From Parapedobacter composti (GTDB lineage: Bacteria; Bacteroidota; Bacteroidia; Sphingobacteriales; Sphingobacteriaceae), in the NCBI RefSeq assembly GCF_900112315.1, contig NZ_FOLL01000016.1, positions 1 to 64,000 of the forward strand: 64,000 nt of DNA, written 5' to 3'. A model generated the notes under the pieces. The model had not been told where the DNA came from. It searched no databases and saw nothing but the letters and a program-made list of their open reading frames with translations. The first letter of the stretch is position 1, and every line of letters begins with the position of its first letter. The translations under genes were made by a program, and so were the position numbers. Below are positions 1 to 64,000 of the stretch, piece by piece.

Positions 1-79
1 CATGGCCATCAACCACAAGAACCTGAAAGACCTATATCCACAGAACTATAAGAAAATAGTGCAGCAATCAAACATGTAG
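1..79 (+). CDS. C-terminal tail of an unidentified protein (possible transposase)
   Basis: An open frame enters from the left edge and ends at the TAG at 77-79. It contributes about 25 residues with a basic, polar character (for example NHKNLKDLYPQNYKK). I do not recognise the family from so short a piece. It ends two bases before the stop of the truncated amidohydrolase on the other strand, and its base composition is more AT-rich than its neighbours. That position, directly at the break in another gene, suggests the end of a mobile-element gene, but this is inference because the element lies outside the window. Confidence 0.4.
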   Translation, partial: MAINHKNLKDLYPQNYKKIVQQSNM

Positions 80-80
80 T

Positions 81-761
81 TCATAGGGCGGATACACCGG
101 CGGTGACAGATGGAATGGCTGAGGCTACTAATGACATGGCGTTGTCTACAAGTATTCCAGTAGGCCTACCGTTCTTCGTTTCTACTAGTCCGCCGTTTAT
201 GGTTCTCGGGCCGGTGATCTTGGCGAGTTCCAGCGCTTTTCCATTGGCAAGGGCAGCATGGCCGTCGACACGTATAAGATACACCGGAATATCCGGAAAC
301 ACTTCATCCAACAGGCGCCGGTCTGGAAAAGCTTTGGTTTCCCAGAGATTTTGATCCCAGCCCCGGCCAATCAGCCACGGGGCATCGGCAAATTCGTTCC
401 TGAACACCTTGAGGCGTTCAACGACCTCCTCAAACGACACTGCGCCCGTTAAATCAGCTTGGCCAAGCGTTTGCGCATACCCGAAAAAATGTGCATGCGC
501 GTCATAAAAGCCTGGGTATATAGGTTGTCCTTGTGCATCGATGATCGTGGGGGTATCATAAGCAGCCAAAATTTCCGCTGAACTGCCTATGGAAATGAAC
601 TTGCCGTCTCGCACCGCGAAGGCGTCGGCAGTGGAAAATGCGGAGTCCACGGTATATACCAATGCATTGTGTACAATTAGATCGGCTTGCTTGGAACTGC
701 TGCACGAAAGGGTCAGGAATGAACAGGCTATCGCCAGTGTTGTCAGGGTATTATTTGTCAT
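81..761 (-). pseudogene. Truncated YtcJ-like amidohydrolase lipoprotein
   Basis: The product begins with a lipoprotein signal (FLTLSCSSSKQ) and continues as the N-terminal part of a metal-dependent amidohydrolase of the YtcJ/imidazolonepropionase-like type. The metal motif DAHAHFFG is visible near residues 88-95, followed by GRGWDQNLWE and a conserved DGHAALANG stretch. Family members are usually about 530-560 residues, but this frame stops after 226, so most of the TIM barrel and the remaining metal ligands are missing. The start is 10 bp downstream of prmC on the same strand, so it was probably the second gene of that operon. The remaining fragment is unlikely to be an active hydrolase. A naturally short protein cannot be excluded without the sequence to the left. 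Confidence 0.7.
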
Positions 762-771
762 GCGATATGGG

Positions 772-1653
772 TTAGTGGTGTTGTTTCATGGCATGTACGA
801 TGCGATCGGCTCCTTGCATATCCTTATGGATTGTTACTTTTGCAAACCCTTTATTCTCGAGTAATTTGCATACTTGCATCCCGTACCGGCGGTTAATCTC
901 AAAATATAAATAGCCATTTTCCCGTAAATGACTGTGCGCAAAAGAAGCTATGTGATCGTAATATAACAACGGGGTACTTTCTTCAACGAAGAGGGCCAGT
1001 TTGGGCTCATGCGCTAATACATTCTGGTGCATGCTGTTTTGCTCGGATGGGGTGATATAGGGTGGGTTGCTGACCACGATATCAAAAACCTGTTCCGGTT
1101 GGAAAACCGAGTCCCATTCCAAAATATCGGCTTGGATGAACCTGACGGCTGGAGCGAAGTCCATAGCGTTCCGTCTGGCTACGTGCAACGCTTCTGCTGA
1201 AATATCCAGCGCATAGGTGATCGTCGAAGAACCTAAAAATCGCTGTAACGCGATGGCGATACAACCGCTTCCGGTGCCAATGTCGATAAGTTGCTTCGAT
1301 TGCCCATCAGGTGGTCTATGACCATGATGAGAAATGATAAGGTTTACCAGCTCTTCGGTTTCCGGCCGGGGAATCAATACCGATTCATTAACCGATAATC
1401 TCATGCCCATGAACCAGGCGTATCCCAGAATGTGCTGTATAGGTTTTGCCGTTTGGAGGGACTGCAAAGCGGTCCGTAACCATGCCGTATCACCGGGATT
1501 CAAGGGGGCATGCTTGCGGAGCAGGTAATCTTTTTTCGACCAACCAAAGCGGGCTTCCAGCAGCATAAAAAAGATATGGCGAGCTTCAGACGTGTCGTAC
1601 AGGGACGCCAGATCCGCTATATATTCTTGTTCAATAGCCGAGACAGAATGCAT
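772..1653 (-). CDS. prmC: Peptide chain release factor N5-glutamine methyltransferase PrmC
   Basis: PrmC (HemK) methylates the glutamine of the GGQ motif in release factors RF1 and RF2, using S-adenosylmethionine, which improves translation termination. The 293-residue product has the family's helical N-terminal domain, the linker motif IPRPETE (residues 94-100), the SAM-binding loop DIGTGSGCIAIAL (124-136) and the catalytic NPPY (196-199). Longer frames upstream are open, but I chose the ATG at 1653. A consensus-like -7 box at 1659-1666 would put the transcript start only 2-4 bases upstream, which excludes the ATG at 1665, and 293 residues fits the family length. It diverges from ribD and is followed 10 bp downstream by the truncated amidohydrolase gene. 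Confidence 0.93.
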   Translation of the reverse strand: MHSVSAIEQEYIADLASLYDTSEARHIFFMLLEARFGWSKKDYLLRKHAPLNPGDTAWLRTALQSLQTAKPIQHILGYAWFMGMRLSVNESVLIPRPETEELVNLIISHHGHRPPDGQSKQLIDIGTGSGCIAIALQRFLGSSTITYALDISAEALHVARRNAMDFAPAVRFIQADILEWDSVFQPEQVFDIVVSNPPYITPSEQNSMHQNVLAHEPKLALFVEESTPLLYYDHIASFAHSHLRENGYLYFEINRRYGMQVCKLLENKGFAKVTIHKDMQGADRIVHAMKQHH

Positions 1654-1658
1654 ATGGA

Positions 1659-1666
1659 CAAACATA
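1659..1666 (-). promoter_or_regulatory. Putative -7 box for prmC
   Basis: TATGTTTG on the minus strand matches the Bacteroidota -7 consensus TAnnTTTG. It ends five bases before the prmC ATG, implying a nearly leaderless mRNA. I see no convincing -33 TTG at the usual spacing. Confidence 0.45.
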
Positions 1667-1752
1667 CAGTATCCGTTCCGTTTACCAAAATATATGGCCT
1701 GTCTTTGACCGAGAAAAGCTGGAGCCACCGGGCTCACATGAACATTTTTAAT

Positions 1753-1760
1753 TAAGTTTG
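1753..1760 (+). promoter_or_regulatory. Putative -7 box for ribD
   Basis: TAAGTTTG matches the TAnnTTTG consensus and ends four bases before the first ribD ATG (1765). Either the transcript is leaderless or translation starts at the in-frame ATG at 1786. Confidence 0.45.
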
Positions 1761-1764
1761 CAGC

Positions 1765-2826
1765 ATGCAAGAACACGAACGGTATATGCGGCGCTGCCTG
1801 GAGCTGGCCTTATTGGGCGCGGGGTCTGTGAGCCCGAACCCCATGGTGGGTGCTTTGCTTTTGCATAACGGGAAAATCGTTGCCGAAAATTATCATCAAC
1901 GGTTCGGTGGCCAGCATGCCGAAGCGTTGGTAGTTAGTCAGGTATTGACTGAATATGGGCAAAAGGCAGAAGCGATCTTCCGTGAGGCAACCTTGTACGT
2001 AAGCCTTGAACCCTGCGCGCATTATGGGAAAACGCCACCCTGTGCGCAGTTACTGGCAGACTATCGTGTGAGCAGGGTGGTGGTAGGATGTCGCGACCCG
2101 TTTGATCAGGTAAACGGAAAGGGCATCACTGTTTTGAGAGCGGCAGGTATCGATGTCGTTGAGGGGGTTCTGGCCGGGGAGGCGGAGTGGCTGAACCGTC
2201 GATTTATCACCCGGGTGCAGCACCATCGGCCTTATATTATCCTCAAATGGGCGCAAACAGCAGATGGCTTCATGGCTCCGGCAGACAGTCGCCAACGCTG
2301 GATTACGGGGCCGGAAGCTAAGCAGTTGGTGCACCGCTGGCGGAGCGAAGAAGATGCCGTATTGGTAGGAGCAAAGACCGCGCAGGTGGATAATCCGAGG
2401 TTAACCGTTCGGGAATGGCAGGGGAGGAACCCTAAGCGTGTGGTGATTGATAGAAATTTGACCATACCGGCAGGGGCGTACCTGTTTGACGGCAACGCTG
2501 AAACCATAGTGTTCAACGCGGTGAAAACCGATTGGGTTGGTCAGATCAAATATATTGAGCTGGAGAACTTCGACTTGTATTTGCCACAGCAAATTGCTTA
2601 CCAGCTTTACCTGATGGATGTTCAGTCGATTATTGTGGAGGGAGGACGTAAAACGCTTGACCTGTTTATTCAGGCCGGATTGTGGGATGAAGCACGGGTC
2701 TTTACCGCTCCCGATGAATGGGGAGGCGGTATCGGCGCACCTATTCTGTACACAGCGCCGCAGCGGAGCCAGCAAGTAGGGCGCGACAGGTTAGATTACT
2801 ATCACCGGAACAATATAACGGCATGA
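1765..2826 (+). CDS. ribD: Riboflavin biosynthesis bifunctional deaminase/reductase RibD
   Basis: RibD carries out two successive steps of riboflavin synthesis: deamination of the diaminopyrimidine ring, then NADPH-dependent reduction of the ribosyl side chain. The N-terminal deaminase domain has the zinc motif HAE (residues 51-53) and PCAHYGKTPPC (83-93). The C-terminal half is the dihydrofolate-reductase-like domain, with LKWAQTADG and IIVEGGRKTLD. The 353-residue length is normal. The first ATG is used here, but a -7 box at 1753-1760 leaves almost no leader, so the ATG at 1786 (before RRCLELAL) is a real alternative. The stop overlaps the next ATG (ATGA). No FMN riboswitch was seen upstream. 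Confidence 0.95.
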   Translation: MQEHERYMRRCLELALLGAGSVSPNPMVGALLLHNGKIVAENYHQRFGGQHAEALVVSQVLTEYGQKAEAIFREATLYVSLEPCAHYGKTPPCAQLLADYRVSRVVVGCRDPFDQVNGKGITVLRAAGIDVVEGVLAGEAEWLNRRFITRVQHHRPYIILKWAQTADGFMAPADSRQRWITGPEAKQLVHRWRSEEDAVLVGAKTAQVDNPRLTVREWQGRNPKRVVIDRNLTIPAGAYLFDGNAETIVFNAVKTDWVGQIKYIELENFDLYLPQQIAYQLYLMDVQSIIVEGGRKTLDLFIQAGLWDEARVFTAPDEWGGGIGAPILYTAPQRSQQVGRDRLDYYHRNNITA

Positions 2827-3704
2827 TGGACTTTTATGTTGCGGCTATTATTCAAGCCCTTTGCTTCGGGCCGCTTGTGCTGGGGCTTTTTTTGTCGATG
2901 AAAGTGTTCAGTATTCCTGATATTACCACGGACGGAAGTTACACGTTAGGAGCCGTAATTACCGCGGTGGGATTTTCTAATGGTTATCCATTAGCTGCGA
3001 CTATAGTCTTGGCGATGTCAGGAGGAGCCCTCGCTGGTTGTTGTACTGCGTGGATTCATACGCGGCTGCGTATCCATGCCTTGCTTGCCGGTATTTTGGT
3101 GATGACGGGGCTTTATTCGGTGAACCTTGTATTGCTGGGTCGGTCAAACATGCCATTGATTGGGTATATTGATATATTTGCTTGGCTGGGGGTGTTCGAT
3201 GAAGCCGATCACAACACGCTGGCCGTATTGGTGTTTGTTTTGGCGGTGTTGTTCGCCGTGATGAATTTTATGTTGCGTAGCGATTTCGGTATTGCCATGC
3301 GGGCTACGGGCGATAGCGAACCGATGATTCGCGCACAGGGGGTAAACACGGTGCGCATGAAGCTCTATGGGCTGGCAATAGCGAATGCGCTTGTGGCATT
3401 CAGCGGATTCCTTATGGCGCAATTCCAGGGGTTTACGGATATTAATATGGGCATTGGGATTGTGATTAGCGGGCTGGGAGCGGTCATTATAGGTGATACA
3501 CTTATTAACCTGCTAAATGTCCGATCCATTCCGTTCATGTTAGCTTGCGTGCTGTTGGGCGTGGTGGTCTTCCAATTGTTGCTGGCGGTGGCGCTGAGCA
3601 TCGGCGTGGATGCCAGTCTCCTGAAATTGACCACATCAATGTTGGTGCTGACGATTGTGGCGCTTCCCCGGGTAGGTTCGTTTCTCCAATTTAGTAAGCG
3701 TTGA
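2823..3704 (+). CDS. ABC transporter permease, TrpY/BPD_transp_2-like
   Basis: This 293-residue polytopic membrane protein resembles the permeases paired with TrpX/DUF534-type substrate-binding proteins (branched-chain amino acid permease superfamily). It shows about eight to nine hydrophobic segments and the motif IPDITTDGSYTLGA near the N terminus, typical of this group. The ATG at 2823 overlaps the ribD stop by four bases, so translation is probably coupled to ribD. The longer open frame upstream lies inside ribD and is not used. The ATPase partner follows after 7 bp, but no binding-protein gene is adjacent. The substrate is unknown. The link to ribD makes a flavin-related substrate conceivable, which is inference only. 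Confidence 0.85.
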   Translation: MMDFYVAAIIQALCFGPLVLGLFLSMKVFSIPDITTDGSYTLGAVITAVGFSNGYPLAATIVLAMSGGALAGCCTAWIHTRLRIHALLAGILVMTGLYSVNLVLLGRSNMPLIGYIDIFAWLGVFDEADHNTLAVLVFVLAVLFAVMNFMLRSDFGIAMRATGDSEPMIRAQGVNTVRMKLYGLAIANALVAFSGFLMAQFQGFTDINMGIGIVISGLGAVIIGDTLINLLNVRSIPFMLACVLLGVVVFQLLLAVALSIGVDASLLKLTTSMLVLTIVALPRVGSFLQFSKR

Positions 3705-3711
3705 TAACCGT

Positions 3712-4467
3712 ATGCTTCAGCTCCAACATATCACAAAAACGTTCAATGCAGGCAAAGCCACTGCGGTGGTTGCGGTAGATGATGTGTCGGTACAACTTGA
3801 GGCGGGAAGCTATACCGTGATTATCGGCGCTAATGGATCGGGAAAAAGTACCTTATTGAATCTTATCGCTGGTAATACATATGCAGACAAGGGGAGAATT
3901 TTGTTACGGGGACGTGAAATCCATCGCCTGCCGGACTATCAGCGCAGTGCCTGGATAGCCCGGGTGTTCCAGAATCCATTGATGGGTACCGCGGCTTCAT
4001 TGAGTATTTTGGATAATTTCCGGATGGCTGCATTGCGCCAATCGCCTAAATGGATGCGGATTGGCGTGGATGCGGCTTTCAGCGATGCAGTACGTGATCG
4101 GATAGCCACGTTGGGCATGGGGCTCGAACATAAATTGCTGCAGCCTATGGGTACACTGAGTGGAGGGCAACGGCAGGCCTTAACCTTGCTGATGACAGTG
4201 ATGGCTGGCCTGGATGTGCTATTACTTGATGAGCCGACAGCCGCGCTGGATCCGCGATCCGCCAGGGAGGTGATGGAAATAGCCGATCGGATCATCTGCG
4301 AAAATGGGCTGATGGCGCTGCTCGTTACCCATAATGTCCATGAGGCGCTCCGCTATGGTACACGGCTTATTCAAATGGAAGGCGGCAAGATTAAGCGCAA
4401 CTACGACCGGCAAGCCAAATCGGCCTTAAACCATGCCGAGGTGGTTTCTTGGTTTGACTATTATTAA
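3712..4467 (+). CDS. ABC transporter ATP-binding protein
   Basis: This is a standard 251-residue ABC ATPase. It has Walker A GANGSGKST (residues 39-47), a Q-loop around VFQNP (85-89), the signature LSGGQRQ (149-155), Walker B LLLDEPTAALD (170-180) and the switch histidine in VTHNVHEAL. It begins 7 bp after the permease stop and presumably energises it. The C-terminal part is short, without an added regulatory domain. The pair resembles TrpZ/TrpY-type importers, whose binding protein would be expected but is not found in this window. Confidence 0.9.
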   Translation: MLQLQHITKTFNAGKATAVVAVDDVSVQLEAGSYTVIIGANGSGKSTLLNLIAGNTYADKGRILLRGREIHRLPDYQRSAWIARVFQNPLMGTAASLSILDNFRMAALRQSPKWMRIGVDAAFSDAVRDRIATLGMGLEHKLLQPMGTLSGGQRQALTLLMTVMAGLDVLLLDEPTAALDPRSAREVMEIADRIICENGLMALLVTHNVHEALRYGTRLIQMEGGKIKRNYDRQAKSALNHAEVVSWFDYY

Positions 4468-4512
4468 ATAATCTTCTATATTTGGGCGTACGGCACCTAA
4501 AAACCAAGACGT

Positions 4513-5799
4513 ATGGCCTTACCGGAAGACATGCTGCATTTTGTCTGGAAGTACCGCCTGTATTGTACGCAGGGGCTCCATACTGATTCAGGGAAATCGG
4601 TTGTTGTTTTGGAAACAGGCATACATAACCACGATGCTGGCCCCGATTTCGTAGCAGCCCGTATACGGATAGATGGAACCGAATGGGTCGGCAACGTGGA
4701 AATACACGTCAACTCATCCGATTGGAACAAGCATGGCCATCAGTATGACAGGGCCTATAATAATGTGGTATTGCATGTGGTGTATGAACACGACGGTGTC
4801 ATAACGAGGCAAGATGGTACAGTACCCGAAACGTTGGAGTTGAAATCGTTGATTCCGGTCCACGTACTGTCAAGATACGAAGAGCTGATGCGCGGTTTGC
4901 ACTGGATACCCTGTGAAAGGCTAATCCGCACTGTGCCCACGCTTAACCGGTCGCAATGGCTTTCACGGCTGCTGATCGAGCGTTTCGAACATCGGGTGAC
5001 GGCTATCTTCGACTTGTTGACGCGGCAACGCGGGAACTGGGAAGAAACCTGTTACATCTGGTTGGCTCGCAGCTTTGGGTTTAAAGTAAATGCACAGGCC
5101 TTTGAACAGCTCGCTCGTTCACTGCCGCAGGTAGTTCTGGGGAAGTACAAGGGACGTGCAATGGCAATTGAAGCCCTGTTTTTCGGACAGGCGGGTATGC
5201 TGGAAAACGTGGTGTTCAATGATACGTATCCGCGCGAATTGCAACGGGAATACCGGTACCTGCGCAAACTACATGGGCTCTCACCTATGGATGTTTCCGC
5301 ATGGAAGTATATGCGCACACGCCCGGGCAATTTTCCTACCCTCCGCATTGCGCAATTTGCAGCGTTGTGCTTACGTTCTACACGGTTATTTTCGGCAATA
5401 ATAGACACCGAGGCCGTCAATGCATTGAAAAACTGGTTTGAAGATTTACCGATCGCTTCCTATTGGTATGAACATTACCGGTTTGATGGCGTGGCGCGGC
5501 CTCATAGTGTTCAATTGGGCAAACGTTCAATAGACATGTTGCTTATCAATACCATTGCTGGTATTTTATTTGCTTATGGTAAATATATCGGTAATGAAAC
5601 GTATATTTATCGGGCCATAACGTTACTGGAAAACCTGAAAGCGGAGGATAATGCCATTATACGGCGTTTTTCGGCGTTAGGTGTCCAAGCGGGCCAGGCG
5701 GCAGAATCGCAGGCTCTGTTACAAATGAAGACCTATTATTGCGACAAAAGAAAATGCCTCGACTGCGGGATGGGATTACAGTTAATAAAAAAGCAATGA
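4513..5799 (+). CDS. DUF2851 family protein
   Basis: This 428-residue protein matches the DUF2851 family of Bacteroidota by its conserved N terminus (FVWKYRLYCTQGLHT, GIHNHDAGPDFVAARI, GNVEIHVNSSDW). Its function is unknown. There is no signal peptide or membrane segment. The C terminus holds a small cysteine cluster (C410, C415, C418), which could bind a metal. That part is unlike the rest of the protein and seems worth noting. It begins 45 bp after the ABC ATPase and its stop directly abuts the PspC-domain gene. Confidence 0.85.
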   Translation: MALPEDMLHFVWKYRLYCTQGLHTDSGKSVVVLETGIHNHDAGPDFVAARIRIDGTEWVGNVEIHVNSSDWNKHGHQYDRAYNNVVLHVVYEHDGVITRQDGTVPETLELKSLIPVHVLSRYEELMRGLHWIPCERLIRTVPTLNRSQWLSRLLIERFEHRVTAIFDLLTRQRGNWEETCYIWLARSFGFKVNAQAFEQLARSLPQVVLGKYKGRAMAIEALFFGQAGMLENVVFNDTYPRELQREYRYLRKLHGLSPMDVSAWKYMRTRPGNFPTLRIAQFAALCLRSTRLFSAIIDTEAVNALKNWFEDLPIASYWYEHYRFDGVARPHSVQLGKRSIDMLLINTIAGILFAYGKYIGNETYIYRAITLLENLKAEDNAIIRRFSALGVQAGQAAESQALLQMKTYYCDKRKCLDCGMGLQLIKKQ

Positions 5800-6024
5800 A
5801 TGATGGTAAAGCGGATTCTCCTATTTTTTGAACAGCGCTCTTTTGGGGTATGCACGTACATAGGTGAGCGTTTGGGTATATCCATCTCCAAGCTGCGTCT
5901 ATTCTTTATTTATACCTCTTTTCTGGCGGTAGGATTCCCCATTATTTTCTATTTTCTGGCTGGTGTGGTGCTGGATTTCCGAAATTACATTAAACGGATG
6001 CGCCATAGACTCTGGGATGTTTAG
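5800..6024 (+). CDS. Small PspC-domain membrane protein
   Basis: This is a 74-residue protein made almost entirely of a PspC domain. The motif FGVCTYIGERLGIS is followed by a helix and a strong membrane segment (FIYTSFLAVGFPIIFYFLAG). PspC domains are known from phage-shock envelope-stress systems, but no other psp gene is present here. The ATG follows the DUF2851 stop directly, and a second in-frame ATG lies three bases later. The end overlaps the convergent ankyrin gene by four bases. Confidence 0.85.
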   Translation: MMVKRILLFFEQRSFGVCTYIGERLGISISKLRLFFIYTSFLAVGFPIIFYFLAGVVLDFRNYIKRMRHRLWDV

Positions 6025-6671
6025 ACCTTGAGTATGGAAGCAATTTCGACGTGCCCTTTTTCAGCGGCTAAATCAGATGCCGTTTTGCCCATGTCGTTTT
6101 TTACTTCTACTTGGGCGCCGTTTTCAAGCAACACGATGATAAGATCGATGTTGCCGTTTTGAGAGGCTAAGTGCAGGGGAGTTGTCCGCAATGCTTGCAC
6201 CACGTTAACTTCAGCGCCAGCTTCAATCAGCATTTTAGCAATACTATCAAATCCGGAACCGATAGCGGCGTGAAGCGGATATACATTGTAGCCGTTCTGC
6301 GATTGGATATTCGGGTCGGCGCCCTGGGCCAGTAGAAACCGGACTACTTCTTCGTTGCCGAAATGCGTAGCCAGCCCCAGCGGCGTGAAGCCATGATCTG
6401 ATACGCTGTTCAATAGCTGAGGCATATTTTCGACCATCGCTTGTACTTGCTCCAATAATCCCGCAGCGGCAGCTTCATGGATGGTCAGTTCATCCATGTG
6501 CCTGAGCAGTATTTTTACTATCTGTGGCTTATTATAATAACAGGCTAACAATAACGGAGATATGTCGTGGCTGGTTTTCTGTTTGGTAAGGTTTGGATTG
6601 CCGTTCAGCAGGTCGTCAATAGCTAAGCTGTTCCCCGTTTCGATATATTCTTCCAGTATACTTAAACTCAT
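6021..6671 (-). CDS. Ankyrin-repeat protein
   Basis: This 216-residue protein consists of about five ankyrin repeats (for example GFTPLGLATHFGNEEVVRFL and TTPLHLASQNGNIDLIIVLL). It has no signal peptide, so it is probably cytoplasmic and acts through protein-protein contacts. In other bacteria similar proteins often sit beside catalase genes, but there is no catalase here. The ATG at 6671 is preferred over a GTG three bases upstream. A -7 box lies 25 bp upstream at 6696-6703. Confidence 0.85.
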   Translation of the reverse strand: MSLSILEEYIETGNSLAIDDLLNGNPNLTKQKTSHDISPLLLACYYNKPQIVKILLRHMDELTIHEAAAAGLLEQVQAMVENMPQLLNSVSDHGFTPLGLATHFGNEEVVRFLLAQGADPNIQSQNGYNVYPLHAAIGSGFDSIAKMLIEAGAEVNVVQALRTTPLHLASQNGNIDLIIVLLENGAQVEVKNDMGKTASDLAAEKGHVEIASILKV

Positions 6672-6695
6672 CACTCAGTTTGGCTAATTTATGAA

Positions 6696-6703
6696 CAAAA
6701 ATA
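6696..6703 (-). promoter_or_regulatory. Putative -7 box for the ankyrin gene
   Basis: TATTTTTG on the minus strand fits the TAnnTTTG consensus, leaving a leader of roughly 20 bases before the ATG at 6671. The surrounding sequence is very AT-rich. Confidence 0.5.
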
Positions 6704-6754
6704 ATACAGGACGAATTAACTAAAAAAATATTAAAAAAAACGAAATGCAAGGTG

Positions 6755-6776
6755 TTTGTAGTATTATAACTACAAA
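6755..6776. repeat. Inverted repeat, possible operator
   Basis: TTTGTAGT and ACTACAAA form perfect 8-bp arms around the spacer ATTATA. The site lies between the ankyrin promoter on the minus strand and the candidate small-RNA promoter on the plus strand. It has the size of a dimeric regulator site, but I cannot name the regulator. Confidence 0.5.
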
Positions 6777-6799
6777 ATCTTTTTTTGCTATACGTTTTA

Positions 6800-6830
6800 T
6801 TGTGGATCCTCATCGTTAACTTTACTTTTG
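6800..6830 (+). promoter_or_regulatory. Promoter of a candidate small RNA
   Basis: TTG at 6800-6802 and TACTTTTG at 6823-6830 are separated by 20 bp, a good match to the Bacteroidota -33/-7 arrangement. Transcription would begin near 6834-6837. Confidence 0.6.
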
Positions 6831-6833
6831 TAC

Positions 6834-6903
6834 TGCCCTCCCAAAGGGCATGTTTTTCATAGGTAGATGTAGGGTCGAATATTTGATTATTCGGCCCTTT
6901 TTT
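6834..6903 (+). ncRNA. Candidate small RNA of about 70 nt
   Basis: Directly after a consensus-like promoter lies a hairpin (TGCCCT at 6834-6839 with AGGGCA at 6845-6850; C-rich loop), then an unstructured linker and a strong intrinsic terminator. No ORF fits. The downstream protein gene has its own -7 box at 6974-6981, so this is more likely an independent short transcript than a leader. I do not recognise an Rfam family, and it lacks the SRP RNA and tmRNA hallmarks. Confidence 0.5.
6871..6903 (+). terminator. Intrinsic terminator of the candidate small RNA
   Basis: AGGGTCGAAT (6871-6880) pairs with ATTCGGCCCT (6889-6898) as a 10-bp stem with one G-T pair and an 8-nt loop, followed by six T residues. 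Confidence 0.75.
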
Positions 6904-6973
6904 AAAAGACGGCCGAACCCTGAATGCAAGTGTTAAAAAATGTGAAATGGTTTTCGGAATTTTGGTGAATTTC

Positions 6974-6981
6974 TATTTTTG
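6974..6981 (+). promoter_or_regulatory. Putative -7 box for the NEW3-ABC operon
   Basis: TATTTTTG matches TAnnTTTG and lies 34 bp before the chosen ATG at 7016. It supports that start over the upstream in-frame ATG at 6947, which would lie before the transcript start. Confidence 0.5.
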
Positions 6982-7015
6982 CGCGCGTACTGTTTATCAT
7001 CAAAATCTTTGTTTT

Positions 7016-8176
7016 ATGTTAACACGTGCCAATACTTTACCTAAAATTCTATTTTTATCAAGTTGTTTTCTGGGGCTTGTCCCGTTGGCGGGACAACAGA
7101 TCTGTGTTGCACAAGGTGTGACACTTTATACCCCATATACCAAAATTTCCGTACCGCCGGGCGAATCCATCGACTATTCCGTTGACATCATCAACAACGG
7201 CGGGGGGGTGAGAAACGCAGAGATTGCTGTTGTTGGGTTGCCTGACGGTTGGTCGTATGAATTGAAATCGGGCGGATGGGCCATTGAGCAGTTATCGGTA
7301 CTGCCCAAGGAAAAGAAGAACCTGTCATTCAAGGTGCAGGTACCTTATAAGGTGGATAAGGGAACGTACCGTTTTCAATTGGTGGCGAAGGGAATGAGTC
7401 AACTGCCCTTAACCGTGGTTGTTTCCGAGCAGGGCACGTTTAAGTCTGAGTTTAACACCGATCAAGCCAACATGGAGGGCGCGGCTAATTCGTCCTTTAC
7501 CTTCAATTCTACCCTCAGAAATCCTACCGGTGAAGAGCAGGTGTATAGCTTAAGGGCACAGGTGCCGCAGGGCTGGAATGCGCTATTCCGTGCAAACGGT
7601 AAGCAGGTATCTTCCGTGAACGTAGGCCCGAATCAAACGCAGAATATTACCATTGAGTTGGATCCACCCGACCATTTAGGAGCTGGTAGTTATAAAATAC
7701 CGGTGGTGGCTTCTACCAGCAGCATGTCTTCCAATTTGGAATTGGAAGTGGTAATCACCGGCTCATACAATCTGGAATTGACTACACCGACGGGCCGGCT
7801 AAGTTCATCAATTACGGCAGGTAGCAGCAAGAAAATAGAGCTGCTGGTGAAAAATACCGGTTCGGCACCGCTGAAAAACGTGGAGATGAAGTCGTCTACT
7901 CCGGTTGATTGGACGGTGGAGTTTGAGCCGAGCAAGATTGATGTTATAGCGCCTGGTCAGCATGCTCAGGTATTTGCCACGGTCCGGGCCAGCAGGAAGT
8001 CCGTTGCCGGCGATTATGTGACAAATCTGGAAGCCAAAACAGCTGAAAAATCAGCAACGGCGTCATTCAGAATGGCCGTGCGTACACCTTTGTTGTGGGG
8101 ATGGCTGGGTATCATGATCATCTTGGCGGCCCTTGGAGGTGTGTATTATTTGTTCCGCAAATATGGAAGGAGGTGA
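7016..8176 (+). CDS. NEW3-domain exported membrane protein
   Basis: The 386-residue product has an N-terminal signal peptide (FLSSCFLGLVPLAGQQICVAQ), tandem NEW3 (alpha-galactosidase-associated, immunoglobulin-like) beta domains, and a single C-terminal membrane helix (LLWGWLGIMIILAALGGVYYLF) with a short basic tail. Motifs such as PPGESIDYSVDIINNGG and LLVKNTGSAPLKNVEM mark the repeated domains. It is thus an extracytoplasmic protein anchored at its C terminus. Its stop is three bases before the ABC ATPase start, and a permease follows, so it is probably an accessory or substrate-contacting subunit of that ABC system. The start at 7016 is preferred because the promoter box at 6974-6981 lies upstream of it. 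Confidence 0.85.
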   Translation: MLTRANTLPKILFLSSCFLGLVPLAGQQICVAQGVTLYTPYTKISVPPGESIDYSVDIINNGGGVRNAEIAVVGLPDGWSYELKSGGWAIEQLSVLPKEKKNLSFKVQVPYKVDKGTYRFQLVAKGMSQLPLTVVVSEQGTFKSEFNTDQANMEGAANSSFTFNSTLRNPTGEEQVYSLRAQVPQGWNALFRANGKQVSSVNVGPNQTQNITIELDPPDHLGAGSYKIPVVASTSSMSSNLELEVVITGSYNLELTTPTGRLSSSITAGSSKKIELLVKNTGSAPLKNVEMKSSTPVDWTVEFEPSKIDVIAPGQHAQVFATVRASRKSVAGDYVTNLEAKTAEKSATASFRMAVRTPLLWGWLGIMIILAALGGVYYLFRKYGRR

Positions 8177-8179
8177 GCC

Positions 8180-9148
8180 GTGCATATCATCGACCTCAAG
8201 GGGCTGACAAAGCGATACGGCAATTTCGTTGCTGTTGACAACCTTGATCTGACCATCCAGAAAGGAGAAGTTTTCGGGTTGCTCGGCCCTAACGGGGCCG
8301 GTAAATCGACCACCATATTGATGATGCTCGGACTCACCGAGCCTACCGCTGGGGAAGTGCGCGTATGCGGTATCGATTCCACGGTAAATCCGATTGAAGT
8401 GAAACGGCGTGTGGGGTATCTTCCAGATGATGTGGGTTTCTATGAACATTTAAGCGGACGGGAAAACTTGCTTTATACCGCACGGCTTAACCGCTTATCT
8501 TGGCTGGAGGCGGAAGCCCGCGTCGACCGCTTGCTGCAACGGGTCGGATTGCAGGACGCTGCATCCAAAAAAGCAGGTAAATACTCGCGCGGTATGCGCC
8601 AACGCCTGGGGCTGGCCGATGTGCTGGTGAAAAATCCGGAAGTTATCATCCTGGACGAGCCGACGCTTGGTATAGACCCGCTTGGCGTACGTGAATTTCT
8701 GGAACTAATCGTAACCCTCAGCAGGGAGGAACACATAACGGTATTGCTGTCTTCCCATCACTTGCACCAAGTGCAGCAGGTGTGCGACAGGGTTGGAATA
8801 TTTGTTGCAGGCAAACTGCTCGCCCAAGGTAATATAGCGGCGTTGTCCAAGGCGCTGTTTTCTGACGGTGAACCCTATATTATTGAAGCGGGAATTAACG
8901 CCGGAGGTAATGCCGGAGCTGCCGAAGCCTTGCTGTCAAGTTTGCGGCAACTGGCTGGTGTGGTGTCGGTGCAGTTTGACGAAGGCAGCCTGCGTATCGG
9001 AAGCACGCATGACGTTACTGCAGATGTGGCCCGGGCGGTAGTTCTATCTGGGTTGGGGCTCAAGCGCTTGAGTATAAAGGAATATGGCCTTGATGACATC
9101 TATAACCGATATTTTGAAGGAGGTGAGGTATATGGAAAAACCGCATAA
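8180..9148 (+). CDS. ABC-2 type transporter ATP-binding protein
   Basis: This 322-residue ABC ATPase is of the CcmA/NatA type. It has Walker A GPNGAGKST (residues 36-44), the signature YSRGMRQR (135-142), Walker B with DEPTLGID (159-166) and the H-loop SSHHLHQV. A C-terminal extension of about 100 residues is typical of this subfamily. The start codon is GTG, preceded by an unusually complete Shine-Dalgarno sequence (GGAAGGAGGTGAG) that overlaps the end of the NEW3 gene. Translation is probably coupled. It pairs with the following permease. The direction and substrate of transport are unknown. Confidence 0.9.
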   Translation: MHIIDLKGLTKRYGNFVAVDNLDLTIQKGEVFGLLGPNGAGKSTTILMMLGLTEPTAGEVRVCGIDSTVNPIEVKRRVGYLPDDVGFYEHLSGRENLLYTARLNRLSWLEAEARVDRLLQRVGLQDAASKKAGKYSRGMRQRLGLADVLVKNPEVIILDEPTLGIDPLGVREFLELIVTLSREEHITVLLSSHHLHQVQQVCDRVGIFVAGKLLAQGNIAALSKALFSDGEPYIIEAGINAGGNAGAAEALLSSLRQLAGVVSVQFDEGSLRIGSTHDVTADVARAVVLSGLGLKRLSIKEYGLDDIYNRYFEGGEVYGKTA

Positions 9149-10196
9149 CGCGTTGGAGCAGCTAAAAGTCCGGCCGTGGGTTACAAGGATGACTAACCGG
9201 ATAAGTGGTTATATGGCCAGCGTACGTGACCGGCGGATGCGAGCAGTGGTACACCCATTTTGGGTGATTGTACAAAAGGAAATAGCTGATCACGTGCGCA
9301 GCTGGCGTTTCAATGTGCTGCTGTTCCTGATTTTGCTGACCTGCTTCGGTTCGTTGTATACGTCGATTACTAACCTGATGGAAGAAACGGCCAAAAGCAA
9401 GGACGATAACGATCCGTTTTTCTTTTTGAAATTATTTACCTTATCGGACGGCACACTTCCACCGTTCCATGTCTTTATCGGATTTCTGGGACCATTATTG
9501 GGAATAGGCCTCGGCTTCGATGCTATCAACTCCGAACAGCAGGCGGGCACATTGAGCCGGATTATGGCGCAGCCTATACATAGGGATTACCTAATCAATG
9601 CGAAATTTACCGCCGCACTCATGGTTATAGGCATCATGTTCTTTTCGCTGGGTTTCCTTGTTATGGGATTCGGTATGGTAATCATTGGCATTCCGCCCAC
9701 CGCGGAGGAATTTTTACGGGTGGTGTTTTTCCTGTTGCTAAGCGTGCTTTATGTGGCATTTTGGTTGAACCTTTCGGTATTGCTATCCATTCGGTTCAGG
9801 CAGGCAGCCACATCTGCGCTTACAGCGATTGCTATCTGGTTGTTTTTTACGGTATTCTACCAGATTATTGTAAACCTCATTGCCCGCGCGCTGATGCCGT
9901 CCGGAGCGGTTTCCCCGCAGCAGCTTGTTGGATATGAACAATTCATCCTTAACCTGATGCGCATTGTGCCGAGCCAGTTGTACACAGACGCAACCACCAC
10001 GCTGCTTGTGCCTTCGGTAAGAAGCTTGGGACCGTTGACCATGGAACAAGCTTATGGCGCTATTCCCAGTCCGCTGCCTCTGGGGCAGAGTTTGATGATT
10101 GTTTGGCCGCAGCTTACCGGGTTAATAGCGGCAACGGTGGTATGTTTCGCACTCTCGTATGTTTCGTTTATGCGTAGGGAAATCCGATCCAGGTAG
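9132..10196 (+). CDS. ABC-2 family permease
   Basis: This 354-residue membrane protein begins with a soluble stretch and a membrane-entry region (FWVIVQKEIADHVRSWRFN) typical of NosY/ABC-2 permeases, followed by about six membrane segments. The large periplasmic loop around residues 95-130 and the phrase NSEQQAGTLSRIMAQP are characteristic of the family. The ATG at 9132 overlaps the ATPase gene by 17 bp and follows a second strong Shine-Dalgarno motif (GAAGGAGGTGAG). An upstream in-frame ATG at 9084 lies deeper in the ATPase gene and is less likely. A terminator follows, closing the three-gene unit. Confidence 0.88.
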   Translation: MEKPHNALEQLKVRPWVTRMTNRISGYMASVRDRRMRAVVHPFWVIVQKEIADHVRSWRFNVLLFLILLTCFGSLYTSITNLMEETAKSKDDNDPFFFLKLFTLSDGTLPPFHVFIGFLGPLLGIGLGFDAINSEQQAGTLSRIMAQPIHRDYLINAKFTAALMVIGIMFFSLGFLVMGFGMVIIGIPPTAEEFLRVVFFLLLSVLYVAFWLNLSVLLSIRFRQAATSALTAIAIWLFFTVFYQIIVNLIARALMPSGAVSPQQLVGYEQFILNLMRIVPSQLYTDATTTLLVPSVRSLGPLTMEQAYGAIPSPLPLGQSLMIVWPQLTGLIAATVVCFALSYVSFMRREIRSR

Positions 10197-10216
10197 TAAA
10201 CGCAATCCAATATACT

Positions 10217-10250
10217 AAGCCCAAGGTTTCGTGTCCTTGGGCTTTTTTTT
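10217..10250 (+). terminator. Intrinsic terminator after the NEW3-ABC operon
   Basis: AAGCCCAAGG pairs with CCTTGGGCTT around an 8-nt loop (10227-10234) and runs into eight T residues ending at 10250. Confidence 0.9.
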
Positions 10251-10251
10251 A

Positions 10252-10259
10252 TAGCTTTG
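10252..10259 (+). promoter_or_regulatory. Putative -7 box for ubiX
   Basis: TAGCTTTG fits TAnnTTTG and lies just after the preceding terminator, 17 bp before the ubiX ATG. Confidence 0.5.
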
Positions 10260-10276
10260 GTGTATTAATAAAAATC

Positions 10277-10846
10277 ATGTCAAAAAAAATCATTGTTGCC
10301 ATTACGGGCGCGAGCGGTTCCATCTATGCTAATGTGTTACTGGACAAGTTGCTGGCTGTGCAAGCACAATTGGATGCGGTGGGCGTAGTTATGTCGGATA
10401 ATGCGAAGGAGGTGTGGAAATTCGAACTGCAGAATGAAGATTACCGGCAATATCCGTTCGATTTTTATCAAAAGAACGATTTTTATGCACCTTTTGCATC
10501 CGGTTCCGCTAAATATGAAACGATGATAGTCTGTCCCTGTTCCATGGGTACGCTGGCGCGTATAGCAAACGGCAGTTCTTCGGATCTAGTTACACGGGCT
10601 GCCGACGTCATATTGAAAGAACGCCGACGTCTTATCCTGGTACCACGGGAAACGCCGCTGAGTTTAATTCACATCCGCAACATGCAGGCGATAACCGAGG
10701 CGGGAGGAATCATCTGTCCGGCCAGTCCGTCGTTCTACAGCTTGCCTAAAGACATGGAACAACTGGCAGCCACTGTGGTAGATCGTGTGCTGGTGCTGGC
10801 CGGGTTGCCGGCCAACGGCTACGAGTGGGGAGGCGGCACACGGTGA
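10277..10846 (+). CDS. ubiX: UbiX family flavin prenyltransferase
   Basis: UbiX attaches a dimethylallyl group to FMN to make prenyl-FMN, the cofactor of UbiD-type decarboxylases. The 189-residue protein has the flavin-binding ITGASGSIYAN near the N terminus, the MIVCPCSMGTLARIANGSSSD core and the LVPRETPLSLIHIRNM segment. The length is normal. No ubiD is present in the window. The next gene unit starts about 65 bp downstream with its own promoter, so ubiX may be transcribed alone or as part of a longer transcript. Confidence 0.92.
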   Translation: MSKKIIVAITGASGSIYANVLLDKLLAVQAQLDAVGVVMSDNAKEVWKFELQNEDYRQYPFDFYQKNDFYAPFASGSAKYETMIVCPCSMGTLARIANGSSSDLVTRAADVILKERRRLILVPRETPLSLIHIRNMQAITEAGGIICPASPSFYSLPKDMEQLAATVVDRVLVLAGLPANGYEWGGGTR

Positions 10847-10874
10847 AATTTTCAATGAATTTCAAAATAAATGG

Positions 10875-10903
10875 TTGTCATTACCAGTGATTTTGTACTT
10901 TTG
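10875..10903 (+). promoter_or_regulatory. Promoter before the small ORF and dihydroorotase homologue
   Basis: TTG at 10875-10877 and TACTTTTG at 10896-10903 are 18 bp apart, a good match to the Bacteroidota pattern. The first in-frame ATG of the downstream small ORF is only seven bases after the -7 box. Confidence 0.55.
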
Positions 10904-10910
10904 TGCTTTA

Positions 10911-11075
10911 ATGAATATGTGCATTGCCATACTTCCATTAAAAGTCAACTTTCCGGTCTTTTCAAAGCCTCTTTTTTTTTCTTTTACCCTTGGAGTCTGC
11001 CTGATAGCGCCTGACATGTACAAACAGGCGGGCCGGCATGAAGCCTTAGCAAAAGCGTTTTTAGCGAATGAGTAA
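10911..11075 (+). CDS. Small hydrophobic ORF coupled to the dihydroorotase homologue
   Basis: A 54-codon ORF begins at 10911 (or at the ATG at 10917), just after a promoter, and ends by overlapping the ATG of the next gene by eight bases. The product starts with hydrophobic residues and has one possible membrane segment (FFSFTLGVCLIAPDMY), then a charged tail. I do not recognise the family. The overlap and promoter position suggest it is translated, perhaps as a leader ORF that couples translation into the downstream gene, but this is not proven by sequence alone. Confidence 0.45.
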   Translation: MNMCIAILPLKVNFPVFSKPLFFSFTLGVCLIAPDMYKQAGRHEALAKAFLANE

Positions 11076-12339
11076 CCTATTAATCACATCTGCCAAAGTG
11101 GCCTTTCCGGGTAATCCTTTTCATGGGAAGGAGGTGGATGTATTGCTGAATGATGGGGAAATCAGCAAAATTGCACCCCGTATTGAGGTGACTGACGATA
11201 AGGTAACCACCTTTGACGCGAAGGGTCAGTACCTTGCTCCCGGATTTTTCGACTTAAATGCCAATTTCGGAGAGCCCGGTTTGGAGACGAAAGAAGATCT
11301 GCTGTCCGGTTGTGCCGCGGCGTTAGCCGGTGGATTCACCGGGGTGGCCGTACATCCCAATACGCATCCGCCGGTGCACAGCAGGTCGGAAGTGGCGCTG
11401 ATCATAAACCGCATGAAATCCTTACCCATCGATATTCATCCTGTCGGGGCTATCAGCAAAAGGCGGGAAGGCGAGGAACTGGCTGAATTGTATGACATGA
11501 AACTGGCGGGAGCGGTGGCTTTCGGTGACGGAAATAGGCCCGTACAGCAAGCTGGATTAATGAGCCGGGCACTGTGCTATTGTAAAGGATTTGGCGGTGT
11601 GGTGTTTTCCTTTCCTGAAGATACATCGGTTGCTGGCGATGCCAAAATGAACGAAGGTGTGACGAGCACCTATCTGGGTATGAAAGGTAAACCCAATCTG
11701 GCTGAAGCGCTCATGGTTGCACGGGATCTTTATCTGGCCGAGTATAATGACTCATCTATACATTTTACCACCATCAGCACGGCCGAAAGTGTAGCGCTCA
11801 TCCGCAAAGCCAAAAGTAAAGGGCTTAGCGTCACATGTGATGTGGCCGCTCATCACTTGGTGTTTACCGACGATCTGGTCGCTGGTTTTGAAAGTAATTA
11901 CAAGGTCAATCCGCCGTTGCGTACCAAAACGGATGTGAAAGCGTTGCTCGAGGGACTTGAGGACGGCACCATTGACGCTATCGTATCGCAACACACGCCG
12001 CATGAAATCGAATTTAAACAGGTGGAGTTTCACATTGCGGCAAACGGGATTATCGGGTTGCAAACGGTATTGCCGTTGGCTCTGCAGGCCGGATTGGGAA
12101 CAGACCAATTGATAGAAAAGTTGGCCATCGGCCCCCGCAGGGTACTCGCATTGCCTTTACCGGAGTTCAAAGAAAAGGCTTTGGCAAACTTTGTTTTATT
12201 TGATACGGAAAAGACTTGGCAGTTTGACAAGTCGACCAACCGTTCAAAGTCCAGCAATAGCCCATTGATGGGTAGGGCTATAAAAGGGGGCGTAACATTG
12301 GTGGTAAATAAACGTCAAATCATAAACACACTCAACTGA
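11068..12339 (+). CDS. Dihydroorotase homologue lacking catalytic residues
   Basis: The 423-residue protein is clearly of the class I dihydroorotase family by overall order of motifs and length. However, the metal-binding motif expected as PGxIDxHxHxRxPG reads PGFFDLNANFGEPG (residues 58-71), so both histidines are asparagine (N64, N66) and the arginine is glycine. The later TDHAPH motif is SQHTPH (307-312), replacing the catalytic aspartate with glutamine. It is therefore probably not an active dihydroorotase. Related non-catalytic homologues (PyrC-prime of Pseudomonas) support aspartate transcarbamoylase assembly, and a similar structural role is possible here. It is coupled to the small ORF upstream and followed immediately by a hypothetical gene. 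Confidence 0.88.
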   Translation: MSNLLITSAKVAFPGNPFHGKEVDVLLNDGEISKIAPRIEVTDDKVTTFDAKGQYLAPGFFDLNANFGEPGLETKEDLLSGCAAALAGGFTGVAVHPNTHPPVHSRSEVALIINRMKSLPIDIHPVGAISKRREGEELAELYDMKLAGAVAFGDGNRPVQQAGLMSRALCYCKGFGGVVFSFPEDTSVAGDAKMNEGVTSTYLGMKGKPNLAEALMVARDLYLAEYNDSSIHFTTISTAESVALIRKAKSKGLSVTCDVAAHHLVFTDDLVAGFESNYKVNPPLRTKTDVKALLEGLEDGTIDAIVSQHTPHEIEFKQVEFHIAANGIIGLQTVLPLALQAGLGTDQLIEKLAIGPRRVLALPLPEFKEKALANFVLFDTEKTWQFDKSTNRSKSSNSPLMGRAIKGGVTLVVNKRQIINTLN

Positions 12340-12340
12340 A

Positions 12341-13009
12341 ATGGATCTTCGTATAAAAAAAGCGCTTAATGCTTGTCTACTTACCTACAGTGAATTAGTA
12401 ACATCGGACGGAACCGCGCTGTTGGAACGGTTGCAGGAGGTGTTTGGGCAGGATGTTCCCTACCTGGTGAAAGTGGAACACGTAGACGCTGCCTTCGACG
12501 AACATCCCCGGTTTGAGGAGCTTCGGGAAATCGTTTTTGATTTGCTGCTAATGAATTTTTTTGCTGCCGATGCCGCTAAATTGGAAGCCGATTATCTGGA
12601 ATCGGAAGAATGGGAAGCGATTGAAGACCAAACCATTGACCGGGGAACGGAAATATTGAATCTGTTGCTGTACCTGCGCGAATGCGCGGATGAAGGTATT
12701 GAACCGCAGCTTTCCGATTATCTCAAGGAGTTTTTGCTGGTTGATGAAGATGAATTTCAGGATGAATATCGTATATATGAACCTGTAATAGCCAATCAGT
12801 TGCTGGTGGAGAGTGATTACAGCGAAATCAGCAGGGTTGCCTCCAGTGTTTCAGAAAATCAGGAGCTGGCTGAATTATTCTATCCGATGATGGCTTTTTT
12901 CCGTGAAGCCGATCCTACGGCAGATGATTTGGCCGAGTTTACCCGTGCCAGTGGCAACCCAGCGTTTGATTCCGCCGTGTATAACTTGCTGGTGAGCTAT
13001 AATCGTTAA
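12341..13009 (+). CDS. Hypothetical acidic helical protein
   Basis: This 222-residue protein is not recognised. It is strongly acidic, rich in leucine and glutamate, has no signal peptide or membrane segment and looks mostly alpha-helical (for example LLYLRECADEGIEPQLSDYL). Its ATG begins one base after the stop of the dihydroorotase homologue, so it is almost certainly co-translated with it. No catalytic motif is visible. It may be a structural partner, but that is only inferred from position. Confidence 0.7.
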   Translation: MDLRIKKALNACLLTYSELVTSDGTALLERLQEVFGQDVPYLVKVEHVDAAFDEHPRFEELREIVFDLLLMNFFAADAAKLEADYLESEEWEAIEDQTIDRGTEILNLLLYLRECADEGIEPQLSDYLKEFLLVDEDEFQDEYRIYEPVIANQLLVESDYSEISRVASSVSENQELAELFYPMMAFFREADPTADDLAEFTRASGNPAFDSAVYNLLVSYNR

Positions 13010-13044
13010 AATCAACCTTCTTACATCATCAAAACATAAAAATT

Positions 13045-13665
13045 ATGGAACAGCAGACACTGGAAAGTAGAATTAAGAAAGAGGGAGCTTCCCTTGGTGT
13101 TTCCTTCGGTATAATCATGGCGGTGATTGGCATATTGACCATGTATTGGTTGGTATCGTCTTCTTCCTTTATCGTCACATCGTTCGGTTCGATTGTCTTT
13201 GTTTACATCATTCCGCTGATCATCGGTATCCTGTTTTGTATTAGACTTCGGAAGAATATTGGGGGCTACTGGACTTTTAAACAGGCTCTTGTCGGTATTT
13301 TCGTTATGTTTTTGGTGTCATGGGCGCTATCAACGGCCGTTGGATTGGTTTTCGAGCGGTTTATTGAACCCGATATCAGGGAACGCATGCTTATGAATGT
13401 GCAGAACAACTTGATTACCTTTTTGGAAAATCAGCAAGTGCCTGATGAAGATATCGATAAAGCCACGGCGAGCATTGATCAAGCTATTGAAGGCGCGGCG
13501 AATATGACGTGGGGGCAGCAATTTAAATCGTATGCCATCATGATTATCGTTCAATTTGTGGTTGCTATGATTTTTGCGGCCATTTTCAAGCGGAATCCGC
13601 CGATGTTCGCGGTATATGACGAAACGACAGACAACGATTCCGGCCTACGAGAACCTACTGCATAA
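13045..13665 (+). CDS. DUF4199 domain membrane protein
   Basis: This 206-residue protein resembles DUF4199 proteins of Bacteroidota. Four hydrophobic segments surround a soluble stretch of about 60 residues (roughly 110-165) containing a predicted amphipathic region. The N terminus (ESRIKKEGASLGVSFGIIMAVIG fold, given here only in part) is typical for the family. The function is unknown. It is 35 bp after the acidic helical gene and 12 bp before the glycosyltransferase, in the order often seen in related genomes, suggesting a membrane role linked to that glycosyltransferase. Confidence 0.8.
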   Translation: MEQQTLESRIKKEGASLGVSFGIIMAVIGILTMYWLVSSSSFIVTSFGSIVFVYIIPLIIGILFCIRLRKNIGGYWTFKQALVGIFVMFLVSWALSTAVGLVFERFIEPDIRERMLMNVQNNLITFLENQQVPDEDIDKATASIDQAIEGAANMTWGQQFKSYAIMIIVQFVVAMIFAAIFKRNPPMFAVYDETTDNDSGLREPTA

Positions 13666-13677
13666 TTTTAGCAATTG

Positions 13678-14628
13678 ATGGATATTTCCGTTGTAGTACC
13701 CTTATATAATGAGGCCGAGTCCTTGACGGAACTTACCGCTTGGATTAAAAGGGTGATGGAGGCTCATCATTTTAGCTATGAAATCGTCATGGTTGACGAT
13801 GGTAGCACCGATGGATCATGGAGAGTCATCGAAGAACTAAAGAGAGGAAATCCCTATATCACCGCGATAAAGTTCAGGCGTAATTACGGGAAATCCGCGG
13901 CGCTAAACGTAGGGTTTGCCGCAGCACAGGGCAACGTGGTCATTACGATGGATGCAGATTTGCAGGATAGCCCTGATGAAATCCCCGGGTTATATAGTAA
14001 AATAGTAGACGAAGGTTTTGATCTGGTATCGGGGTGGAAAAAACTCCGCCACGATCCGCCAAGCAAAACCATCCCCACCAAACTGTTCAATTCCGTTACC
14101 CGCGGGATGTCTGGTATACATAACCTACATGATTTCAATTGTGGGTTGAAAGCGTATAAAAAGGAAGTAGTAAAGAGCATCGAGGTCTACGGCGAAATGC
14201 ATCGTTATATTCCCGTTATCGCCAAATGGGCCGGATTTAAACGAATCGGCGAGCAAGTGGTGCAGCATTACCCGCGCAAGTACGGTAAAACCAAATTCGG
14301 GCCGGGGAGGTTCGTCAAGGGGTTTTTGGATCTGCTGTCGATATTCTTTGTTGGCAAGTTTGGGAAGCGGCCCATGCATTTCTTCGGAACCATGGGCGTA
14401 ACGTCCTTTCTGGCCGGTTTCATCATTGCCGTCTGGTTGATTGTTGAAAAGTTGACCAGTATTGCTCATGGAACACCGTATCGCAATATTACGGAGCAAC
14501 CGCTGTTTTTTTTCGCGTTGATAGCCATTGTCATTGGCACACAGTTGTTCCTCACAGGGTTCGTAGCTGAATTGGTTTCCCGTAATAGTACAGAACGGAA
14601 CGATTACCAGATTGAACGGGTGATTTAA
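13678..14628 (+). CDS. Family 2 glycosyltransferase (DPM1/GtrB-like)
   Basis: The 316-residue protein has a cytoplasmic GT-A domain starting SVVVPLYNEAESL, the nucleotide-sugar and metal motif TMDADLQDSPDEI near residues 83-95, and two C-terminal membrane helices (HFFGTMGVTSFLAGFIIAVW; PLFFFALIAIVIGTQLFLTG). This is the layout of GtrB/dolichol-phosphate-mannose synthase-like enzymes that transfer a sugar to a polyprenyl-phosphate carrier. The ATG at 13678 is used; a TTG one codon earlier is also possible. The donor sugar cannot be read from the sequence. Confidence 0.9.
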   Translation: MDISVVVPLYNEAESLTELTAWIKRVMEAHHFSYEIVMVDDGSTDGSWRVIEELKRGNPYITAIKFRRNYGKSAALNVGFAAAQGNVVITMDADLQDSPDEIPGLYSKIVDEGFDLVSGWKKLRHDPPSKTIPTKLFNSVTRGMSGIHNLHDFNCGLKAYKKEVVKSIEVYGEMHRYIPVIAKWAGFKRIGEQVVQHYPRKYGKTKFGPGRFVKGFLDLLSIFFVGKFGKRPMHFFGTMGVTSFLAGFIIAVWLIVEKLTSIAHGTPYRNITEQPLFFFALIAIVIGTQLFLTGFVAELVSRNSTERNDYQIERVI

Positions 14629-14720
14629 CTCACTGGGCATCTGCCGCGGTTGTGGATAAAACGCTTTTGTGTTTTCGTTGGATGTATTGTATTTTGGCTG
14701 ACCGAAAATAGTAACTACCA

Positions 14721-14993
14721 TTGCTTCCGAATACACAACATAGTTTGGATAAATTGGAATCCCTGTTAAAGGATATGGGATACAAGATACGTTATGAGAA
14801 GGGTAATTTTAAAACCGGGGCTTGTATGCTGCAGAACAGTAAGGTGGTGGTGGTAAACCGGTTTTCCAATTTGGAGATGAAAATCGGTGCATTGGTGGGG
14901 TTGTTGCGTGATATGCCGACAGACGGCAGCATGCTGAACGAAAAACAACGGCAGTTTTTACGGAGTATCAAACAAACTAAGCTAACGATTTGA
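14721..14993 (+). CDS. Small conserved Bacteroidota protein, TTG start
   Basis: The frame runs 90 codons from a TTG at 14721. An upstream stop (14712-14714) excludes an earlier start, and the first ATG (14775) would cut into the conserved-looking LDKLESLLKDMGYKIRYEKG region. The product is basic, soluble and without signals, with KVVVVNRFSNLEMKIGALV in the middle. I recall similar short proteins next to this metallo-hydrolase in relatives but know no function. Its stop overlaps the next TTG start (TTGA), indicating translational coupling. Confidence 0.7.
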   Translation: MLPNTQHSLDKLESLLKDMGYKIRYEKGNFKTGACMLQNSKVVVVNRFSNLEMKIGALVGLLRDMPTDGSMLNEKQRQFLRSIKQTKLTI

Positions 14994-15763
14994 CCGTACG
15001 ATTTTTAGGGACAGGAACTTCACAGGGTATTCCGGTAATTGCATGCAATTGCGGGGTCTGTACGTCGTCGGATCCCAAAGACAAACGCCTGCGATCTTCG
15101 GTACTGCTGCAGGTGGATGGCCAGAATATCGTTATCGATACGGGACCGGATTTCCGGTATCAGATGCTTCGTGAAAAAGTTATGCGCCTGAATGCTATAT
15201 TGTTTACCCATTCCCATAAGGATCATATTGCCGGATTGGATGACGTGCGGGCGTTCAATAGACTGCAGGAACGGGCCATAGACATTTATGGTGCGGCTGA
15301 GGTGCATGAGGCACTTAAGCGCGAATTCTATTATGCATTCGGCATGAAGAAGTATCCCGGGGTTCCGGAACTGAACCTGCATGAGATTACATCAAATCCT
15401 TTTTCATTGGCCGGTACCAACGTTATCCCTATAGAAGTAATGCATTACATGATGCCGGTTATGGGTTTCCGAATCGGGGAATTCACCTATATCACAGACG
15501 CCAAAACCATACCGGATTCCGAAATTGAGAAAATTTCCGGAACCAGGGTGTTGGTTGTTAATGCGTTGCAACGAGAACCGCATATTTCTCATTTTACACT
15601 GGATGAAGCCGTCGCTTTCGCCCACCGTATCGGTGCCGAGCAAACGTATTTTACGCATATCAGCCATCGGCTGGGATTGCATGATGAAGTGCAGCGTGGC
15701 CTACCGGAAGGTATTGCGTTGGCTTATGACGGCTTAGTATTAGATGGTTTATCCGCACGATAG
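14990..15763 (+). CDS. PhnP-like metallo-beta-lactamase-fold hydrolase
   Basis: The 257-residue protein belongs to the MBL-fold phosphodiesterases related to PhnP. The N terminus (RFLGTGTSQGIPVIACNCGVC) includes the cysteine pair typical of this subfamily (shown here as CNCGVC, residues 19-24). The metal motif HSHKDHIAGLDD spans 74-85, and further histidines lie in MHYMMPVMGFRIG and FTHISHRLG. It starts with TTG, overlapping the preceding stop. The start is well supported because the conserved FLGTGTSQG motif begins five residues in. The physiological substrate is unknown, probably a cyclic or phosphodiester nucleotide. Confidence 0.88.
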   Translation: MTVRFLGTGTSQGIPVIACNCGVCTSSDPKDKRLRSSVLLQVDGQNIVIDTGPDFRYQMLREKVMRLNAILFTHSHKDHIAGLDDVRAFNRLQERAIDIYGAAEVHEALKREFYYAFGMKKYPGVPELNLHEITSNPFSLAGTNVIPIEVMHYMMPVMGFRIGEFTYITDAKTIPDSEIEKISGTRVLVVNALQREPHISHFTLDEAVAFAHRIGAEQTYFTHISHRLGLHDEVQRGLPEGIALAYDGLVLDGLSAR

Positions 15764-15838
15764 CCACTGTTCGAACAAACCTTTTCCCGATCTTCCTGTT
15801 GTTATAAAAAAAACAGTAATCATTTAACCTCTGTTGTT

Positions 15839-15991
15839 ATGGGAAATTTATTGTATATCATCGCCGTTATTTTGGTTATTATTTGGGCGATCAGCTTTTT
15901 TGGTGGATATGTTGACAGCGGCATCATCCATGTATTGTTGGTTATTGCCGTTATAGCGATTTTGCTGCGCGTTATTCGAAGCGCAGCTTAG
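15839..15991 (+). CDS. 50-aa lmo0937-like membrane protein
   Basis: A 50-codon ORF encodes two hydrophobic segments (NLLYIIAVILVIIWAISFF and IIHVLLVIAVIAILLRVI) separated by GGYVDSG, which is the pattern of the lmo0937 family of tiny membrane proteins. Function in this family is unknown; stress responsiveness is reported for some members. Its last 20 bases overlap the convergent ispD gene. It is easily missed because of its size. Confidence 0.8.
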   Translation: MGNLLYIIAVILVIIWAISFFGGYVDSGIIHVLLVIAVIAILLRVIRSAA

Positions 15992-16682
15992 GCTGGCTGA
16001 TGAGCAATTCCGCTATACGCAAATCTTCCGGAAACGTGATTTTGATGTTACGGGTATCCCCCTTTACCAAGGTAAGGGGATACCCCTTTCGTTCCACCAC
16101 GGAGGCGTCGTCGGTATAAGTTTCCTCTTCGGGTTGCTCATACGCCTCATACAACACTGCACCGTTAAAGGTCTGCGGGGTTTGCATGAGGTACACTAAT
16201 TCCCGCCGATAGGCATTATTTTTCAGGCCATTGTTACTTACAAGCCTTACCGAGTTAGTGCATGGTGTGGCCAATGCCGCGGCCGCCGTACGGGATGCCG
16301 CGGCATAGGTTTTGTCTATCAATGCCGGGGTAACCAATGGCCGCGCCGCATCATGGACGGCGATAAGGCTTTGCGGCAAGTCGGACGCCAGCTGTCTAAC
16401 AACCGCCAGTCCGTTTTTCACGCTCTGAAAACGGGTTTTTCCGCCATCGGCAACCGTATGGGGTATGGTAAAACCATGTTCCTTGCAAAGCGCCGCCCAT
16501 TGATCCCGCAATGTGGCCGGAAGCACGGCGATGATACTTGGCGAACTGTTGCTGTTGTAAAACGCGTTGATGGCATGCATCATCACGGGTGTGCCGTTAA
16601 GCGGCAGAAACTGCTTCGGTACAGCGGTACCCATGCGGCTACCCGCCCCCCCGGCTACAATGATGGCGTAATTTTCCGGCAT
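15972..16682 (-). CDS. ispD: 2-C-methyl-D-erythritol 4-phosphate cytidylyltransferase
   Basis: IspD makes CDP-methylerythritol from CTP and MEP in the non-mevalonate isoprenoid pathway. The 236-residue product has the CTP-binding loop VAGGAGSRMGTAVPKQFLPL, the VAVHDAARPL-type segment (here IAVHDAARPLVTP) and the PQTFNG motif. The ATG at 16682 is preferred; a GTG one codon upstream is possible. It is 17 bp downstream of queA on the same strand and likely in one transcript with it. Confidence 0.95.
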   Translation of the reverse strand: MPENYAIIVAGGAGSRMGTAVPKQFLPLNGTPVMMHAINAFYNSNSSPSIIAVLPATLRDQWAALCKEHGFTIPHTVADGGKTRFQSVKNGLAVVRQLASDLPQSLIAVHDAARPLVTPALIDKTYAAASRTAAAALATPCTNSVRLVSNNGLKNNAYRRELVYLMQTPQTFNGAVLYEAYEQPEEETYTDDASVVERKGYPLTLVKGDTRNIKITFPEDLRIAELLISQPKLRFE

Positions 16683-16699
16683 CACATAACACCGTTCCG

Positions 16700-17749
16700 T
16701 TAAACAATAAGCATGGCGTCGCCGTAGCTGTAAAATCGGTATTTCTCCTTTACCGCCACCTCATAAGCGTTCATGACATGCTCATATCCGCCGAATGCAG
16801 CAATCATGACCAACAGGGTGGATTCCGGGGTATGGAAATTGGTTATCATACTATTCGCGATACTGAAGTCATATGGTGGATAGATAAACTTGCTTGTCCA
16901 GTCGTTCGCAGGTTTCAGGTGCCTGTCGGCCGAAACGGATGATTCTATGGCGCGCATTGACGTGGTACCCACGGCGCATACCCGTCTTTTGGAATCGATG
17001 GCTTTATTCACCGTTTTTGCGGCTTCTTCAGAGATGATGAATTGCTCGGAATCCATTTTGTGTTTGGTCAAGTCCTCCACTTCTACAGGCCTAAATGTGC
17101 CCAGACCTACATGGAGGGTAATCTCCGCAAACTCCACGCCTTTGAGTTCCAGCCGTTTCATCAATTCGCGGCTGAAGTGCAGGCCCGCAGTGGGAGCCGC
17201 CACGGCACCTTCATGCTTGGCAAAGATGGTCTGGTATCGGAATTTGTCCTCCGGGGTTGCTTTACGCTTTATGTACTTAGGCAGGGGTGTTTCACCGAGT
17301 AATTCGATATTCCGCCTGAACTCTTCGTCCGTCCCGTCAAACAAAAAGCGGATGGTGCGGCCGCGCGATGTGGTGTTATCAACCACCTCGGCTACCAGCA
17401 GGTCGTTTTCTCCGAAATATAGTTTGTTGCCTACACGGATCTTGCGGGCAGGATCGACCAGTACATCCCAAAGCCTGAGCTCTTTATTCAATTCCCGCAA
17501 TAAAAACACTTCGATTGTAGCACCTGTCTTTTCCTTGTTGCCATACATACGGGCCGGAAAAACCTTGGTGTTATTGAGAATCATAACATCCTTGTCATCG
17601 AAATAATTCAGGATGTCCTTGAATATTTTGTGTTCTATTTTTCCAGTTTTACGATCGAGTACCATCAATCTGGATTCATCGCGGTTGTCAGTTGGCTCGT
17701 ACGCAATCAGGGATTCCGGTAAATTGAACTTAAATTGTGACAGCTTCAT
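16700..17749 (-). CDS. queA: tRNA S-adenosylmethionine ribosyltransferase-isomerase QueA
   Basis: QueA transfers and rearranges the ribosyl part of S-adenosylmethionine onto preQ1 in tRNA to give epoxyqueuosine. The 349-residue protein shows the typical start ([21 protein letters not shown] in part), the conserved [15 protein letters not shown] region, [10 protein letters not shown] and [10 protein letters not shown]. The ATG at 17749 fits the family N terminus. The open frame runs 52 codons further upstream, but that stretch contains the -7 box and has no family similarity. It is followed by ispD. Confidence 0.95.
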
Positions 17750-17812
17750 TGTTGATTTGAATTTTAGAAAGCATTGGAGCAAAATACATGCCCATATACA
17801 GTAATTAGCGCG

Positions 17813-17820
17813 CAAAGTTA
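17813..17820 (-). promoter_or_regulatory. Putative -7 box for queA-ispD
   Basis: TAACTTTG on the minus strand matches TAnnTTTG and would give a leader of about 60 bases before the queA ATG at 17749. No TTG lies at the usual spacing. Confidence 0.45.
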
Positions 17821-17924
17821 AGAAATTATTCAATATTCCGGCGTGCGTTTTTCGCTTTATTATCTTGGTGAAATTAGTTATTTTGGCGTGTAACATATCG
17901 GGCAAGTGTCCGTCTTAAAAGCGT

Positions 17925-19172
17925 ATGATTTTATTCCTGAAACTAATCGGTGAAAGTTTTGGTTTCGCGTTTTCTGCACTCCGTGAAAACCGTACGCGGA
18001 CATTACTCTCGCTATTGGGGGTAACCATTGGTATCCTGATTATTATCGGAGTATTTTCAGCTGTGGCTACGCTTCGGGCGAATCTTGAAAACAGCGTTGA
18101 AAAACTGGGCAGTAGAACCATCTACGTGATGAAATGGCCTTGGGACGGCGGCCCGGATTTTCCGTGGTGGAAATATGTGAATCGGCCGGAGCCGGACATC
18201 CGGGATTACGAGGCGCTGAAGGCCCGGATGACCACGGCAGAGGCCGTGTCCTTTACGATAGACATCGGTAACCGGACAGCGCAGTATCTCAATAATAATG
18301 TGTCTGGTATCACCGTTACGGCAACATCCCATGAATTATATGACATCCGCGAACTTGAGATTGTCAATGGCCGGTACTTCACGGAGTCGGAATCGAACCG
18401 CGGAACCAATGTGGCAGTTATCGGGGCCACGGTAGCCGAAGGGCTTTTTCCGAATACTGAACCCATCGGTAAGTCCATATCCGTCTTAGGCAGGAAGGTG
18501 ACCGTCATCGGAGTATTTAAGAAAGAAGGAGAGGGCATGATATTCGATGTGTCTATGGACAACGTGGTAATGATTCCATTGAATTTTGCCCGCAATGTGG
18601 TAAACATTAGAAGCTACGGGCCTGCAATCTTGGTGAGTGCGGCACCCAATGTGTCTTTGGAAGAAACGGAAAGCGAGTTGAGGGGCGTGATGCGTTCGAT
18701 CCACCGGTTAAGTCCCCAGCAGGAAGATGATTTCTCACTTAACAAGACCACCATTATTACGGCTCAGTTGGACACCATGTTTCAGATGATCAACACGGCG
18801 GGAGGGTTCATTGGGATATTTTCCATCTTGGTCGGCGGTTTCGGCATCGCCAATATCATGTTCGTGTCCGTCAAAGAGCGCACTCATATCATCGGTATCC
18901 AGAAGTCATTGGGTGCCAAAAATTACTTTATACTTTCCCAATTTCTAATTGAGGCCATAGCGCTGTGCCTCATCGGCGGGTTGATGGGGCTTTCCTTTGT
19001 CTATCTGCTTACGGTGTTGGTAAAGCTGACCTTTGACCTCGCTATCGTCGTCAATATCGGCATGGTTATCCTGACGGTGGTTTTGTCTACATTAATCGGC
19101 CTGGTAGCCGGCATTGTGCCGGCGGCGATGGCCGCTCGGATGGATCCGGTGGAAGCGATCCGGAGCAAATAA
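17925..19172 (+). CDS. MacB-like ABC transporter permease
   Basis: This 415-residue protein has the MacB/LolC layout: an N-terminal membrane helix (LLSLLGVTIGILIIIGVFS), a large periplasmic MacB_PCD domain of about 240 residues, and three C-terminal helices of the FtsX type, ending MAARMDPVEAIRSK. The sequence KERTHIIGIQKSLGAKNYFI is the coupling region that contacts the ATPase. No ATPase or membrane-fusion gene is adjacent, so its partner must be encoded elsewhere. The substrate is unknown. A bidirectional terminator follows immediately. Confidence 0.92.
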   Translation: MILFLKLIGESFGFAFSALRENRTRTLLSLLGVTIGILIIIGVFSAVATLRANLENSVEKLGSRTIYVMKWPWDGGPDFPWWKYVNRPEPDIRDYEALKARMTTAEAVSFTIDIGNRTAQYLNNNVSGITVTATSHELYDIRELEIVNGRYFTESESNRGTNVAVIGATVAEGLFPNTEPIGKSISVLGRKVTVIGVFKKEGEGMIFDVSMDNVVMIPLNFARNVVNIRSYGPAILVSAAPNVSLEETESELRGVMRSIHRLSPQQEDDFSLNKTTIITAQLDTMFQMINTAGGFIGIFSILVGGFGIANIMFVSVKERTHIIGIQKSLGAKNYFILSQFLIEAIALCLIGGLMGLSFVYLLTVLVKLTFDLAIVVNIGMVILTVVLSTLIGLVAGIVPAAMAARMDPVEAIRSK

Positions 19173-19197
19173 AAAAGGGGCGGTATCCGCCCCTTTT
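19171..19197. terminator. Bidirectional terminator between convergent genes
   Basis: GGGGCGG (19177-19183) and CCGCCCC (19187-19193) form a stem around TAT, with an A-run on the left and a T-run on the right, so it can serve both the MacB-like gene and the aminotransferase gene on the other strand. Confidence 0.85.
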
Positions 19198-19211
19198 CTG
19201 TGAAGGGTAGT

Positions 19212-20417
19212 TTAACCGAGTTTCGCCAAAGCTTCTTTAATCCGCCTCAACGCTTCTTTGAGGCTTTCATCAGAAGCAGCATAAGACAACCGGATATAGT
19301 TGTTGTTGCCGAATGAATCGCCCCCAACAGTGGCCACATGTGCTTCGTTCAACAGGTACAACGCAAGATCAGCCGAATCTTTGATGGCATTGCCCTGCGG
19401 ATCCTTTTTGCCGAAAAACGAACTGATATCCGGGAAGAAATAGAACGCTCCTTGCGGCAGGTTCGTCTTCACGCCCGGAATTTCTTTCAGTAGGTTATAC
19501 ACAAGTTCGCGGCGCCGTGCGAAAGCCTCTTTCATTTCCAATACGGTATCCAATCCTTGTTCCAGCGCAACGATGCCTGCGCGCTGTGCTATGGAACAAG
19601 TGCCGGATGTGGTCTGGCCCTGCAGTTTGTCATTTGCGGCTGCTATCGCTTTATCCGCGGCAAGGTAGCCAAGCCGCCATCCCGTCATGGCAAATGCCTT
19701 GGAAAATCCGTTGATAAGGATAACGCGATCCCGGATGCTTTCAAACTGAGCAATGGACTCGTGTTTGCCAATGAAGTTGATATGCTCGTAAATCTCGTCC
19801 GAAATGATGTAGACCTGCGGATATTTTTCAAACACACGAACCAGGCTTTCAAGCTCGGCACGGCTGTACACACTGCCCGTGGGATTGCACGGGGACGAAA
19901 ACATGAATAGTTTGGTCCTGGGAGTGATGGCGGCTTCAAGTTCTTCCGGCGTGATTTTGAAATCACTGTCAATCGTGGTGTGGATAAACACGGATTGGCC
20001 TTCCGCGAGGGTCACCATCTCCGAATAAGAAACCCAATAAGGGGTGGGGATAATGACCTCATCACCCGGGTTAATCAGGGTAAGGATGGCGTTGGAAAGG
20101 GACTGCTTGGCGCCGGTGGAAACCACAATTTGCGACACGTCGTAATCCAATCCGTTTTCGTCTTTGAGCTTTTTGACAATGGCTTTCCGCAGTTCAGGGT
20201 ATCCTGGTACGGGTGAATAACGGGTATAATTGTCATCGAGCGCCTGTTTGGCAGCCTGCTTCACGTGTTCTGGCGTGTTAAAATCAGGTTCGCCTACGCT
20301 GAGACTGATGACGTTAATTCCCTTTGCGGCCAGTTCACGGCCCAGTTTGGTCATTTTTAGGGTGGCAGATTCCGATAGGTTATTTATCCTGTCGGAAAGA
20401 ATAGATGGTGTACTCAT
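19212..20417 (-). CDS. Class I aspartate-type aminotransferase
   Basis: This 401-residue PLP enzyme is of the aspartate/prephenate aminotransferase group (AspB-like). The sequence LSVGEPDFNTP near the N terminus, the substrate-binding NPTGSVYS and the PLP lysine in NGFSKAFAMTGWRLGY are visible. It probably interconverts aspartate and oxaloacetate, though activity on arogenate or prephenate is known in this group. The ATG at 20417 is used; the frame also opens at a TTG nine bases earlier. It diverges from the cation efflux gene with about 80 bp between them. Confidence 0.9.
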   Translation of the reverse strand: MSTPSILSDRINNLSESATLKMTKLGRELAAKGINVISLSVGEPDFNTPEHVKQAAKQALDDNYTRYSPVPGYPELRKAIVKKLKDENGLDYDVSQIVVSTGAKQSLSNAILTLINPGDEVIIPTPYWVSYSEMVTLAEGQSVFIHTTIDSDFKITPEELEAAITPRTKLFMFSSPCNPTGSVYSRAELESLVRVFEKYPQVYIISDEIYEHINFIGKHESIAQFESIRDRVILINGFSKAFAMTGWRLGYLAADKAIAAANDKLQGQTTSGTCSIAQRAGIVALEQGLDTVLEMKEAFARRRELVYNLLKEIPGVKTNLPQGAFYFFPDISSFFGKKDPQGNAIKDSADLALYLLNEAHVATVGGDSFGNNNYIRLSYAASDESLKEALRRIKEALAKLG

Positions 20418-20479
20418 GGCGGGCAAACTTATGGAAAATTGCGGACATATTAAACAAGAATTTGGTGGTAACTATTTGT

Positions 20480-20487
20480 TACCTTTG
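20480..20487 (+). promoter_or_regulatory. Putative -7 box for the cation efflux gene
   Basis: TACCTTTG matches TAnnTTTG and lies 12 bases before the ATG at 20500, supporting that start over the much longer open frame upstream. Confidence 0.5.
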
Positions 20488-20499
20488 CCTAAAAGTTGC

Positions 20500-21483
20500 A
20501 TGTTGAAGAGGCAGAAAAACATTATCCGGCTGGCTTTGGGGGTGGGCATCGTGCTGATGCTGATGAAATTCGCGGCCTATCTGCTGACCAATTCCAACGC
20601 TATCCTCACCGACGCCATGGAGAGCATCGTAAATGTAGTGGCATCGGGATTTGCGTTTTACAGTATTCATCTTGCTGCGAGGCCCCGTGACCAGAACCAT
20701 CCCTATGGACACGGCAAGGTAGAGTTTTTCTCCGTTTTCCTGGAGGGGGGATTGATTTTCATCGCCGGTGTGCTGATTTTAGGCAAGGCTGGCTATAATA
20801 TTTTCTTCCCGCAGGAGGTGGGCAACCTTTTGGAGGGCATGGGGCTGATAGCATTTACGGGTTTGGTCAACTTTGTGCTGGGCACGTATATGATAAAGGA
20901 GAGCAGATTGCTCAACTCGTTGACACTCCAGGCAGACGGTAAACATCTTCAGACAGATGCTTACAGTACGGCTGGTCTCCTGGCGGGGCTTTTGGTTATG
21001 TATTTTACGAAGCTGGCCTGGATTGATGTTGTGCTATCTATTGGACTTGGTGTATATATTTTATGGAGCGGATATAAGCTGCTCCGTAAATCCATAGGGG
21101 GGTTAATGGATGAGTCTGATACGAAATTGGTGGGCCAGATAGCGGCCATCCTTCAACGGCACCGGAAAGACGATTGGATCGATGTGCATAACCTCAGGGT
21201 ACAACGGTATGGACACGAACTGCATATCGATTGTCATATCACCTTGCCTAATTATTATGATCTGAACCGGGTGCACGACGAGGTGTCTGCCATAGACACC
21301 ATTGTCAATCAACACCTGCATGCCGACACGGAACTGTTTGTTCATGCTGACCCATGCTTGCCGGCATGTTGCCATTATTGCAGGATGAAAAATTGCCCTA
21401 TACGTAGCGAAATCCAATTCAAAGATATTGTTTGGGATAAAAAACTCATCAGTAAGAACGAAAAGCATTTTTTAGACGGCTAA
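20500..21483 (+). CDS. Cation diffusion facilitator transporter
   Basis: This 327-residue CDF-family exporter moves divalent cations such as zinc or iron in exchange for protons. It has about six membrane helices, with NAILTDAMESIVNVVASG in helix 2 (metal-site aspartate and its context) and HPYGHGKVEFF after helix 2-3. A C-terminal cytoplasmic domain ends with a cysteine/histidine-rich tail (HADPCLPACCHYCRMKNCP), which is unusual and could bind metal. The upstream open frame lies across the divergent aminotransferase gene and is not used. Confidence 0.9.
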   Translation: MLKRQKNIIRLALGVGIVLMLMKFAAYLLTNSNAILTDAMESIVNVVASGFAFYSIHLAARPRDQNHPYGHGKVEFFSVFLEGGLIFIAGVLILGKAGYNIFFPQEVGNLLEGMGLIAFTGLVNFVLGTYMIKESRLLNSLTLQADGKHLQTDAYSTAGLLAGLLVMYFTKLAWIDVVLSIGLGVYILWSGYKLLRKSIGGLMDESDTKLVGQIAAILQRHRKDDWIDVHNLRVQRYGHELHIDCHITLPNYYDLNRVHDEVSAIDTIVNQHLHADTELFVHADPCLPACCHYCRMKNCPIRSEIQFKDIVWDKKLISKNEKHFLDG

Positions 21484-21672
21484 GGTCCTCCTTCGTTGGC
21501 AGCTGCCAGCATAGATATCTTCCATGCAATAACATCGATTTGTCAAGAATGCGTTGCATGGGGTGATTAAGCGATTGCAAAATAGGATTTTATTCGTTCA
21601 TGTGCCACACAAAATGTAGCGTAAAGCGTTAATCACTCGTAACAATATCAAAAAATTCATCATCTTTACCGG

Positions 21673-24054
21673 ATGTTTAAGGAAATAAAGAATCGCTACA
21701 TACGCTACGCGGTCATCACCATCTATGTCATAATCATAACAGTATGCATGGTAGAAGTTAATTTCCTTTGGCTATTCGGTTATTCACCCACATCCAAGGA
21801 TATCAGTAAACCCATTCAGCATGTCGCATCTGAAGTTTATACCGCAGACAGCGTGCTTATTGGGCGTTATTTCAAAGAGGATCGGTCGCCCGTGCCCTAC
21901 GATAGCATTTCGCCCAACGTGGTGAATGCGCTTATTGCTACGGAAGATATCCGTTTCTTTAAGCACAATGGCGTGGATTTTCTGGCTATATTTTCCAGTT
22001 TGGTATCCACTGCTCAAGGCGATAAGCGGGGAGGCAGCACCATCACCCAGCAACTGGCTAAAAACTTATACCGTACTCGTTATAATCATTCCACCGGATT
22101 GTTGGGGAAGGTACCGGGCATCCGGATGCTTGTCATCAAGTTCAAGGAATGGATGACCGCCTATAAATTGGAGGGAAAGTACCGCAAAGAAGATATTCTT
22201 ACAATGTATCTTAACACCGTGTCTTTCAGCAACAATGCTTATGGCATAAAAACGGCCGCTAAACGTTACTTCGATAAGGAAACAGGCGAGCTTACGGCTG
22301 CGGAGGCGGCGGTGATTATCGGGATGCTGAAAGGCACAACACTTTACAATCCGATACGCAATCCGGAGCGGTCACTGGAACGGCGCAATGTGGTGCTGGG
22401 CCAGATGCATAAAGCTGGATTTATTTCGGCCGTGGAGTATGAACAGGCGAGGCGATCGGCGTTGGGACTTCATCCGGGCGACGTGGAGGAACTGGGAAAT
22501 GGCGATTCATACTTGCGTGCGGCCGTGGAACGTTGGCTGGACACGTGGTGTGAAGAATATGGATACGATATTTATGTGGATGGACTGAAAATCTATACAA
22601 CCATCGATTCCCGCATGCAGCGGCATGCGGAAGAAGCTGTAACCGAACAGATGAAACCGCTCCAGCAACGGCTGGAAAATGCATGGCGGGGCGATATACC
22701 ATGGCGGGATTCGGAAGGCAATGTTATTGAAGGTTTTTTGGAAAATCTGGCCGCACGCACAACCTACTATAGCCAATTAGATAAACGATATAACGGCAAT
22801 AAAGACAGTATTTTTTACTATTTGAATGTACCCAAGACAATGGAAGTGTTTACTTGGGATGGCATGAAAGAAGTTCAATATTCGAGCATGGATTCGTTAG
22901 CGCATTATGCTATGATGCTCAATGCAGGACTGATGACCATGGATCCCTACAGCGGGAAGATAAAAGCTTGGGTGGGTGGTATCAATCACCGTTATTATAA
23001 ATATGACCATGTCTTCCAGGCCAGGCGGCAGGCTGGCTCAACGTTTAAGCCTTTTGCTTATCTTGCGGCATTGGAGGCGGGTAAATCGCCCTGCGATAAA
23101 TATGTCGACAGGGCCGTCCGTATCGTTTATTCGGAAGACGGCGAAGAAAAGGTGTGGGAGCCAAAAAATGCGGATTGGGTGTTCAGCGGCAGAGAAATGT
23201 CATTGAGGTGGGCGTTGGGACGGTCGGTCAATTCCATTACCGCTCAGATCACGGAAGAAATAGGGTGGGATAAGGTCGTCGATGCCGCCCACCGCTGCGG
23301 TATCACCAGTCCGTTGGCATCCGTGCCTTCGGTAAGCCTCGGTTCCAATGACGTGAGTGTATTTGAAATGGTCAATGCTTATTCAACCTTCATCAACCGG
23401 GGCAAACGGGTGCAGCCGATATTGGTTTCAAAGATTGTTGACTACGAGGGAAAGACCGTGGCTGAATTCAGCACAACGGCCACCCAAGCGATTAGTGAAG
23501 AGGTGGCTTGGCTAATGTCATACATGCTTAGGGGCAGCATGGAGGAACCGGAAGGTACTTCCCAGGGGCTCTGGGAATGGGATTTGTGGAAAAACAAGAA
23601 CCAGATAGGCGGGAAAACCGGAACGTCGTCCGATTATGTGGATGGCTGGTATATGGGGGTCACGAAAGATCTGGTAACTGGCGTTTGGATAGGTTGCGAT
23701 GAGCGAAGCATCCATTTCAAGAACTCCCAAACTGGTGAGGGATCCCGGACGGCCTTGCCGGTGTTCGGCCGCTTTATGGAAAAGGTATACCGCGATGATT
23801 CGCTCGATTACGAATACGGACCCTTCCCCGATCCAAAAGTGGAAATCAGACGGAAATACCATTGTCCAAGCCCGCGTATTGTGCGGCCGGACAGTACATT
23901 CCGTGATAGCATTGTGCCTTTGCAGATGCCCGGCTCCCCATCACTGGAACATCCGGTGGATATGGAGGAATTAAAGCGGCAATTGGAGAGCGCTACCCCG
24001 ACTGCCGAACAGCCGGAAGAAAGGGGGGGCGACCCGGGGCGGCAGACGGAATAG
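21673..24054 (+). CDS. Penicillin-binding protein 1A-type bifunctional murein synthase
   Basis: This 793-residue class A PBP joins a GT51 glycosyltransferase to a penicillin-binding transpeptidase. One N-terminal membrane helix is followed by the glycosyltransferase motifs ATEDIRFFKHNGVD (catalytic E91) and GGSTITQQLAKNLY. The transpeptidase has STFK with the active serine at 456, SVN at 518-520 and KTGTS from K648. The C terminus is a proline- and acid-rich tail (PTAEQPEERGG). It builds peptidoglycan in the periplasm. The 189-bp gap upstream shows no clear promoter to me. The downstream protease-like gene begins 76 bp later. Confidence 0.95.
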   Translation: MFKEIKNRYIRYAVITIYVIIITVCMVEVNFLWLFGYSPTSKDISKPIQHVASEVYTADSVLIGRYFKEDRSPVPYDSISPNVVNALIATEDIRFFKHNGVDFLAIFSSLVSTAQGDKRGGSTITQQLAKNLYRTRYNHSTGLLGKVPGIRMLVIKFKEWMTAYKLEGKYRKEDILTMYLNTVSFSNNAYGIKTAAKRYFDKETGELTAAEAAVIIGMLKGTTLYNPIRNPERSLERRNVVLGQMHKAGFISAVEYEQARRSALGLHPGDVEELGNGDSYLRAAVERWLDTWCEEYGYDIYVDGLKIYTTIDSRMQRHAEEAVTEQMKPLQQRLENAWRGDIPWRDSEGNVIEGFLENLAARTTYYSQLDKRYNGNKDSIFYYLNVPKTMEVFTWDGMKEVQYSSMDSLAHYAMMLNAGLMTMDPYSGKIKAWVGGINHRYYKYDHVFQARRQAGSTFKPFAYLAALEAGKSPCDKYVDRAVRIVYSEDGEEKVWEPKNADWVFSGREMSLRWALGRSVNSITAQITEEIGWDKVVDAAHRCGITSPLASVPSVSLGSNDVSVFEMVNAYSTFINRGKRVQPILVSKIVDYEGKTVAEFSTTATQAISEEVAWLMSYMLRGSMEEPEGTSQGLWEWDLWKNKNQIGGKTGTSSDYVDGWYMGVTKDLVTGVWIGCDERSIHFKNSQTGEGSRTALPVFGRFMEKVYRDDSLDYEYGPFPDPKVEIRRKYHCPSPRIVRPDSTFRDSIVPLQMPGSPSLEHPVDMEELKRQLESATPTAEQPEERGGDPGRQTE

Positions 24055-24130
24055 CTGAATAAATAATATGTTGCAGATAATTAAACTTTTTAACCGATAT
24101 TCGTTCTAATTGTACCATACACCATTTCCC

Positions 24131-27100
24131 ATGACGTGCTTTGATCGATTCATTAGACCTATATTGCTAAATGTCGCTGGTATTTTGATGTTTAGTGCGG
24201 TGAACCTTGATGCGCAGGCTCAATACTTCGGACAGAATAAGATGCGATATAAATCGCTGAAATTCAATGTATATGAAACTCCACACTTTAATCTTCATTA
24301 TTATCTCGAAAATGACTCGATGGTGAGGTGGTTCGCCAAGGAAAGCGAGGTGTGGTACGAACTGCACCAGCAAGTGTTCCGGGATACGTTCTTGCGCAAA
24401 AACCCGATCATTTTATACAGCAATCACCCTGAGTTTCAGCAGACCACCACAATACAGGGTGAAATCGGTGTGGGAACGGGCGGTGTCACCGAGGCGTTCA
24501 AGACCAGAGTGGTAATGCCTGTGATGCAGATTAATCATCAGACGCGCCACGTACTTGGGCATGAATTGGTGCATGCATTCCAATACCGGGTGTTAATGGA
24601 AGGTGGCGACTCCACCCGTCTCGAAAATATCGGTAACATCCCGTTATGGATGGTAGAAGGTATGGCGGAATATTTTTCCATCGGGAAAAAGGATGCATTC
24701 ACCGCCATGTGGATGCGTGATGCATACCTGAATAACGACATCCCTTCATTACGGGCTATGACGGAGAATATGAATCGGTATTTTCCTTACCGTTTCGGAC
24801 AGGCTTTTTGGGCATATATCGGTTCCACATACGGTGATACGGTCATCATGCCTTTGTTTAAGGCAACGGCTATGTACGGGTACGAGATGGCTATACGCCG
24901 GGTGTTCGGCTATGATGCGCAGACCTTATCGAACCTCTGGAGAAATACGATGGAAAACGCTTACCGTAATCTGCCCATCGATACCTCAAAGGCACCGGTG
25001 GGACGTTCCATTCTAAACAGTAAAAATGCGGGTCGGCTGAACGTGTCACCTGCAATTTCGCCCGACGGAAATTATGTCGCGTTCCTTTCCGAAAAGGATT
25101 TATTTAGCATCGATCTGTTTTTAGCAGAAGCCCAAACGGGAAAAATAATCAGAAAGCTTTCCAGCAGGCTTACCAATACGGATATTGACGAGTTCAGCTA
25201 TCTGGAATCTGCGGGAGCGTTTTCTCCCGATAGCCGGAAATTTGCTTTCAGTGTGTTCAGCAGGGGCAAAAGCAAACTAATGGTCGTTGATGTATCAAAT
25301 GGTAAAACGCTCCTGTTGGAAGAAATGGGCGATATTTCTGAATTCGCCAATATTGCTTGGGCACCCGACGGGGAAACTGTGGCGTTTTCCGGGCTGCAAA
25401 ACGGGCACAGCGATATTTACCTGTATAACCTGACTACCAAAAAACTGACCCAGCTTACTGATGATTGGTATTCGGATTACCAGCCGAGCTTTTCACATGA
25501 CGGGACAAGAATCGTGTTCAGCACAGACCGGGTGTCCTTGCAATCGGAGTCGCGCAGCGTGGACATCCCGATGAACATTGCAGTAATCGACATCGCTACC
25601 CGGAAAATTGACAATATCAATGTGTTCCAAGGAGCTAACAACCTGAATCCCCAGTTTTCTTCGGACGATAGCCAGATCTATTTCCTTTCAAACAGCGACG
25701 GTTTCCGGAACATGTACCGCTATACACTGGGCAGCAACAAAGTGGAGCGGATGACTGAGTATTTTACTGGAATCAGCGGGATTACCGAGTATTCTCCTGC
25801 GCTAAGCCTATCGGCTAACGACGATGTGGTATACTCCTATTACCGGCGAAATGAGTACAGCGTGTATCATGCCAAAGTATCCGATTTTGAACCCGTAGAG
25901 GTGGATCCGTATGTGGTTAATTTTGACGCCGCGATGTTGCCGCCGCCGCAAAGCCTCGGCGTGGATGTCGTCAATGCGAACTTAAACAATTTCAATTTGT
26001 TCCAACGTATTAATGACAGGCAGATAGCTTCTGCTCCCTATCGGCCGAATTTCAAACTGGATTATTTGGCAAACAGTGGCATGGGGCTGGCGGTCGGTAG
26101 CCGTTACGGAGCGGGTATTGCCAGTGGTATCCAGGGGATGTTTTCGGATATCTTGGGCCATAATCAGATTTTTGCGGCCCTGAATATTAATGGGGAGATT
26201 TACGACTTCGGCGGGCAGGTAGCATATATAAATCAAAAAAGCCGTATAAACTGGGGCGGGGCCGTTTCACATATCCCATTTATGTCTGGGTACTCCATTT
26301 ACGATGAGCGGGATGTAGGTGGCGGTGGTGTGGAACCTGTTCTGGACACTTACATTATCCGCACTTTCCAGCAGCAAGCCGAAGCTTTCGGTGCTTATCC
26401 ATTTTCGAGGCACCACCGGTTCGAAATGGGAGGGGCTATTGCTCGGTATAGTTACCGGATTGATCGCTGGTGGCAGAGTTATTATTTTGGTTATGGTGGC
26501 CGCGATAGGATTCCCAATGAAGAGGCCAGTCAGCTATTTGGAGGTAACTTCAATGCATTCACCATTCAGCAGATTAATACATCCTTTGTAGGCGACAATG
26601 CTGTGTTTGGTATCGCTGCTCCGCTGCAAGGGTTTCGCTACAGGGTGGGGGCTGAGCAATATTTTGGAGATTTCAACTTCAGGGCATTTACGTTTGACCT
26701 GCGCAAATATAACCGTTATCAACCACTCACCATTGCTGCCAGAGCATATGCCTACGTGCGTGCCGGACAGGATGAAAGCGCACTATTCCCGCTGTTTTTG
26801 GGCTATCCCCATTTGATCCGGGGCTATGAGAGTGCTTCTTTCAGGGGTAATATGGATGAGCGTTTTAATTTCAATAGTTTGATGGGGACGCGCATTGCAG
26901 TGGTCAATTTGGAAGTAAGGCTTCCGTTTACTGGTCCGGAGAAATTGGCGGTGTTGCGATCGGGCTTGCTGTTTTCAGACCTGAACCTGTTCTTTGATGC
27001 GGGGCTGGCTTGGGACAGCGAATCGACGGTGGCGTTTCGGAGTACGCCGAGACGAGTAGGGACCCGTCCTAGTTCCAGACCGGATCAACCGGATATAGAA

Positions 27101-27253
27101 GTCTACGAACGGATACCTGCGTTGAGTGCCGGCGTGTCATTGCGCGTTAACTTGTTTGGTGCCATGGTGCTTGAACCTTATTACGCCTTCCCGTTCCAGC
27201 GGAGCGATGTCCGATTCGGTACATTCGGATTGAATTTTGCACCGGGATGGTAA
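24131..27253 (+). CDS. Peptidase MA-like/TolB propeller/outer-membrane barrel fusion
   Basis: This very large exported protein (about 1040 residues from the ATG at 24131) has three recognisable parts. After a signal peptide comes a gluzincin-like peptidase region with HELVH (residues 144-148) and WMVEGMAEYF, where the downstream glutamate could be the third zinc ligand. The middle (about 300-620) holds repeated PD40/WD40-like TolB strands such as SPDGNYVAFLSEKD and APDGETVAFSGLQ. The last third looks like a BamA-type surface-antigen beta-barrel, ending FGLNFAPGW with a terminal aromatic residue. It is thus probably an outer-membrane protease or sensor. A TTG start at 24110 is possible but less likely. 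Substrates are unknown. Confidence 0.8.
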   Translation: MTCFDRFIRPILLNVAGILMFSAVNLDAQAQYFGQNKMRYKSLKFNVYETPHFNLHYYLENDSMVRWFAKESEVWYELHQQVFRDTFLRKNPIILYSNHPEFQQTTTIQGEIGVGTGGVTEAFKTRVVMPVMQINHQTRHVLGHELVHAFQYRVLMEGGDSTRLENIGNIPLWMVEGMAEYFSIGKKDAFTAMWMRDAYLNNDIPSLRAMTENMNRYFPYRFGQAFWAYIGSTYGDTVIMPLFKATAMYGYEMAIRRVFGYDAQTLSNLWRNTMENAYRNLPIDTSKAPVGRSILNSKNAGRLNVSPAISPDGNYVAFLSEKDLFSIDLFLAEAQTGKIIRKLSSRLTNTDIDEFSYLESAGAFSPDSRKFAFSVFSRGKSKLMVVDVSNGKTLLLEEMGDISEFANIAWAPDGETVAFSGLQNGHSDIYLYNLTTKKLTQLTDDWYSDYQPSFSHDGTRIVFSTDRVSLQSESRSVDIPMNIAVIDIATRKIDNINVFQGANNLNPQFSSDDSQIYFLSNSDGFRNMYRYTLGSNKVERMTEYFTGISGITEYSPALSLSANDDVVYSYYRRNEYSVYHAKVSDFEPVEVDPYVVNFDAAMLPPPQSLGVDVVNANLNNFNLFQRINDRQIASAPYRPNFKLDYLANSGMGLAVGSRYGAGIASGIQGMFSDILGHNQIFAALNINGEIYDFGGQVAYINQKSRINWGGAVSHIPFMSGYSIYDERDVGGGGVEPVLDTYIIRTFQQQAEAFGAYPFSRHHRFEMGGAIARYSYRIDRWWQSYYFGYGGRDRIPNEEASQLFGGNFNAFTIQQINTSFVGDNAVFGIAAPLQGFRYRVGAEQYFGDFNFRAFTFDLRKYNRYQPLTIAARAYAYVRAGQDESALFPLFLGYPHLIRGYESASFRGNMDERFNFNSLMGTRIAVVNLEVRLPFTGPEKLAVLRSGLLFSDLNLFFDAGLAWDSESTVAFRSTPRRVGTRPSSRPDQPDIEVYERIPALSAGVSLRVNLFGAMVLEPYYAFPFQRSDVRFGTFGLNFAPGW

Positions 27254-27358
27254 GGTAACGCTGATATTCTATCCCGAAAGCTTGATTAAACCGGATGTTA
27301 GCAAGTTGGAGTTAAGGCCAGGCCGGCTACTAGCAGCACGATGATTGCTTACACCTTT

Positions 27359-27703
27359 TTACATCATCCGTTGTTCATAGGGGGCAGGAAATCCCTTGCG
27401 CTGTGTGTGGCCCACCCCATGGTAGTGACCGGCAGGTATTTCAACCCAGTTTGGATTGTACTTTCTAATCAGCTTTTCTTTTTGCATGCGGGTAAAGGCG
27501 CTCAACTCCTTGAACCGGCGCAGTGCAGCTTCTTCGGTGGGCCATGCTTCGTGGTATACCAACCGGTATACTTTTGCACATGCGTCAAAGAATAATCGTG
27601 ATTTACGGCTGTACACGTCGATTGCCTTATTGAGGTCATTCGCCATTCCAACGTGCAGGTAGCTCCGGTTACTGTCGGTTAAGATATAGATATAAATTGC
27701 CAT
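27359..27703 (-). CDS. GIY-YIG nuclease superfamily protein
   Basis: This 114-residue protein has a GIY-YIG-like fold by sequence: IYIYILTDSNRSYLHVG at the N terminus, then ANDLNKAIDVY, and RLVYHEAWPTEEAALRRFKELS. The canonical GIY and YIG triads appear as YIY and YLHVG, and the catalytic arginine and glutamate positions are plausible but not certain. Such short proteins (UPF0213/YhbQ-like) are common in Bacteroidota and probably act in DNA repair or nuclease functions. The ATG at 27703 is 108 bp from the divergent XRE-S24 gene. Confidence 0.8.
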   Translation of the reverse strand: MAIYIYILTDSNRSYLHVGMANDLNKAIDVYSRKSRLFFDACAKVYRLVYHEAWPTEEAALRRFKELSAFTRMQKEKLIRKYNPNWVEIPAGHYHGVGHTQRKGFPAPYEQRMM

Positions 27704-27760
27704 TGTTGAAAAGTATTTTGATGCTAAATTTTGCGGTTACTGTTTTTGTTACTAATTTTA

Positions 27761-27792
27761 TTGGCACAATAATACTAATTTATTTAGTTTTG
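27761..27792 (+). promoter_or_regulatory. Promoter of the XRE-S24 gene
   Basis: TTG at 27761-27763 and TAGTTTTG at 27785-27792 are 21 bp apart, giving a leader of about 15 bases before the ATG at 27812. Confidence 0.55.
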
Positions 27793-27811
27793 TCAAATTT
27801 ATTTTCATAAT

Positions 27812-28588
27812 ATGCCAAACATTGCTAATAATCTTAAATACCTGCGGAAGAAAAAAGGACTTACCCAGCAGCAGTTTGCGGATGAAATGGGCATCAAACG
27901 GGCCTCTGTGGGGGCTTATGAAGAAGAACGGGCCGAGCCAAAGTATGAGTTGCTGAAAAAAATCGCTTCGTTTTACGGACTTACCATGGATGAGCTGGTC
28001 AATGAAGCCATCAATGACAAATGGAAGCCTGCGCCAAAGAGCGATGCATCCAACGTACGCGTGTTGAGCATCACGGTGGACGAGGGCGATAGGGAAAACA
28101 TTGAGATGGTGCCTGTAAAGGCCAGTGCTGGTTACCTTAATGGGTATGCTGACCCTGAATATATCGCCGAATTGCCGAAGTTCAGTTTACCGATATTCAG
28201 GCAAGGCACATATAGGGCATTTGAAATACAGGGCGATTCTATGCTGCCGCTGCAACCGGGAAGCATCGTTATTGCAGAATACGTGGATAATTGGAATGAG
28301 GTGAAACCGGGGCAGACGTACGTCGTCATTTCGCGGACAGATGGTGTGGTCTATAAGCGCATAGCGTTTAAATACAAAGAGGATAAGGGACTGAAACTGG
28401 TGTCGGACAATAAGAGTTATGAACCGTATTGGGTTGCCGCCGCTGATATTCTCGAAATATGGAAGGCAAAAGCTTATATAAGTACCCAACTGCCCGAGCC
28501 AAGTCCTGAGCCAACTATGGAAACGCTCACGGCCATGATGGCGCAAATGCAGAAGACTATCAGTTCGGTTGCTGGAAAACAATCCTGA
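27812..28588 (+). CDS. XRE repressor with S24 LexA-like domain
   Basis: This 258-residue regulator joins an N-terminal XRE helix-turn-helix (residues 6-62, LTQQQFADEMGIKRASVGAYE region) to a C-terminal peptidase S24/LexA domain. The catalytic dyad is visible as S143 in GDSMLP and K182 in VYKRIAF. An Ala-Gly bond in KASAGYLNG (A106-G107) sits where LexA and cI are cut, so self-cleavage is plausible. Such proteins act as repressors released by DNA damage or other stress. No phage genes surround it, so it is probably a chromosomal regulator. A C-terminal extension of about 35 residues is methionine- and threonine-rich. Confidence 0.88.
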   Translation: MPNIANNLKYLRKKKGLTQQQFADEMGIKRASVGAYEEERAEPKYELLKKIASFYGLTMDELVNEAINDKWKPAPKSDASNVRVLSITVDEGDRENIEMVPVKASAGYLNGYADPEYIAELPKFSLPIFRQGTYRAFEIQGDSMLPLQPGSIVIAEYVDNWNEVKPGQTYVVISRTDGVVYKRIAFKYKEDKGLKLVSDNKSYEPYWVAAADILEIWKAKAYISTQLPEPSPEPTMETLTAMMAQMQKTISSVAGKQS

Positions 28589-28742
28589 ACCCGTAATTTG
28601 TCCGCAATTACCGCAAACGCTAATTTGCACTACTTTAAAACCATAATTCAATCAATATTTAACTAACGTCATGGAAAACGTTATCTTTTCTTGCGGTATG
28701 GACGTTTGGTCTGAGCTATCCGTTTTAGTGGAACACGCGGTG

Positions 28743-28773
28743 TTGTAATTGTCAACCATTATATTTATCTTTG
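28743..28773 (+). promoter_or_regulatory. Promoter of the rimP-nusA-infB operon
   Basis: TTG at 28743-28745 and TATCTTTG at 28766-28773 are 20 bp apart. Transcription would start about 28779, leaving a leader of about 60 bases before rimP that contains a terminator-like hairpin. Confidence 0.6.
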
Positions 28774-28791
28774 CAACATCTTTGAAAAAGA

Positions 28792-28816
28792 GGGGACAGT
28801 AATCGTCCCCTTTTTT
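28792..28816 (+). terminator. Leader terminator/attenuator before rimP
   Basis: GGGGAC (28792-28797) pairs with GTCCCC (28805-28810) around AGTAATC, directly followed by six T residues. Its place between promoter and first gene of a nusA operon suggests attenuation or autoregulation rather than the end of an upstream gene, which lies about 200 bp away. Confidence 0.7.
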
Positions 28817-28838
28817 CATAACTATAGTTAGTTAAACA

Positions 28839-29309
28839 GTGGGCGTATCAATTGAAAATAGGGTTAAGGCATTGGTCGACGAAAAGATTGCCGGCAGGGA
28901 CGACCTGTTTCTGGTAGGGGTTAAAATGCATGCTAATGGCCGGTTGGAAGTGCTGGTTGACGGCGACAACGGCATAAGCATTCAGGATTGTGCGGAAATC
29001 AGCCGTCATGTGGGCTTCCATTTGGAAGAGGAAGATGCAGTTCCCCATGCTTACCGGCTGGAAGTCTCGTCGCCGGGCATCGACACGCCGTTGATGTCCC
29101 TGAGGCAATACCATAAAAACGAAGGAAGGAACATCCGGATAAAATTACAGGACGGTTCAACCAAAGAAGGGAAATTGCTGGCGGTAACTGACGAATACAT
29201 TACAATAGTTGAAAAAATTAAGGAAAAAGGGAAGAAAGCGGTAGAACACCAAAGCGATATCCCGTTTGGAAACATCATAACAACAAAGGTGTTAATTTCA
29301 TTTAAGTAA
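28839..29309 (+). CDS. rimP: Ribosome maturation factor RimP
   Basis: RimP assists late assembly of the 30S ribosomal subunit. The 156-residue protein shows the conserved LEVLVDGDNGISIQDCAEIS and YRLEVSSPGIDTPL motifs of the N-terminal domain and a small beta-rich C-terminal domain. The start codon is GTG at 28839, 22 bp after the leader hairpin. It heads the rimP-nusA-infB order conserved in most bacteria and ends one base before the nusA ATG. Confidence 0.93.
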   Translation: MGVSIENRVKALVDEKIAGRDDLFLVGVKMHANGRLEVLVDGDNGISIQDCAEISRHVGFHLEEEDAVPHAYRLEVSSPGIDTPLMSLRQYHKNEGRNIRIKLQDGSTKEGKLLAVTDEYITIVEKIKEKGKKAVEHQSDIPFGNIITTKVLISFK

Positions 29310-29310
29310 A

Positions 29311-30549
29311 ATGAGCAACAATATCAATTTGATTGACTCTTTTCAGGAATTTAAAGAGTTCAAGAACATCGACCGTCCTACGGTCATCAGTGTGTTGGAA
29401 GAAGTGTTCCGCAGCATGATTCGCAGGAAATACGGAACGGATGAAAATTGCGATGTCATCGTCAATCCAGATAACGGCGATTTGGAGATTTGGCGTACCA
29501 GGGTGGTTGTGGAAGACGGTTTTTCTGAGGATGATGATCTGGAAATAGAATTGGCCGAGGCCCGGAAATATGACCCGGATCTGGAAGTGGGCGATGACTA
29601 TATCGAGGAAATTACCCTGGAAAGCTTCGGCCGGCGGGCTATTCTCGCAGCACGGCAAACCTTGGTGTCGAAGATCCTTGAACTGGAAAAGGATGAGGTG
29701 TTCAAAAAATACAAGGACCGAGAAGGCGAACTAATCACGGGCGAGGTCTATCAGATATGGAAAAAAGAAACACTCGTGCTTGACGATGACGGTAATGAGC
29801 TGATTCTGCCGAAAACAGAACAGATTCCGGCCGATTATTTTAAAAAGGGCGATACCATCCGCGCAGTCGTGCATAAAGTGGAAATGGTAAACGCTAATCC
29901 AAAGATCATCATTTCTCGTACTGCACCCGAATTTTTGCAGCGCTTGTTCGAACTGGAAGTGCCGGAGATATTCGATGGACTGATTACCATCAGGAAGATC
30001 GTCCGCGAACCGGGTGAACGCGCCAAGGTGGCTGTAGAGTCTTACGATGACCGCATCGATCCGGTGGGTGCGTGCGTCGGTATGAAAGGTTCGCGCATAC
30101 ATGGTATCGTCCGTGAGTTGCGGAATGAGAATATTGACGTTATCAATTATACCAATAATACACAGTTGTATATCCAGCGGGCATTAAGCCCGGCCCGCAT
30201 CAGCTCGATAAAGCTGGATGATGAGCATAAGACAGCTGCGGTCTACCTGAAGTCCGACCAGGTATCACTGGCCATCGGACGGGGTGGGCACAATATCAAA
30301 TTGGCTGGAAAACTCACGGGGTATGAAATTGACGTATACCGCGAAGCGGAAGAAGTAGAGGAGGACGTGGATATTGAGGAATTTGCGGACGAAATTGATG
30401 GGTGGATTATTGACGAACTGAAGCGCGTAGGGTTGGATACCGCCAAGTCAGTATTAGCGCTATCCGTGGACGAGTTGGTACGGCGAACTGATCTCGAAGA
30501 GAATACCATCCACGAAATTATCAATGTGTTGCAGGCGGAATTTGAATAG
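29311..30549 (+). CDS. nusA: Transcription termination/antitermination factor NusA
   Basis: NusA binds RNA polymerase and nascent RNA and modulates pausing and termination. The 412-residue protein contains the N-terminal polymerase-binding domain, an S1 domain beginning near GELITGEVYQIWKKETLVL, and two KH domains with the conserved VGACVGMKGSRIHGIVREL and IGRGGHNIKLAGKLTG motifs. An acidic C-terminal region with helix-hairpin-helix-like repeats (LSVDELVRRTDLEENT) follows. It begins one base after rimP and ends 113 bp before infB. A hairpin in the operon leader may be its target for autoregulation, as inferred. Confidence 0.96.
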   Translation: MSNNINLIDSFQEFKEFKNIDRPTVISVLEEVFRSMIRRKYGTDENCDVIVNPDNGDLEIWRTRVVVEDGFSEDDDLEIELAEARKYDPDLEVGDDYIEEITLESFGRRAILAARQTLVSKILELEKDEVFKKYKDREGELITGEVYQIWKKETLVLDDDGNELILPKTEQIPADYFKKGDTIRAVVHKVEMVNANPKIIISRTAPEFLQRLFELEVPEIFDGLITIRKIVREPGERAKVAVESYDDRIDPVGACVGMKGSRIHGIVRELRNENIDVINYTNNTQLYIQRALSPARISSIKLDDEHKTAAVYLKSDQVSLAIGRGGHNIKLAGKLTGYEIDVYREAEEVEEDVDIEEFADEIDGWIIDELKRVGLDTAKSVLALSVDELVRRTDLEENTIHEIINVLQAEFE

Positions 30550-30598
30550 AATGGGTTGATGCCGACCATCGGCGTAAGCGCCACGCTTTTTTAATTAT

Positions 30599-30631
30599 TT
30601 GCCAATAAACACTTAAAAAAATATATTTTTG
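30599..30631 (+). promoter_or_regulatory. Second promoter before infB
   Basis: TTG at 30599-30601 and TATTTTTG at 30624-30631 are 22 bp apart in the nusA-infB gap. Just upstream, GCGT (30572-30575) and ACGC (30583-30586) followed by six T residues form a weak terminator-like stem. Together they suggest infB is partly uncoupled from nusA. Confidence 0.45.
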
Positions 30632-30662
30632 TATCAGCACAAAAAAGAGGTAATTAAATTAG

Positions 30663-33554
30663 ATGTCAGAAGGTAAAAGCATAACACTGCTGAAAGCAGC
30701 AAAAGAACTGAACATTGGTATTGGTACTGCCGTTGATTTTCTGGTGAAAAGTGGCTATGACATTGAGCCGAAGCCGGGAACCAAGTTGGACAGTGAAACC
30801 TACAATGTTCTGCTAAGGGAGTTTCAGGGGGACAAAATCGTGAAGGAGGAAGCCAACCAGATAATCATTGGCAAAATCCGCCGTGAAGAATCCGCCTCGG
30901 AACCTGTTGTGCAAAAACCTCAAAAAGATGCAGAGGCCGAAGAGATCCTGATTAAGAACACCGGCGCGTTTGCGCCGGAGCCGCGGCAAGTCCCGTTTGT
31001 CGACAAGCCGGAAAAAGCAGAGCAGGAAAACACTGGGGAGGCCGATAGACCTTCGGGCAAGTCCCAGGTCTCAGGTATGAAGATCGTGGGTAAAATCGAT
31101 TTGGATAACCTGAAGGGCAGCAAGCCCCAGAAGGAAGCCCCGGCTCCTAAAGAGGAGCCGGAAGCGCCGGCGCAAGAAGTGAAGGTGGAAAGAGAACAGC
31201 CCACAGAGCAGGAACCTGAAAGGAAAACCGAAGAGCCGCTGGTTCCCGAAGAAACGCCTGCTGCACCCCCGGCACCGGAAGTGGAGCAGCCGGTAACTGA
31301 AGCGCCAAAGCCTGAAGAACCGAAACCGTCTGAGCAGCCTAAGGCGCCCACGACGGCATCACAGGATATTATCCGTGCACGTGCGCAGCGGTTAACGGGA
31401 CCTAACGTGGTGGGGCGCATTGATCTGGCGGCACATCAGCCTAAAGAGAAGCCTGTGGCCTCTTCCTCCAATGCCTCCGGTGTGTCATCGCACGACCATA
31501 AAAGGAAAAGAAAACGTAAAGATAAACCGACAGGCCAACGGCCCGGATCAGCTGCGCCGGGACAACAACCGGGCGGTGGTAAAGGTCGCCCTGACTTCAA
31601 GGGTAAACCCAGGCACGGTGCAGAGCCTCGGGAAGAGCCGTCTGAAAAGGAAATCCAAGATCAAATTAAGGCTACCCTGGCCCGCCTTAGCGGTGCAGGC
31701 AAGTCCGGTAAGTTTGCACAGCGGGCAAAGCTACGCCGACAGAAGCGCGATGATATTGCTCATTCCGCAGAAGAGGCAGCCCTGGAACAGGAAATGATGT
31801 CTAAGGTGTTGAAAGTTACTGAATTTGTAACGGCGAACGACTTAGCCAATATGATGGGGGTGCCGGTGACACAAATCATCGCGACTTGTATGAGCTTGGG
31901 GCTTTTTGTTTCAATTAATCAGCGGCTGGATGCGGAAACCATCGCCATCGTGGCAGATGAGTTCGGATACGAAATTGAGTTCGTTAAACCGGAAGACGAG
32001 GAAAATACAGAGCTGGAGGAACCGGACAATCCGGAAAACCTGATACCTCGGGCACCCATCGTAACGGTGATGGGGCACGTAGACCATGGCAAGACATCGC
32101 TGTTGGACTACGTCCGCAAAACCAACGTAATTGCGGGTGAGGCCGGGGGGATCACCCAGCATATCGGGGCTTATGAGGTAAAACTGGACGATGGCCGGAA
32201 AATTACATTTCTGGATACGCCTGGCCACGAAGCGTTCACGGCTATGCGTGCTCGCGGTGCTCAGGTCACCGATATCGCCATTATCGTGATTGCGGCAGAC
32301 GACAGCGTGATGCCACAGACCCGCGAGGCCATCAACCACGCCCAAGCGGCGGGCGTGCCTATCGTTTTTGCGTTCACTAAAATCGATAAGCCGGGAGCCA
32401 ATACCGATCGCATCCGTGAACAGCTTTCCGGTATGAATATTTTGGTCGAAGATTGGGGAGGTAAATACCAGTGCCAGGAAATATCAGGAAAGACCGGGCA
32501 GAATGTTGATCTGCTACTTGAGAAGGTCCTGTTGGAAGCAGAATTGCTCGAATTGAAGGCCGATCCGAAGAAGCGCGCCGTCGGTTCGGTAATCGAAGCA
32601 AGTCTGGATAAGGGCCGTGGAATCGTAACCACCGTATTGATCTTGTCAGGAACGCTCCGGGTGGGTGCTCCCATACTGGCGGGTTCCCATAGCGGTAAAG
32701 TGAAGGCCCTGTATAATGAACGTGGGCAGAAAGTGGTCGAAGCAGGGCCATCCACACCGGTTCAGATACTGGGAATGTCGGGTGCGCCTACGGCCGGCGA
32801 TAAGTTTTACGAAATGGAAAGTGAAGCGGAGGCACGGCAGGTGGCCAATAAGCGGCTTCAGTTACAGCGCGAGCAAGGTCTCCGTACGCAAAAGCATATT
32901 ACGCTTGACGAAATTGGGCGCCGATTGGCCATCGGCAACTTCAAGGAGCTTAATGTCATCGTTAAAGGAGATGTGGACGGCTCCATCGAAGCATTGTCTG
33001 ATTCCTTGTTGAAATTATCGACTGAAGAAATTCAGGTCAACATCATTCACAAATCCGTTGGGCAGATTTCGGAATCCGATGTCTTGCTGGCCTCTGCATC
33101 AGATGCCATCATTATCGGTTTCCAGGTAAGACCTTCTACCAGTGCGCGCAAACTGGCTGAGCAGGAGCAAATAGATATTCGGTTGTATTCGATTATCTAC
33201 GATGCCATTGAAGAGGTGAAGGCGGCCATGGAAGGGATGTTGGCGCCGAAATACGAGGAAAAAATTGTCGCTAACGTTGAAATCCGGGAAACTTTCAAAA
33301 TCAGTAAAGTGGGTACCATCGCTGGATGTATGGTGTTGGACGGAAAAATCAACAGAAACCACAGTATCCGTGTTATCCGCGACGGCGTGGTAGTATATAC
33401 CGGACAATTGGCCTCCCTCAAGCGGTTCAAGGACGACGTGAAGGAAGTTTCCGCAGGCTACGAGTGTGGACTGAATATTCAGAACTTCAATGATATCAAA
33501 GTAGGAGATATCATTGAGGCTTATGAGCAGGTGGAAGTCAAACGTAAGCTGTAA
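30663..33554 (+). CDS. infB: Translation initiation factor IF-2
   Basis: IF-2 is the GTPase that brings initiator tRNA to the ribosome. The 963-residue protein has an N-terminal IF2_N domain, then a long low-complexity region (about residues 85-330) rich in proline, glutamate and lysine, as is usual and variable in Bacteroidota. The GTPase domain has GHVDHGKT (471-478), DTPGHE and FTKIDKP, followed by the conserved domains II-IV. It has its own promoter in the gap after nusA and ends just before a strong terminator. Confidence 0.97.
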
Positions 33555-33583
33555 AGTTATTTTTACATGTTCGGCGGATTGTT

Positions 33584-33627
33584 CGCCCATATAGTGTATA
33601 AAACACACTGTATGGGCGATTTTTTTT
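33584..33627 (+). terminator. Terminator of the rimP-nusA-infB operon
   Basis: CGCCCATA (33584-33591) pairs with TATGGGCG (33611-33618), extended by about six more base pairs toward a short loop, and is followed by eight T residues. Confidence 0.9.
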
Positions 33628-33752
33628 GTCGTTTACCGGCTTTTCATCCACTCTGCGCAGTATTTGCCAAGTGAAATAGCATTTAGTATTTTGTAGTTAA
33701 GCAAAAAGGCATTAACTTGAGCCACCAAAATTTATGATAGATTGTAGTTAGC

Positions 33753-34715
33753 ATGTCCGTAAAGTATTTGTCTATTGCCAGCTTGTTGTTGGTTGATATT
33801 GCCATAGCCCAGGATAAATTTGAGCCCTATACCCAGCATCTCGAAGGCACTGCCTTGAGTTTCAGCATGCAGCCCATCCCGGGCGGCGAATATGACCGGG
33901 GAAGCCGGAACGGCAACCCCGATGAACAACCGGTGCACCGGGTGAAGGTGGACCCATTCTGGATGGGTACCTATGAGGTTACCTGGGATTTATATGAGCC
34001 TTTCGTGTACAAGGATTTTGAGGTGGCAAGGAGTGGCGGAAATATACCGCCGGAAGTGGACGCGGTGACCCGGCCTACCAAGCCTTACCTTGATATGACT
34101 TTCGGTATGGGAAAAGAAGGACATCCGGCTTTGGCAATGACGCAGTACAACGCTATTCAATTTTGCAAGTGGCTGTATATGCGCACGGGGGTTTTCTACC
34201 GATTGCCCACGGAAGCCGAGTGGGAGTATGCCTGCCGCGCCGGCAGTGCTACAGACTACCACTTCGGCGATGAGGTATCAACGTTGGATGATTATGCATG
34301 GTATAACTCGAATAGCGAGAACAAAACACACAAGGTCGGTCTGAAGAAACCCAATGCCTGGGGGTTATATGACATGCATGGCAACGTGGCGGAATGGACA
34401 TATGATCAGTACATTCCGGACTTCTACGGTCAGTTTACCGGAGGGGTTGCAGATAACCCTGTTGCCGTGCCTGATAAACTTTACCCGCATAGCATCCGCG
34501 GAGGTTCCTTTGAAGATGATGCGACCGCCTTGCGATCGGCGGCGCGTTTGCCTTCTGATCCCTCTTGGAAACAACTGGATCCGCAGATACCAAAAAGTAA
34601 CTGGTGGTTTCCCGAAGCACCTTTTATCGGTATCCGGCTGGTAAGACCCGTGAATCCGCCGTCTGAAGACGAGATCATGGCATACTACGACAAAGCCCCT
34701 ATACAGGATTACTAA
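33753..34715 (+). CDS. Exported SUMF1-like protein without the FGE cysteines
   Basis: This 320-residue protein has a signal peptide (YLSIASLLLVDIAIAQ) and a formylglycine-generating-enzyme-like (SUMF1) fold, with IPGGEYDRGSRNGNPDEQPVH, YRLPTEAEWEYACRAG, WGLYDMHGNVAEW and IRGGSFEDDATALRSAAR. The catalytic cysteine pair normally in the C-terminal part is absent, so it is probably not a formylglycine-generating enzyme. It may have a structural or sugar-related role, as many such Bacteroidota proteins do. No sulfatase lies nearby. It opens the sugar-oxidation gene cluster and is 59 bp upstream of the Gfo/Idh gene. Confidence 0.85.
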   Translation: MSVKYLSIASLLLVDIAIAQDKFEPYTQHLEGTALSFSMQPIPGGEYDRGSRNGNPDEQPVHRVKVDPFWMGTYEVTWDLYEPFVYKDFEVARSGGNIPPEVDAVTRPTKPYLDMTFGMGKEGHPALAMTQYNAIQFCKWLYMRTGVFYRLPTEAEWEYACRAGSATDYHFGDEVSTLDDYAWYNSNSENKTHKVGLKKPNAWGLYDMHGNVAEWTYDQYIPDFYGQFTGGVADNPVAVPDKLYPHSIRGGSFEDDATALRSAARLPSDPSWKQLDPQIPKSNWWFPEAPFIGIRLVRPVNPPSEDEIMAYYDKAPIQDY

Positions 34716-34774
34716 ATCAGCTTACTTGGCAACACCGTAGAAACCGTATTAATAAGATAACTAAAACAAAACAG

Positions 34775-36094
34775 ATGGATACAAAGCGAATAGGTGAACA
34801 ACGCCGGGAGTTCTTAAAAACATCGGCCCTGCTGGCAGGTGGTGCCGTACTGAGCGGAGTACCTTTGGTTGGTGCTTACGCCGCTGGAAATGATACCATA
34901 AAAGTAGCTGTCATCGGCTGCGGTGGCAGGGGCACGGGTGCTGCTTTCGATGCAATTGCAACAGGTGTTAACATTAAGATTGTGGCATTGGCAGATGCGT
35001 TCCGCGATAGGCTGGATGAAGCATACACCAAGCTGTCCGAACGCCATGCGGACAAGGTGGATGTAACGGAAGACAGGAAGTTTGTCGGATTTGACGCTTA
35101 TCAAAAGGCTATTCCCTTAGCCGATGTAGTGATTTTGACAACCCCTCCCGGTTTCAGACCCATACACTTTGAAGAGGCGGTACGCCAAGGAAAGCATGTG
35201 TTTATGGAAAAACCCGTAGCCGTAGATGTACCCGGTGTACGCAGAGTGCTGGCAGCAGCTGCGGAAGCCAAACGCAAAAAGCTCAATGTGGTGGTGGGTT
35301 TGCAGCGCCGTTATCAAGCGAACTATCGCGAGGCAATAAAGCGCATTCAGGATGGTGCACTGGGTGATATCGTTTCGGGGCAGGTTTATTGGAATAGCGG
35401 GGGGGTATGGGTGCGCCCGCGAAAACCGGGGCAAACGGAAATGGAATACCAGATGCGGAACTGGTATTATTTCAACTGGCTCTGTGGCGATCATATCGTA
35501 GAACAGCATGTACACAACATCGATGTGGCTAACTGGGTGAAAGGAAGTTATCCCGTTTCGATACAGGGCACAGGCAGTAGGGCCTGGCGTACGGGAAAGG
35601 ATTATGGCGAGATCTACGATAATCATGCCGTTGAACTTACCTATGCCGATGGTTCGGTGATTTACAGCCAATGCCGCCATTTTGAGGGTACTGCCAACCG
35701 GGTGGATGAAACGTTCCAGGGCAGCAAAGGAAGGGTATACCTCTCGGCAGCCAATGACGCTATTCTCTGGGATGCCAACGGAAGAGAACTGTACAATCAC
35801 CCTAAGCGCGGCAACGCCAATCCTTATCAGTATGAACATGTAGAACTATTCGACGCCATCAGCAAGGGGGAATATAAATGTGACGATGTTGAGTATGGTG
35901 CATACAGTACGCTTACCGGAATTATCGGAAGGCTGGCCACGTATTCAGGACAGGTAATAAAATGGGAAGATGCATTGAAGTCTGATATCGACCTGATGCC
36001 GGAACGATTTACCTGGGATGCGCTGCCGAAAGTGCTGCCTGACGAGAACGGACTTTATCCTTATGCTATTCCAGGGCAAACGGTGGTTTTGTAA
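34775..36094 (+). CDS. Exported Gfo/Idh/MocA family oxidoreductase
   Basis: This 439-residue protein begins with a twin-arginine-like signal (RREFLKTSALLAGG, R10-R11), followed by the NAD(P)-binding motif VIGCGGRGTG (residues 46-55), LTTPPGFRP, the EKPVAVD catalytic-lysine region and the C-terminal GFO domain with CGDHIVEQHVHNIDVANW. It probably oxidises or reduces a sugar or sugar derivative in the periplasm using a tightly bound cofactor. In related Bacteroidota clusters such enzymes act with GMC oxidoreductases on 3-keto-sugars, which is a likely but unproven role here. It overlaps the ApbE gene by 32 bp. Confidence 0.9.
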   Translation: MDTKRIGEQRREFLKTSALLAGGAVLSGVPLVGAYAAGNDTIKVAVIGCGGRGTGAAFDAIATGVNIKIVALADAFRDRLDEAYTKLSERHADKVDVTEDRKFVGFDAYQKAIPLADVVILTTPPGFRPIHFEEAVRQGKHVFMEKPVAVDVPGVRRVLAAAAEAKRKKLNVVVGLQRRYQANYREAIKRIQDGALGDIVSGQVYWNSGGVWVRPRKPGQTEMEYQMRNWYYFNWLCGDHIVEQHVHNIDVANWVKGSYPVSIQGTGSRAWRTGKDYGEIYDNHAVELTYADGSVIYSQCRHFEGTANRVDETFQGSKGRVYLSAANDAILWDANGRELYNHPKRGNANPYQYEHVELFDAISKGEYKCDDVEYGAYSTLTGIIGRLATYSGQVIKWEDALKSDIDLMPERFTWDALPKVLPDENGLYPYAIPGQTVVL

Positions 36095-37112
36095 CGCCGC
36101 GTGGTGTGCATTCGGATTATTGAGCGGGCTGTTGCTTTCGGGAGCAGACACTACGCAGCCGGCTATCAACCGGTACACGATTTCCGGATTCGCTCAGGGG
36201 ACGGATTATACGGTTACCTATTATGCGGAAGACAGCTTGGTAAATAAACATTCGGTAGATAGTCTGCTGGCTGTTATCGATAGTTCAATGTCGTTATATA
36301 AACCCTATTCCCTAATTAGTAGAATCAATGACGGCGGACGAGGAACGTATGTCATTGATGAACACTTTTATAGGGTAGTGAACAGATCAATTGCAATATA
36401 CAAAGACAGTAAGGGAATATTCGACATTACAGTCGCTCCCATAGTCCAATTGTGGGGATTCGGCCCTCAGGCTGTCCAACGGTTCCCCGATAGTTCGGAG
36501 GTCAAACAGGCCATGCAATGTGTGGGAATGGACAAGATGAGGCTCAGACGGCGCAAACTGGTGAAACGAGAGGCCTGTTTGCGGCTCGATTTGAATGGTA
36601 TCGCACAGGGATATACCGTAGATGCTTTGGCAGAATTGATGGAGAGAAGAGGGATAGCGCGTTACGTCGTGGAGCTGGGGGGAGAGCTGCGGGTAAAGGG
36701 AACCAAGCCCGATGGTACGCCGATGCGTATTGGGATTGAGCGGCCAGCTGCGGCTGAAGAGGGGGGTAAAGTTACGGTAAATAACGTGGTGGAACTCCGG
36801 GAAGGGGCGATCACTACGGCGGGTAATTACCGCCGGTTCTTTCAAGAGGGAAACAAGAAAGTGTCACACCACATTAATCCCCGAACAGGATACCCTTTTG
36901 ATACCGAAGTTATCAGCGCGACCATTTACGCTGCTGACGCTATGACGGCCGATGGTTACGACAACGTAATCATGGCGATGAAAGCCGATGAAGCGGTGAA
37001 ATTTGCTGATATGCGTAGTGATATCGAAGTGTTCGTGATTTACCGCGATATGGATGGCATCGTAAGGGATACGATGAGCCGTGGATTTGAGCGATTGATT
37101 AGTACTTATTGA
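36063..37112 (+). CDS. apbE: FAD:protein FMN transferase ApbE
   Basis: ApbE attaches FMN to threonine or serine residues of target proteins outside the cytoplasm. The 349-residue product has an N-terminal hydrophobic signal (CAFGLLSGLLLSG), the LDLNGIAQGYTVDALAELM motif and HHINPRTGYP (H269-P278), and an aspartate-containing DAMTADGYDNVIMAM metal region. The ATG at 36063 is preferred, although the frame is open further upstream inside the Gfo/Idh gene. No neighbouring protein shows an obvious FMN-binding target motif, so its substrate protein is uncertain. It lies within the sugar-oxidation cluster. Confidence 0.9.
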   Translation: MLFQGKRWFCNAAWCAFGLLSGLLLSGADTTQPAINRYTISGFAQGTDYTVTYYAEDSLVNKHSVDSLLAVIDSSMSLYKPYSLISRINDGGRGTYVIDEHFYRVVNRSIAIYKDSKGIFDITVAPIVQLWGFGPQAVQRFPDSSEVKQAMQCVGMDKMRLRRRKLVKREACLRLDLNGIAQGYTVDALAELMERRGIARYVVELGGELRVKGTKPDGTPMRIGIERPAAAEEGGKVTVNNVVELREGAITTAGNYRRFFQEGNKKVSHHINPRTGYPFDTEVISATIYAADAMTADGYDNVIMAMKADEAVKFADMRSDIEVFVIYRDMDGIVRDTMSRGFERLISTY

Positions 37113-37162
37113 TTGAGCCGGTGCAATTGTCCACTAATGACGTTTAACAAAAAATCAACTCG

Positions 37163-38083
37163 ATGAAAAGAAGTCAATTTATCCGTAATTCACTGTTGGC
37201 AACCGGGGCAGTTGTCACGGGTGGCACGCTGGCCGCCAACGCAGAAGGTTCGCAGAAACCGGAAAACAAACCATTTAATCTGAACTATGGTCCGCATCAG
37301 GGACAGTTCGAGAACCATGCAGGAAAAAATATTCTTGACCAAATTCAATTTGCATATGACCAAGGATTCCGGAGCATTGAAGACAATGGCTTTTCCAGAC
37401 GTCCCATAGATGAACAGGAAAAAATCGGGAGCTTGTTAGCTAAATTGGGAATGACCATGGGCGTGTTTGTGCTCGACAAAGGGGGCAATGGTGCCAATAC
37501 CTTGGCTGCCGGCAAACCCGAACACGTAGACATCTTCCTGAAAGGATGCCGGCAGGCGGTGGAATTGGCGAAGCGGAGCGGTGGAAAATTCACCACCGTG
37601 GTGCCGGGTGATTTTGCCCGTAATCTTCCGTTGGATATCCAAACGGCTCATGTCATCGAAGCGTTGAGGCGCGGTGCGGAAATATTGGAACCGCACGGCA
37701 TCACGATGGTGTTGGAACCCCTGAGCGACACCCCTGATCTCTTCCTGCGCACATCCACACAGACTTATCTCATCTGTAAGGGAGTCGATAGCCCGTCTTG
37801 CAAAATTCTGTATGATGTTTATCACATGCAGCGGAACGAAGGTGATATCATTGCTAATATTGATCGCTGCTGGGACGAAATCGCTTATTTCCAGGTGGGC
37901 GACAATCCCGGACGGCGCGAACCGACCACGGGCGAGATAAACTATAAAAATGTGTTCAGACATATCTATAACAAGGGGTACCGTGGTGTCATGGGGATGG
38001 AACACGGCAAGTCCACGCCGGGTAAGGAAGGCGAGCTGAGATTACTTGCCGCTTACCGCGAAGTGGATAACTTTTTAGGCTAA
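37163..38083 (+). CDS. Exported hydroxypyruvate isomerase-like TIM-barrel protein
   Basis: This 306-residue protein has an N-terminal signal (RSQFIRNSLLATGAVVTGG; no clear twin-arginine) and a xylose-isomerase-like TIM barrel, with EDNGFSRRPIDEQEKIG, MVLEPLSDTPDLFL, YDVYHMQRNEGDIIANI and GYRGVMGMEHGKS. These metal-binding glutamate, aspartate and histidine positions fit the sugar-phosphate isomerase/epimerase or hydroxypyruvate isomerase family. In the cluster it may isomerise an oxidised sugar. It starts 50 bp after ApbE and ends 88 bp before the permease gene. Confidence 0.88.
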   Translation: MKRSQFIRNSLLATGAVVTGGTLAANAEGSQKPENKPFNLNYGPHQGQFENHAGKNILDQIQFAYDQGFRSIEDNGFSRRPIDEQEKIGSLLAKLGMTMGVFVLDKGGNGANTLAAGKPEHVDIFLKGCRQAVELAKRSGGKFTTVVPGDFARNLPLDIQTAHVIEALRRGAEILEPHGITMVLEPLSDTPDLFLRTSTQTYLICKGVDSPSCKILYDVYHMQRNEGDIIANIDRCWDEIAYFQVGDNPGRREPTTGEINYKNVFRHIYNKGYRGVMGMEHGKSTPGKEGELRLLAAYREVDNFLG

Positions 38084-38171
38084 AACTATTGAACGTGTTG
38101 TAGTATTCACAAATATATCTCATATTCGTTGTGCCGTAATCAAAGGCCTCCAGCACTCATTTATAACAATT

Positions 38172-39428
38172 ATGAACACCAGCGTAAGAATCAAATTATC
38201 ATTCATGATGTTCCTCGAATTTTTCATTTGGGGAGCTTGGTTTGTGACTTTGGGAAATTTCCTGCCTAACAATTTGCAGGCTACCGATCTGGAGATTTCT
38301 AATGTCTTTTCTACCCAGTCCTGGGGAGCTATCATCGCGCCGTTTATCATCGGTCTCATTGCGGATAAATATTTTAATGCGGAGCGCATCCTGGGCATTT
38401 TGCATCTTATAGGTGCTTTTTTGATGTATCAAATGCACCGGGCTCCGGATGTGGGCGTTTTCTATCCCTATGTACTGGCGTATATGATACTTTATATGCC
38501 TACGCTTGCATTGGTCAACTCTGTTTCGTTCAGGCAGATGGCGAATCCCGAAAAATCGTTTTCTGGCATACGCGTGTTCGGTACCATCGGCTGGATTGTA
38601 GCCGGGTTGACGATCAGCTTCCTTGCTTGGGATTCTAAAGAAGGCATCGCGCAGGGTTTGTTGAGCAATACCTTTTTGATGGCAGCGGGCGCTTCTTTGG
38701 TGCTCGGATTATTCAGCTTCACACTTCCTAAAACCCCACCGATAAAAAGGATATCGACAGAAAAGAGCAGTATTTCGGAGATTTTGGGGCTGGACGCGGT
38801 TAAGCTGCTGAACAACCGGAATTTCCTCGTATTCTTTATCTCGTCAATACTGATTTGTATTCCGCTGGCATTTTATTACCAGCTTACCAACCGCTTCCTG
38901 TCGGAAGTGGGAATGGAAAACGCTACTGGAAAGATGGCAATCGGACAGATTTCAGAGGCATTTTTCCTATTATTATTACCGGTGTTTTTTACCCGTTTCG
39001 GATTCAAAAAGACCATCATGGTGGGCATGCTGGCCTGGGTAATCCGCTACGTACTCTTTGCGTACGGCAATGCCGGAGAACTCACATTCATGCTGCTGGT
39101 CGGTATTGCGCTACATGGCATCTGTTACGATTTCTTTTTCGTTTCCGGACAGATTTATACCGATGCCAAAGCCGGAGAGAAATACAAGAGTTCTGCGCAG
39201 GGGTTGATTACGCTGGCAACTTACGGGGTGGGGCAGTTGATCGGATTTTGGGTTGCCGGATATGTCAGCGAGTATTACCTTGGCTTACGGGAAGAGAGCA
39301 TCAGTGGATTCTGGCAGCACGTATGGCTGATCCCCGCGGGCATTGCGGTGATCGTGCTTTTGATTTTCCTATCGCTTTTCAAGGATGAAAAAGTTGGAAA
39401 AGAAGCGGTGCAAGCGCAGACGCCCTAA
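38172..39428 (+). CDS. Nucleoside-type MFS permease
   Basis: This 418-residue membrane protein with about twelve helices starts RIKLSFMMFLEFFIWGAWFV, the pattern of the Nuc_H_symport family (NupG-like). The family was named for nucleoside uptake, but in Bacteroidota members often occur with oxidised-sugar genes and may carry keto-sugars or glycosides. Here its position between the TIM-barrel isomerase and the GMC oxidoreductase favours that second role. No signal peptide or additional domain is present. Confidence 0.88.
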   Translation: MNTSVRIKLSFMMFLEFFIWGAWFVTLGNFLPNNLQATDLEISNVFSTQSWGAIIAPFIIGLIADKYFNAERILGILHLIGAFLMYQMHRAPDVGVFYPYVLAYMILYMPTLALVNSVSFRQMANPEKSFSGIRVFGTIGWIVAGLTISFLAWDSKEGIAQGLLSNTFLMAAGASLVLGLFSFTLPKTPPIKRISTEKSSISEILGLDAVKLLNNRNFLVFFISSILICIPLAFYYQLTNRFLSEVGMENATGKMAIGQISEAFFLLLLPVFFTRFGFKKTIMVGMLAWVIRYVLFAYGNAGELTFMLLVGIALHGICYDFFFVSGQIYTDAKAGEKYKSSAQGLITLATYGVGQLIGFWVAGYVSEYYLGLREESISGFWQHVWLIPAGIAVIVLLIFLSLFKDEKVGKEAVQAQTP

Positions 39429-39552
39429 GTGCGCGCAATAAAGCGGTCCGCTGTAACGTCTTAATTGAGGGACGGAATCATTAGAATATAAAAAAGAACG
39501 TAATCCCTGCATACGGGAAAGTGAACTAATAAACTAAAAACTAATACAAACT

Positions 39553-41232
39553 ATGGCAGATAACGTATATGACGCGATCGTGATCGGGTCAGGAGTCAGT
39601 GGGGGATGGGCTGCAAAAGAATTGACCGAAAAGGGGCTGAAAACCATTATGTTGGAGCGGGGCCGTAACGTAGAGCATGTGAAGGATTACCATGCGGCGA
39701 CCAAGCATCCATGGGAATTCCCGCACCGGGGCGGTCGTACCCAGCAGATGATTGAAGATTATCCGGTATTGAGCAGGGATTATCCATTGAATGAAAAAAA
39801 TCTTGATTTTTGGGTAAATGAAAAGGAAAGTCCCTATGTGGAAGTAAAGCGTTTCGATTGGTACCGCGGATATCACGTAGGAGGACGCTCATTAATGTGG
39901 GGACGCCAAAGTTACCGTTTTAGTGATCTGGATTTTGAAGCCAATGTCAGGGACGGGCATGGCGTAGACTGGCCCATACGGTATAAGGACATCGCTCCTT
40001 GGTATAGTTATGCCGAACGATGGGCTGGCATCAGCGGAAACAAGGATGGATTGGACGTGTTACCCGACGGGGACTTTTTGCCTCCCATGGAAATGAATGT
40101 AGTGGAGAAAGACCTCGCCGCCCGGATTAAGAAACAGTATAACGGTAAGCGTCATTTCATTATCGGTCGGGTAGCTAACCTCACGGTACCTCACCAAAAC
40201 CGGGTAAACTGTCAGTACCAGAATCAGTGTTGGCTGGGGTGTAATTTCGGGGCTTATTTCAGTACGCAGTCTTCTACGCTGCCGCCGGCTCTGGCTACCG
40301 GGAATCTTACGCTACGCCCGTTTTCTATCGTGACCCGTATCCTTTATGATAAGGATACGAAGAGAGCGAAAGGAGTAGAGGTACTGGACGCTGAAACCAA
40401 TCAGACGTATGAGTATTTTGCAAAAGTGATTTTTGTATGTGCGTCTGCGTTCAATTCAACCTGGATATTGATGAACTCTGCAACAGACATCTGGCCAGGT
40501 GGCTTGGGCAGCAGCAGCGGGGAGCTTGGCCACAATGCCATGGATCATCACTTCCGGTGCGGGGCCCGAGGACAGGTAGAAGGCTATGAAGACAAATATT
40601 ACTACGGACGCAGGCCAACCGGTTTATATATCCCGCGCTTTCGCAATGTGGGGGATGATAAACGAGATTACATCCGCGGTTTTGGTTATCAGGGCGCGGC
40701 GAGCCGCGGACGCTGGAGCGGTGAAGTTGCCGAAATGAGCATTGGTGGTGCATGGAAAGACGCCATGTGCGAACCGGGTGCATGGTCTGTTGGCTTTACG
40801 GCCTTCGGTGAAATATTGCCTTACCATGAAAACCGCATTTTCTTGGACAAGGAAGTGAAAGATAAATGGGGACTTCCTGTATTGGCAATGGACATGGAAA
40901 TCAAGGAGAACGAACTGAAGATGCGTAAAGACATGATGGATGATTGCGCAGAAATGTTAGAGGCTGCTGGTGTAAAAAACGTCAGCACCTATGATAATGG
41001 ATATGGCTTCGGCCAGGGTATCCACGAGATGGGGACGGCCCGCATGGGTAGGGACCCCAAAACGTCGGTATTGAATGGCAATAATCAGGTATGGGACGCA
41101 CCCAACGTTTTTGTTACTGATGGGGCCTGTATGACCTCTGCATCCTGTGTAAATCCGTCGCTTACCTATATGGCATTAACCGCCCGGGCAGCTGATTTTG
41201 CCGTAAGTGAACTGAAAAAAGGGAACCTGTAG
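39553..41232 (+). CDS. GMC family oxidoreductase (sugar 3-dehydrogenase-like)
   Basis: This 559-residue flavoprotein has the FAD-binding motif IGSGVSGGWAAKEL (residues 11-24), the GGRSLMWGRQSYR segment, a cysteine-containing CQYQNQCWLGCNFG stretch, the catalytic region HEMGTARMG with H491, and a C-terminal ASCVNPSLTYMALT. It has no signal peptide and is followed 46 bp downstream by a gluconate-2-dehydrogenase subunit-3 homologue with an export signal, which probably carries it to the periplasm by hitchhiking. The pair is typical of membrane-linked dehydrogenases that oxidise glycosides at C3. The exact substrate is not known. Confidence 0.92.
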   Translation: MADNVYDAIVIGSGVSGGWAAKELTEKGLKTIMLERGRNVEHVKDYHAATKHPWEFPHRGGRTQQMIEDYPVLSRDYPLNEKNLDFWVNEKESPYVEVKRFDWYRGYHVGGRSLMWGRQSYRFSDLDFEANVRDGHGVDWPIRYKDIAPWYSYAERWAGISGNKDGLDVLPDGDFLPPMEMNVVEKDLAARIKKQYNGKRHFIIGRVANLTVPHQNRVNCQYQNQCWLGCNFGAYFSTQSSTLPPALATGNLTLRPFSIVTRILYDKDTKRAKGVEVLDAETNQTYEYFAKVIFVCASAFNSTWILMNSATDIWPGGLGSSSGELGHNAMDHHFRCGARGQVEGYEDKYYYGRRPTGLYIPRFRNVGDDKRDYIRGFGYQGAASRGRWSGEVAEMSIGGAWKDAMCEPGAWSVGFTAFGEILPYHENRIFLDKEVKDKWGLPVLAMDMEIKENELKMRKDMMDDCAEMLEAAGVKNVSTYDNGYGFGQGIHEMGTARMGRDPKTSVLNGNNQVWDAPNVFVTDGACMTSASCVNPSLTYMALTARAADFAVSELKKGNL

Positions 41233-41278
41233 CCCGTTACATTAATGAGTATTTAACTTAGTGTACAATTGAGACATT

Positions 41279-41848
41279 ATGAATAGAAGAGAAGCTTTGG
41301 CAAGGGTGGCTTGGATAATGGGGGGGGCTGTTGTTGGCGCCAACCTGTTTCTGGAAGGTTGCACCCGTCGCACAACCAAAAATGTGGAAGGGTTATTTGA
41401 GCCTGCTACGGTGGATTTCATTGGGGATGTGGCAGACACGATTTTACCGCCGACAGATAGTCCGGGGGCTAAGGAAGCCGGCGTAGGAGCGTTCATCCCC
41501 GTGATGGTCAAAGATTGTTATACGGACGAACAACAGAAGGTCTTTGTAGACGGACTGGGTAAACTCGAAGATGCGTCGAAGGCCAAGTTCGGGCGACAAT
41601 TTCAAGAGTTGGCCGCAGAGGAGCGCACCGAACTGCTGAACGGAATTGACAAAGAAGCAAAGGAACACCAGAAAAATCGGGAGAACGGAGAGCCTGATCA
41701 CTATTTCCATCTTTTTAAGCAGTTAACATTGCTGGGATTCTTTACTTCTGAACTCGGCGCTACCAAAGCCCTGCGTTATGTGCAGGTGCCCGGAAAATAC
41801 GTTGGTGACTATCCGTATAAGAAAGGTGACAAAGCTTGGGCCACCTGA
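41279..41848 (+). CDS. Gluconate 2-dehydrogenase subunit 3-like protein
   Basis: This 189-residue protein starts MNRREALARVAWIMGGAVVG, with an RR-containing signal, then a lipobox-like LEGCTRR, and a helical domain with FIGDVADTILPPTDSPGAKEAGV. These are hallmarks of the small subunit of membrane-bound GMC dehydrogenases, which carries the signal for export of the complex. It directly follows the GMC subunit. The cytochrome c subunit seen in three-subunit enzymes is not in the window. A structured intergenic hairpin follows. Confidence 0.9.
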   Translation: MNRREALARVAWIMGGAVVGANLFLEGCTRRTTKNVEGLFEPATVDFIGDVADTILPPTDSPGAKEAGVGAFIPVMVKDCYTDEQQKVFVDGLGKLEDASKAKFGRQFQELAAEERTELLNGIDKEAKEHQKNRENGEPDHYFHLFKQLTLLGFFTSELGATKALRYVQVPGKYVGDYPYKKGDKAWAT

Positions 41849-41879
41849 TGTAACGCGTGTACATTAGCGGGTGGTTAGG

Positions 41880-41933
41880 CCGGATAGTGCGACGTGGTTT
41901 ATCCCCAACAGGGGGCAAGTCTGCGCTATCCGG
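41880..41933. other. Long imperfect hairpin between convergent genes
   Basis: CCGGATAGTGC (41880-41890) pairs with GCGCTATCCGG (41923-41933), with one G-T pair, around a 32-nt loop. The loop contains a second stem, CCCC with GGGG (41903-41906 and 41911-41914). No T-run follows, so it is not a standard terminator. It lies between the subunit-3 gene and tyrA on the other strand. Confidence 0.55.
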
Positions 41934-41937
41934 ATCA

Positions 41938-41961
41938 GGCTTTCATAGAAGGCTTTCATAG
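41938..41961 (+). repeat. Short direct repeat
   Basis: GGCTTTCATAG occurs twice (41938-41948, 41951-41961), separated by AA, just after the intergenic hairpin. No function is evident. Confidence 0.5.
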
Positions 41962-41997
41962 TGCACCGGCGATGGCTGAACACAGCGCCTGCAGGTG

Positions 41998-42837
41998 CTA
42001 TTTTAGAATCCGCCGTATTTTGTTTGATTTCTTGATGAGCCTGTAAAATGCGTCGTAATCCTCGGTGTTTAACACGTGGTGCACATGCTGCAACTGCTTG
42101 ATATGTTCTTGCAGTACTTCAAGTACATTTTCCCGGTTTTGCTTGAAGATTGGCGTCCACATGTCTGGCGAACTTTTGGCCAGCCGCACGGTGGATTCAA
42201 ACCCTGAACCGGCAAGTTCAAAGATACGGCCTTGTGATTTTTCTTTTTCCAGCACGGTGAGCGCCAGGGCAAAAGAAGTGATGTGTGAGATGTGCGATAC
42301 GTAGGCAGTATGGATGTCATGTTCGCGAGCATTCATAAACGTGGTATGCATCTCTAAGTGTTCGGTTATGGCGTCGGCCGCCTCAAACGCGTCTTCATCG
42401 CTGTTCGTTGCATCGACATATACCATCATTTTCCCTTTGAATAGATTGTGAATCGCCGCTTCCGGGCCAGAGTACTCTGTTCCCGCCATGGGATGTGCCG
42501 CGACCAACCGCCCGCGCTTGGGATGGTCTGCCACGGATTGCAAAATCCGCTCTTTGGTCGAGCCCATGTCAATTACCACCTGGTTGTCGACTTGGTCTAA
42601 AATAGATGGCAGCAGTTTGAGTATGGCGTCAACGGGGAGGGTAAGGAAAATAATATCACATCGACTGATGGCGGCCTCCAAAGGCACCCCCTCATCCACG
42701 AGGCCCAACTGAACTGCTTTCTGGAGATTACCCTCGTGCTTATCCACGCCCAGAATTTTTTCGGCTATTTTCTTCTCTCGTAACGTGATGGCAACGGATC
42801 CGCCGATAAGTCCGACACCAACAATGGCTATTTTCAT
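41998..42837 (-). CDS. tyrA: Prephenate dehydrogenase
   Basis: TyrA oxidatively decarboxylates prephenate to 4-hydroxyphenylpyruvate in tyrosine synthesis. The 279-residue protein has the NAD motif VGVGLIGGSVAI (about residues 5-16), the LPVDAILKLLPSILDQV segment and AAHPMAGTEYSGPEAAI with its conserved histidine. No ACT or chorismate mutase domain is attached. It lies 29 bp downstream of an aminotransferase gene on the same strand, in the order seen in Bacteroidota aromatic operons. Confidence 0.93.
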   Translation of the reverse strand: MKIAIVGVGLIGGSVAITLREKKIAEKILGVDKHEGNLQKAVQLGLVDEGVPLEAAISRCDIIFLTLPVDAILKLLPSILDQVDNQVVIDMGSTKERILQSVADHPKRGRLVAAHPMAGTEYSGPEAAIHNLFKGKMMVYVDATNSDEDAFEAADAITEHLEMHTTFMNAREHDIHTAYVSHISHITSFALALTVLEKEKSQGRIFELAGSGFESTVRLAKSSPDMWTPIFKQNRENVLEVLQEHIKQLQHVHHVLNTEDYDAFYRLIKKSNKIRRILK

Positions 42838-42866
42838 TCGCTATTCCCTTTTATGACCGGTTTAAA

Positions 42867-44039
42867 TTATGCTATAGTAATTGCAGCTTTAACCATGCGG
42901 TGGTAGGCTTCATCCAATACGGCTTCTTTCGCGCATAGACTGGCTCTGACATAGGCCTGCCCCCCGGAACCGAAAATTCCGCCGGGAGTGATGAATACCC
43001 GGGATTTTTGTAACACCTCATCACTCAACGCAAAACCATCAGGGTATGTATCGGGGATCTTTGCCCAGACAAACAGACCTACTTGGCGGTCGTCATAGGC
43101 GCAACCCAGCGCATCCAGCATCCGGTATACCTTTTCTCGTCGCCTGTGGTAAACCGCGTTTAATTCATCATACCACCCCCGGTCTAACGAAAGCGCTTGA
43201 GCCGCAGCTTGCTGTACCGGAAGGAACATGCCTGAATCCATGTTGCTTTTGAATCGCATGATTTCATTGACACGTGCTTCGGCACCTGCCAGCATCCCAA
43301 CACGCCACCCGGCCATATTGGAGGATTTACTCAGGGAATTCAGTTCGATAGCAACATCCAATGCTCCTTCAACGGACAACAAGCTCTGCGGGTGCTCGGA
43401 GAGGATGAAACTATAGGGGTTGTCGTGACAAAGCAGGATGTTATACTGCCGTGCAAAGGCTACCGCTTCTTCGAAAAACGTCGTGGTCGCAGATGCTCCG
43501 GTGGGCATGTGGGGATAGTTAAGCCACATGATTTTGGTCTTGCTGAGATCGGTTTTGGCAAGTCCATCGAGATCGGGCAGCCAGCTACGCTTTGCGCTCA
43601 ACGCATAAGGAATGCCGGCTGCCCCGCTGAGGCGTACGGCAGAAGCATAGGCGGGATATCCCGGATTGGGCAACAGTGCTTCATCACCTTCCTGGAGGTA
43701 TGTCATGCAAACATGCACAATGCCTTCTTTGGAGCCGATTAACGGAAGTATGTTTGTGTCCGGATCTAATGAGACACCGTAATAGCGATGATACCAATTG
43801 GCCATGGCTTGCCGGAGTTGCGCTATGCCTCTGTAATTTTGGTAAGCGTGGGTATCGGGCATGGACGCATACCGGTGCAGGATCTCAATCACTGACGGGT
43901 GCGGCGGCAAATCGGGGCTGCCGATGCCTAAATTGATAACTTTCTCCCCGGTCCGGTTAAGTGCGTCTATTTCTCGGAGTTTCCGCGAGAAGTAGTATTC
44001 TTCGGTATGTTGCAGCCGTTTGGCAATCGCTATTTGCAT
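42867..44039 (-). CDS. Class I/II aminotransferase of aromatic amino acid type
   Basis: This 390-residue PLP enzyme has NLGIGSPDLPPHPSVI at the N terminus, MWLNYPHMPTGASATT in the middle and the PLP lysine in LNSLSKSSNMAGWRVGML. It belongs to the aspartate aminotransferase fold. Placement next to tyrA suggests it aminates phenylpyruvate or hydroxyphenylpyruvate, although LL-diaminopimelate-type activity is also found in the group. No pheA or aroF gene is present here, so the aromatic operon appears short. The ATG at 44039 is 106 bp from the divergent MsbA-like gene. Confidence 0.88.
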   Translation of the reverse strand: MQIAIAKRLQHTEEYYFSRKLREIDALNRTGEKVINLGIGSPDLPPHPSVIEILHRYASMPDTHAYQNYRGIAQLRQAMANWYHRYYGVSLDPDTNILPLIGSKEGIVHVCMTYLQEGDEALLPNPGYPAYASAVRLSGAAGIPYALSAKRSWLPDLDGLAKTDLSKTKIMWLNYPHMPTGASATTTFFEEAVAFARQYNILLCHDNPYSFILSEHPQSLLSVEGALDVAIELNSLSKSSNMAGWRVGMLAGAEARVNEIMRFKSNMDSGMFLPVQQAAAQALSLDRGWYDELNAVYHRRREKVYRMLDALGCAYDDRQVGLFVWAKIPDTYPDGFALSDEVLQKSRVFITPGGIFGSGGQAYVRASLCAKEAVLDEAYHRMVKAAITIA

Positions 44040-44120
44040 TTTTTTTAGTTTGGGCGACTAAATTAAGGAAAACCATCCAATTATTATCGCCGTATTTTTC
44101 GGACAACCTTACTTTTTTGG

Positions 44121-44128
44121 TAACTTTG
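44121..44128 (+). promoter_or_regulatory. Putative -7 box for the MsbA-like gene
   Basis: TAACTTTG matches TAnnTTTG and lies 17 bp before the ATG at 44146. The genes through mqnA may share this promoter. Confidence 0.5.
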
Positions 44129-44145
44129 CAGCTTGTTTAGCCCGG

Positions 44146-45963
44146 ATGAAGACGTACTTTAGATTACTTGCATACGCCAAACCTATAGGGAAGTTTGCTG
44201 TTCCATATGTCGTGACCACCTTGTTAAGTGTCTTTTTCAGTACGCTTAATTTTGCATTGATAATTCCGTTACTGCATACATTGTTTGAAACCAGTGAGCG
44301 AGGGGAGCTTGTGGATAAGCCGGAGAATTGGTTTGATCCCAAAAGCCTCAATTACTATGCGCAGCAGGCGAGCGAACAGTTCGGGGCGTATGAAGCATTG
44401 AAGCTTGTCTGTATCGTTATCGTCTCTTCGGTGTTTTTCAGTAATGCCTTCCGTTACATATCGCAGCGCGTCATGGAGAACCTGCGCATCCATACATTGC
44501 TCAATCTGCGGAAAGCGGTGTTTGACAATGTGATGAACCTCCACGTTGGCTATTTTACCAATCAGCGGAAAGGCGACGTGATTTCCAAGATTGCATCAGA
44601 TGTGCAGGTCGTGCAATTTTCTGTGACGGCTACCCTGCAGGTGGTATTTAAAGAGCCTATCACATTACTGTTTTATATTGTCGCCCTGTTTCTGATCTCC
44701 GCTAAACTAACGTTGTTTGCTGTGATGGTCATTCCGGTTTCCGCCTTTATTATATCACGTATTGTGAAGCGTCTGAAAGCACAGGCTACCCAAGCGCAGC
44801 AGGTATACGGCAATATGATAAGTTATCTGGATGAAGCGTTGTCAGGCGTCAAGATTATCAAGGCCTTCAATGCGACCGGACTTATCAAGGCAAAATTCCA
44901 TAATGAGAACATCCGGTTCTCCAAAATCAGCCGGAGGATGGTGCGGAGGCAACAATTGGGATCGCCGGTATCGGAATTGCTGGGGGTGGGCATGGTGGCT
45001 GTGGTATTGCTGTATGGTGGCAATCTGGTGTTGAACGGTAACGGCGATTTTTCGGCGGCTGAATTTATTACCTACATCGCTCTTTTTTCTCAGGTGATGC
45101 GCCCGGCCAAGGCGCTTACGGATTCGTTCAGTAATATTCATTCGGGCATAGCGGCGGGTGAGCGTGTGCTGGATTTGATAGATCAGGAAAACCAAATACC
45201 GGATGCACCGGACGCTAAACCGCTTAAGTCATTCAACAAAGGTATCCAGTTGATAAACGTAGGCTTTTCGTATGGGAAGCGGCAGGTCTTAAAGGGAGTG
45301 AGTCTGGATATTCCAAAAGGGAAAACTGTGGCCCTGGTTGGTCCTTCGGGCGGGGGCAAATCTACCCTGATGGATTTGATACCCAGATTTATGGATGTCG
45401 ATGAAGGTGAAGTGTTGATTGATGGTATAAACGTAAAGAATTTGGTGTCTAACGATTTACGGAATATAATAGGGTTGGTGAATCAGGATTCTTTCCTGTT
45501 TAACGACACCATTTATAATAACATTGCTTTTGCAACGGAAAATATAACGCCCGCGGACGTGGAAGCTGCTGCGAGAATCGCCAATGCCCACGATTTTATT
45601 CTGGAGACAGAGCATGGGTATGACACATATATCGGTGACAGGGGGATTAAGTTGTCCGGTGGGCAGCGCCAGCGGATTTGCATTGCCAGGGCCGTGCTTA
45701 AGAATCCACCGATCCTGCTGTTGGACGAAGCAACCTCGGCGTTGGATACGGAGTCTGAAAAGCTGGTGCAGGAAGCGTTGTCCAACCTGATGAAGAACCG
45801 GACAACATTGGTTATTGCCCATCGGTTGAGTACGATACAGAATGCAGACAAGATCGTGGTGCTTGACGCCGGCCGTATAGTGGAGGAAGGGACGCACCAG
45901 CAACTGCTTCTGAACAACGGGCTGTATAGGAAATTGATAGATATGCAGCAATTCGGGGATTGA
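44146..45963 (+). CDS. MsbA-like ABC exporter (fused permease-ATPase)
   Basis: This 605-residue half-transporter has an N-terminal six-helix domain and a C-terminal ABC domain with Walker A GPSGGGKST (from G399), signature LSGGQRQRICIARA and Walker B LLLDEATSALD. It is of the MsbA/LmrA exporter type and probably flips lipid A core or another lipid, working as a homodimer in the inner membrane. mqnE starts 21 bp downstream, so it may share a transcript with the menaquinone genes, though the functions seem unrelated. Confidence 0.92.
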   Translation: MKTYFRLLAYAKPIGKFAVPYVVTTLLSVFFSTLNFALIIPLLHTLFETSERGELVDKPENWFDPKSLNYYAQQASEQFGAYEALKLVCIVIVSSVFFSNAFRYISQRVMENLRIHTLLNLRKAVFDNVMNLHVGYFTNQRKGDVISKIASDVQVVQFSVTATLQVVFKEPITLLFYIVALFLISAKLTLFAVMVIPVSAFIISRIVKRLKAQATQAQQVYGNMISYLDEALSGVKIIKAFNATGLIKAKFHNENIRFSKISRRMVRRQQLGSPVSELLGVGMVAVVLLYGGNLVLNGNGDFSAAEFITYIALFSQVMRPAKALTDSFSNIHSGIAAGERVLDLIDQENQIPDAPDAKPLKSFNKGIQLINVGFSYGKRQVLKGVSLDIPKGKTVALVGPSGGGKSTLMDLIPRFMDVDEGEVLIDGINVKNLVSNDLRNIIGLVNQDSFLFNDTIYNNIAFATENITPADVEAAARIANAHDFILETEHGYDTYIGDRGIKLSGGQRQRICIARAVLKNPPILLLDEATSALDTESEKLVQEALSNLMKNRTTLVIAHRLSTIQNADKIVVLDAGRIVEEGTHQQLLLNNGLYRKLIDMQQFGD

Positions 45964-45984
45964 GAAGTACCCCACGATTTGCAT

Positions 45985-47226
45985 ATGACCGGCGTTTTGG
46001 CTAAATTTGCGTCACAGATTCTGGATATGGACGCTGGAGAACAACTCGCTTTCCTTCTTAAAAGCAAACATCTTGACGATGACCTGAAGCACATCGCTGA
46101 TAAGGTTTTCAACGGAGTACGGATTACCGTAGCGGAAGGGGTTTTATTGTATGAACGCGGCGAGGTGGGCTATTTGGGTGTGTTGGCAAATTTTATCCGG
46201 GAGAAAAAACACGGCGATATCACGTATTTTAATCGCAATTTCCATATTGAGCCGACCAACCTCTGCGTATATGATTGCAAGTTCTGCTCGTATTCCCGCC
46301 TCATTAAGCAACGCGATGATGGCTGGGAAGCCACGATGGAAGAAATGCTAAGCCAGATTAAATCCTATGACAATGAGCCGGTCACCGAAGTTCATATCGT
46401 GGGCGGGGTGCTTCCCCAATATAATATGGCGTTTTATATGGACTTATTCACCGCCATTAAGCGGCATCGGCCCAATCTTCACATCAAGGCGCTGACCCCG
46501 GTAGAATACCATTATATTTTCAAGAAGGCCAAGGTCGATTATGCCACCGGCATGGCGATGATGAAAGATGCGGGATTGGATTCCATGCCGGGTGGAGGTG
46601 CCGAGATTTTCCATCCCGAAATACGGGAACAGATAGCAAAGGACAAATGCAATGCCGAACAATGGTTGCAGATCCACGAAGCTTGGCATAATCTGGGAAT
46701 GCACTCCAACGCGACAATGCTTTATGGTCATATTGAGGCATACTGGCACAGGATCGACCATATGGAGCGGTTGCGGCAATTGCAAGATAGGACGGGGGGA
46801 TTCCAGACATTTATTCCGCTAAAGTTCAGGAATAAGGATAACCAGATGTCACATGTACCTGAAGTATCCGTGGTAGAAGACCTCCGGAACTATGCCATCA
46901 GCCGGATTTACCTGGATAACTTTCCGCATATCAAGGCTTATTGGGCGATGATTAGCCGAGAAACGGCACAATTGGCGCTGAGCTTCGGTGTCAATGATAT
47001 TGACGGCACCTTGGATGACACCACGAAGATCTACTCCATGGCCGGAGCGGAAGAACAGCACCCGGCCATGAGCACACGGGAGCTGGTCGAGTTGATTCGG
47101 AGCGTCGGAAGGCATCCCGTAGAACGCGACACGCTGTATAATGTAATTGCCGATTACCGTGATACGGAGTTCGAAGTTGAAGCACAATCCAAATTTTATC
47201 GATTACCAGTATTGGACAATAAATAG
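45985..47226 (+). CDS. mqnE: Aminofutalosine synthase MqnE
   Basis: MqnE is a radical-SAM enzyme of the futalosine route to menaquinone. It joins the MqnA product with S-adenosylmethionine to give aminofutalosine. The 413-residue protein has the cluster motif CVYDCKFC (C94, C98, C101), HIVGGVLPQYN and GGGAEIFHPEIR, all conserved in MqnE. The ATG at 45985 is used; a TTG two codons upstream is also possible. It is followed 19 bp later by a phosphatase gene and then mqnA, so menaquinone synthesis by futalosine is well supported. Confidence 0.95.
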   Translation: MTGVLAKFASQILDMDAGEQLAFLLKSKHLDDDLKHIADKVFNGVRITVAEGVLLYERGEVGYLGVLANFIREKKHGDITYFNRNFHIEPTNLCVYDCKFCSYSRLIKQRDDGWEATMEEMLSQIKSYDNEPVTEVHIVGGVLPQYNMAFYMDLFTAIKRHRPNLHIKALTPVEYHYIFKKAKVDYATGMAMMKDAGLDSMPGGGAEIFHPEIREQIAKDKCNAEQWLQIHEAWHNLGMHSNATMLYGHIEAYWHRIDHMERLRQLQDRTGGFQTFIPLKFRNKDNQMSHVPEVSVVEDLRNYAISRIYLDNFPHIKAYWAMISRETAQLALSFGVNDIDGTLDDTTKIYSMAGAEEQHPAMSTRELVELIRSVGRHPVERDTLYNVIADYRDTEFEVEAQSKFYRLPVLDNK

Positions 47227-47245
47227 GAATAAGCAGTTAAGTTTC

Positions 47246-47872
47246 TTGGAAAAATCACTTTATATCATACGTCACGGCCAAACCGATTTCAACCTAAAAG
47301 GAATAGTCCAGGGCAGGGGAGTTGATTCGCCGCTTAATGAAATGGGCAGAAAACAGGCGGAGGCATTTTACACGCATTACAAAGCCGTCCGTTTTGACAA
47401 AATCTACACTTCCACATTGTTGCGTACACATCAAACCGTTGCACCTTTTGTAAAGGATGGAATACCAATGGAACAGCTGGCTGGACTCGACGAAATCGGC
47501 TGGGGCGTTTATGAGGGTAAAGAGCAAACGCCGGACATCATGGAAGGTTTTCAGGATCTGATAGCTCGTTGGCGCAACCGTGAACTGGACGTGTGCGTGG
47601 AAGGAGGGGAAACACCCAATCAATTGGTTGAACGGCAACGTGAGGCACTGGATTATATCCTTTCCAGAACCGATGAACACAAGGTGCTGATATGCATGCA
47701 TGGCCGCGCAATGCGTGTGTTCCTTTGCATGTTGATTAACCAAGACATTGCGTTGATGGATGATTTCCCGCATACCAATACCTCCTTATATAAGGTGCGG
47801 TATGATGGTCGGGTGTTCGATATCGAGGATGCCTATAATATTCAACATTTAGCGGGCTTGTTTGCCGAGTGA
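47246..47872 (+). CDS. Histidine phosphatase family protein, TTG start
   Basis: This 208-residue protein has the phosphoglycerate mutase-like catalytic motif LYIIRHGQTDFN near its N terminus (histidine at residue 10) and a second histidine in LICMHGRAMRVFL. No ATG exists between the upstream frame and this motif, so I chose TTG at 47246; family members start a few residues before the RHG motif. It sits between mqnE and mqnA and its stop overlaps the mqnA ATG (TGATG-type). It could be a housekeeping phosphatase or act in the menaquinone route. The substrate is unknown. Confidence 0.87.
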   Translation: MEKSLYIIRHGQTDFNLKGIVQGRGVDSPLNEMGRKQAEAFYTHYKAVRFDKIYTSTLLRTHQTVAPFVKDGIPMEQLAGLDEIGWGVYEGKEQTPDIMEGFQDLIARWRNRELDVCVEGGETPNQLVERQREALDYILSRTDEHKVLICMHGRAMRVFLCMLINQDIALMDDFPHTNTSLYKVRYDGRVFDIEDAYNIQHLAGLFAE

Positions 47873-48606
47873 TGGAAAAAGTGCGTGTTTCTGCGGTATC
47901 CTATACCAATACCTTGCCTTTTTTATACGGCTTGCGGCAGTCGTCTATTATCCATAAAATTGATCTGAGTTTAGACGTGCCGAGTGCCTGCGCGCATAAA
48001 CTGGTTAATAATGAAGCCGATTTGGGCATTGTGCCCGTTGCGGCCCTGCTTGACATCCCAACTCCGCAGGTAGTTTCAGATTATTGCCTCGGAGCATCGG
48101 GTGCGGTAAATTCTGTTTTTATTTTCAGTGATAAACCTATCAGTGATATCAATACATTGCGGTTGGATGACCAATCGCGTACCTCCAATGGATTAGCCCG
48201 CGTCTTGCTTCGGGATTATTGGAAACGGGACGTTACGATTGTGTCGGAAGGTAAAGCTGACGCCTATGTGGAAATCGGCGATCGGACATTCGGCAAACAA
48301 CACGTGCATCCGTATGTTTATGATTTATCGTTATATTGGCGGCAATTTACCGGGCTGCCTTTTACTTTTGCAGTATGGGCGGCTAACAAAACGTTGCCGA
48401 ATACATTTATAGAAGAGTTCAATGGTGCATTGGCTTACGGAGTAGCACATAGGGAGGTTGTCCTCAAAGCGTTGCCGCGGAGGCGGGATTTCGATTACCG
48501 CAAGTATTTCATGGAACACCTCGACTACCGTTATGATGACGAAAAGAAAAAAGCGGTAACGGAATTTTTGAAAAGGATGGAAACATTGGCGCGCGTACCC
48601 GGTTAA
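47872..48606 (+). CDS. mqnA: Chorismate dehydratase MqnA
   Basis: MqnA removes water from chorismate to give 3-[(1-carboxyvinyl)oxy]benzoate, the first step of the futalosine menaquinone route. The 244-residue protein shows VSAVSYTNTLPFLYGL, the DLGIVPVAAL segment and SRTSNGLARVLL, characteristic of the family, with a periplasmic-binding-protein-like fold. The ATG at 47872 overlaps the phosphatase stop. Together with mqnE upstream it places two key futalosine genes in one operon. Confidence 0.92.
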   Translation: MEKVRVSAVSYTNTLPFLYGLRQSSIIHKIDLSLDVPSACAHKLVNNEADLGIVPVAALLDIPTPQVVSDYCLGASGAVNSVFIFSDKPISDINTLRLDDQSRTSNGLARVLLRDYWKRDVTIVSEGKADAYVEIGDRTFGKQHVHPYVYDLSLYWRQFTGLPFTFAVWAANKTLPNTFIEEFNGALAYGVAHREVVLKALPRRRDFDYRKYFMEHLDYRYDDEKKKAVTEFLKRMETLARVPG

Positions 48607-48694
48607 TTATCGTAAGCACAACGTGTTATGAGCGAGTGTCCATGATGAGCAGTTACCGATCAATTCAGACCTTATTGCCTTAAAACATGTTCGA

Positions 48695-49147
48695 ATGAAG
48701 ATTGAAGATGAAATCCAAACCCGGAAATTCCGCAATGAGCGCCACAAGGCCACAATAAACATTGTGTTTACCAGTAACTGGATCACTCACATTTTGGAAA
48801 AACGGGCGAATGCGCAACGGATTACGCTGCAACAGTTTAATGTGCTGAGAATATTAAGGGGGCAGCACCCCAATCCGGTCACCAACGGTATGCTTAAGGA
48901 ACGTATGCTGGATAAAATGCCTGACGTTTCCAGAATTATCGACCGTTTGGTTGCCAAGGAGCTGGTTTCCAGAGGAAAATGCAGCACGGATAGGCGCGCG
49001 GTAGATGTCAAAATCACCCAAAAAGGACTGGATGTCCTGGCCGAATTAGAGGAGAGCATGCTGATGATGGATATCCTACAGGAGAATATCAGCGAACAGG
49101 AATGCCAGCAACTCAACGAACTGCTCGATAAGCTTCGCGGAAATTAG
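48695..49147 (+). CDS. MarR family transcriptional regulator
   Basis: This 150-residue protein has the MarR winged-helix layout: an N-terminal dimerisation helix, a recognition region NGMLKERMLDKMPDVSRIIDRLVAKELVSR and wing residues CSTDRRAVDVKITQKGLDVL (given in parts). It probably controls a nearby or distant gene as a dimer. Its target is unclear; neighbours are mqnA upstream and the convergent ZIP gene downstream, whose stop lies 9 bp away. Confidence 0.88.
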   Translation: MKIEDEIQTRKFRNERHKATINIVFTSNWITHILEKRANAQRITLQQFNVLRILRGQHPNPVTNGMLKERMLDKMPDVSRIIDRLVAKELVSRGKCSTDRRAVDVKITQKGLDVLAELEESMLMMDILQENISEQECQQLNELLDKLRGN

Positions 49148-49156
49148 CGATGTCCA

Positions 49157-49906
49157 TTAATGCACGTGATGGGAAGAGTCGAACAGGAAATTCAGTAACG
49201 ATACGGCGATTCCCAGGGCCACGGCAATCATTTTCCTCTTATTGAATTTATGGTGGTCGGCCGTGCCGGATTCAAACAGGATGGTTGTCGAAATGTGCAG
49301 GAATATGCCAATGACCACAGCCATCATCCGGTCAAAATATTGTGCTATATCACCTATATCGCCTGAACTTATCCCTTTGCTGAAAAGGTAACCTAATGGG
49401 GTCATCGCAGCAAATACTGCCAGCAGCAGCATAACATACCGCTTAGAAAGTGACGCATTGACGAGCAGGCTGCCCAATGCAAATGCAGCGGGCACATGGT
49501 GCAACGCGATGCCAAACACCAGTTCATGCTGGCGATGGGAAGCCAGCGGCATGCCTTCCAATAGTGCATGAATGCAAAGACTGAGCATGATACCTAAAGG
49601 AAACCTTCCGGCGGAACTATGCGCATGATGGATATGTCCATGCTCAATGCCATGGGAAAATTGCTCCAGCACCAGTTGAAACAAAAATCCACCGAGCACA
49701 AACAAGCCGATGGTTTCACTGGAGGAGCTATGCGTGTGGTAAACATGAGGAATGAGGTGGAGTACCGTAATGGAAAATAGGTACGCGCCGCTGAATGACA
49801 GGATAAGTTTAAGAGCGTTTGTGTTGTCGCGTTTTACGAAGAAAACCGATAAGCCACTAGCTAATGCAGACGTAAATAAAATAACAATAATCAGGGTGGA
49901 ACTCAT
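49157..49906 (-). CDS. ZIP family metal transporter
   Basis: This 249-residue membrane protein has about eight hydrophobic segments. The histidine-rich variable loop EQFSHGIEHGHIHHAHS lies between early helices, and transport-helix histidines lie in LCIHALLEGMPLASH and IALHHVPAAFALG. These are typical of ZIP importers for zinc or iron. It follows the PAP2 gene on the same strand with a four-base ATGA overlap, so they are co-translated. Confidence 0.9.
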   Translation of the reverse strand: MSSTLIIVILFTSALASGLSVFFVKRDNTNALKLILSFSGAYLFSITVLHLIPHVYHTHSSSSETIGLFVLGGFLFQLVLEQFSHGIEHGHIHHAHSSAGRFPLGIMLSLCIHALLEGMPLASHRQHELVFGIALHHVPAAFALGSLLVNASLSKRYVMLLLAVFAAMTPLGYLFSKGISSGDIGDIAQYFDRMMAVVIGIFLHISTTILFESGTADHHKFNKRKMIAVALGIAVSLLNFLFDSSHHVH

Positions 49907-50487
49907 GATGCTTTAATCGCTGGCGTAAGATCTGGTATAATAAAACGGAAAAGCAGGCCGGTCAAACAACCGATAAGGGTGCCTAGTATGGCCCCGCAGA
50001 TGATATCCAGTGGATAATGGACACCGACGTAGACCTGGGCAAAGCTGATAGCGCCGGCCCACAACAGTCCAATCCAGAGGATGTGTTTCCAACGCCTGTA
50101 AAAGACCAGGATAAGGAAAACCGCCATGGCGAAATGGTTGGTAGCGTGGGAAGACGTAAAACTATAACCACCGCTGCAATTTACACGTACAATGATATCA
50201 TCTTTTAGTTCCACGTCCCTGCACGGCCTTACCCGCTGTACGGAGTTCTTAATGACCGACGAAGAAATATGGTCTGATATGCCGAACGTTATCAATATAA
50301 ACAGAATAACAGCTATACCTTTCCTTTTATAGTTCCGGATGCAAAAGACGATAATAAAGAGATACAGCGGAGCCCAGGCATACTTGTTACGTAAGATGGG
50401 CATTAGCCAATCGAACACCGCATTGCTCAATCCCTGGTTAATGGCAAAAAAAACCTCTCGGTCCCACGACAATAGTTGGTCTATCAT
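49903..50487 (-). CDS. PAP2 family phosphatase
   Basis: This 194-residue integral membrane protein has the three PAP2 motifs: KNSVQRVRP, a TSSHATNH variant of PSGH, and VYVGVHYPLDIICG with its histidine. It probably removes a phosphate from a lipid such as undecaprenyl pyrophosphate or phosphatidate. The ATG at 50487 is supported by a -7 box about 20 bp upstream. An upstream in-frame start at 50589 would lie before that box. The stop overlaps the ZIP start. Confidence 0.9.
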   Translation of the reverse strand: MIDQLLSWDREVFFAINQGLSNAVFDWLMPILRNKYAWAPLYLFIIVFCIRNYKRKGIAVILFILITFGISDHISSSVIKNSVQRVRPCRDVELKDDIIVRVNCSGGYSFTSSHATNHFAMAVFLILVFYRRWKHILWIGLLWAGAISFAQVYVGVHYPLDIICGAILGTLIGCLTGLLFRFIIPDLTPAIKAS

Positions 50488-50508
50488 GCAAAATAAACAA
50501 AGTTGCAA

Positions 50509-50516
50509 CAAAAATA
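50509..50516 (-). promoter_or_regulatory. Putative -7 box for PAP2-ZIP
   Basis: TATTTTTG on the minus strand fits TAnnTTTG and leaves a leader of about 18 bases before the PAP2 ATG at 50487. Confidence 0.5.
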
Positions 50517-50609
50517 GTAATAAATTCGAATTTACAGCAAACCCCGGATATTTAAAATCCCGCGTAATATTTCCTATTTTTACCGCCACAGAAATACACG
50601 TATAACCAC

Positions 50610-51992
50610 ATGACGTTAATCAAATCCATTTCAGGCATCAGGGGTACCATCGGTGGGAAACCCGGAGAAGCACTTACCCCCATTGACATTGTTAAATTTA
50701 CGGCGGCGTTTGGCCGTTTTATTTTGGACAGCACCGGAACACGTAAGATGGTTGTTGGCAGGGATGCTCGGGTTTCAGGCGAAATGGTCCGCAATTTGGT
50801 TATCGGAACGCTCCAAAGTATCGGAATGGATGTTGTGGATGTAGGGTTATCCACAACCCCTACGGTAGAGGTGGCTGTGCCGGGAGAGCAAGCGGGAGGC
50901 GGTATCATTTTAACCGCAAGTCATAATCCGGCGCAATGGAATGCGCTCAAATTACTTAATGCCAACGGTGAATTTATTAGCGACGAAGAAGGCAGACAAG
51001 TGCTGGAGATTGCTGAACAACTTGATTTTGACTTTGCTCCGGTAGATCTCCTCGGTAATGTAACGCAAGATGACAGCTATCTCCAAAAGCACATCGATCA
51101 AATATTAGCACTTCCGTTGGTGGATACTGAAGCGATACGGAAGGCAGCATTTAAAGTGGCGGTGGATGCGGTCAATTCCACGGGAGGTATTTTTGTGCCG
51201 GCCTTACTGGATGCCTTGGGCGTGGAGACGGTATATGAATTGTATTGCGATCCCAACGGGTATTTTCCGCATAACCCCGAGCCGTTAGCTGAACATCTGG
51301 TCGATTTGTCGGCCTTGGTGCTTGAAAAAGGTGCCGACTTGGGCATAGCCGTCGATCCGGATGTCGACAGGCTTTGCTTCGTTATGGAAAACGGTGAAAT
51401 GTTCGGCGAAGAATATACGTTGGTGGCCGTTAGCGATTACGTGCTGCAGCACACGCCCGGCAACACGGTTTCGAACCTGTCATCAACGCGGGCGCTGCGC
51501 GACGTGACCCTTCGCAGGGGTGGGGAGTATCATGCCGCTGCGGTGGGAGAGGTTAATGTCGTAGCTAAAATGAAAGCGGTGGATGCCGTTATCGGCGGCG
51601 AGGGCAATGGGGGGGTAATCTATCCGGCCCTCCATTATGGTAGGGATGCATTAGTGGGTATTGCCCTTTTCCTTACCCACCTGGCCAGGAGCGGGAAAAG
51701 TATTTCAGCTCTGCGTGCAGACTATCCGCCGTACTTCATGTCTAAAAATAAAATTACACTTACGCCCGGCATGGATATAGACGGGTTACTGGCTTCCATG
51801 GAAAACCGGTATAAAGATATCCCCCATAGTACCATTGATGGGTTGAAAATCGATTTTGAACAAGGGTGGGTGCACCTGAGGAAGTCCAATACAGAACCTA
51901 TCATCCGTATTTATTCTGAAGGGCCCACCCCAGAACAGGCCGAGACGTTTGCCCAACAGATTATGGCTGACATTGAAACAATTATTGGTTAG
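50610..51992 (+). CDS. glmM: Phosphoglucosamine mutase
   Basis: GlmM interconverts glucosamine-6-phosphate and glucosamine-1-phosphate in UDP-GlcNAc synthesis. The 460-residue protein has the phosphoserine loop ILTASHNPAQWN with S104, the metal loop DPDVDRLCF, the sugar loop GEGNGGVIYP and the phosphate loop RKSNTEPIIRIYSEG. Bacteroidota members of this group are often annotated GlmM or ManB, so phosphomannomutase activity is possible. Its end overlaps the convergent serine hydrolase gene by four bases. Confidence 0.9.
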   Translation: MTLIKSISGIRGTIGGKPGEALTPIDIVKFTAAFGRFILDSTGTRKMVVGRDARVSGEMVRNLVIGTLQSIGMDVVDVGLSTTPTVEVAVPGEQAGGGIILTASHNPAQWNALKLLNANGEFISDEEGRQVLEIAEQLDFDFAPVDLLGNVTQDDSYLQKHIDQILALPLVDTEAIRKAAFKVAVDAVNSTGGIFVPALLDALGVETVYELYCDPNGYFPHNPEPLAEHLVDLSALVLEKGADLGIAVDPDVDRLCFVMENGEMFGEEYTLVAVSDYVLQHTPGNTVSNLSSTRALRDVTLRRGGEYHAAAVGEVNVVAKMKAVDAVIGGEGNGGVIYPALHYGRDALVGIALFLTHLARSGKSISALRADYPPYFMSKNKITLTPGMDIDGLLASMENRYKDIPHSTIDGLKIDFEQGWVHLRKSNTEPIIRIYSEGPTPEQAETFAQQIMADIETIIG

Positions 51993-52915
51993 AATCGCTC
52001 TTTGAACGGTTTCCATGAGTGTTTCGGTTCAAAATGGTTCCACAACAACGATGATATGGTACGGATGAGTTCCGATGCTTCGTTGTCATGAGTCCACCGT
52101 TGATCGGTGTTGTTCTTGGTCATAATGCTGAATACGTAATCTCCGCTTGGTGCATTCACCAGTACCACTTCCGAACGGGATGCATTGACCATGCCCTGTT
52201 TAGAGGCCGAGGCGACGGTACCGGGGATTTGAGATAAGGCACCTTCGTCATAGTAGATATTGGTCATCAATCGGTACATGCGATCGCTCGCTGTTTGACT
52301 GACTATTTCCCCTAGGCGTATTTTAGTCAGTAGCATTGCAATCTCCCTGGGGGTAGTCTGTCCCCAGCCGTATGCCCTACGGGCGTCCTCGCGGCCAGGG
52401 GTGCGCGAGTTTACCCGCGTATGGACAAATCCATACCGATCCATCAATGCATTGATGGTTTGGCCTCCGCCCGCCAGATGTTGGCACCATAGCGCGGTCA
52501 CGTTGTCGCTGTAGGTAATCATCAACGATGCGAGCACGCTGACGTCGGTCTTGGCACTATCTTTATAAAACTGCATTAGTCCGGAGCCGCCGTAATAGAG
52601 GGTATCGCTGTATAGCAGTTCCTGCCGGTAATCGAGTTCCTTTTTCCAGATTTTATCAAACAGTCCAACCAAAATGGGTACTTTGATGATGCTGGCCGTC
52701 GGAAACACCGTGTCAGCATGGATGGCAGCCTCTTTCCCCGTCTTTAGGTGGCGGACGAAAATTCCCACGTCTCCGCGGAAATTTTTTGCCGCATCTTCAA
52801 GTGCTCGTTGAAGTTTGACGTCCGTCCGTAATTTCTGGGCGTAACATTTACTGTAACTGCCTACGTTTAATAGTGCAATAACGATAAGAAAGCCAATCAA
52901 GTTTTTTAGAGTCAT
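51989..52915 (-). CDS. Class A beta-lactamase-like serine hydrolase
   Basis: This 308-residue exported protein has a signal sequence and beta-lactamase fold motifs: SIIK with the active serine S75 and lysine K78, SDN at 136-138, and KQG at 239-241 in place of the usual KTG. The omega-loop catalytic glutamate of class A beta-lactamases is not obvious. It may therefore be a low-activity beta-lactamase or a peptidoglycan-modifying hydrolase; resistance cannot be inferred from sequence alone. It is convergent with glmM. Confidence 0.82.
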   Translation of the reverse strand: MTLKNLIGFLIVIALLNVGSYSKCYAQKLRTDVKLQRALEDAAKNFRGDVGIFVRHLKTGKEAAIHADTVFPTASIIKVPILVGLFDKIWKKELDYRQELLYSDTLYYGGSGLMQFYKDSAKTDVSVLASLMITYSDNVTALWCQHLAGGGQTINALMDRYGFVHTRVNSRTPGREDARRAYGWGQTTPREIAMLLTKIRLGEIVSQTASDRMYRLMTNIYYDEGALSQIPGTVASASKQGMVNASRSEVVLVNAPSGDYVFSIMTKNNTDQRWTHDNEASELIRTISSLLWNHFEPKHSWKPFKERF

Positions 52916-53010
52916 TCGAAATTTTCTAAACGATTATGTTCGGATAAAGGTAATTCTTTTCTGGGAAACAGGGTATTTTGTATCTTGCCGTTTTTGTAAA
53001 AGCAAGTGTT

Positions 53011-54450
53011 ATGAATGGCAGTATTTATGTGTCTTCGGAAACGGCCAGGCTGAGGAGCGTGCTGATACACAGCCCGGACAGCGGATTGGGTAAAGTGGTG
53101 CCTTCAAAAGCCCAGGACTGGCTCTTTGAAGATATTGTACATCTGGATACTATCAGAAAGGAAGAATACGACTACTACATTAAGTTACTGCTGTATTTCC
53201 TTGATGAAGGCAAGATAAGGGGCCGTCTGGCTACCATTGACGCCCCCGAAAACGACCGCGGGTTCTATAAGCCGGATCATCCGGATTTTCACCGATCGGA
53301 CAAGGTGATAGAGTTACAGGTTCTGCTTACCGATATACTGCAAAACGAAGCCATCAAAAGTCAGTTGGTCGCATCGGTTTGCGCCATCGAAGCCTGCAGT
53401 TATGAAATCCAGCGCGAACTAATGGGATACCCGGCTGATGCGCTGGCCCGCGTGTTCTTTAGCGGTACATATAACGAAACGGAGCTGATTTTTCCTCCCA
53501 TTCCTAATTTTATTTTCACAAGGGATATCGGTATCGTCATCAATGATCACATCCTGCTCAACAAGCCACAGAAGGAAGCCCGTAAACGAGAGGCACTTAT
53601 TGCGAAATATATTTTCTTCCACCACCCCGTATTTTCGGCTTATCGGGATAATATCATTGAGCTTACGGACACACAACACCATTTCCTGCTGCCCAATGAC
53701 GCCGAAGCGGAGCGCGTGACGCTCGAAGGCGGCGATGTGATGGTCGTATGCCACAACCACGTTTTAATCGGGATAAGCGAGCGCACAAGCCGGGAGGCGG
53801 CGGCGCAGACAGTCAAACGGCTTTTCGAAAAAAATGTCGTAAATAAAGCCACCTTGGTGAAGATTCCCCATAAACGCGATTATATGCACATCGACACACT
53901 TTTCACGCAGATCAAAAGGGACACTTGGGTGTTGCTGGGTGAGTTTTCCAATGCGCGCATGAAAGGATTGCAGTCGGATGAACTGCATCGTGCACTGCGA
54001 TTACAGAACCGTCAGGCAGACGGACTGGAAATCCTGCAATTCGAAAAAGGAAACTTGGCAAGGCCGCGCACATTTTATTCGCTGGAGGAATTGCTCGTCG
54101 ATGTCAGTGTGCAGGACTTGGGATGTCCGAGGCATAGTGTCAGGATTATTTATTCAGGTAACGGCGAGTTTCCATACGATGTCCGCGAGCAGTGGACGGA
54201 CAGCTGCAACTTGTTAGCTGTTAAAGAAGGGGTAGTGTTGGGCTATGACAGGAACGATCGTACGGCAGCCGCATTTCGGGACGCGGGATTTAGTGTGATA
54301 GGGGTACAGCAATTGTTGGCCGATCTCGAAAGCGGCCGCACGGATACCGACCGGTTAACCGATACCCTGGTGCTGATGCCTTCGGCAGAGTTATCACGGG
54401 CAAGGGGCGGCTTCCATTGCATGAGTATGCCGCTGTTGAGAGATCGCTGA
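53011..54450 (+). CDS. Arginine deiminase-like protein
   Basis: This 479-residue protein has the guanidino-modifying-enzyme fold of arginine deiminases. It shows FTRDIGIVINDHI, LEGGDVMV, the catalytic-histidine region KRDYMHIDTLFTQ and the C-terminal RARGGFHCMSMPLL with the nucleophile C470. It would convert arginine to citrulline and ammonia. It is longer than the usual 400-420 residues of ArcA. The ATG at 53011 is used; a TTG 33 bases upstream is possible. No carbamate kinase or ornithine carbamoyltransferase genes are adjacent. Instead a CtlX-type hydrolase follows after 18 bp. Confidence 0.88.
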   Translation: MNGSIYVSSETARLRSVLIHSPDSGLGKVVPSKAQDWLFEDIVHLDTIRKEEYDYYIKLLLYFLDEGKIRGRLATIDAPENDRGFYKPDHPDFHRSDKVIELQVLLTDILQNEAIKSQLVASVCAIEACSYEIQRELMGYPADALARVFFSGTYNETELIFPPIPNFIFTRDIGIVINDHILLNKPQKEARKREALIAKYIFFHHPVFSAYRDNIIELTDTQHHFLLPNDAEAERVTLEGGDVMVVCHNHVLIGISERTSREAAAQTVKRLFEKNVVNKATLVKIPHKRDYMHIDTLFTQIKRDTWVLLGEFSNARMKGLQSDELHRALRLQNRQADGLEILQFEKGNLARPRTFYSLEELLVDVSVQDLGCPRHSVRIIYSGNGEFPYDVREQWTDSCNLLAVKEGVVLGYDRNDRTAAAFRDAGFSVIGVQQLLADLESGRTDTDRLTDTLVLMPSAELSRARGGFHCMSMPLLRDR

Positions 54451-54468
54451 ACTTCTAATGATACCAAA

Positions 54469-55389
54469 ATGGAGATGACCTTACTGATGATTCGTCCGGC
54501 ACGGTTCGGGTTCAACGCACAGACAGCCGTGAACAATGCGTTTCAGCTGGATAAAGGAGAGGATGCCGCCCGGATACAGCGGCGGGCAGTGGAAGAATTC
54601 GACACCTTCGTAGCATTACTCCGCGGACATGGCATTGACACACTCGTTGTGCAGGACACTGAAGAGCCCCATACACCGGATAGCGTTTTCCCGAACAACT
54701 GGATTTCATTCCACGGAGACGGTACGGCGGTGCTGTATCCGATGTTTGCTGAAAACAGGCGGCTGGAACGTAAGCAAGCGGTATTTGACAAGATACATAA
54801 GCGCTTTTATGTCCGTAAAATAGTCGACTATACTGCTGAAGAAGTACGGGGGAAATACCTTGAGGGCACGGGCAGCATGGTGTTAGATCGAAAGAACCGC
54901 TTGGCCTATGCTTGCCGGTCACCGCGCACGGACCAGGCGCTGCTGGCCCGGTTTTGCAAAGATTTGGGATTCCATGCAATAGCGTTTGATGCATATGATC
55001 AGAACGGTACCGCCATTTACCATACCAATGTTATGATGTCCATTGCTGATCGTTATGCCATTGTGTGTCTTGATGCTATTTCGAAAGCGGATCGCGGGGA
55101 TGTCGTCAACGCTATTGAAAATTCAGGAAAAATCATTATAGCCATCACCCAGGACCAATTGAAGCAATTTGCCGGTAATGTGCTGCAGGTAACCAATACG
55201 CGCGGAGAACGCTACTTGGTTATGTCATCCAGCGCTTATCAGGCATTTGATACGCAGCAGAAAGCGATTCTGGAATCCTACAATCCCCTCATCCATGCGC
55301 GGTTAAACACCATCGAACAATGCGGAGGTGGCAGTGCGCGTTGTATGTTGGCTGAGATTTTTCTGCCGCTTAGGCATGAATCCATTTGA
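54469..55389 (+). CDS. ctlX: CtlX-type citrulline utilisation hydrolase
   Basis: This 306-residue amidinotransferase-superfamily protein starts MTLLMIRPARFGFNAQTAVN and has DSVFPNNWISFHGDG, a LEGTGSMVLDR motif, HTNVMMSIADRYAIVCL and the probable nucleophile C292 in GGSARCMLAEIFLP. It resembles CtlX, reported to hydrolyse citrulline to ornithine. Placement right after an arginine deiminase gene fits an arginine to citrulline to ornithine path without ATP formation. Its end overlaps the convergent desaturase gene by 20 bp. Confidence 0.85.
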   Translation: MEMTLLMIRPARFGFNAQTAVNNAFQLDKGEDAARIQRRAVEEFDTFVALLRGHGIDTLVVQDTEEPHTPDSVFPNNWISFHGDGTAVLYPMFAENRRLERKQAVFDKIHKRFYVRKIVDYTAEEVRGKYLEGTGSMVLDRKNRLAYACRSPRTDQALLARFCKDLGFHAIAFDAYDQNGTAIYHTNVMMSIADRYAIVCLDAISKADRGDVVNAIENSGKIIIAITQDQLKQFAGNVLQVTNTRGERYLVMSSSAYQAFDTQQKAILESYNPLIHARLNTIEQCGGGSARCMLAEIFLPLRHESI

Positions 55390-56365
55390 AGCTGTAGCTT
55401 TTTTCGGGTATGCTCATGCGATCAGCCAGGCGAAGTAAGCGGTCCGGCAGCCGCATGAGGTAATCCCGCGCCCGCTCACCGGCTTCGTTGAGTTCCCGGA
55501 TGGATTCCACTTTCCATTCCCGTAACAGCTCTTTCAGGATATCTACATAATCAACGGCGGTATACACACCCATGCGCTGAGCCGCATCGGAAAAGTGGGC
55601 AAAAGCTTCGCCCTGCGGCTGCCCTGACTCACGAAGCATGTGTGCAGGCATAACAATTTTCTTGCGCATCATGTCTTCGAAAGCGAGCATGACCTCACTG
55701 GCATCCACCTCCATGGCCTTGCTGATGAATGACATGTATGCTTTGGCATGCCGCGCCTCATCGGACGCGATGACGCCGCACATTTTTGCTAACAGCTTAT
55801 CGCCGTCCTTTTTGGCAAGTGCCGCCACACGCCTGTGGGATATGTTGGTTGCCAACTCCTGGAACGAAGTGTAAATAAAATTTCGATAAGGATCATTCCC
55901 GGTACCGATTTCTATGCCGTCTTGCAATAAATACTGGGTTGAAATCTCCATTTCACGCATGTTCACCCGACCGGAAAGATACAGGTATTTGTTGAGCAGG
56001 TCGCCATGGCGGTTTTCTTCAGCGGTCCATGCACGCACCCATTTCATCCACCCCCCTTGCTGGTTTTTGTCAACATCCTCCACCATGGAGAGCCATGATT
56101 CGTACGTCGGCAGGGCTTCTTCGGTGATGGTGTCACCAATCAGCACGGCGACCAAATCATAGGATAATTCCCGTGCGCTTTCCTGTAATTCCTTGACTTC
56201 GTTAAAAAACGTGTCGCGTGAGGCGTCCGGAAGCAGGTCGGCAGGCTGCCACATTTCTTCCACCGGCTTCAGGTATTCGCTCATTTCATTCAGCATGAAG
56301 GGCTCCAGGTAAGCCATTACTTCTTTACGTGATCCTTCGGGTATCTGTTGGTTTATCGCTTGCAT
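55370..56365 (-). CDS. Acyl-ACP desaturase
   Basis: This 331-residue soluble di-iron enzyme of the plant-type FAB2 family introduces a double bond in acyl chains on acyl carrier protein. Two iron-ligand motifs are visible: EENRHGD (residues 116-122) and DEARHAKAY (202-210), the EExxH pattern and its variant. The ATG at 56365 is chosen because a -7 box (56374-56381) lies directly upstream and excludes the earlier start. The redox partner is not in the window. Confidence 0.92.
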   Translation of the reverse strand: MQAINQQIPEGSRKEVMAYLEPFMLNEMSEYLKPVEEMWQPADLLPDASRDTFFNEVKELQESARELSYDLVAVLIGDTITEEALPTYESWLSMVEDVDKNQQGGWMKWVRAWTAEENRHGDLLNKYLYLSGRVNMREMEISTQYLLQDGIEIGTGNDPYRNFIYTSFQELATNISHRRVAALAKKDGDKLLAKMCGVIASDEARHAKAYMSFISKAMEVDASEVMLAFEDMMRKKIVMPAHMLRESGQPQGEAFAHFSDAAQRMGVYTAVDYVDILKELLREWKVESIRELNEAGERARDYLMRLPDRLLRLADRMSIPEKSYSFKWIHA

Positions 56366-56373
56366 ATTTCCTA

Positions 56374-56381
56374 CAAAGGTA
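56374..56381 (-). promoter_or_regulatory. Putative -7 box for the desaturase
   Basis: TACCTTTG on the minus strand lies eight bases before the ATG at 56365, implying a very short leader. Confidence 0.5.
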
Positions 56382-56458
56382 ATCAAATGCCCCGACAATA
56401 TTTTTTTAACAATCGATATATATTCAAAATATGACAAGAATCATATTTTTTTTCCGTG

Positions 56459-56466
56459 TAATTTTG
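56459..56466 (+). promoter_or_regulatory. Putative -7 box for the Nudix gene
   Basis: TAATTTTG matches TAnnTTTG and leaves a leader of about 60 bases before the ATG at 56532. Confidence 0.45.
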
Positions 56467-56531
56467 GGCGTATGCGGCCGATATACTAACACGTCGCAGG
56501 TGATTTGGTTTAAAAAAAAGCTGGTTTACTA

Positions 56532-56990
56532 ATGGGAAAATTCAATGTCCGCGTCTACGGAATATTAATCAATGGTGATAACAATGTATTAATCAGCGAT
56601 GAACGCGAATACGGGATGGAGTTCAGCAAATTTCCCGGTGGCGGACTAGAGTACGGAGAAGGATTGGGGGATGGGTTGAAGCGCGAATTTAAGGAAGAGT
56701 GCGGGATTGATATCGATATCCTCCGCCATATCCATACAACTGACGTATTCGTAAAATCAGCGTTCAACGATAGTCAGGTTATCGGTGTATATTATCTGGT
56801 AAAAAGCACGCAGCACCTTGATTGCCGCATGGGCAGCCGGCGTTTTGATTTTGAAGACGGAAAGGAACCAGACCAAGTGTTCCGTTGGGTTCCGGTAAGC
56901 AACCTGGATATACAGGATTTGACTTTTGAAATAGATCGTATGGCTTGGCGGGTTTTTGTAGCATCTTCAGAAGGCCGCCCACGGATGTGA
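56532..56990 (+). CDS. Nudix hydrolase
   Basis: This 152-residue protein carries a complete Nudix box between residues 37 and 59, with the order G(x5)E(x7)REF(K)EECG; the glutamates of REFKEEC bind the metal. It hydrolyses a nucleoside diphosphate linked to some group, but the substrate cannot be told from sequence. There is no signal peptide. It converges with the small XRE gene, whose stop lies 14 bp downstream. Confidence 0.9.
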   Translation: MGKFNVRVYGILINGDNNVLISDEREYGMEFSKFPGGGLEYGEGLGDGLKREFKEECGIDIDILRHIHTTDVFVKSAFNDSQVIGVYYLVKSTQHLDCRMGSRRFDFEDGKEPDQVFRWVPVSNLDIQDLTFEIDRMAWRVFVASSEGRPRM

Positions 56991-57004
56991 ATTGAAGATC
57001 ACCT

Positions 57005-57235
57005 TTACGGTTTTGAAAAGTCAAAGACTTCATTCATGGAAACCTTTAATGCCTGCGCTATCTGATAGACAATGAATGAAGAAGGATTCACCCTTCCGTT
57101 TTCGATTCTGCCTAGGGCTTGGTAGTCTTTGTCAATAAGAGCACCTAATTCTGGTTGTGTTAACTTACGTTCCTCACGGAGCGACTTTATGCGTTTTCCA
57201 AGATTTCTCTTAAACTTCTCCAAGTCTTCGTCCAT
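57005..57235 (-). CDS. Small XRE-family regulator
   Basis: This 76-residue protein is essentially one XRE helix-turn-helix domain, with LREERKLTQPELGALIDKDYQALGRIE (given in part) as the recognition region and ENGRVNPSSFIVYQIAQAL after it. It probably binds DNA as a dimer. A 38-bp perfect palindrome lies 24 bp upstream of its ATG and extends into the promoter of the divergent susC operon, so it may repress both itself and that operon. The size fits C-protein-like or plasmid-type controllers, but no restriction genes are present. Confidence 0.88.
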   Translation of the reverse strand: MDEDLEKFKRNLGKRIKSLREERKLTQPELGALIDKDYQALGRIENGRVNPSSFIVYQIAQALKVSMNEVFDFSKP

Positions 57236-57259
57236 TCAGACCAAAAAAAGAATAATTTT

Positions 57260-57297
57260 AAAAAACAAACCAAACAAATTTGTTTGGTTTGTTTTTT
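57260..57297. promoter_or_regulatory. 38-bp perfect palindrome, probable operator
   Basis: AAAAAACAAACCAAACAAA is followed at once by its exact reverse complement, with no spacer (centre between 57278 and 57279). The forward promoter's -33 TTG lies inside the right arm. Such a site between divergent genes is well suited to binding the XRE dimer, probably as two adjacent sites. Confidence 0.75.
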
Positions 57298-57309
57298 GTC
57301 TTATATTTG
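57280..57309 (+). promoter_or_regulatory. Promoter of the short-ORF/SusCD operon
   Basis: TTG at 57280-57282 and TATATTTG at 57302-57309 are 19 bp apart, an excellent match to the Bacteroidota pattern. The -33 element sits within the palindrome, so repressor binding would block it. The transcript would start near 57314. Confidence 0.65.
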
Positions 57310-57365
57310 TTATAAGTAACGTAGTTGTTTGATTTCACAACCAGTTGTTAATCCTAATTGAAAAA

Positions 57366-57443
57366 ATGTCTACGACTTACGTTTTCATCGATCAGAACAG
57401 GCCGGTAAAGGCGCTTGAAAAGGTTGCTCCTCCGCCAGAATGA
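57366..57443 (+). CDS. Short ORF 1 (25 codons) in the SusCD leader
   Basis: ATG at 57366 to TGA at 57441-57443 encodes 25 residues beginning MSTTYVFIDQNR and ending KVAPPPE. It is the first ORF of the predicted transcript, about 50 bases from its start. I recognise no family. It may be a regulatory leader peptide, a small product or chance. Confidence 0.35.
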   Translation: MSTTYVFIDQNRPVKALEKVAPPPE

Positions 57444-57568
57444 TTTCAGCTAGTACACTGAGCTCAATAGCGGGTTGGTAAATCTGCTGTTAACAGCGAG
57501 AGTGGCTAAAACAATTAACCTTCTAAATTAAAATTAACCATTTTTTGCCCTATTAAAATTACCTAATT

Positions 57569-57658
57569 ATGACAACAAACAGACCATCTTTTCGCCGGGG
57601 CATGCACCCCCGGCCACTGGCCAGCTTCCAGAGACAGCCATCAATGACCAGTACCTAA
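57569..57658 (+). CDS. Short ORF 2 (29 codons) in the SusCD leader
   Basis: ATG at 57569 to TAA at 57656-57658 encodes 29 residues, very basic and without acidic residues (starts MTTNRPSFRRGMH, arginine- and proline-rich). It lies between short ORF 1 and susC. Similar opening residues (M-S/T-T-T/N) to ORF 1 are noted but may be chance. The function is unknown. Confidence 0.35.
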   Translation: MTTNRPSFRRGMHPRPLASFQRQPSMTST

Positions 57659-57757
57659 CCATCTCTATTGAAGTACTTGGGCTCGGTTGAGTTTTTTAAC
57701 CGGGTTGAGTAGGCGATCAAACGGATTGCTTGTAGTTTATATTGCTTAAATGTTTTA

Positions 57758-57777
57758 GTTACGCTATCGTGCGTAAC
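57758..57777 (+). repeat. Inverted repeat before susC
   Basis: GTTACGC (57758-57764) and GCGTAAC (57771-57777) form a perfect 7-bp hairpin around TATCGT. A T-run (ATTTTTTT) begins about 14 bases later, too far for a normal terminator. It lies 34 bp before the susC ATG and could affect its expression. Confidence 0.45.
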
Positions 57778-57811
57778 GTTGGCACATTCATTTTTTTAAC
57801 CATTAAAAATT

Positions 57812-60800
57812 ATGAGAATTATTGGAATTCTATTCTTATTGTTATTCCATGGTGTGTGTATGGCCCAAACGAAACGTGTTTCGGGTGTTGTGAAGGACGC
57901 TGCTGCAGGGACTGTGCTAGGTGGTGTAAGCCTGACCGTGCAGGGAAAGGCCGGCACTGTCCAGACCGACGCCAATGGAGAATTTTCTGTCGAGGCAGCT
58001 GTCGGCGACACCCTTATTTTCTCATTCGTCGGCAAACTGCCGGTACATGAGGCCGTAGGGGCTCGGAACGTGTTGGAAATTCTGATGTATGACGATGAGA
58101 GCCAGTTGGATGAGGTGACGGTGGTAGCGTTCGGCACACAAAAGAAGACGAGCGTCGTGGGATCGATTACCACGGTAAAGGCATCCGATCTGAGGATACC
58201 GTCTGCTAATTTAACCAGTTCGTTTGCAGGCCGGATACCGGGAATGATATCTTTTCAGACAACGGGCGAGCCGGGGGCTGATAACGCACAGTTCTTTATC
58301 CGGGGCGTTACCACGTTTGGTTACCAAACGTCGCCGCTTATTTTGATTGACGGTTTTGAAGCTTCTACCGATGCGCTTGCGCGGCTACGGCCTGATGATA
58401 TTGAGAGTTTCTCGATTTTGAAAGATGCGTCGGCCACGGTGCTCTATGGTGCCCGCGGTGCAAACGGTATCATCATGGTGACCACCAAATCCGGGCGTGA
58501 AGGTCCGGTTCAGGTTTTTGCACGGGTAGATTACAATTTGTCCATGCCGGTACAGATGACCAAATTAGTTGATGGTATAGAATATATGCGCCTCTATAAC
58601 GAGGCTCGTACAACCCGGGATCCCGTATTGGGTCCGTTTTATAGCGAACAAAAGATTCAATCTACCATGCGAGGAGTAGACCCGATGCTCTACCCCAATG
58701 TCGACTGGCAGGAGACGCTGTTCAACAATTCGACCAACAACTACAGGTCAAACGTGAGTCTTTCGGGAGGTGGACAGGTGGCCAACTACTATGTTTCGGC
58801 CGGTTGGGAGAAAGAAACCGGACTTTTAAAGGTTGATCAACGCAACAATTTCAATAATAATATAGATATCAACAGAGCCTTTATCCGTTCTAATGTTATT
58901 TTCAAGCTCACGCCTACCACCACGCTGGATACCCGGATTCAGGGACAGTTCGAACGTTATACTGGCCCTTACGTATCCGCCACAGATATCTTCAATGAGG
59001 TCATGTACAGTAATCCCGTGGATTTCCCTGCAGTTTACCAGCCTGATGCGGCCAATCAATTCGTTAAACATACACTGTTCGGTAATGCCTGGGTTCAAGG
59101 AGCGCTGAAGCCAAATCCCTACGCCACCATGGTGAGAGGGTATGAAGACCGCAACGATAGCCGGCTCACAACACAGGCGACGTTGATGCAGGATTTGAAA
59201 TTCATTACCGAAGGGTTGAAGTTCCAGGGACGGATATCTGCTAATATCTGGAGTCGGTATTCCAGCAGAAGAACTTATAATCCCTTCTTCTATTCTTTGG
59301 AAAGCTATAATCAGGTGACGGGCGATTATACACTTTATGCATTGAATCCCAACACGGGGTCGGCTTTTCTTGGTGACGTTATCCCAGGACGTAACGCCGA
59401 TGGCCACTATTATTTTGAAGCTCGTTTCAACTGGGACCGTATGTTCGGAAAGCATACCGTGGGCTTGATGACAGTGGGGATGATGGAGGAAAAGTTGCTC
59501 ACCGACGGTAACAGTACATCAATTTACGAAACGTTGCCGGAGCGGAACATGGGAAACTCCGGGCGGTTCACTTACGATTTTGATAACCGGTATTTTCTGG
59601 AGTTTGCCTATGGCTATAACGGTTCGGAGAAATTTGACGGATCCAAACGATACGGTTTCTTCCCGTCCATAGGCGGTGGCTGGATGGTTTCCAATGAGTC
59701 GTTCTTTGAGCCGCTCAGCAACCTTTTCAGTACGTTGAAGCTTCGCGCAACTTGGGGGCTGGTCGGTAACGACGCGATTGCCAGTCGGGCTGGTCGTTTC
59801 TTTTATTTGTCGGATATCGGCCTCACGGGGGGCACCAATACCACAACGAACGGATATCGATGGGGCACTAATTTCATGAATGCTTACAGTGGATATTACA
59901 TTAACCGGTATGCCAATTCCGACATTACCTGGGAGGTTTCCGAGAAAATCAATTTGGGATTGGAATTCGGTTTGTTTAACGAAGCGCTTCAGATTCAGGG
60001 CGATTTTTTCAGGGATATCCGGAGCAATATTTACATGGTTCGCCAGAATTTTCCTGCCACGGCTGGTTTGGAAGCGAGCATCAGCGGAAATGTGGGCAAG
60101 GCGGCATCCCAGGGTTTTGATGGTTCTATCAGTTACCAACATTTCTTCAATAATGAATTTTGGTTAAACGGGCGGGCTAATTTCACCTATGCGACTAACG
60201 AATACCTTGAACTCGACGAGCGGGATTACCCAGACAGGTACCTGAGCCAACTGGGGCATAATATCAACCAGCAATGGGGATTGGTCGCTGAGCGCCTGTT
60301 TGTGGACGAAGCTGAAATCGCCAATTCACCTTTACAGGATTTCGGAGAATACATGGCTGGCGATATTAAATACAAGGATATCAATGGCGATGGTATTATC
60401 AATGCTAATGACCGCGTGCCCTTAGGCTTCCCCACTGTGCCGGAAGTCCAGTATGGCTTTGGTCTATCAGCAGGTATAAAGCGATTTGATTTCTCGTTTT
60501 TCTTCCAGGGCAATAGCCGAGTATCATTTTTTATCAATCCCGGAGTGGGCGGGGGGGGCGAGGGGGATGAAGGCATTGCGCCGTTTGTTCTTCGCCGCAA
60601 TGCGCTGGCTGTTGTGGCAAGGGACTATTGGACAGAAACTAATCCCAATGTGCATGCGTTTTGGCCAAGACTGTCCACAGATCCCATTACCAATAACCTT
60701 CAGCAGTCGTCTTGGTGGCTCCGTGATGGGTCGTTCATGCGGCTGAAGCAGGTGGAAATCGGCTACAGTCCCAAAGGTTTGAAACGTATCGGGCTGGGTG

Positions 60801-60940
60801 AGGGTACGCGTATCTACTTGATCGCTGAGAACCCATTGGTGTTCAGTAGGTTCAAATTGTGGGATCCGGAGATGGGGAGGCGTGGACTACGCTATCCGCC
60901 GAACAAAAGGTTTAATATAGGAATGCAGGTGTCGCTTTAA
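57812..60940 (+). CDS. SusC/RagA family TonB-dependent outer-membrane transporter
   Basis: This 1042-residue protein imports large ligands, usually glycans, across the outer membrane using TonB energy. It has a signal peptide (IIGILFLLLFHGVCMAQ), a carboxypeptidase-regulatory-like domain (residues about 22-95), a TonB-box-like segment followed by the plug (KTSVVGSITTVKASDLR; ILKDASATVLYGARGANGII), and a 22-strand-type barrel ending RYPPNKRFNIGMQVSL. susD follows after two bases. No extracytoplasmic sigma or anti-sigma pair lies in front; instead an XRE gene and a palindrome do, which is unusual for a SusC locus. Confidence 0.95.
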   Translation: MRIIGILFLLLFHGVCMAQTKRVSGVVKDAAAGTVLGGVSLTVQGKAGTVQTDANGEFSVEAAVGDTLIFSFVGKLPVHEAVGARNVLEILMYDDESQLDEVTVVAFGTQKKTSVVGSITTVKASDLRIPSANLTSSFAGRIPGMISFQTTGEPGADNAQFFIRGVTTFGYQTSPLILIDGFEASTDALARLRPDDIESFSILKDASATVLYGARGANGIIMVTTKSGREGPVQVFARVDYNLSMPVQMTKLVDGIEYMRLYNEARTTRDPVLGPFYSEQKIQSTMRGVDPMLYPNVDWQETLFNNSTNNYRSNVSLSGGGQVANYYVSAGWEKETGLLKVDQRNNFNNNIDINRAFIRSNVIFKLTPTTTLDTRIQGQFERYTGPYVSATDIFNEVMYSNPVDFPAVYQPDAANQFVKHTLFGNAWVQGALKPNPYATMVRGYEDRNDSRLTTQATLMQDLKFITEGLKFQGRISANIWSRYSSRRTYNPFFYSLESYNQVTGDYTLYALNPNTGSAFLGDVIPGRNADGHYYFEARFNWDRMFGKHTVGLMTVGMMEEKLLTDGNSTSIYETLPERNMGNSGRFTYDFDNRYFLEFAYGYNGSEKFDGSKRYGFFPSIGGGWMVSNESFFEPLSNLFSTLKLRATWGLVGNDAIASRAGRFFYLSDIGLTGGTNTTTNGYRWGTNFMNAYSGYYINRYANSDITWEVSEKINLGLEFGLFNEALQIQGDFFRDIRSNIYMVRQNFPATAGLEASISGNVGKAASQGFDGSISYQHFFNNEFWLNGRANFTYATNEYLELDERDYPDRYLSQLGHNINQQWGLVAERLFVDEAEIANSPLQDFGEYMAGDIKYKDINGDGIINANDRVPLGFPTVPEVQYGFGLSAGIKRFDFSFFFQGNSRVSFFINPGVGGGGEGDEGIAPFVLRRNALAVVARDYWTETNPNVHAFWPRLSTDPITNNLQQSSWWLRDGSFMRLKQVEIGYSPKGLKRIGLGEGTRIYLIAENPLVFSRFKLWDPEMGRRGLRYPPNKRFNIGMQVSL

Positions 60941-60942
60941 TC

Positions 60943-62919
60943 ATGAAAATACAAATGAAGACGTTATTGAAAGTTGGACTATTGGTGTGTGCGGCTTTGG
61001 TGTCGCAGTCATGCACGAAATTCCTTGATGTCGTACCAGACAACACCATGACCCTGGAAGATCTTTTTGATACCCGGGAAACGGCCTATGAGGCTTTGGC
61101 TAGGGTCTATAATTACATTCCTAGGGACGACAATACCCACTCGACAACCTGGACGCTGGGCGATGAATGGGTTGGCCGGTTGGATCTCAACAATACCGTA
61201 GGAAACTTAAGGGCTATTCGGATCATGCGGGGGTTACAGAGCGCTACGAGCCCGCAACTGGGGGCTTGGTCGGGTACCCAGGGAACTAAAAGCTTATATG
61301 AGGGGATTCGCCAGTGTGATGTTTTTTTGCAAAATATTCACCTGGTACGCGATATGGGTGACGGTGAGAAAGCGGAGTGGACTGCTCAGGTCAAGTTCCT
61401 GAAAGGGTACTACGCGTTTTTATTGGTACAGCGATACGGCCCTATCGTGTTGCCCAGGGAAATGGTTACGCCGGAAGCCACGCGTGAACAACTGTTTTTA
61501 CCACGGTCCAAGGTCGAGGAATGTTTTGCGTATATTCTGGCGCTCATGGACGAAGCTATCCCCAGCCTCACCGAGCGGACCACTGAAAATAATATGGGAC
61601 AAATCGATCAGGTGGTAGCGAAGGCGATAAAAGCTCGGGTGCTGTTCTTTAGGGCGAGCCCGTTCTTCAACGGTAATCGGGAATACTTCGGTGATTTCCT
61701 AGACCGCGATGGTCAACCGTTCTTTCCGTTGGATTATGACAACGAAAAATGGAAACAAGCCCTTGATGCGATTAATGAAGCCATCATCCTATGCGAGCAG
61801 AATGGGTTGGGCATTTACCATTTCGAGCGGGAGCCGTTCATCTATGATCGCCAAGCGTTTGAAGAAAATGGCGAGAATATGCGTACATTGTATGATTTGC
61901 GCATGCTTATCTGCGACCCTTGGAATAGGGAGTTGGTATGGGGGTATTCAAACCATGATTTCTATAATCAGGGGGAACTTGCTCATTCCACCAATATCCG
62001 GCTGCCGGCGGGATATGGCGACGGGGTGATTAATACGGCGGCTTATTCTTGGCAATGGATGGCCGCTACTTACCGTATGGCGGAGCGTTATTATACGCGT
62101 AACGGCTTGCCCATTGACGAAGACTTGACGTTCAACATGAATACCATGCATGAACTTACCCGGACACCGGGAGTGCTTGACCCTGAATATAAAGCAATGA
62201 ACGGTATTATGCAACCAGGGGCAGAGACCATCAACTTATACTTGAACCGCGAACCACGGTTCTACGCCAACTTGGGAATCACTGGGGGGTATTGGAGAGC
62301 TCATACCGTGAGGATTAACACGATGATGTATGCTGGTGCCGACGGCGGATACAATTCTTCCACGCATGCCACAGACTTCCTGTCTACCGGTATAGGCATA
62401 CAGAAACTTGTACACCCCGAGTCTCAATCCAACGCTTGGCAACGGGTGATACGGTTTCCATACCCCTTGATGCGCATGGCTGATCTTTATTTGATGAAGG
62501 CCGAAGCGCTTAATGAGTACAATGCCGCGCCGACACAGGAAGTATATAACGCGGTTAATTTGGTGCGTGAGCGGGCAGGCATACCGAATGTAGAAGTGGT
62601 TTGGTCAGATCCGAGTTTGGCACGGACCGTCAATAAACACCTAACCAAAGAAGGTATGCGTGATATCATTCTTGACGAACGTGCTGTTGAGTTTGCCTTT
62701 GAAGGCCAACATTTCTGGGATATGTGGAGGCATAAACGGGCTGTTGCTGAGTTTTCATCTCCGGTTTGGGGATGGACGCATACCGGCACCACGGGTGAGA
62801 CGTTTTTTGTGTTGGAAGTGAAGCAAGCGAGGCGTTTTACGATAACCGATTACCTGTGGCCCATTGATTTGAATGAACTGAATACTAACGGAAACCTGAT
62901 ACAAAACCCAGGATGGTAA
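60943..62919 (+). CDS. SusD/RagB family surface lipoprotein
   Basis: This 658-residue partner of SusC forms the lid that binds the ligand at the cell surface. It has a lipoprotein signal with VCAALVSQSCTKFLDVVPDN (cysteine lipidation site before TKFLD), tetratricopeptide-like helices, and the C-terminal RERAGIPNVEVV, DERAVEFAFEGQHFWDMWR and YLWPIDLNELNTN typical of the family. The gene starts two bases after susC and is therefore co-translated. Confidence 0.94.
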   Translation: MKIQMKTLLKVGLLVCAALVSQSCTKFLDVVPDNTMTLEDLFDTRETAYEALARVYNYIPRDDNTHSTTWTLGDEWVGRLDLNNTVGNLRAIRIMRGLQSATSPQLGAWSGTQGTKSLYEGIRQCDVFLQNIHLVRDMGDGEKAEWTAQVKFLKGYYAFLLVQRYGPIVLPREMVTPEATREQLFLPRSKVEECFAYILALMDEAIPSLTERTTENNMGQIDQVVAKAIKARVLFFRASPFFNGNREYFGDFLDRDGQPFFPLDYDNEKWKQALDAINEAIILCEQNGLGIYHFEREPFIYDRQAFEENGENMRTLYDLRMLICDPWNRELVWGYSNHDFYNQGELAHSTNIRLPAGYGDGVINTAAYSWQWMAATYRMAERYYTRNGLPIDEDLTFNMNTMHELTRTPGVLDPEYKAMNGIMQPGAETINLYLNREPRFYANLGITGGYWRAHTVRINTMMYAGADGGYNSSTHATDFLSTGIGIQKLVHPESQSNAWQRVIRFPYPLMRMADLYLMKAEALNEYNAAPTQEVYNAVNLVRERAGIPNVEVVWSDPSLARTVNKHLTKEGMRDIILDERAVEFAFEGQHFWDMWRHKRAVAEFSSPVWGWTHTGTTGETFFVLEVKQARRFTITDYLWPIDLNELNTNGNLIQNPGW

Positions 62920-62941
62920 TCCCACAATTAATAGGAAAGTT

Positions 62942-64000
62942 ATGAACATAAGGAAATATATTGCAATGGGAGCGGCTTTGCTGCTTATCGTTGGAGCCTG
63001 CAAGGAGGAAAACCGATACGCAAGCCATGTGTCCGATGGGGTTGCTCCAGGCAAGATTACCATAGTAGACCATAAGCCATTATACGGGGGCGCACGGTTT
63101 TTTTATGATTTGCCGGCAGATGAAGATTTGCTTCAGGTAGAGGCTGTCTATACCGCCAAAAATGGGAAGTCCTATACCTTTTCGGCCTCCTATTTTGTTG
63201 ACTCGTTGGATGTGTACGGATTCGGAAGTACTGATCCGCATGAAGTTAAATTGTATGCGGTAGATCGTTCTGGAAATCGATCCGAGGCGGTTACCGTGTC
63301 AGTAACACCCTTGGAACCTGCCTTCAGCCGAGTTGCTTCGTCTATAGAGGTGAAGCCTGGATTCAGTTCATTCTTCCTGGATTGGATCAATGAATTGCAG
63401 CAAAACGTGAATGTGTATGTCGACTATAGTTTTACACTCAATGGGCAACACCGGGAGTTGACGACTGTGTTTTCGTCCAACTTGGCTGAAGACCGAAGGT
63501 TTATCAATGATCTCTTCCTTTCACCTCAGGATGAAGTACGTATACGCGTACGGGTAGAGGATAGATTTGGTAACATTACCGAACCTATAGATATGGGCGC
63601 GATTACCTTGTATGAAGATATCGAAATTCCGAAGGGCAACTGGACATTGCCCAATGCCAATGACAGTATAGGGGGGGTGCCCATGTGTTTCGGGGACGGC
63701 TTGGAGGGGCGGTCCGCAAAGGTAATCGACGGAATCATCGACCGCGGGGACAACCTTAACTTCATGCATACCCATAGCCGCGGCCGTACCGGGCGGACAG
63801 CCGACGGCAATATGCCATGGAATTTTATCATTGACTTGGGCGATTATTATGAACTGAGCCGTATCGTTACGGTGCAACGGCATTCGGGGGGCTTAGCCAA
63901 TATCAATCGGGGGCAATATTATCAGTCGGAAAACGTGGGGATGTATAATATGTATGTATGGGATGACGATACAGATCAATGGGTATTTATCTCACAACAT
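62942..64000 (+). CDS. DUF4959-type surface lipoprotein (cut by window end)
   Basis: The open frame of 353 codons starts at 62942, 22 bp after susD, and is open at the right edge. It begins with a lipoprotein signal (LLLIVGACKEENRYASH; lipidation at the cysteine), followed by beta-rich domains with SHVSDGVAPGKITIVDHKPL, as in DUF4959/DUF5126 proteins, and later a galactose-binding-like region (WNFIIDLGDYYELSRIVTVQR) as in DUF5000. Such proteins accompany SusC/SusD and probably bind glycans at the surface. The C-terminal end is missing only because the window stops. Confidence 0.85.
   Translation, partial: MNIRKYIAMGAALLLIVGACKEENRYASHVSDGVAPGKITIVDHKPLYGGARFFYDLPADEDLLQVEAVYTAKNGKSYTFSASYFVDSLDVYGFGSTDPHEVKLYAVDRSGNRSEAVTVSVTPLEPAFSRVASSIEVKPGFSSFFLDWINELQQNVNVYVDYSFTLNGQHRELTTVFSSNLAEDRRFINDLFLSPQDEVRIRVRVEDRFGNITEPIDMGAITLYEDIEIPKGNWTLPNANDSIGGVPMCFGDGLEGRSAKVIDGIIDRGDNLNFMHTHSRGRTGRTADGNMPWNFIIDLGDYYELSRIVTVQRHSGGLANINRGQYYQSENVGMYNMYVWDDDTDQWVFISQH

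Follow-up and report, generated by a model that had tools for sequence, protein, structure and literature searches.

The window, as we call the whole 64-kb stretch of DNA analysed here, ends in a SusC/SusD transport operon that is probably controlled by a small, divergently encoded XRE protein. Judged from sequence, a dimer of this protein is likely to bind a perfect 38-bp palindrome between the two transcription units and to repress both the susC/susD/DUF4959 operon and its own gene. SusC/SusD loci rank among the chief nutrient-uptake systems of Bacteroidota, and their regulation is as a rule ascribed to hybrid two-component systems, SusR or ECF sigma factors. None of these was found beside susC in a Pfam scan reaching back to position 54469; a regulator of these kinds encoded elsewhere could still contribute. 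The initial annotation had proposed a dedicated repressor switch, and this proposal is well supported by comparison: the place of the operator is conserved, its bases match the recognition helix, the site is unique in the genome, and the locus has a counterpart in Sphingobacterium chuzhouense. An assignment to the single-domain XRE autorepressors, with a logic like that of CylR2 and the C proteins, is likewise well supported, and the SusC operon would be an unusual target for this kind of regulator.

The XRE protein, its presumed operator and the divergent promoters

The locus comprises the following features.

57005..57235, minus strand: XRE gene; 76-aa product with a single HTH domain (Pfam HTH_3, 5.5e-13) and without a ligand-binding domain
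57236..57278, minus strand: putative weak promoter for the XRE gene, divergent from that of susC, with the minus-strand TTTG of the left half-site; aligned in 28 loci
57260..57297, no strand: perfect palindrome of 38 bp, presumed XRE operator; conserved core of ~22 bp, centre between 57278 and 57279
57279..57309, plus strand: Bacteroidota-type promoter TTTG-N19-TATATTTG toward susC, with the -33 element inside the operator; TAnnTTTG equivalent in 25 of 31 XRE loci
57366..57443, plus strand: micro-ORF1 (MSTTYVFIDQNRPVKALEKVAPPPE), 25 codons; weak to moderate candidate for a leader peptide in the ...P-(E/D/V)-stop class
57569..57658, plus strand: micro-ORF2, 29 codons, probably not a gene; holds the hairpin GCCGGGG...CCCCGGC
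57812..60940, plus strand: susC, SusC-type TonB-dependent transporter (Pfam Plug, CarbopepD_reg_2)
60943..62919, plus strand: SusD family lipoprotein (Pfam SusD_RagB, 1.4e-49)
62942..64000, plus strand: DUF4959/DUF5126 protein (Pfam), third in the presumed operon, extending past the window end

Direct reading of the sequence agrees with the initial annotation that a 24-bp gap separates the XRE ATG from a spacerless 38-bp palindrome (19+19 arms), that a forward -33/-7 promoter with 19-bp spacing has its -33 element within this palindrome (TTTG at 57279-57282 in the right half, then TATATTTG at 57302-57309), and that two short ORFs of 25 and 29 codons lie ahead of susC. The genes for a SusC receptor and then a SusD protein, as identified by Pfam, make up a SusC/SusD transport operon. 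On the other side, the neighbours back to 54469 encode the XRE protein, a NUDIX protein, a desaturase and a DDAH-family protein (Pfam). A search of a plasmid collection returned zero matches.

The palindrome is far beyond chance expectation. As against the 19 bp observed, the longest arm was 9 in 500 dinucleotide shuffles of the 576-bp intergenic region and 12 in 2000 shuffles of the local 95 bp, and the runner-up among the perfect spacerless palindromes of the 64-kb window has arms of 9. Only about 22 bp of the palindrome (AACCAAACAAATNTGTTTGGTT) are common to the two nearest relatives, the part beyond being an A-run/T-run extension. Within the genome itself, an assembly of 61 contigs with 99.64% completeness, the 18-bp operator core is unique at up to two mismatches, and the number of places with three mismatches, 11, is the same as that obtained with a reversed control pattern. 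A multi-site regulon of palindromes of the same strength was rejected, as the own genome holds a single operator.

The AlphaFold model of the XRE protein is confident (pLDDT 95.0), and its nearest folds in Foldseek are C.BclI, ClgR and C.AhdI (for the C proteins, best E 2.9e-4 and query TM ~0.8-0.9). Among the solved sequences nearest to it, 3ivp comes first and CylR2 second (7.3e-7). With one HTH_3 domain, the XRE fold and a length within the ~65-80 aa of the class, the protein has the domain make-up of an autorepressor. Close XRE proteins are encoded by 42 of 399 family genomes (own included, E<=1e-12), and a match was found in 2 of the 295 genomes of a class-wide sample (own included, E<=1e-14); two of the 16 named XRE loci, in Membranihabitans and Litoribacter, lie outside the usual genera of the family. 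The XRE proteins of S. chuzhouense and Olivibacter are 83% and 85% identical to that of the window, and the three loci can be aligned across the XRE start, the operator and the -7 element.

An AAACAAA-type half-site is present in 31 of the 33 XRE loci measured, with one change in L066 and L077 and on one side only in L085. For the two other loci, L082 and L091, the measuring script returned no operator, the core of the latter being visible in a separate reading. Measured from the XRE ATG, the operator centre lies at 38-46 bp in every one of the 31 except L006 (55 bp). At all 31 loci whose operator could be read, we found that the identity of the two bases flanking the core tracks the recognition helix, kinship being ignored in this count: G or A before the Arg of the helix is accompanied by CCAAAC (7 of 7 loci), S by CTAAAC on at least one side (12 of 12), and N by GTAAAC on one side (12 of 12), where the other side is mostly GTCAAC. 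These 31 loci are not independent, because the helix classes double as sequence clades, near-duplicate pairs (L078/L079, L080/L081) are counted and the statistics were computed without a tree; common ancestry may thus explain part of the match between helix and operator. Tied to SusC operons across genera and having an operator code that can be read, the bare XRE protein provides a specificity table of helix residue versus operator base.

The TTTG of the half-site occupies the -33 place of a TAnnTTTG promoter. Such a promoter, pointing away from XRE, stands at the expected place in 25 of the 31 loci, 23-26 nt from the operator centre, while the consensus -7 was not at that place in the other six (L065, L070, L071, L080, L081 and L082). 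The XRE-side promoter has the same geometry in the 28 loci aligned, with a poor -7 about 24 nt away and a very short 5' leader; with such a -7, the XRE gene is probably transcribed at a low level, into an mRNA that has almost no leader.

We propose that a dimer of the small XRE protein would bind the palindrome between the two divergent promoters and, because the -33 TTTG of susC and that of XRE itself both lie in the operator, would shut RNA polymerase out of both. The outcome would be autorepression together with dedicated repression of the susC/susD/DUF4959 operon. Since XRE is one bare HTH domain, relief would have to come from dilution or bistability, from a partner or from a small ligand. 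A close described parallel in design is CylR2 of Enterococcus faecalis (PDB 1utx), which, in the part of the report available to us, is a small one-domain XRE protein encoded divergently from its target operon and represses that operon from overlapping divergent promoters (PMC3709268). The window differs from it in the target, a Bacteroidota SusC/SusD operon, and in the type of promoter, and no CylR1-like membrane partner was noticed beside the XRE gene.

Leader RNA and leader peptides

In related loci the same transcript would carry a second layer of control, probably a bistable leader RNA followed by a leader peptide with a conserved C terminus. The RNA, termed R1, is a structured leader of ~160-230 nt (e.g. 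L066, L102, L104, L118 and L124; alignment A5) that precedes TlpA/SusC/SusD operons and some other genes in the family; SusC was found in 14 of the 20 R1 loci whose downstream sequence was retrieved, over a length of at most 8 kb. A covariance model built from eight leaders matched 13 of 35 sources searched (E<0.001), eight of these 13 being its building sequences. Under stricter search filters, R1 was detected in 32 of 121 family genomes, including four from the genus of the window, and in 3 of the 295 genomes of a class-wide sample, all in the family. Standard pairs fill 91.8% of the pair cells across 37 aligned copies, against a mean of 73.5 in shuffles. The covariation score of 0.514 compares with 0.193 for the average shuffle and with no more than 0.115 for slid controls, the alignment having been fitted to the tested structure, which tilts the pair counts toward it. 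Changes on both sides occur in 35 of 41 pairs. In 12 of 12 leaders examined, a count made without a shuffle control, a 3' strand repeats the sequence of the 5' strand and could form 8-19 bp with the middle strand to which the latter pairs; the longest competing-helix match in L084 and L072 is not the GGGGCTGC-type one. Because the 3' strand copies the 5' strand and shares its partner, R1 is probably bistable, with two alternative folds.

A scan of 20 R1 loci yielded no Rfam family at E<=0.1, which sets R1 apart from Pedo-repair RNA (RF01715; PMC2864571), according to the accessible part of its description a structured Pedobacter RNA that Rfam types as cis-regulatory. Among the matches listed in open-licence literature, as far as their accessible text goes, a leader combining R1 and the peptide is undescribed. 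Across the XRE and R1 loci, Rfam returned nothing besides one weak full-length Pedo-repair match of 31.5 bits (gathering score 150) in a leader RNA at L074:1907-2080; it stands at the usual place of R1, and the R1 model has no match in L074.

A short ORF ending in [ASPNKCTRG]-P-[EDVI]-stop lies within 300 nt past R1 in 29 of 38 loci, this motif having been widened after the first examples were seen and the 29 including near-duplicates (e.g. L124/L125) and L113, whose ORF 175 nt on may be chance. In 200 shuffled control sets the mean was 0.7 and the maximum 4. The longer consensus reads L-(F/Y)-(K/Q)-N-(I/L)-I-x-(A/S/P)-P-(E/V/D)-stop, with C termini such as LFKNIIKSPV-stop, LYKNLIKAPE-stop and NLISAPE-stop, and most of the peptides start ~40-55 nt past the end of the R1 model, directly after the terminal hairpin of the RNA. 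Synonymous variation and the use of all four Pro codons and all three stops point to selection on the peptide sequence, in a tally where 4 of 33 rows had mis-picked a later ORF (L102, L126, L078, L084) and six rows were not R1 loci. The peptide is present in 17 of 17 SusC loci versus 1 of 7 others (Fisher p 5e-5; table 17, 1, 0, 6), as compiled by hand for the 24 of 38 loci with known downstream context; L110 was scored as peptide-less, its motif ORF (YIIKSPE-stop) lying farther downstream, beyond the 300-nt limit. When 25 leaders were searched for terminators, the best hairpin with T-run between the peptide and the first gene exceeded all 12 shuffles of its own sequence in seven (L102, L104, L123, L124, L126, L130 and L063), and L117 and L127 have similar hairpins that do not. 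These terminator-like hairpins hint at transcription attenuation.

By analogy with described arrest peptides, the leader peptides of the related loci may arrest ribosomes. According to the part of PMC10987492 available to us, the uA_NSP-stop peptide from Sphingobacteriaceae stalls with the stop codon in the A site, and the Bacteroidota arrest peptides of that study are likewise encoded by short upstream ORFs and share a conserved C-terminal Pro. Those peptides, chosen for an N-terminal signal, stand before secA/secDF, whereas the peptides of R1 loci precede TlpA/SusC/SusD operons, go down to 14-20 aa in length and have Pro in the penultimate position. The RAPP/RGPP uORFs, e.g. CruR of Bordetella pertussis, also place a leader peptide before a TonB-dependent receptor gene, as described in the accessible part of PMC12992588; unlike them, the peptides reported here carry no RAPP/RGPP motif and have a different C terminus. 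R1 would be a further RNA family ahead of SusC operons and its peptide a further class of peptides, by which arrest of the stop-codon type would reach beyond secretion genes to nutrient uptake. Since R1 and the peptide are also found without the XRE gene, the repressor layer and the RNA/peptide layer are separable.

R1 was rejected for the window itself. With filters off, the best score in 57236-57830 was 1.9 bits, on the minus strand, and the own genome gave zero matches at E<=0.001. All 12 Rfam matches to the window leader were far under the gathering score, and Pedo-repair RNA RF01715 was absent from 56900-58000 at E<=1. Because the window lacks R1, it would be at most a stripped-down relative of the leader class, with a second layer reduced to micro-ORF1. 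This class of R1 plus peptide is the novel, apparently undescribed part of the system, and micro-ORF1 is the sole link between it and the window.

The initial annotation had suggested that the two short ORFs encode peptides or form a translated leader. This does not hold for micro-ORF2, which was rejected as a gene: it has no counterpart in the two nearest relatives, lacks the C-terminal motif of the family and holds a GC-rich hairpin. Micro-ORF1 fared somewhat better and is weakly suggestive of a leader peptide. It could encode a leader peptide that arrests translation and so adjusts expression of the susC operon post-initiation, an explanation compatible with repression by XRE and possible, though we give it rather less than even weight. 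Micro-ORF1 ends in KVAPPPE-stop, its ATG aligns with that of a leader ORF in S. chuzhouense, and an in-frame PPE is common to both; the S. chuzhouense ORF is five codons longer, the stop of micro-ORF1 is unshared, and in Olivibacter the reading frame is interrupted. Among 2000 shuffles of the window leader, 16 produced an ORF ending in PE and 71 produced one with the broad motif. At an XRE locus of the same genus (G008) the leader ORF ends in LLANVKCSPE-stop, and Bacteroidota peptides ending in NSP-stop or NAP-stop arrest ribosomes in the available part of PMC10987492. Against arrest speak the one proline that micro-ORF1 has over the consensus and the state of the window leader, which is without R1, is not unusually structured (z -1.36) and contains only a weak terminator-like site at 57709-57733, not above its own shuffles.

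Taken together with the repressor, a two-layer switch can be tentatively drawn for Sphingobacteriaceae, in which a local XRE repressor would be followed by a bistable RNA and an arrest peptide, L(F/Y)KN(I/L)I-x-(A/S/P)-P-(E/V/D)-stop, that gate a SusC-type operon. The window would be a version of this switch with the RNA lost and micro-ORF1 (...APPPE-stop) as the arrest peptide. We regard this combined scheme as doubtful.

Sign of regulation and genes faced by the XRE module

C proteins self-regulate from an inverted repeat and use paired C-boxes. Since they can activate as well as repress, regulation by XRE is probably, but not necessarily, negative. In fold and size, C.BclI, C.AhdI and C.Esp1396I are like the XRE protein of the window, the first two are among its nearest folds, and the two divergent promoters seem to share one operator; XRE could therefore be imagined to activate, or to activate and repress, aiding one promoter from near its -33 and closing the other as the level of XRE rises. 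We consider this improbable. The window has a single operator and not the paired C-boxes of C proteins, a near-consensus -7 of susC combined with a -33 inside the site suits occlusion, and no restriction-modification family was found among the 7 window proteins scanned with Pfam (54469 to 64000). Repression of both transcription units by XRE is the preferred reading.

A SusD orthologue is encoded by 24 of 399 family genomes, and the region upstream of susC was read in 23 of them (20 by pattern script, G014 and G023 by eye; G383 left out). XRE and operator were found only in the own genome and in S. chuzhouense (L087) and were absent from the 21 others. The XRE is evidently not needed for the SusC transporter, because these 21 orthologous regions do without it and its operator. 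In S. chuzhouense the order XRE/operator/SusC/SusD is as in the window and is kept through the third gene, which was matched to DUF4959/DUF5126 by DNA similarity. A search of related genomes for the gene order, which the initial annotation had recommended, thus recovered XRE, operator, SusC and SusD in this one species, with micro-ORF2 unmatched.

Divergent sequence of 10 kb was available for 15 of the 16 named XRE loci (in L101 the sequence ends early), and 7 of the 15 face SusC and SusD. The statement of the initial annotation that SusC loci are not usually under XRE proteins therefore needs qualifying. In six of the seven the SusC type differs from that of the window, and five of these six have a TlpA-like thioredoxin gene ahead of SusC. 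The remaining eight loci face other genes, for example one for a HEPN-domain protein in L097, and the Olivibacter XRE faces an AraC-type regulator (Pfam HTH_18) and genes that by eye only are fimbria-like. Because SusC/SusD and other gene types are faced across loci, XRE and operator are, on this comparative reading, a module that recurs before surface-protein operons and is not bound to the operon of the window.

The same patchiness, with close XRE proteins facing SusCD, TlpA-SusCD, AraC-type, HEPN and other genes and 21 of 23 orthologous susC regions lacking them, would suit a pure self-regulator that drifts between loci and has susC as an incidental neighbour. This is similarly improbable to our judgement, as 25 of 31 loci retain a divergent promoter whose -33 lies in the operator and XRE accompanies the same SusC/D operon in two genera. 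That the palindrome works as an RNA hairpin or terminator and not as an operator is highly improbable: a consensus scan marks it as terminator-like, but it lies upstream of both presumed transcription starts, only 4 of its 18 counted pairs are G-C, and its flanks go with the XRE protein.

Several further observations were made at related XRE loci. Small proteins of ~55-125 aa that look similar by eye are encoded after the XRE-controlled promoter in L076, L077, L078, L083 and L085, the one in L077 being without Pfam match. Beside the G008 XRE locus, L034:3970-4236 holds a CRISPR-like array, with a repeat at 65-66 bp spacing and degenerate copies, and a 363-aa protein without Pfam match is encoded between this array and a sigma-70 region 4 protein. 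Finally, another palindrome resembling the operator, AAACAAATTTGTTT, lies about 450 bp away on the divergent side of the Olivibacter XRE gene (L033), ahead of the AraC-type gene, and is accompanied by TATACTTG at the spacing of a promoter.
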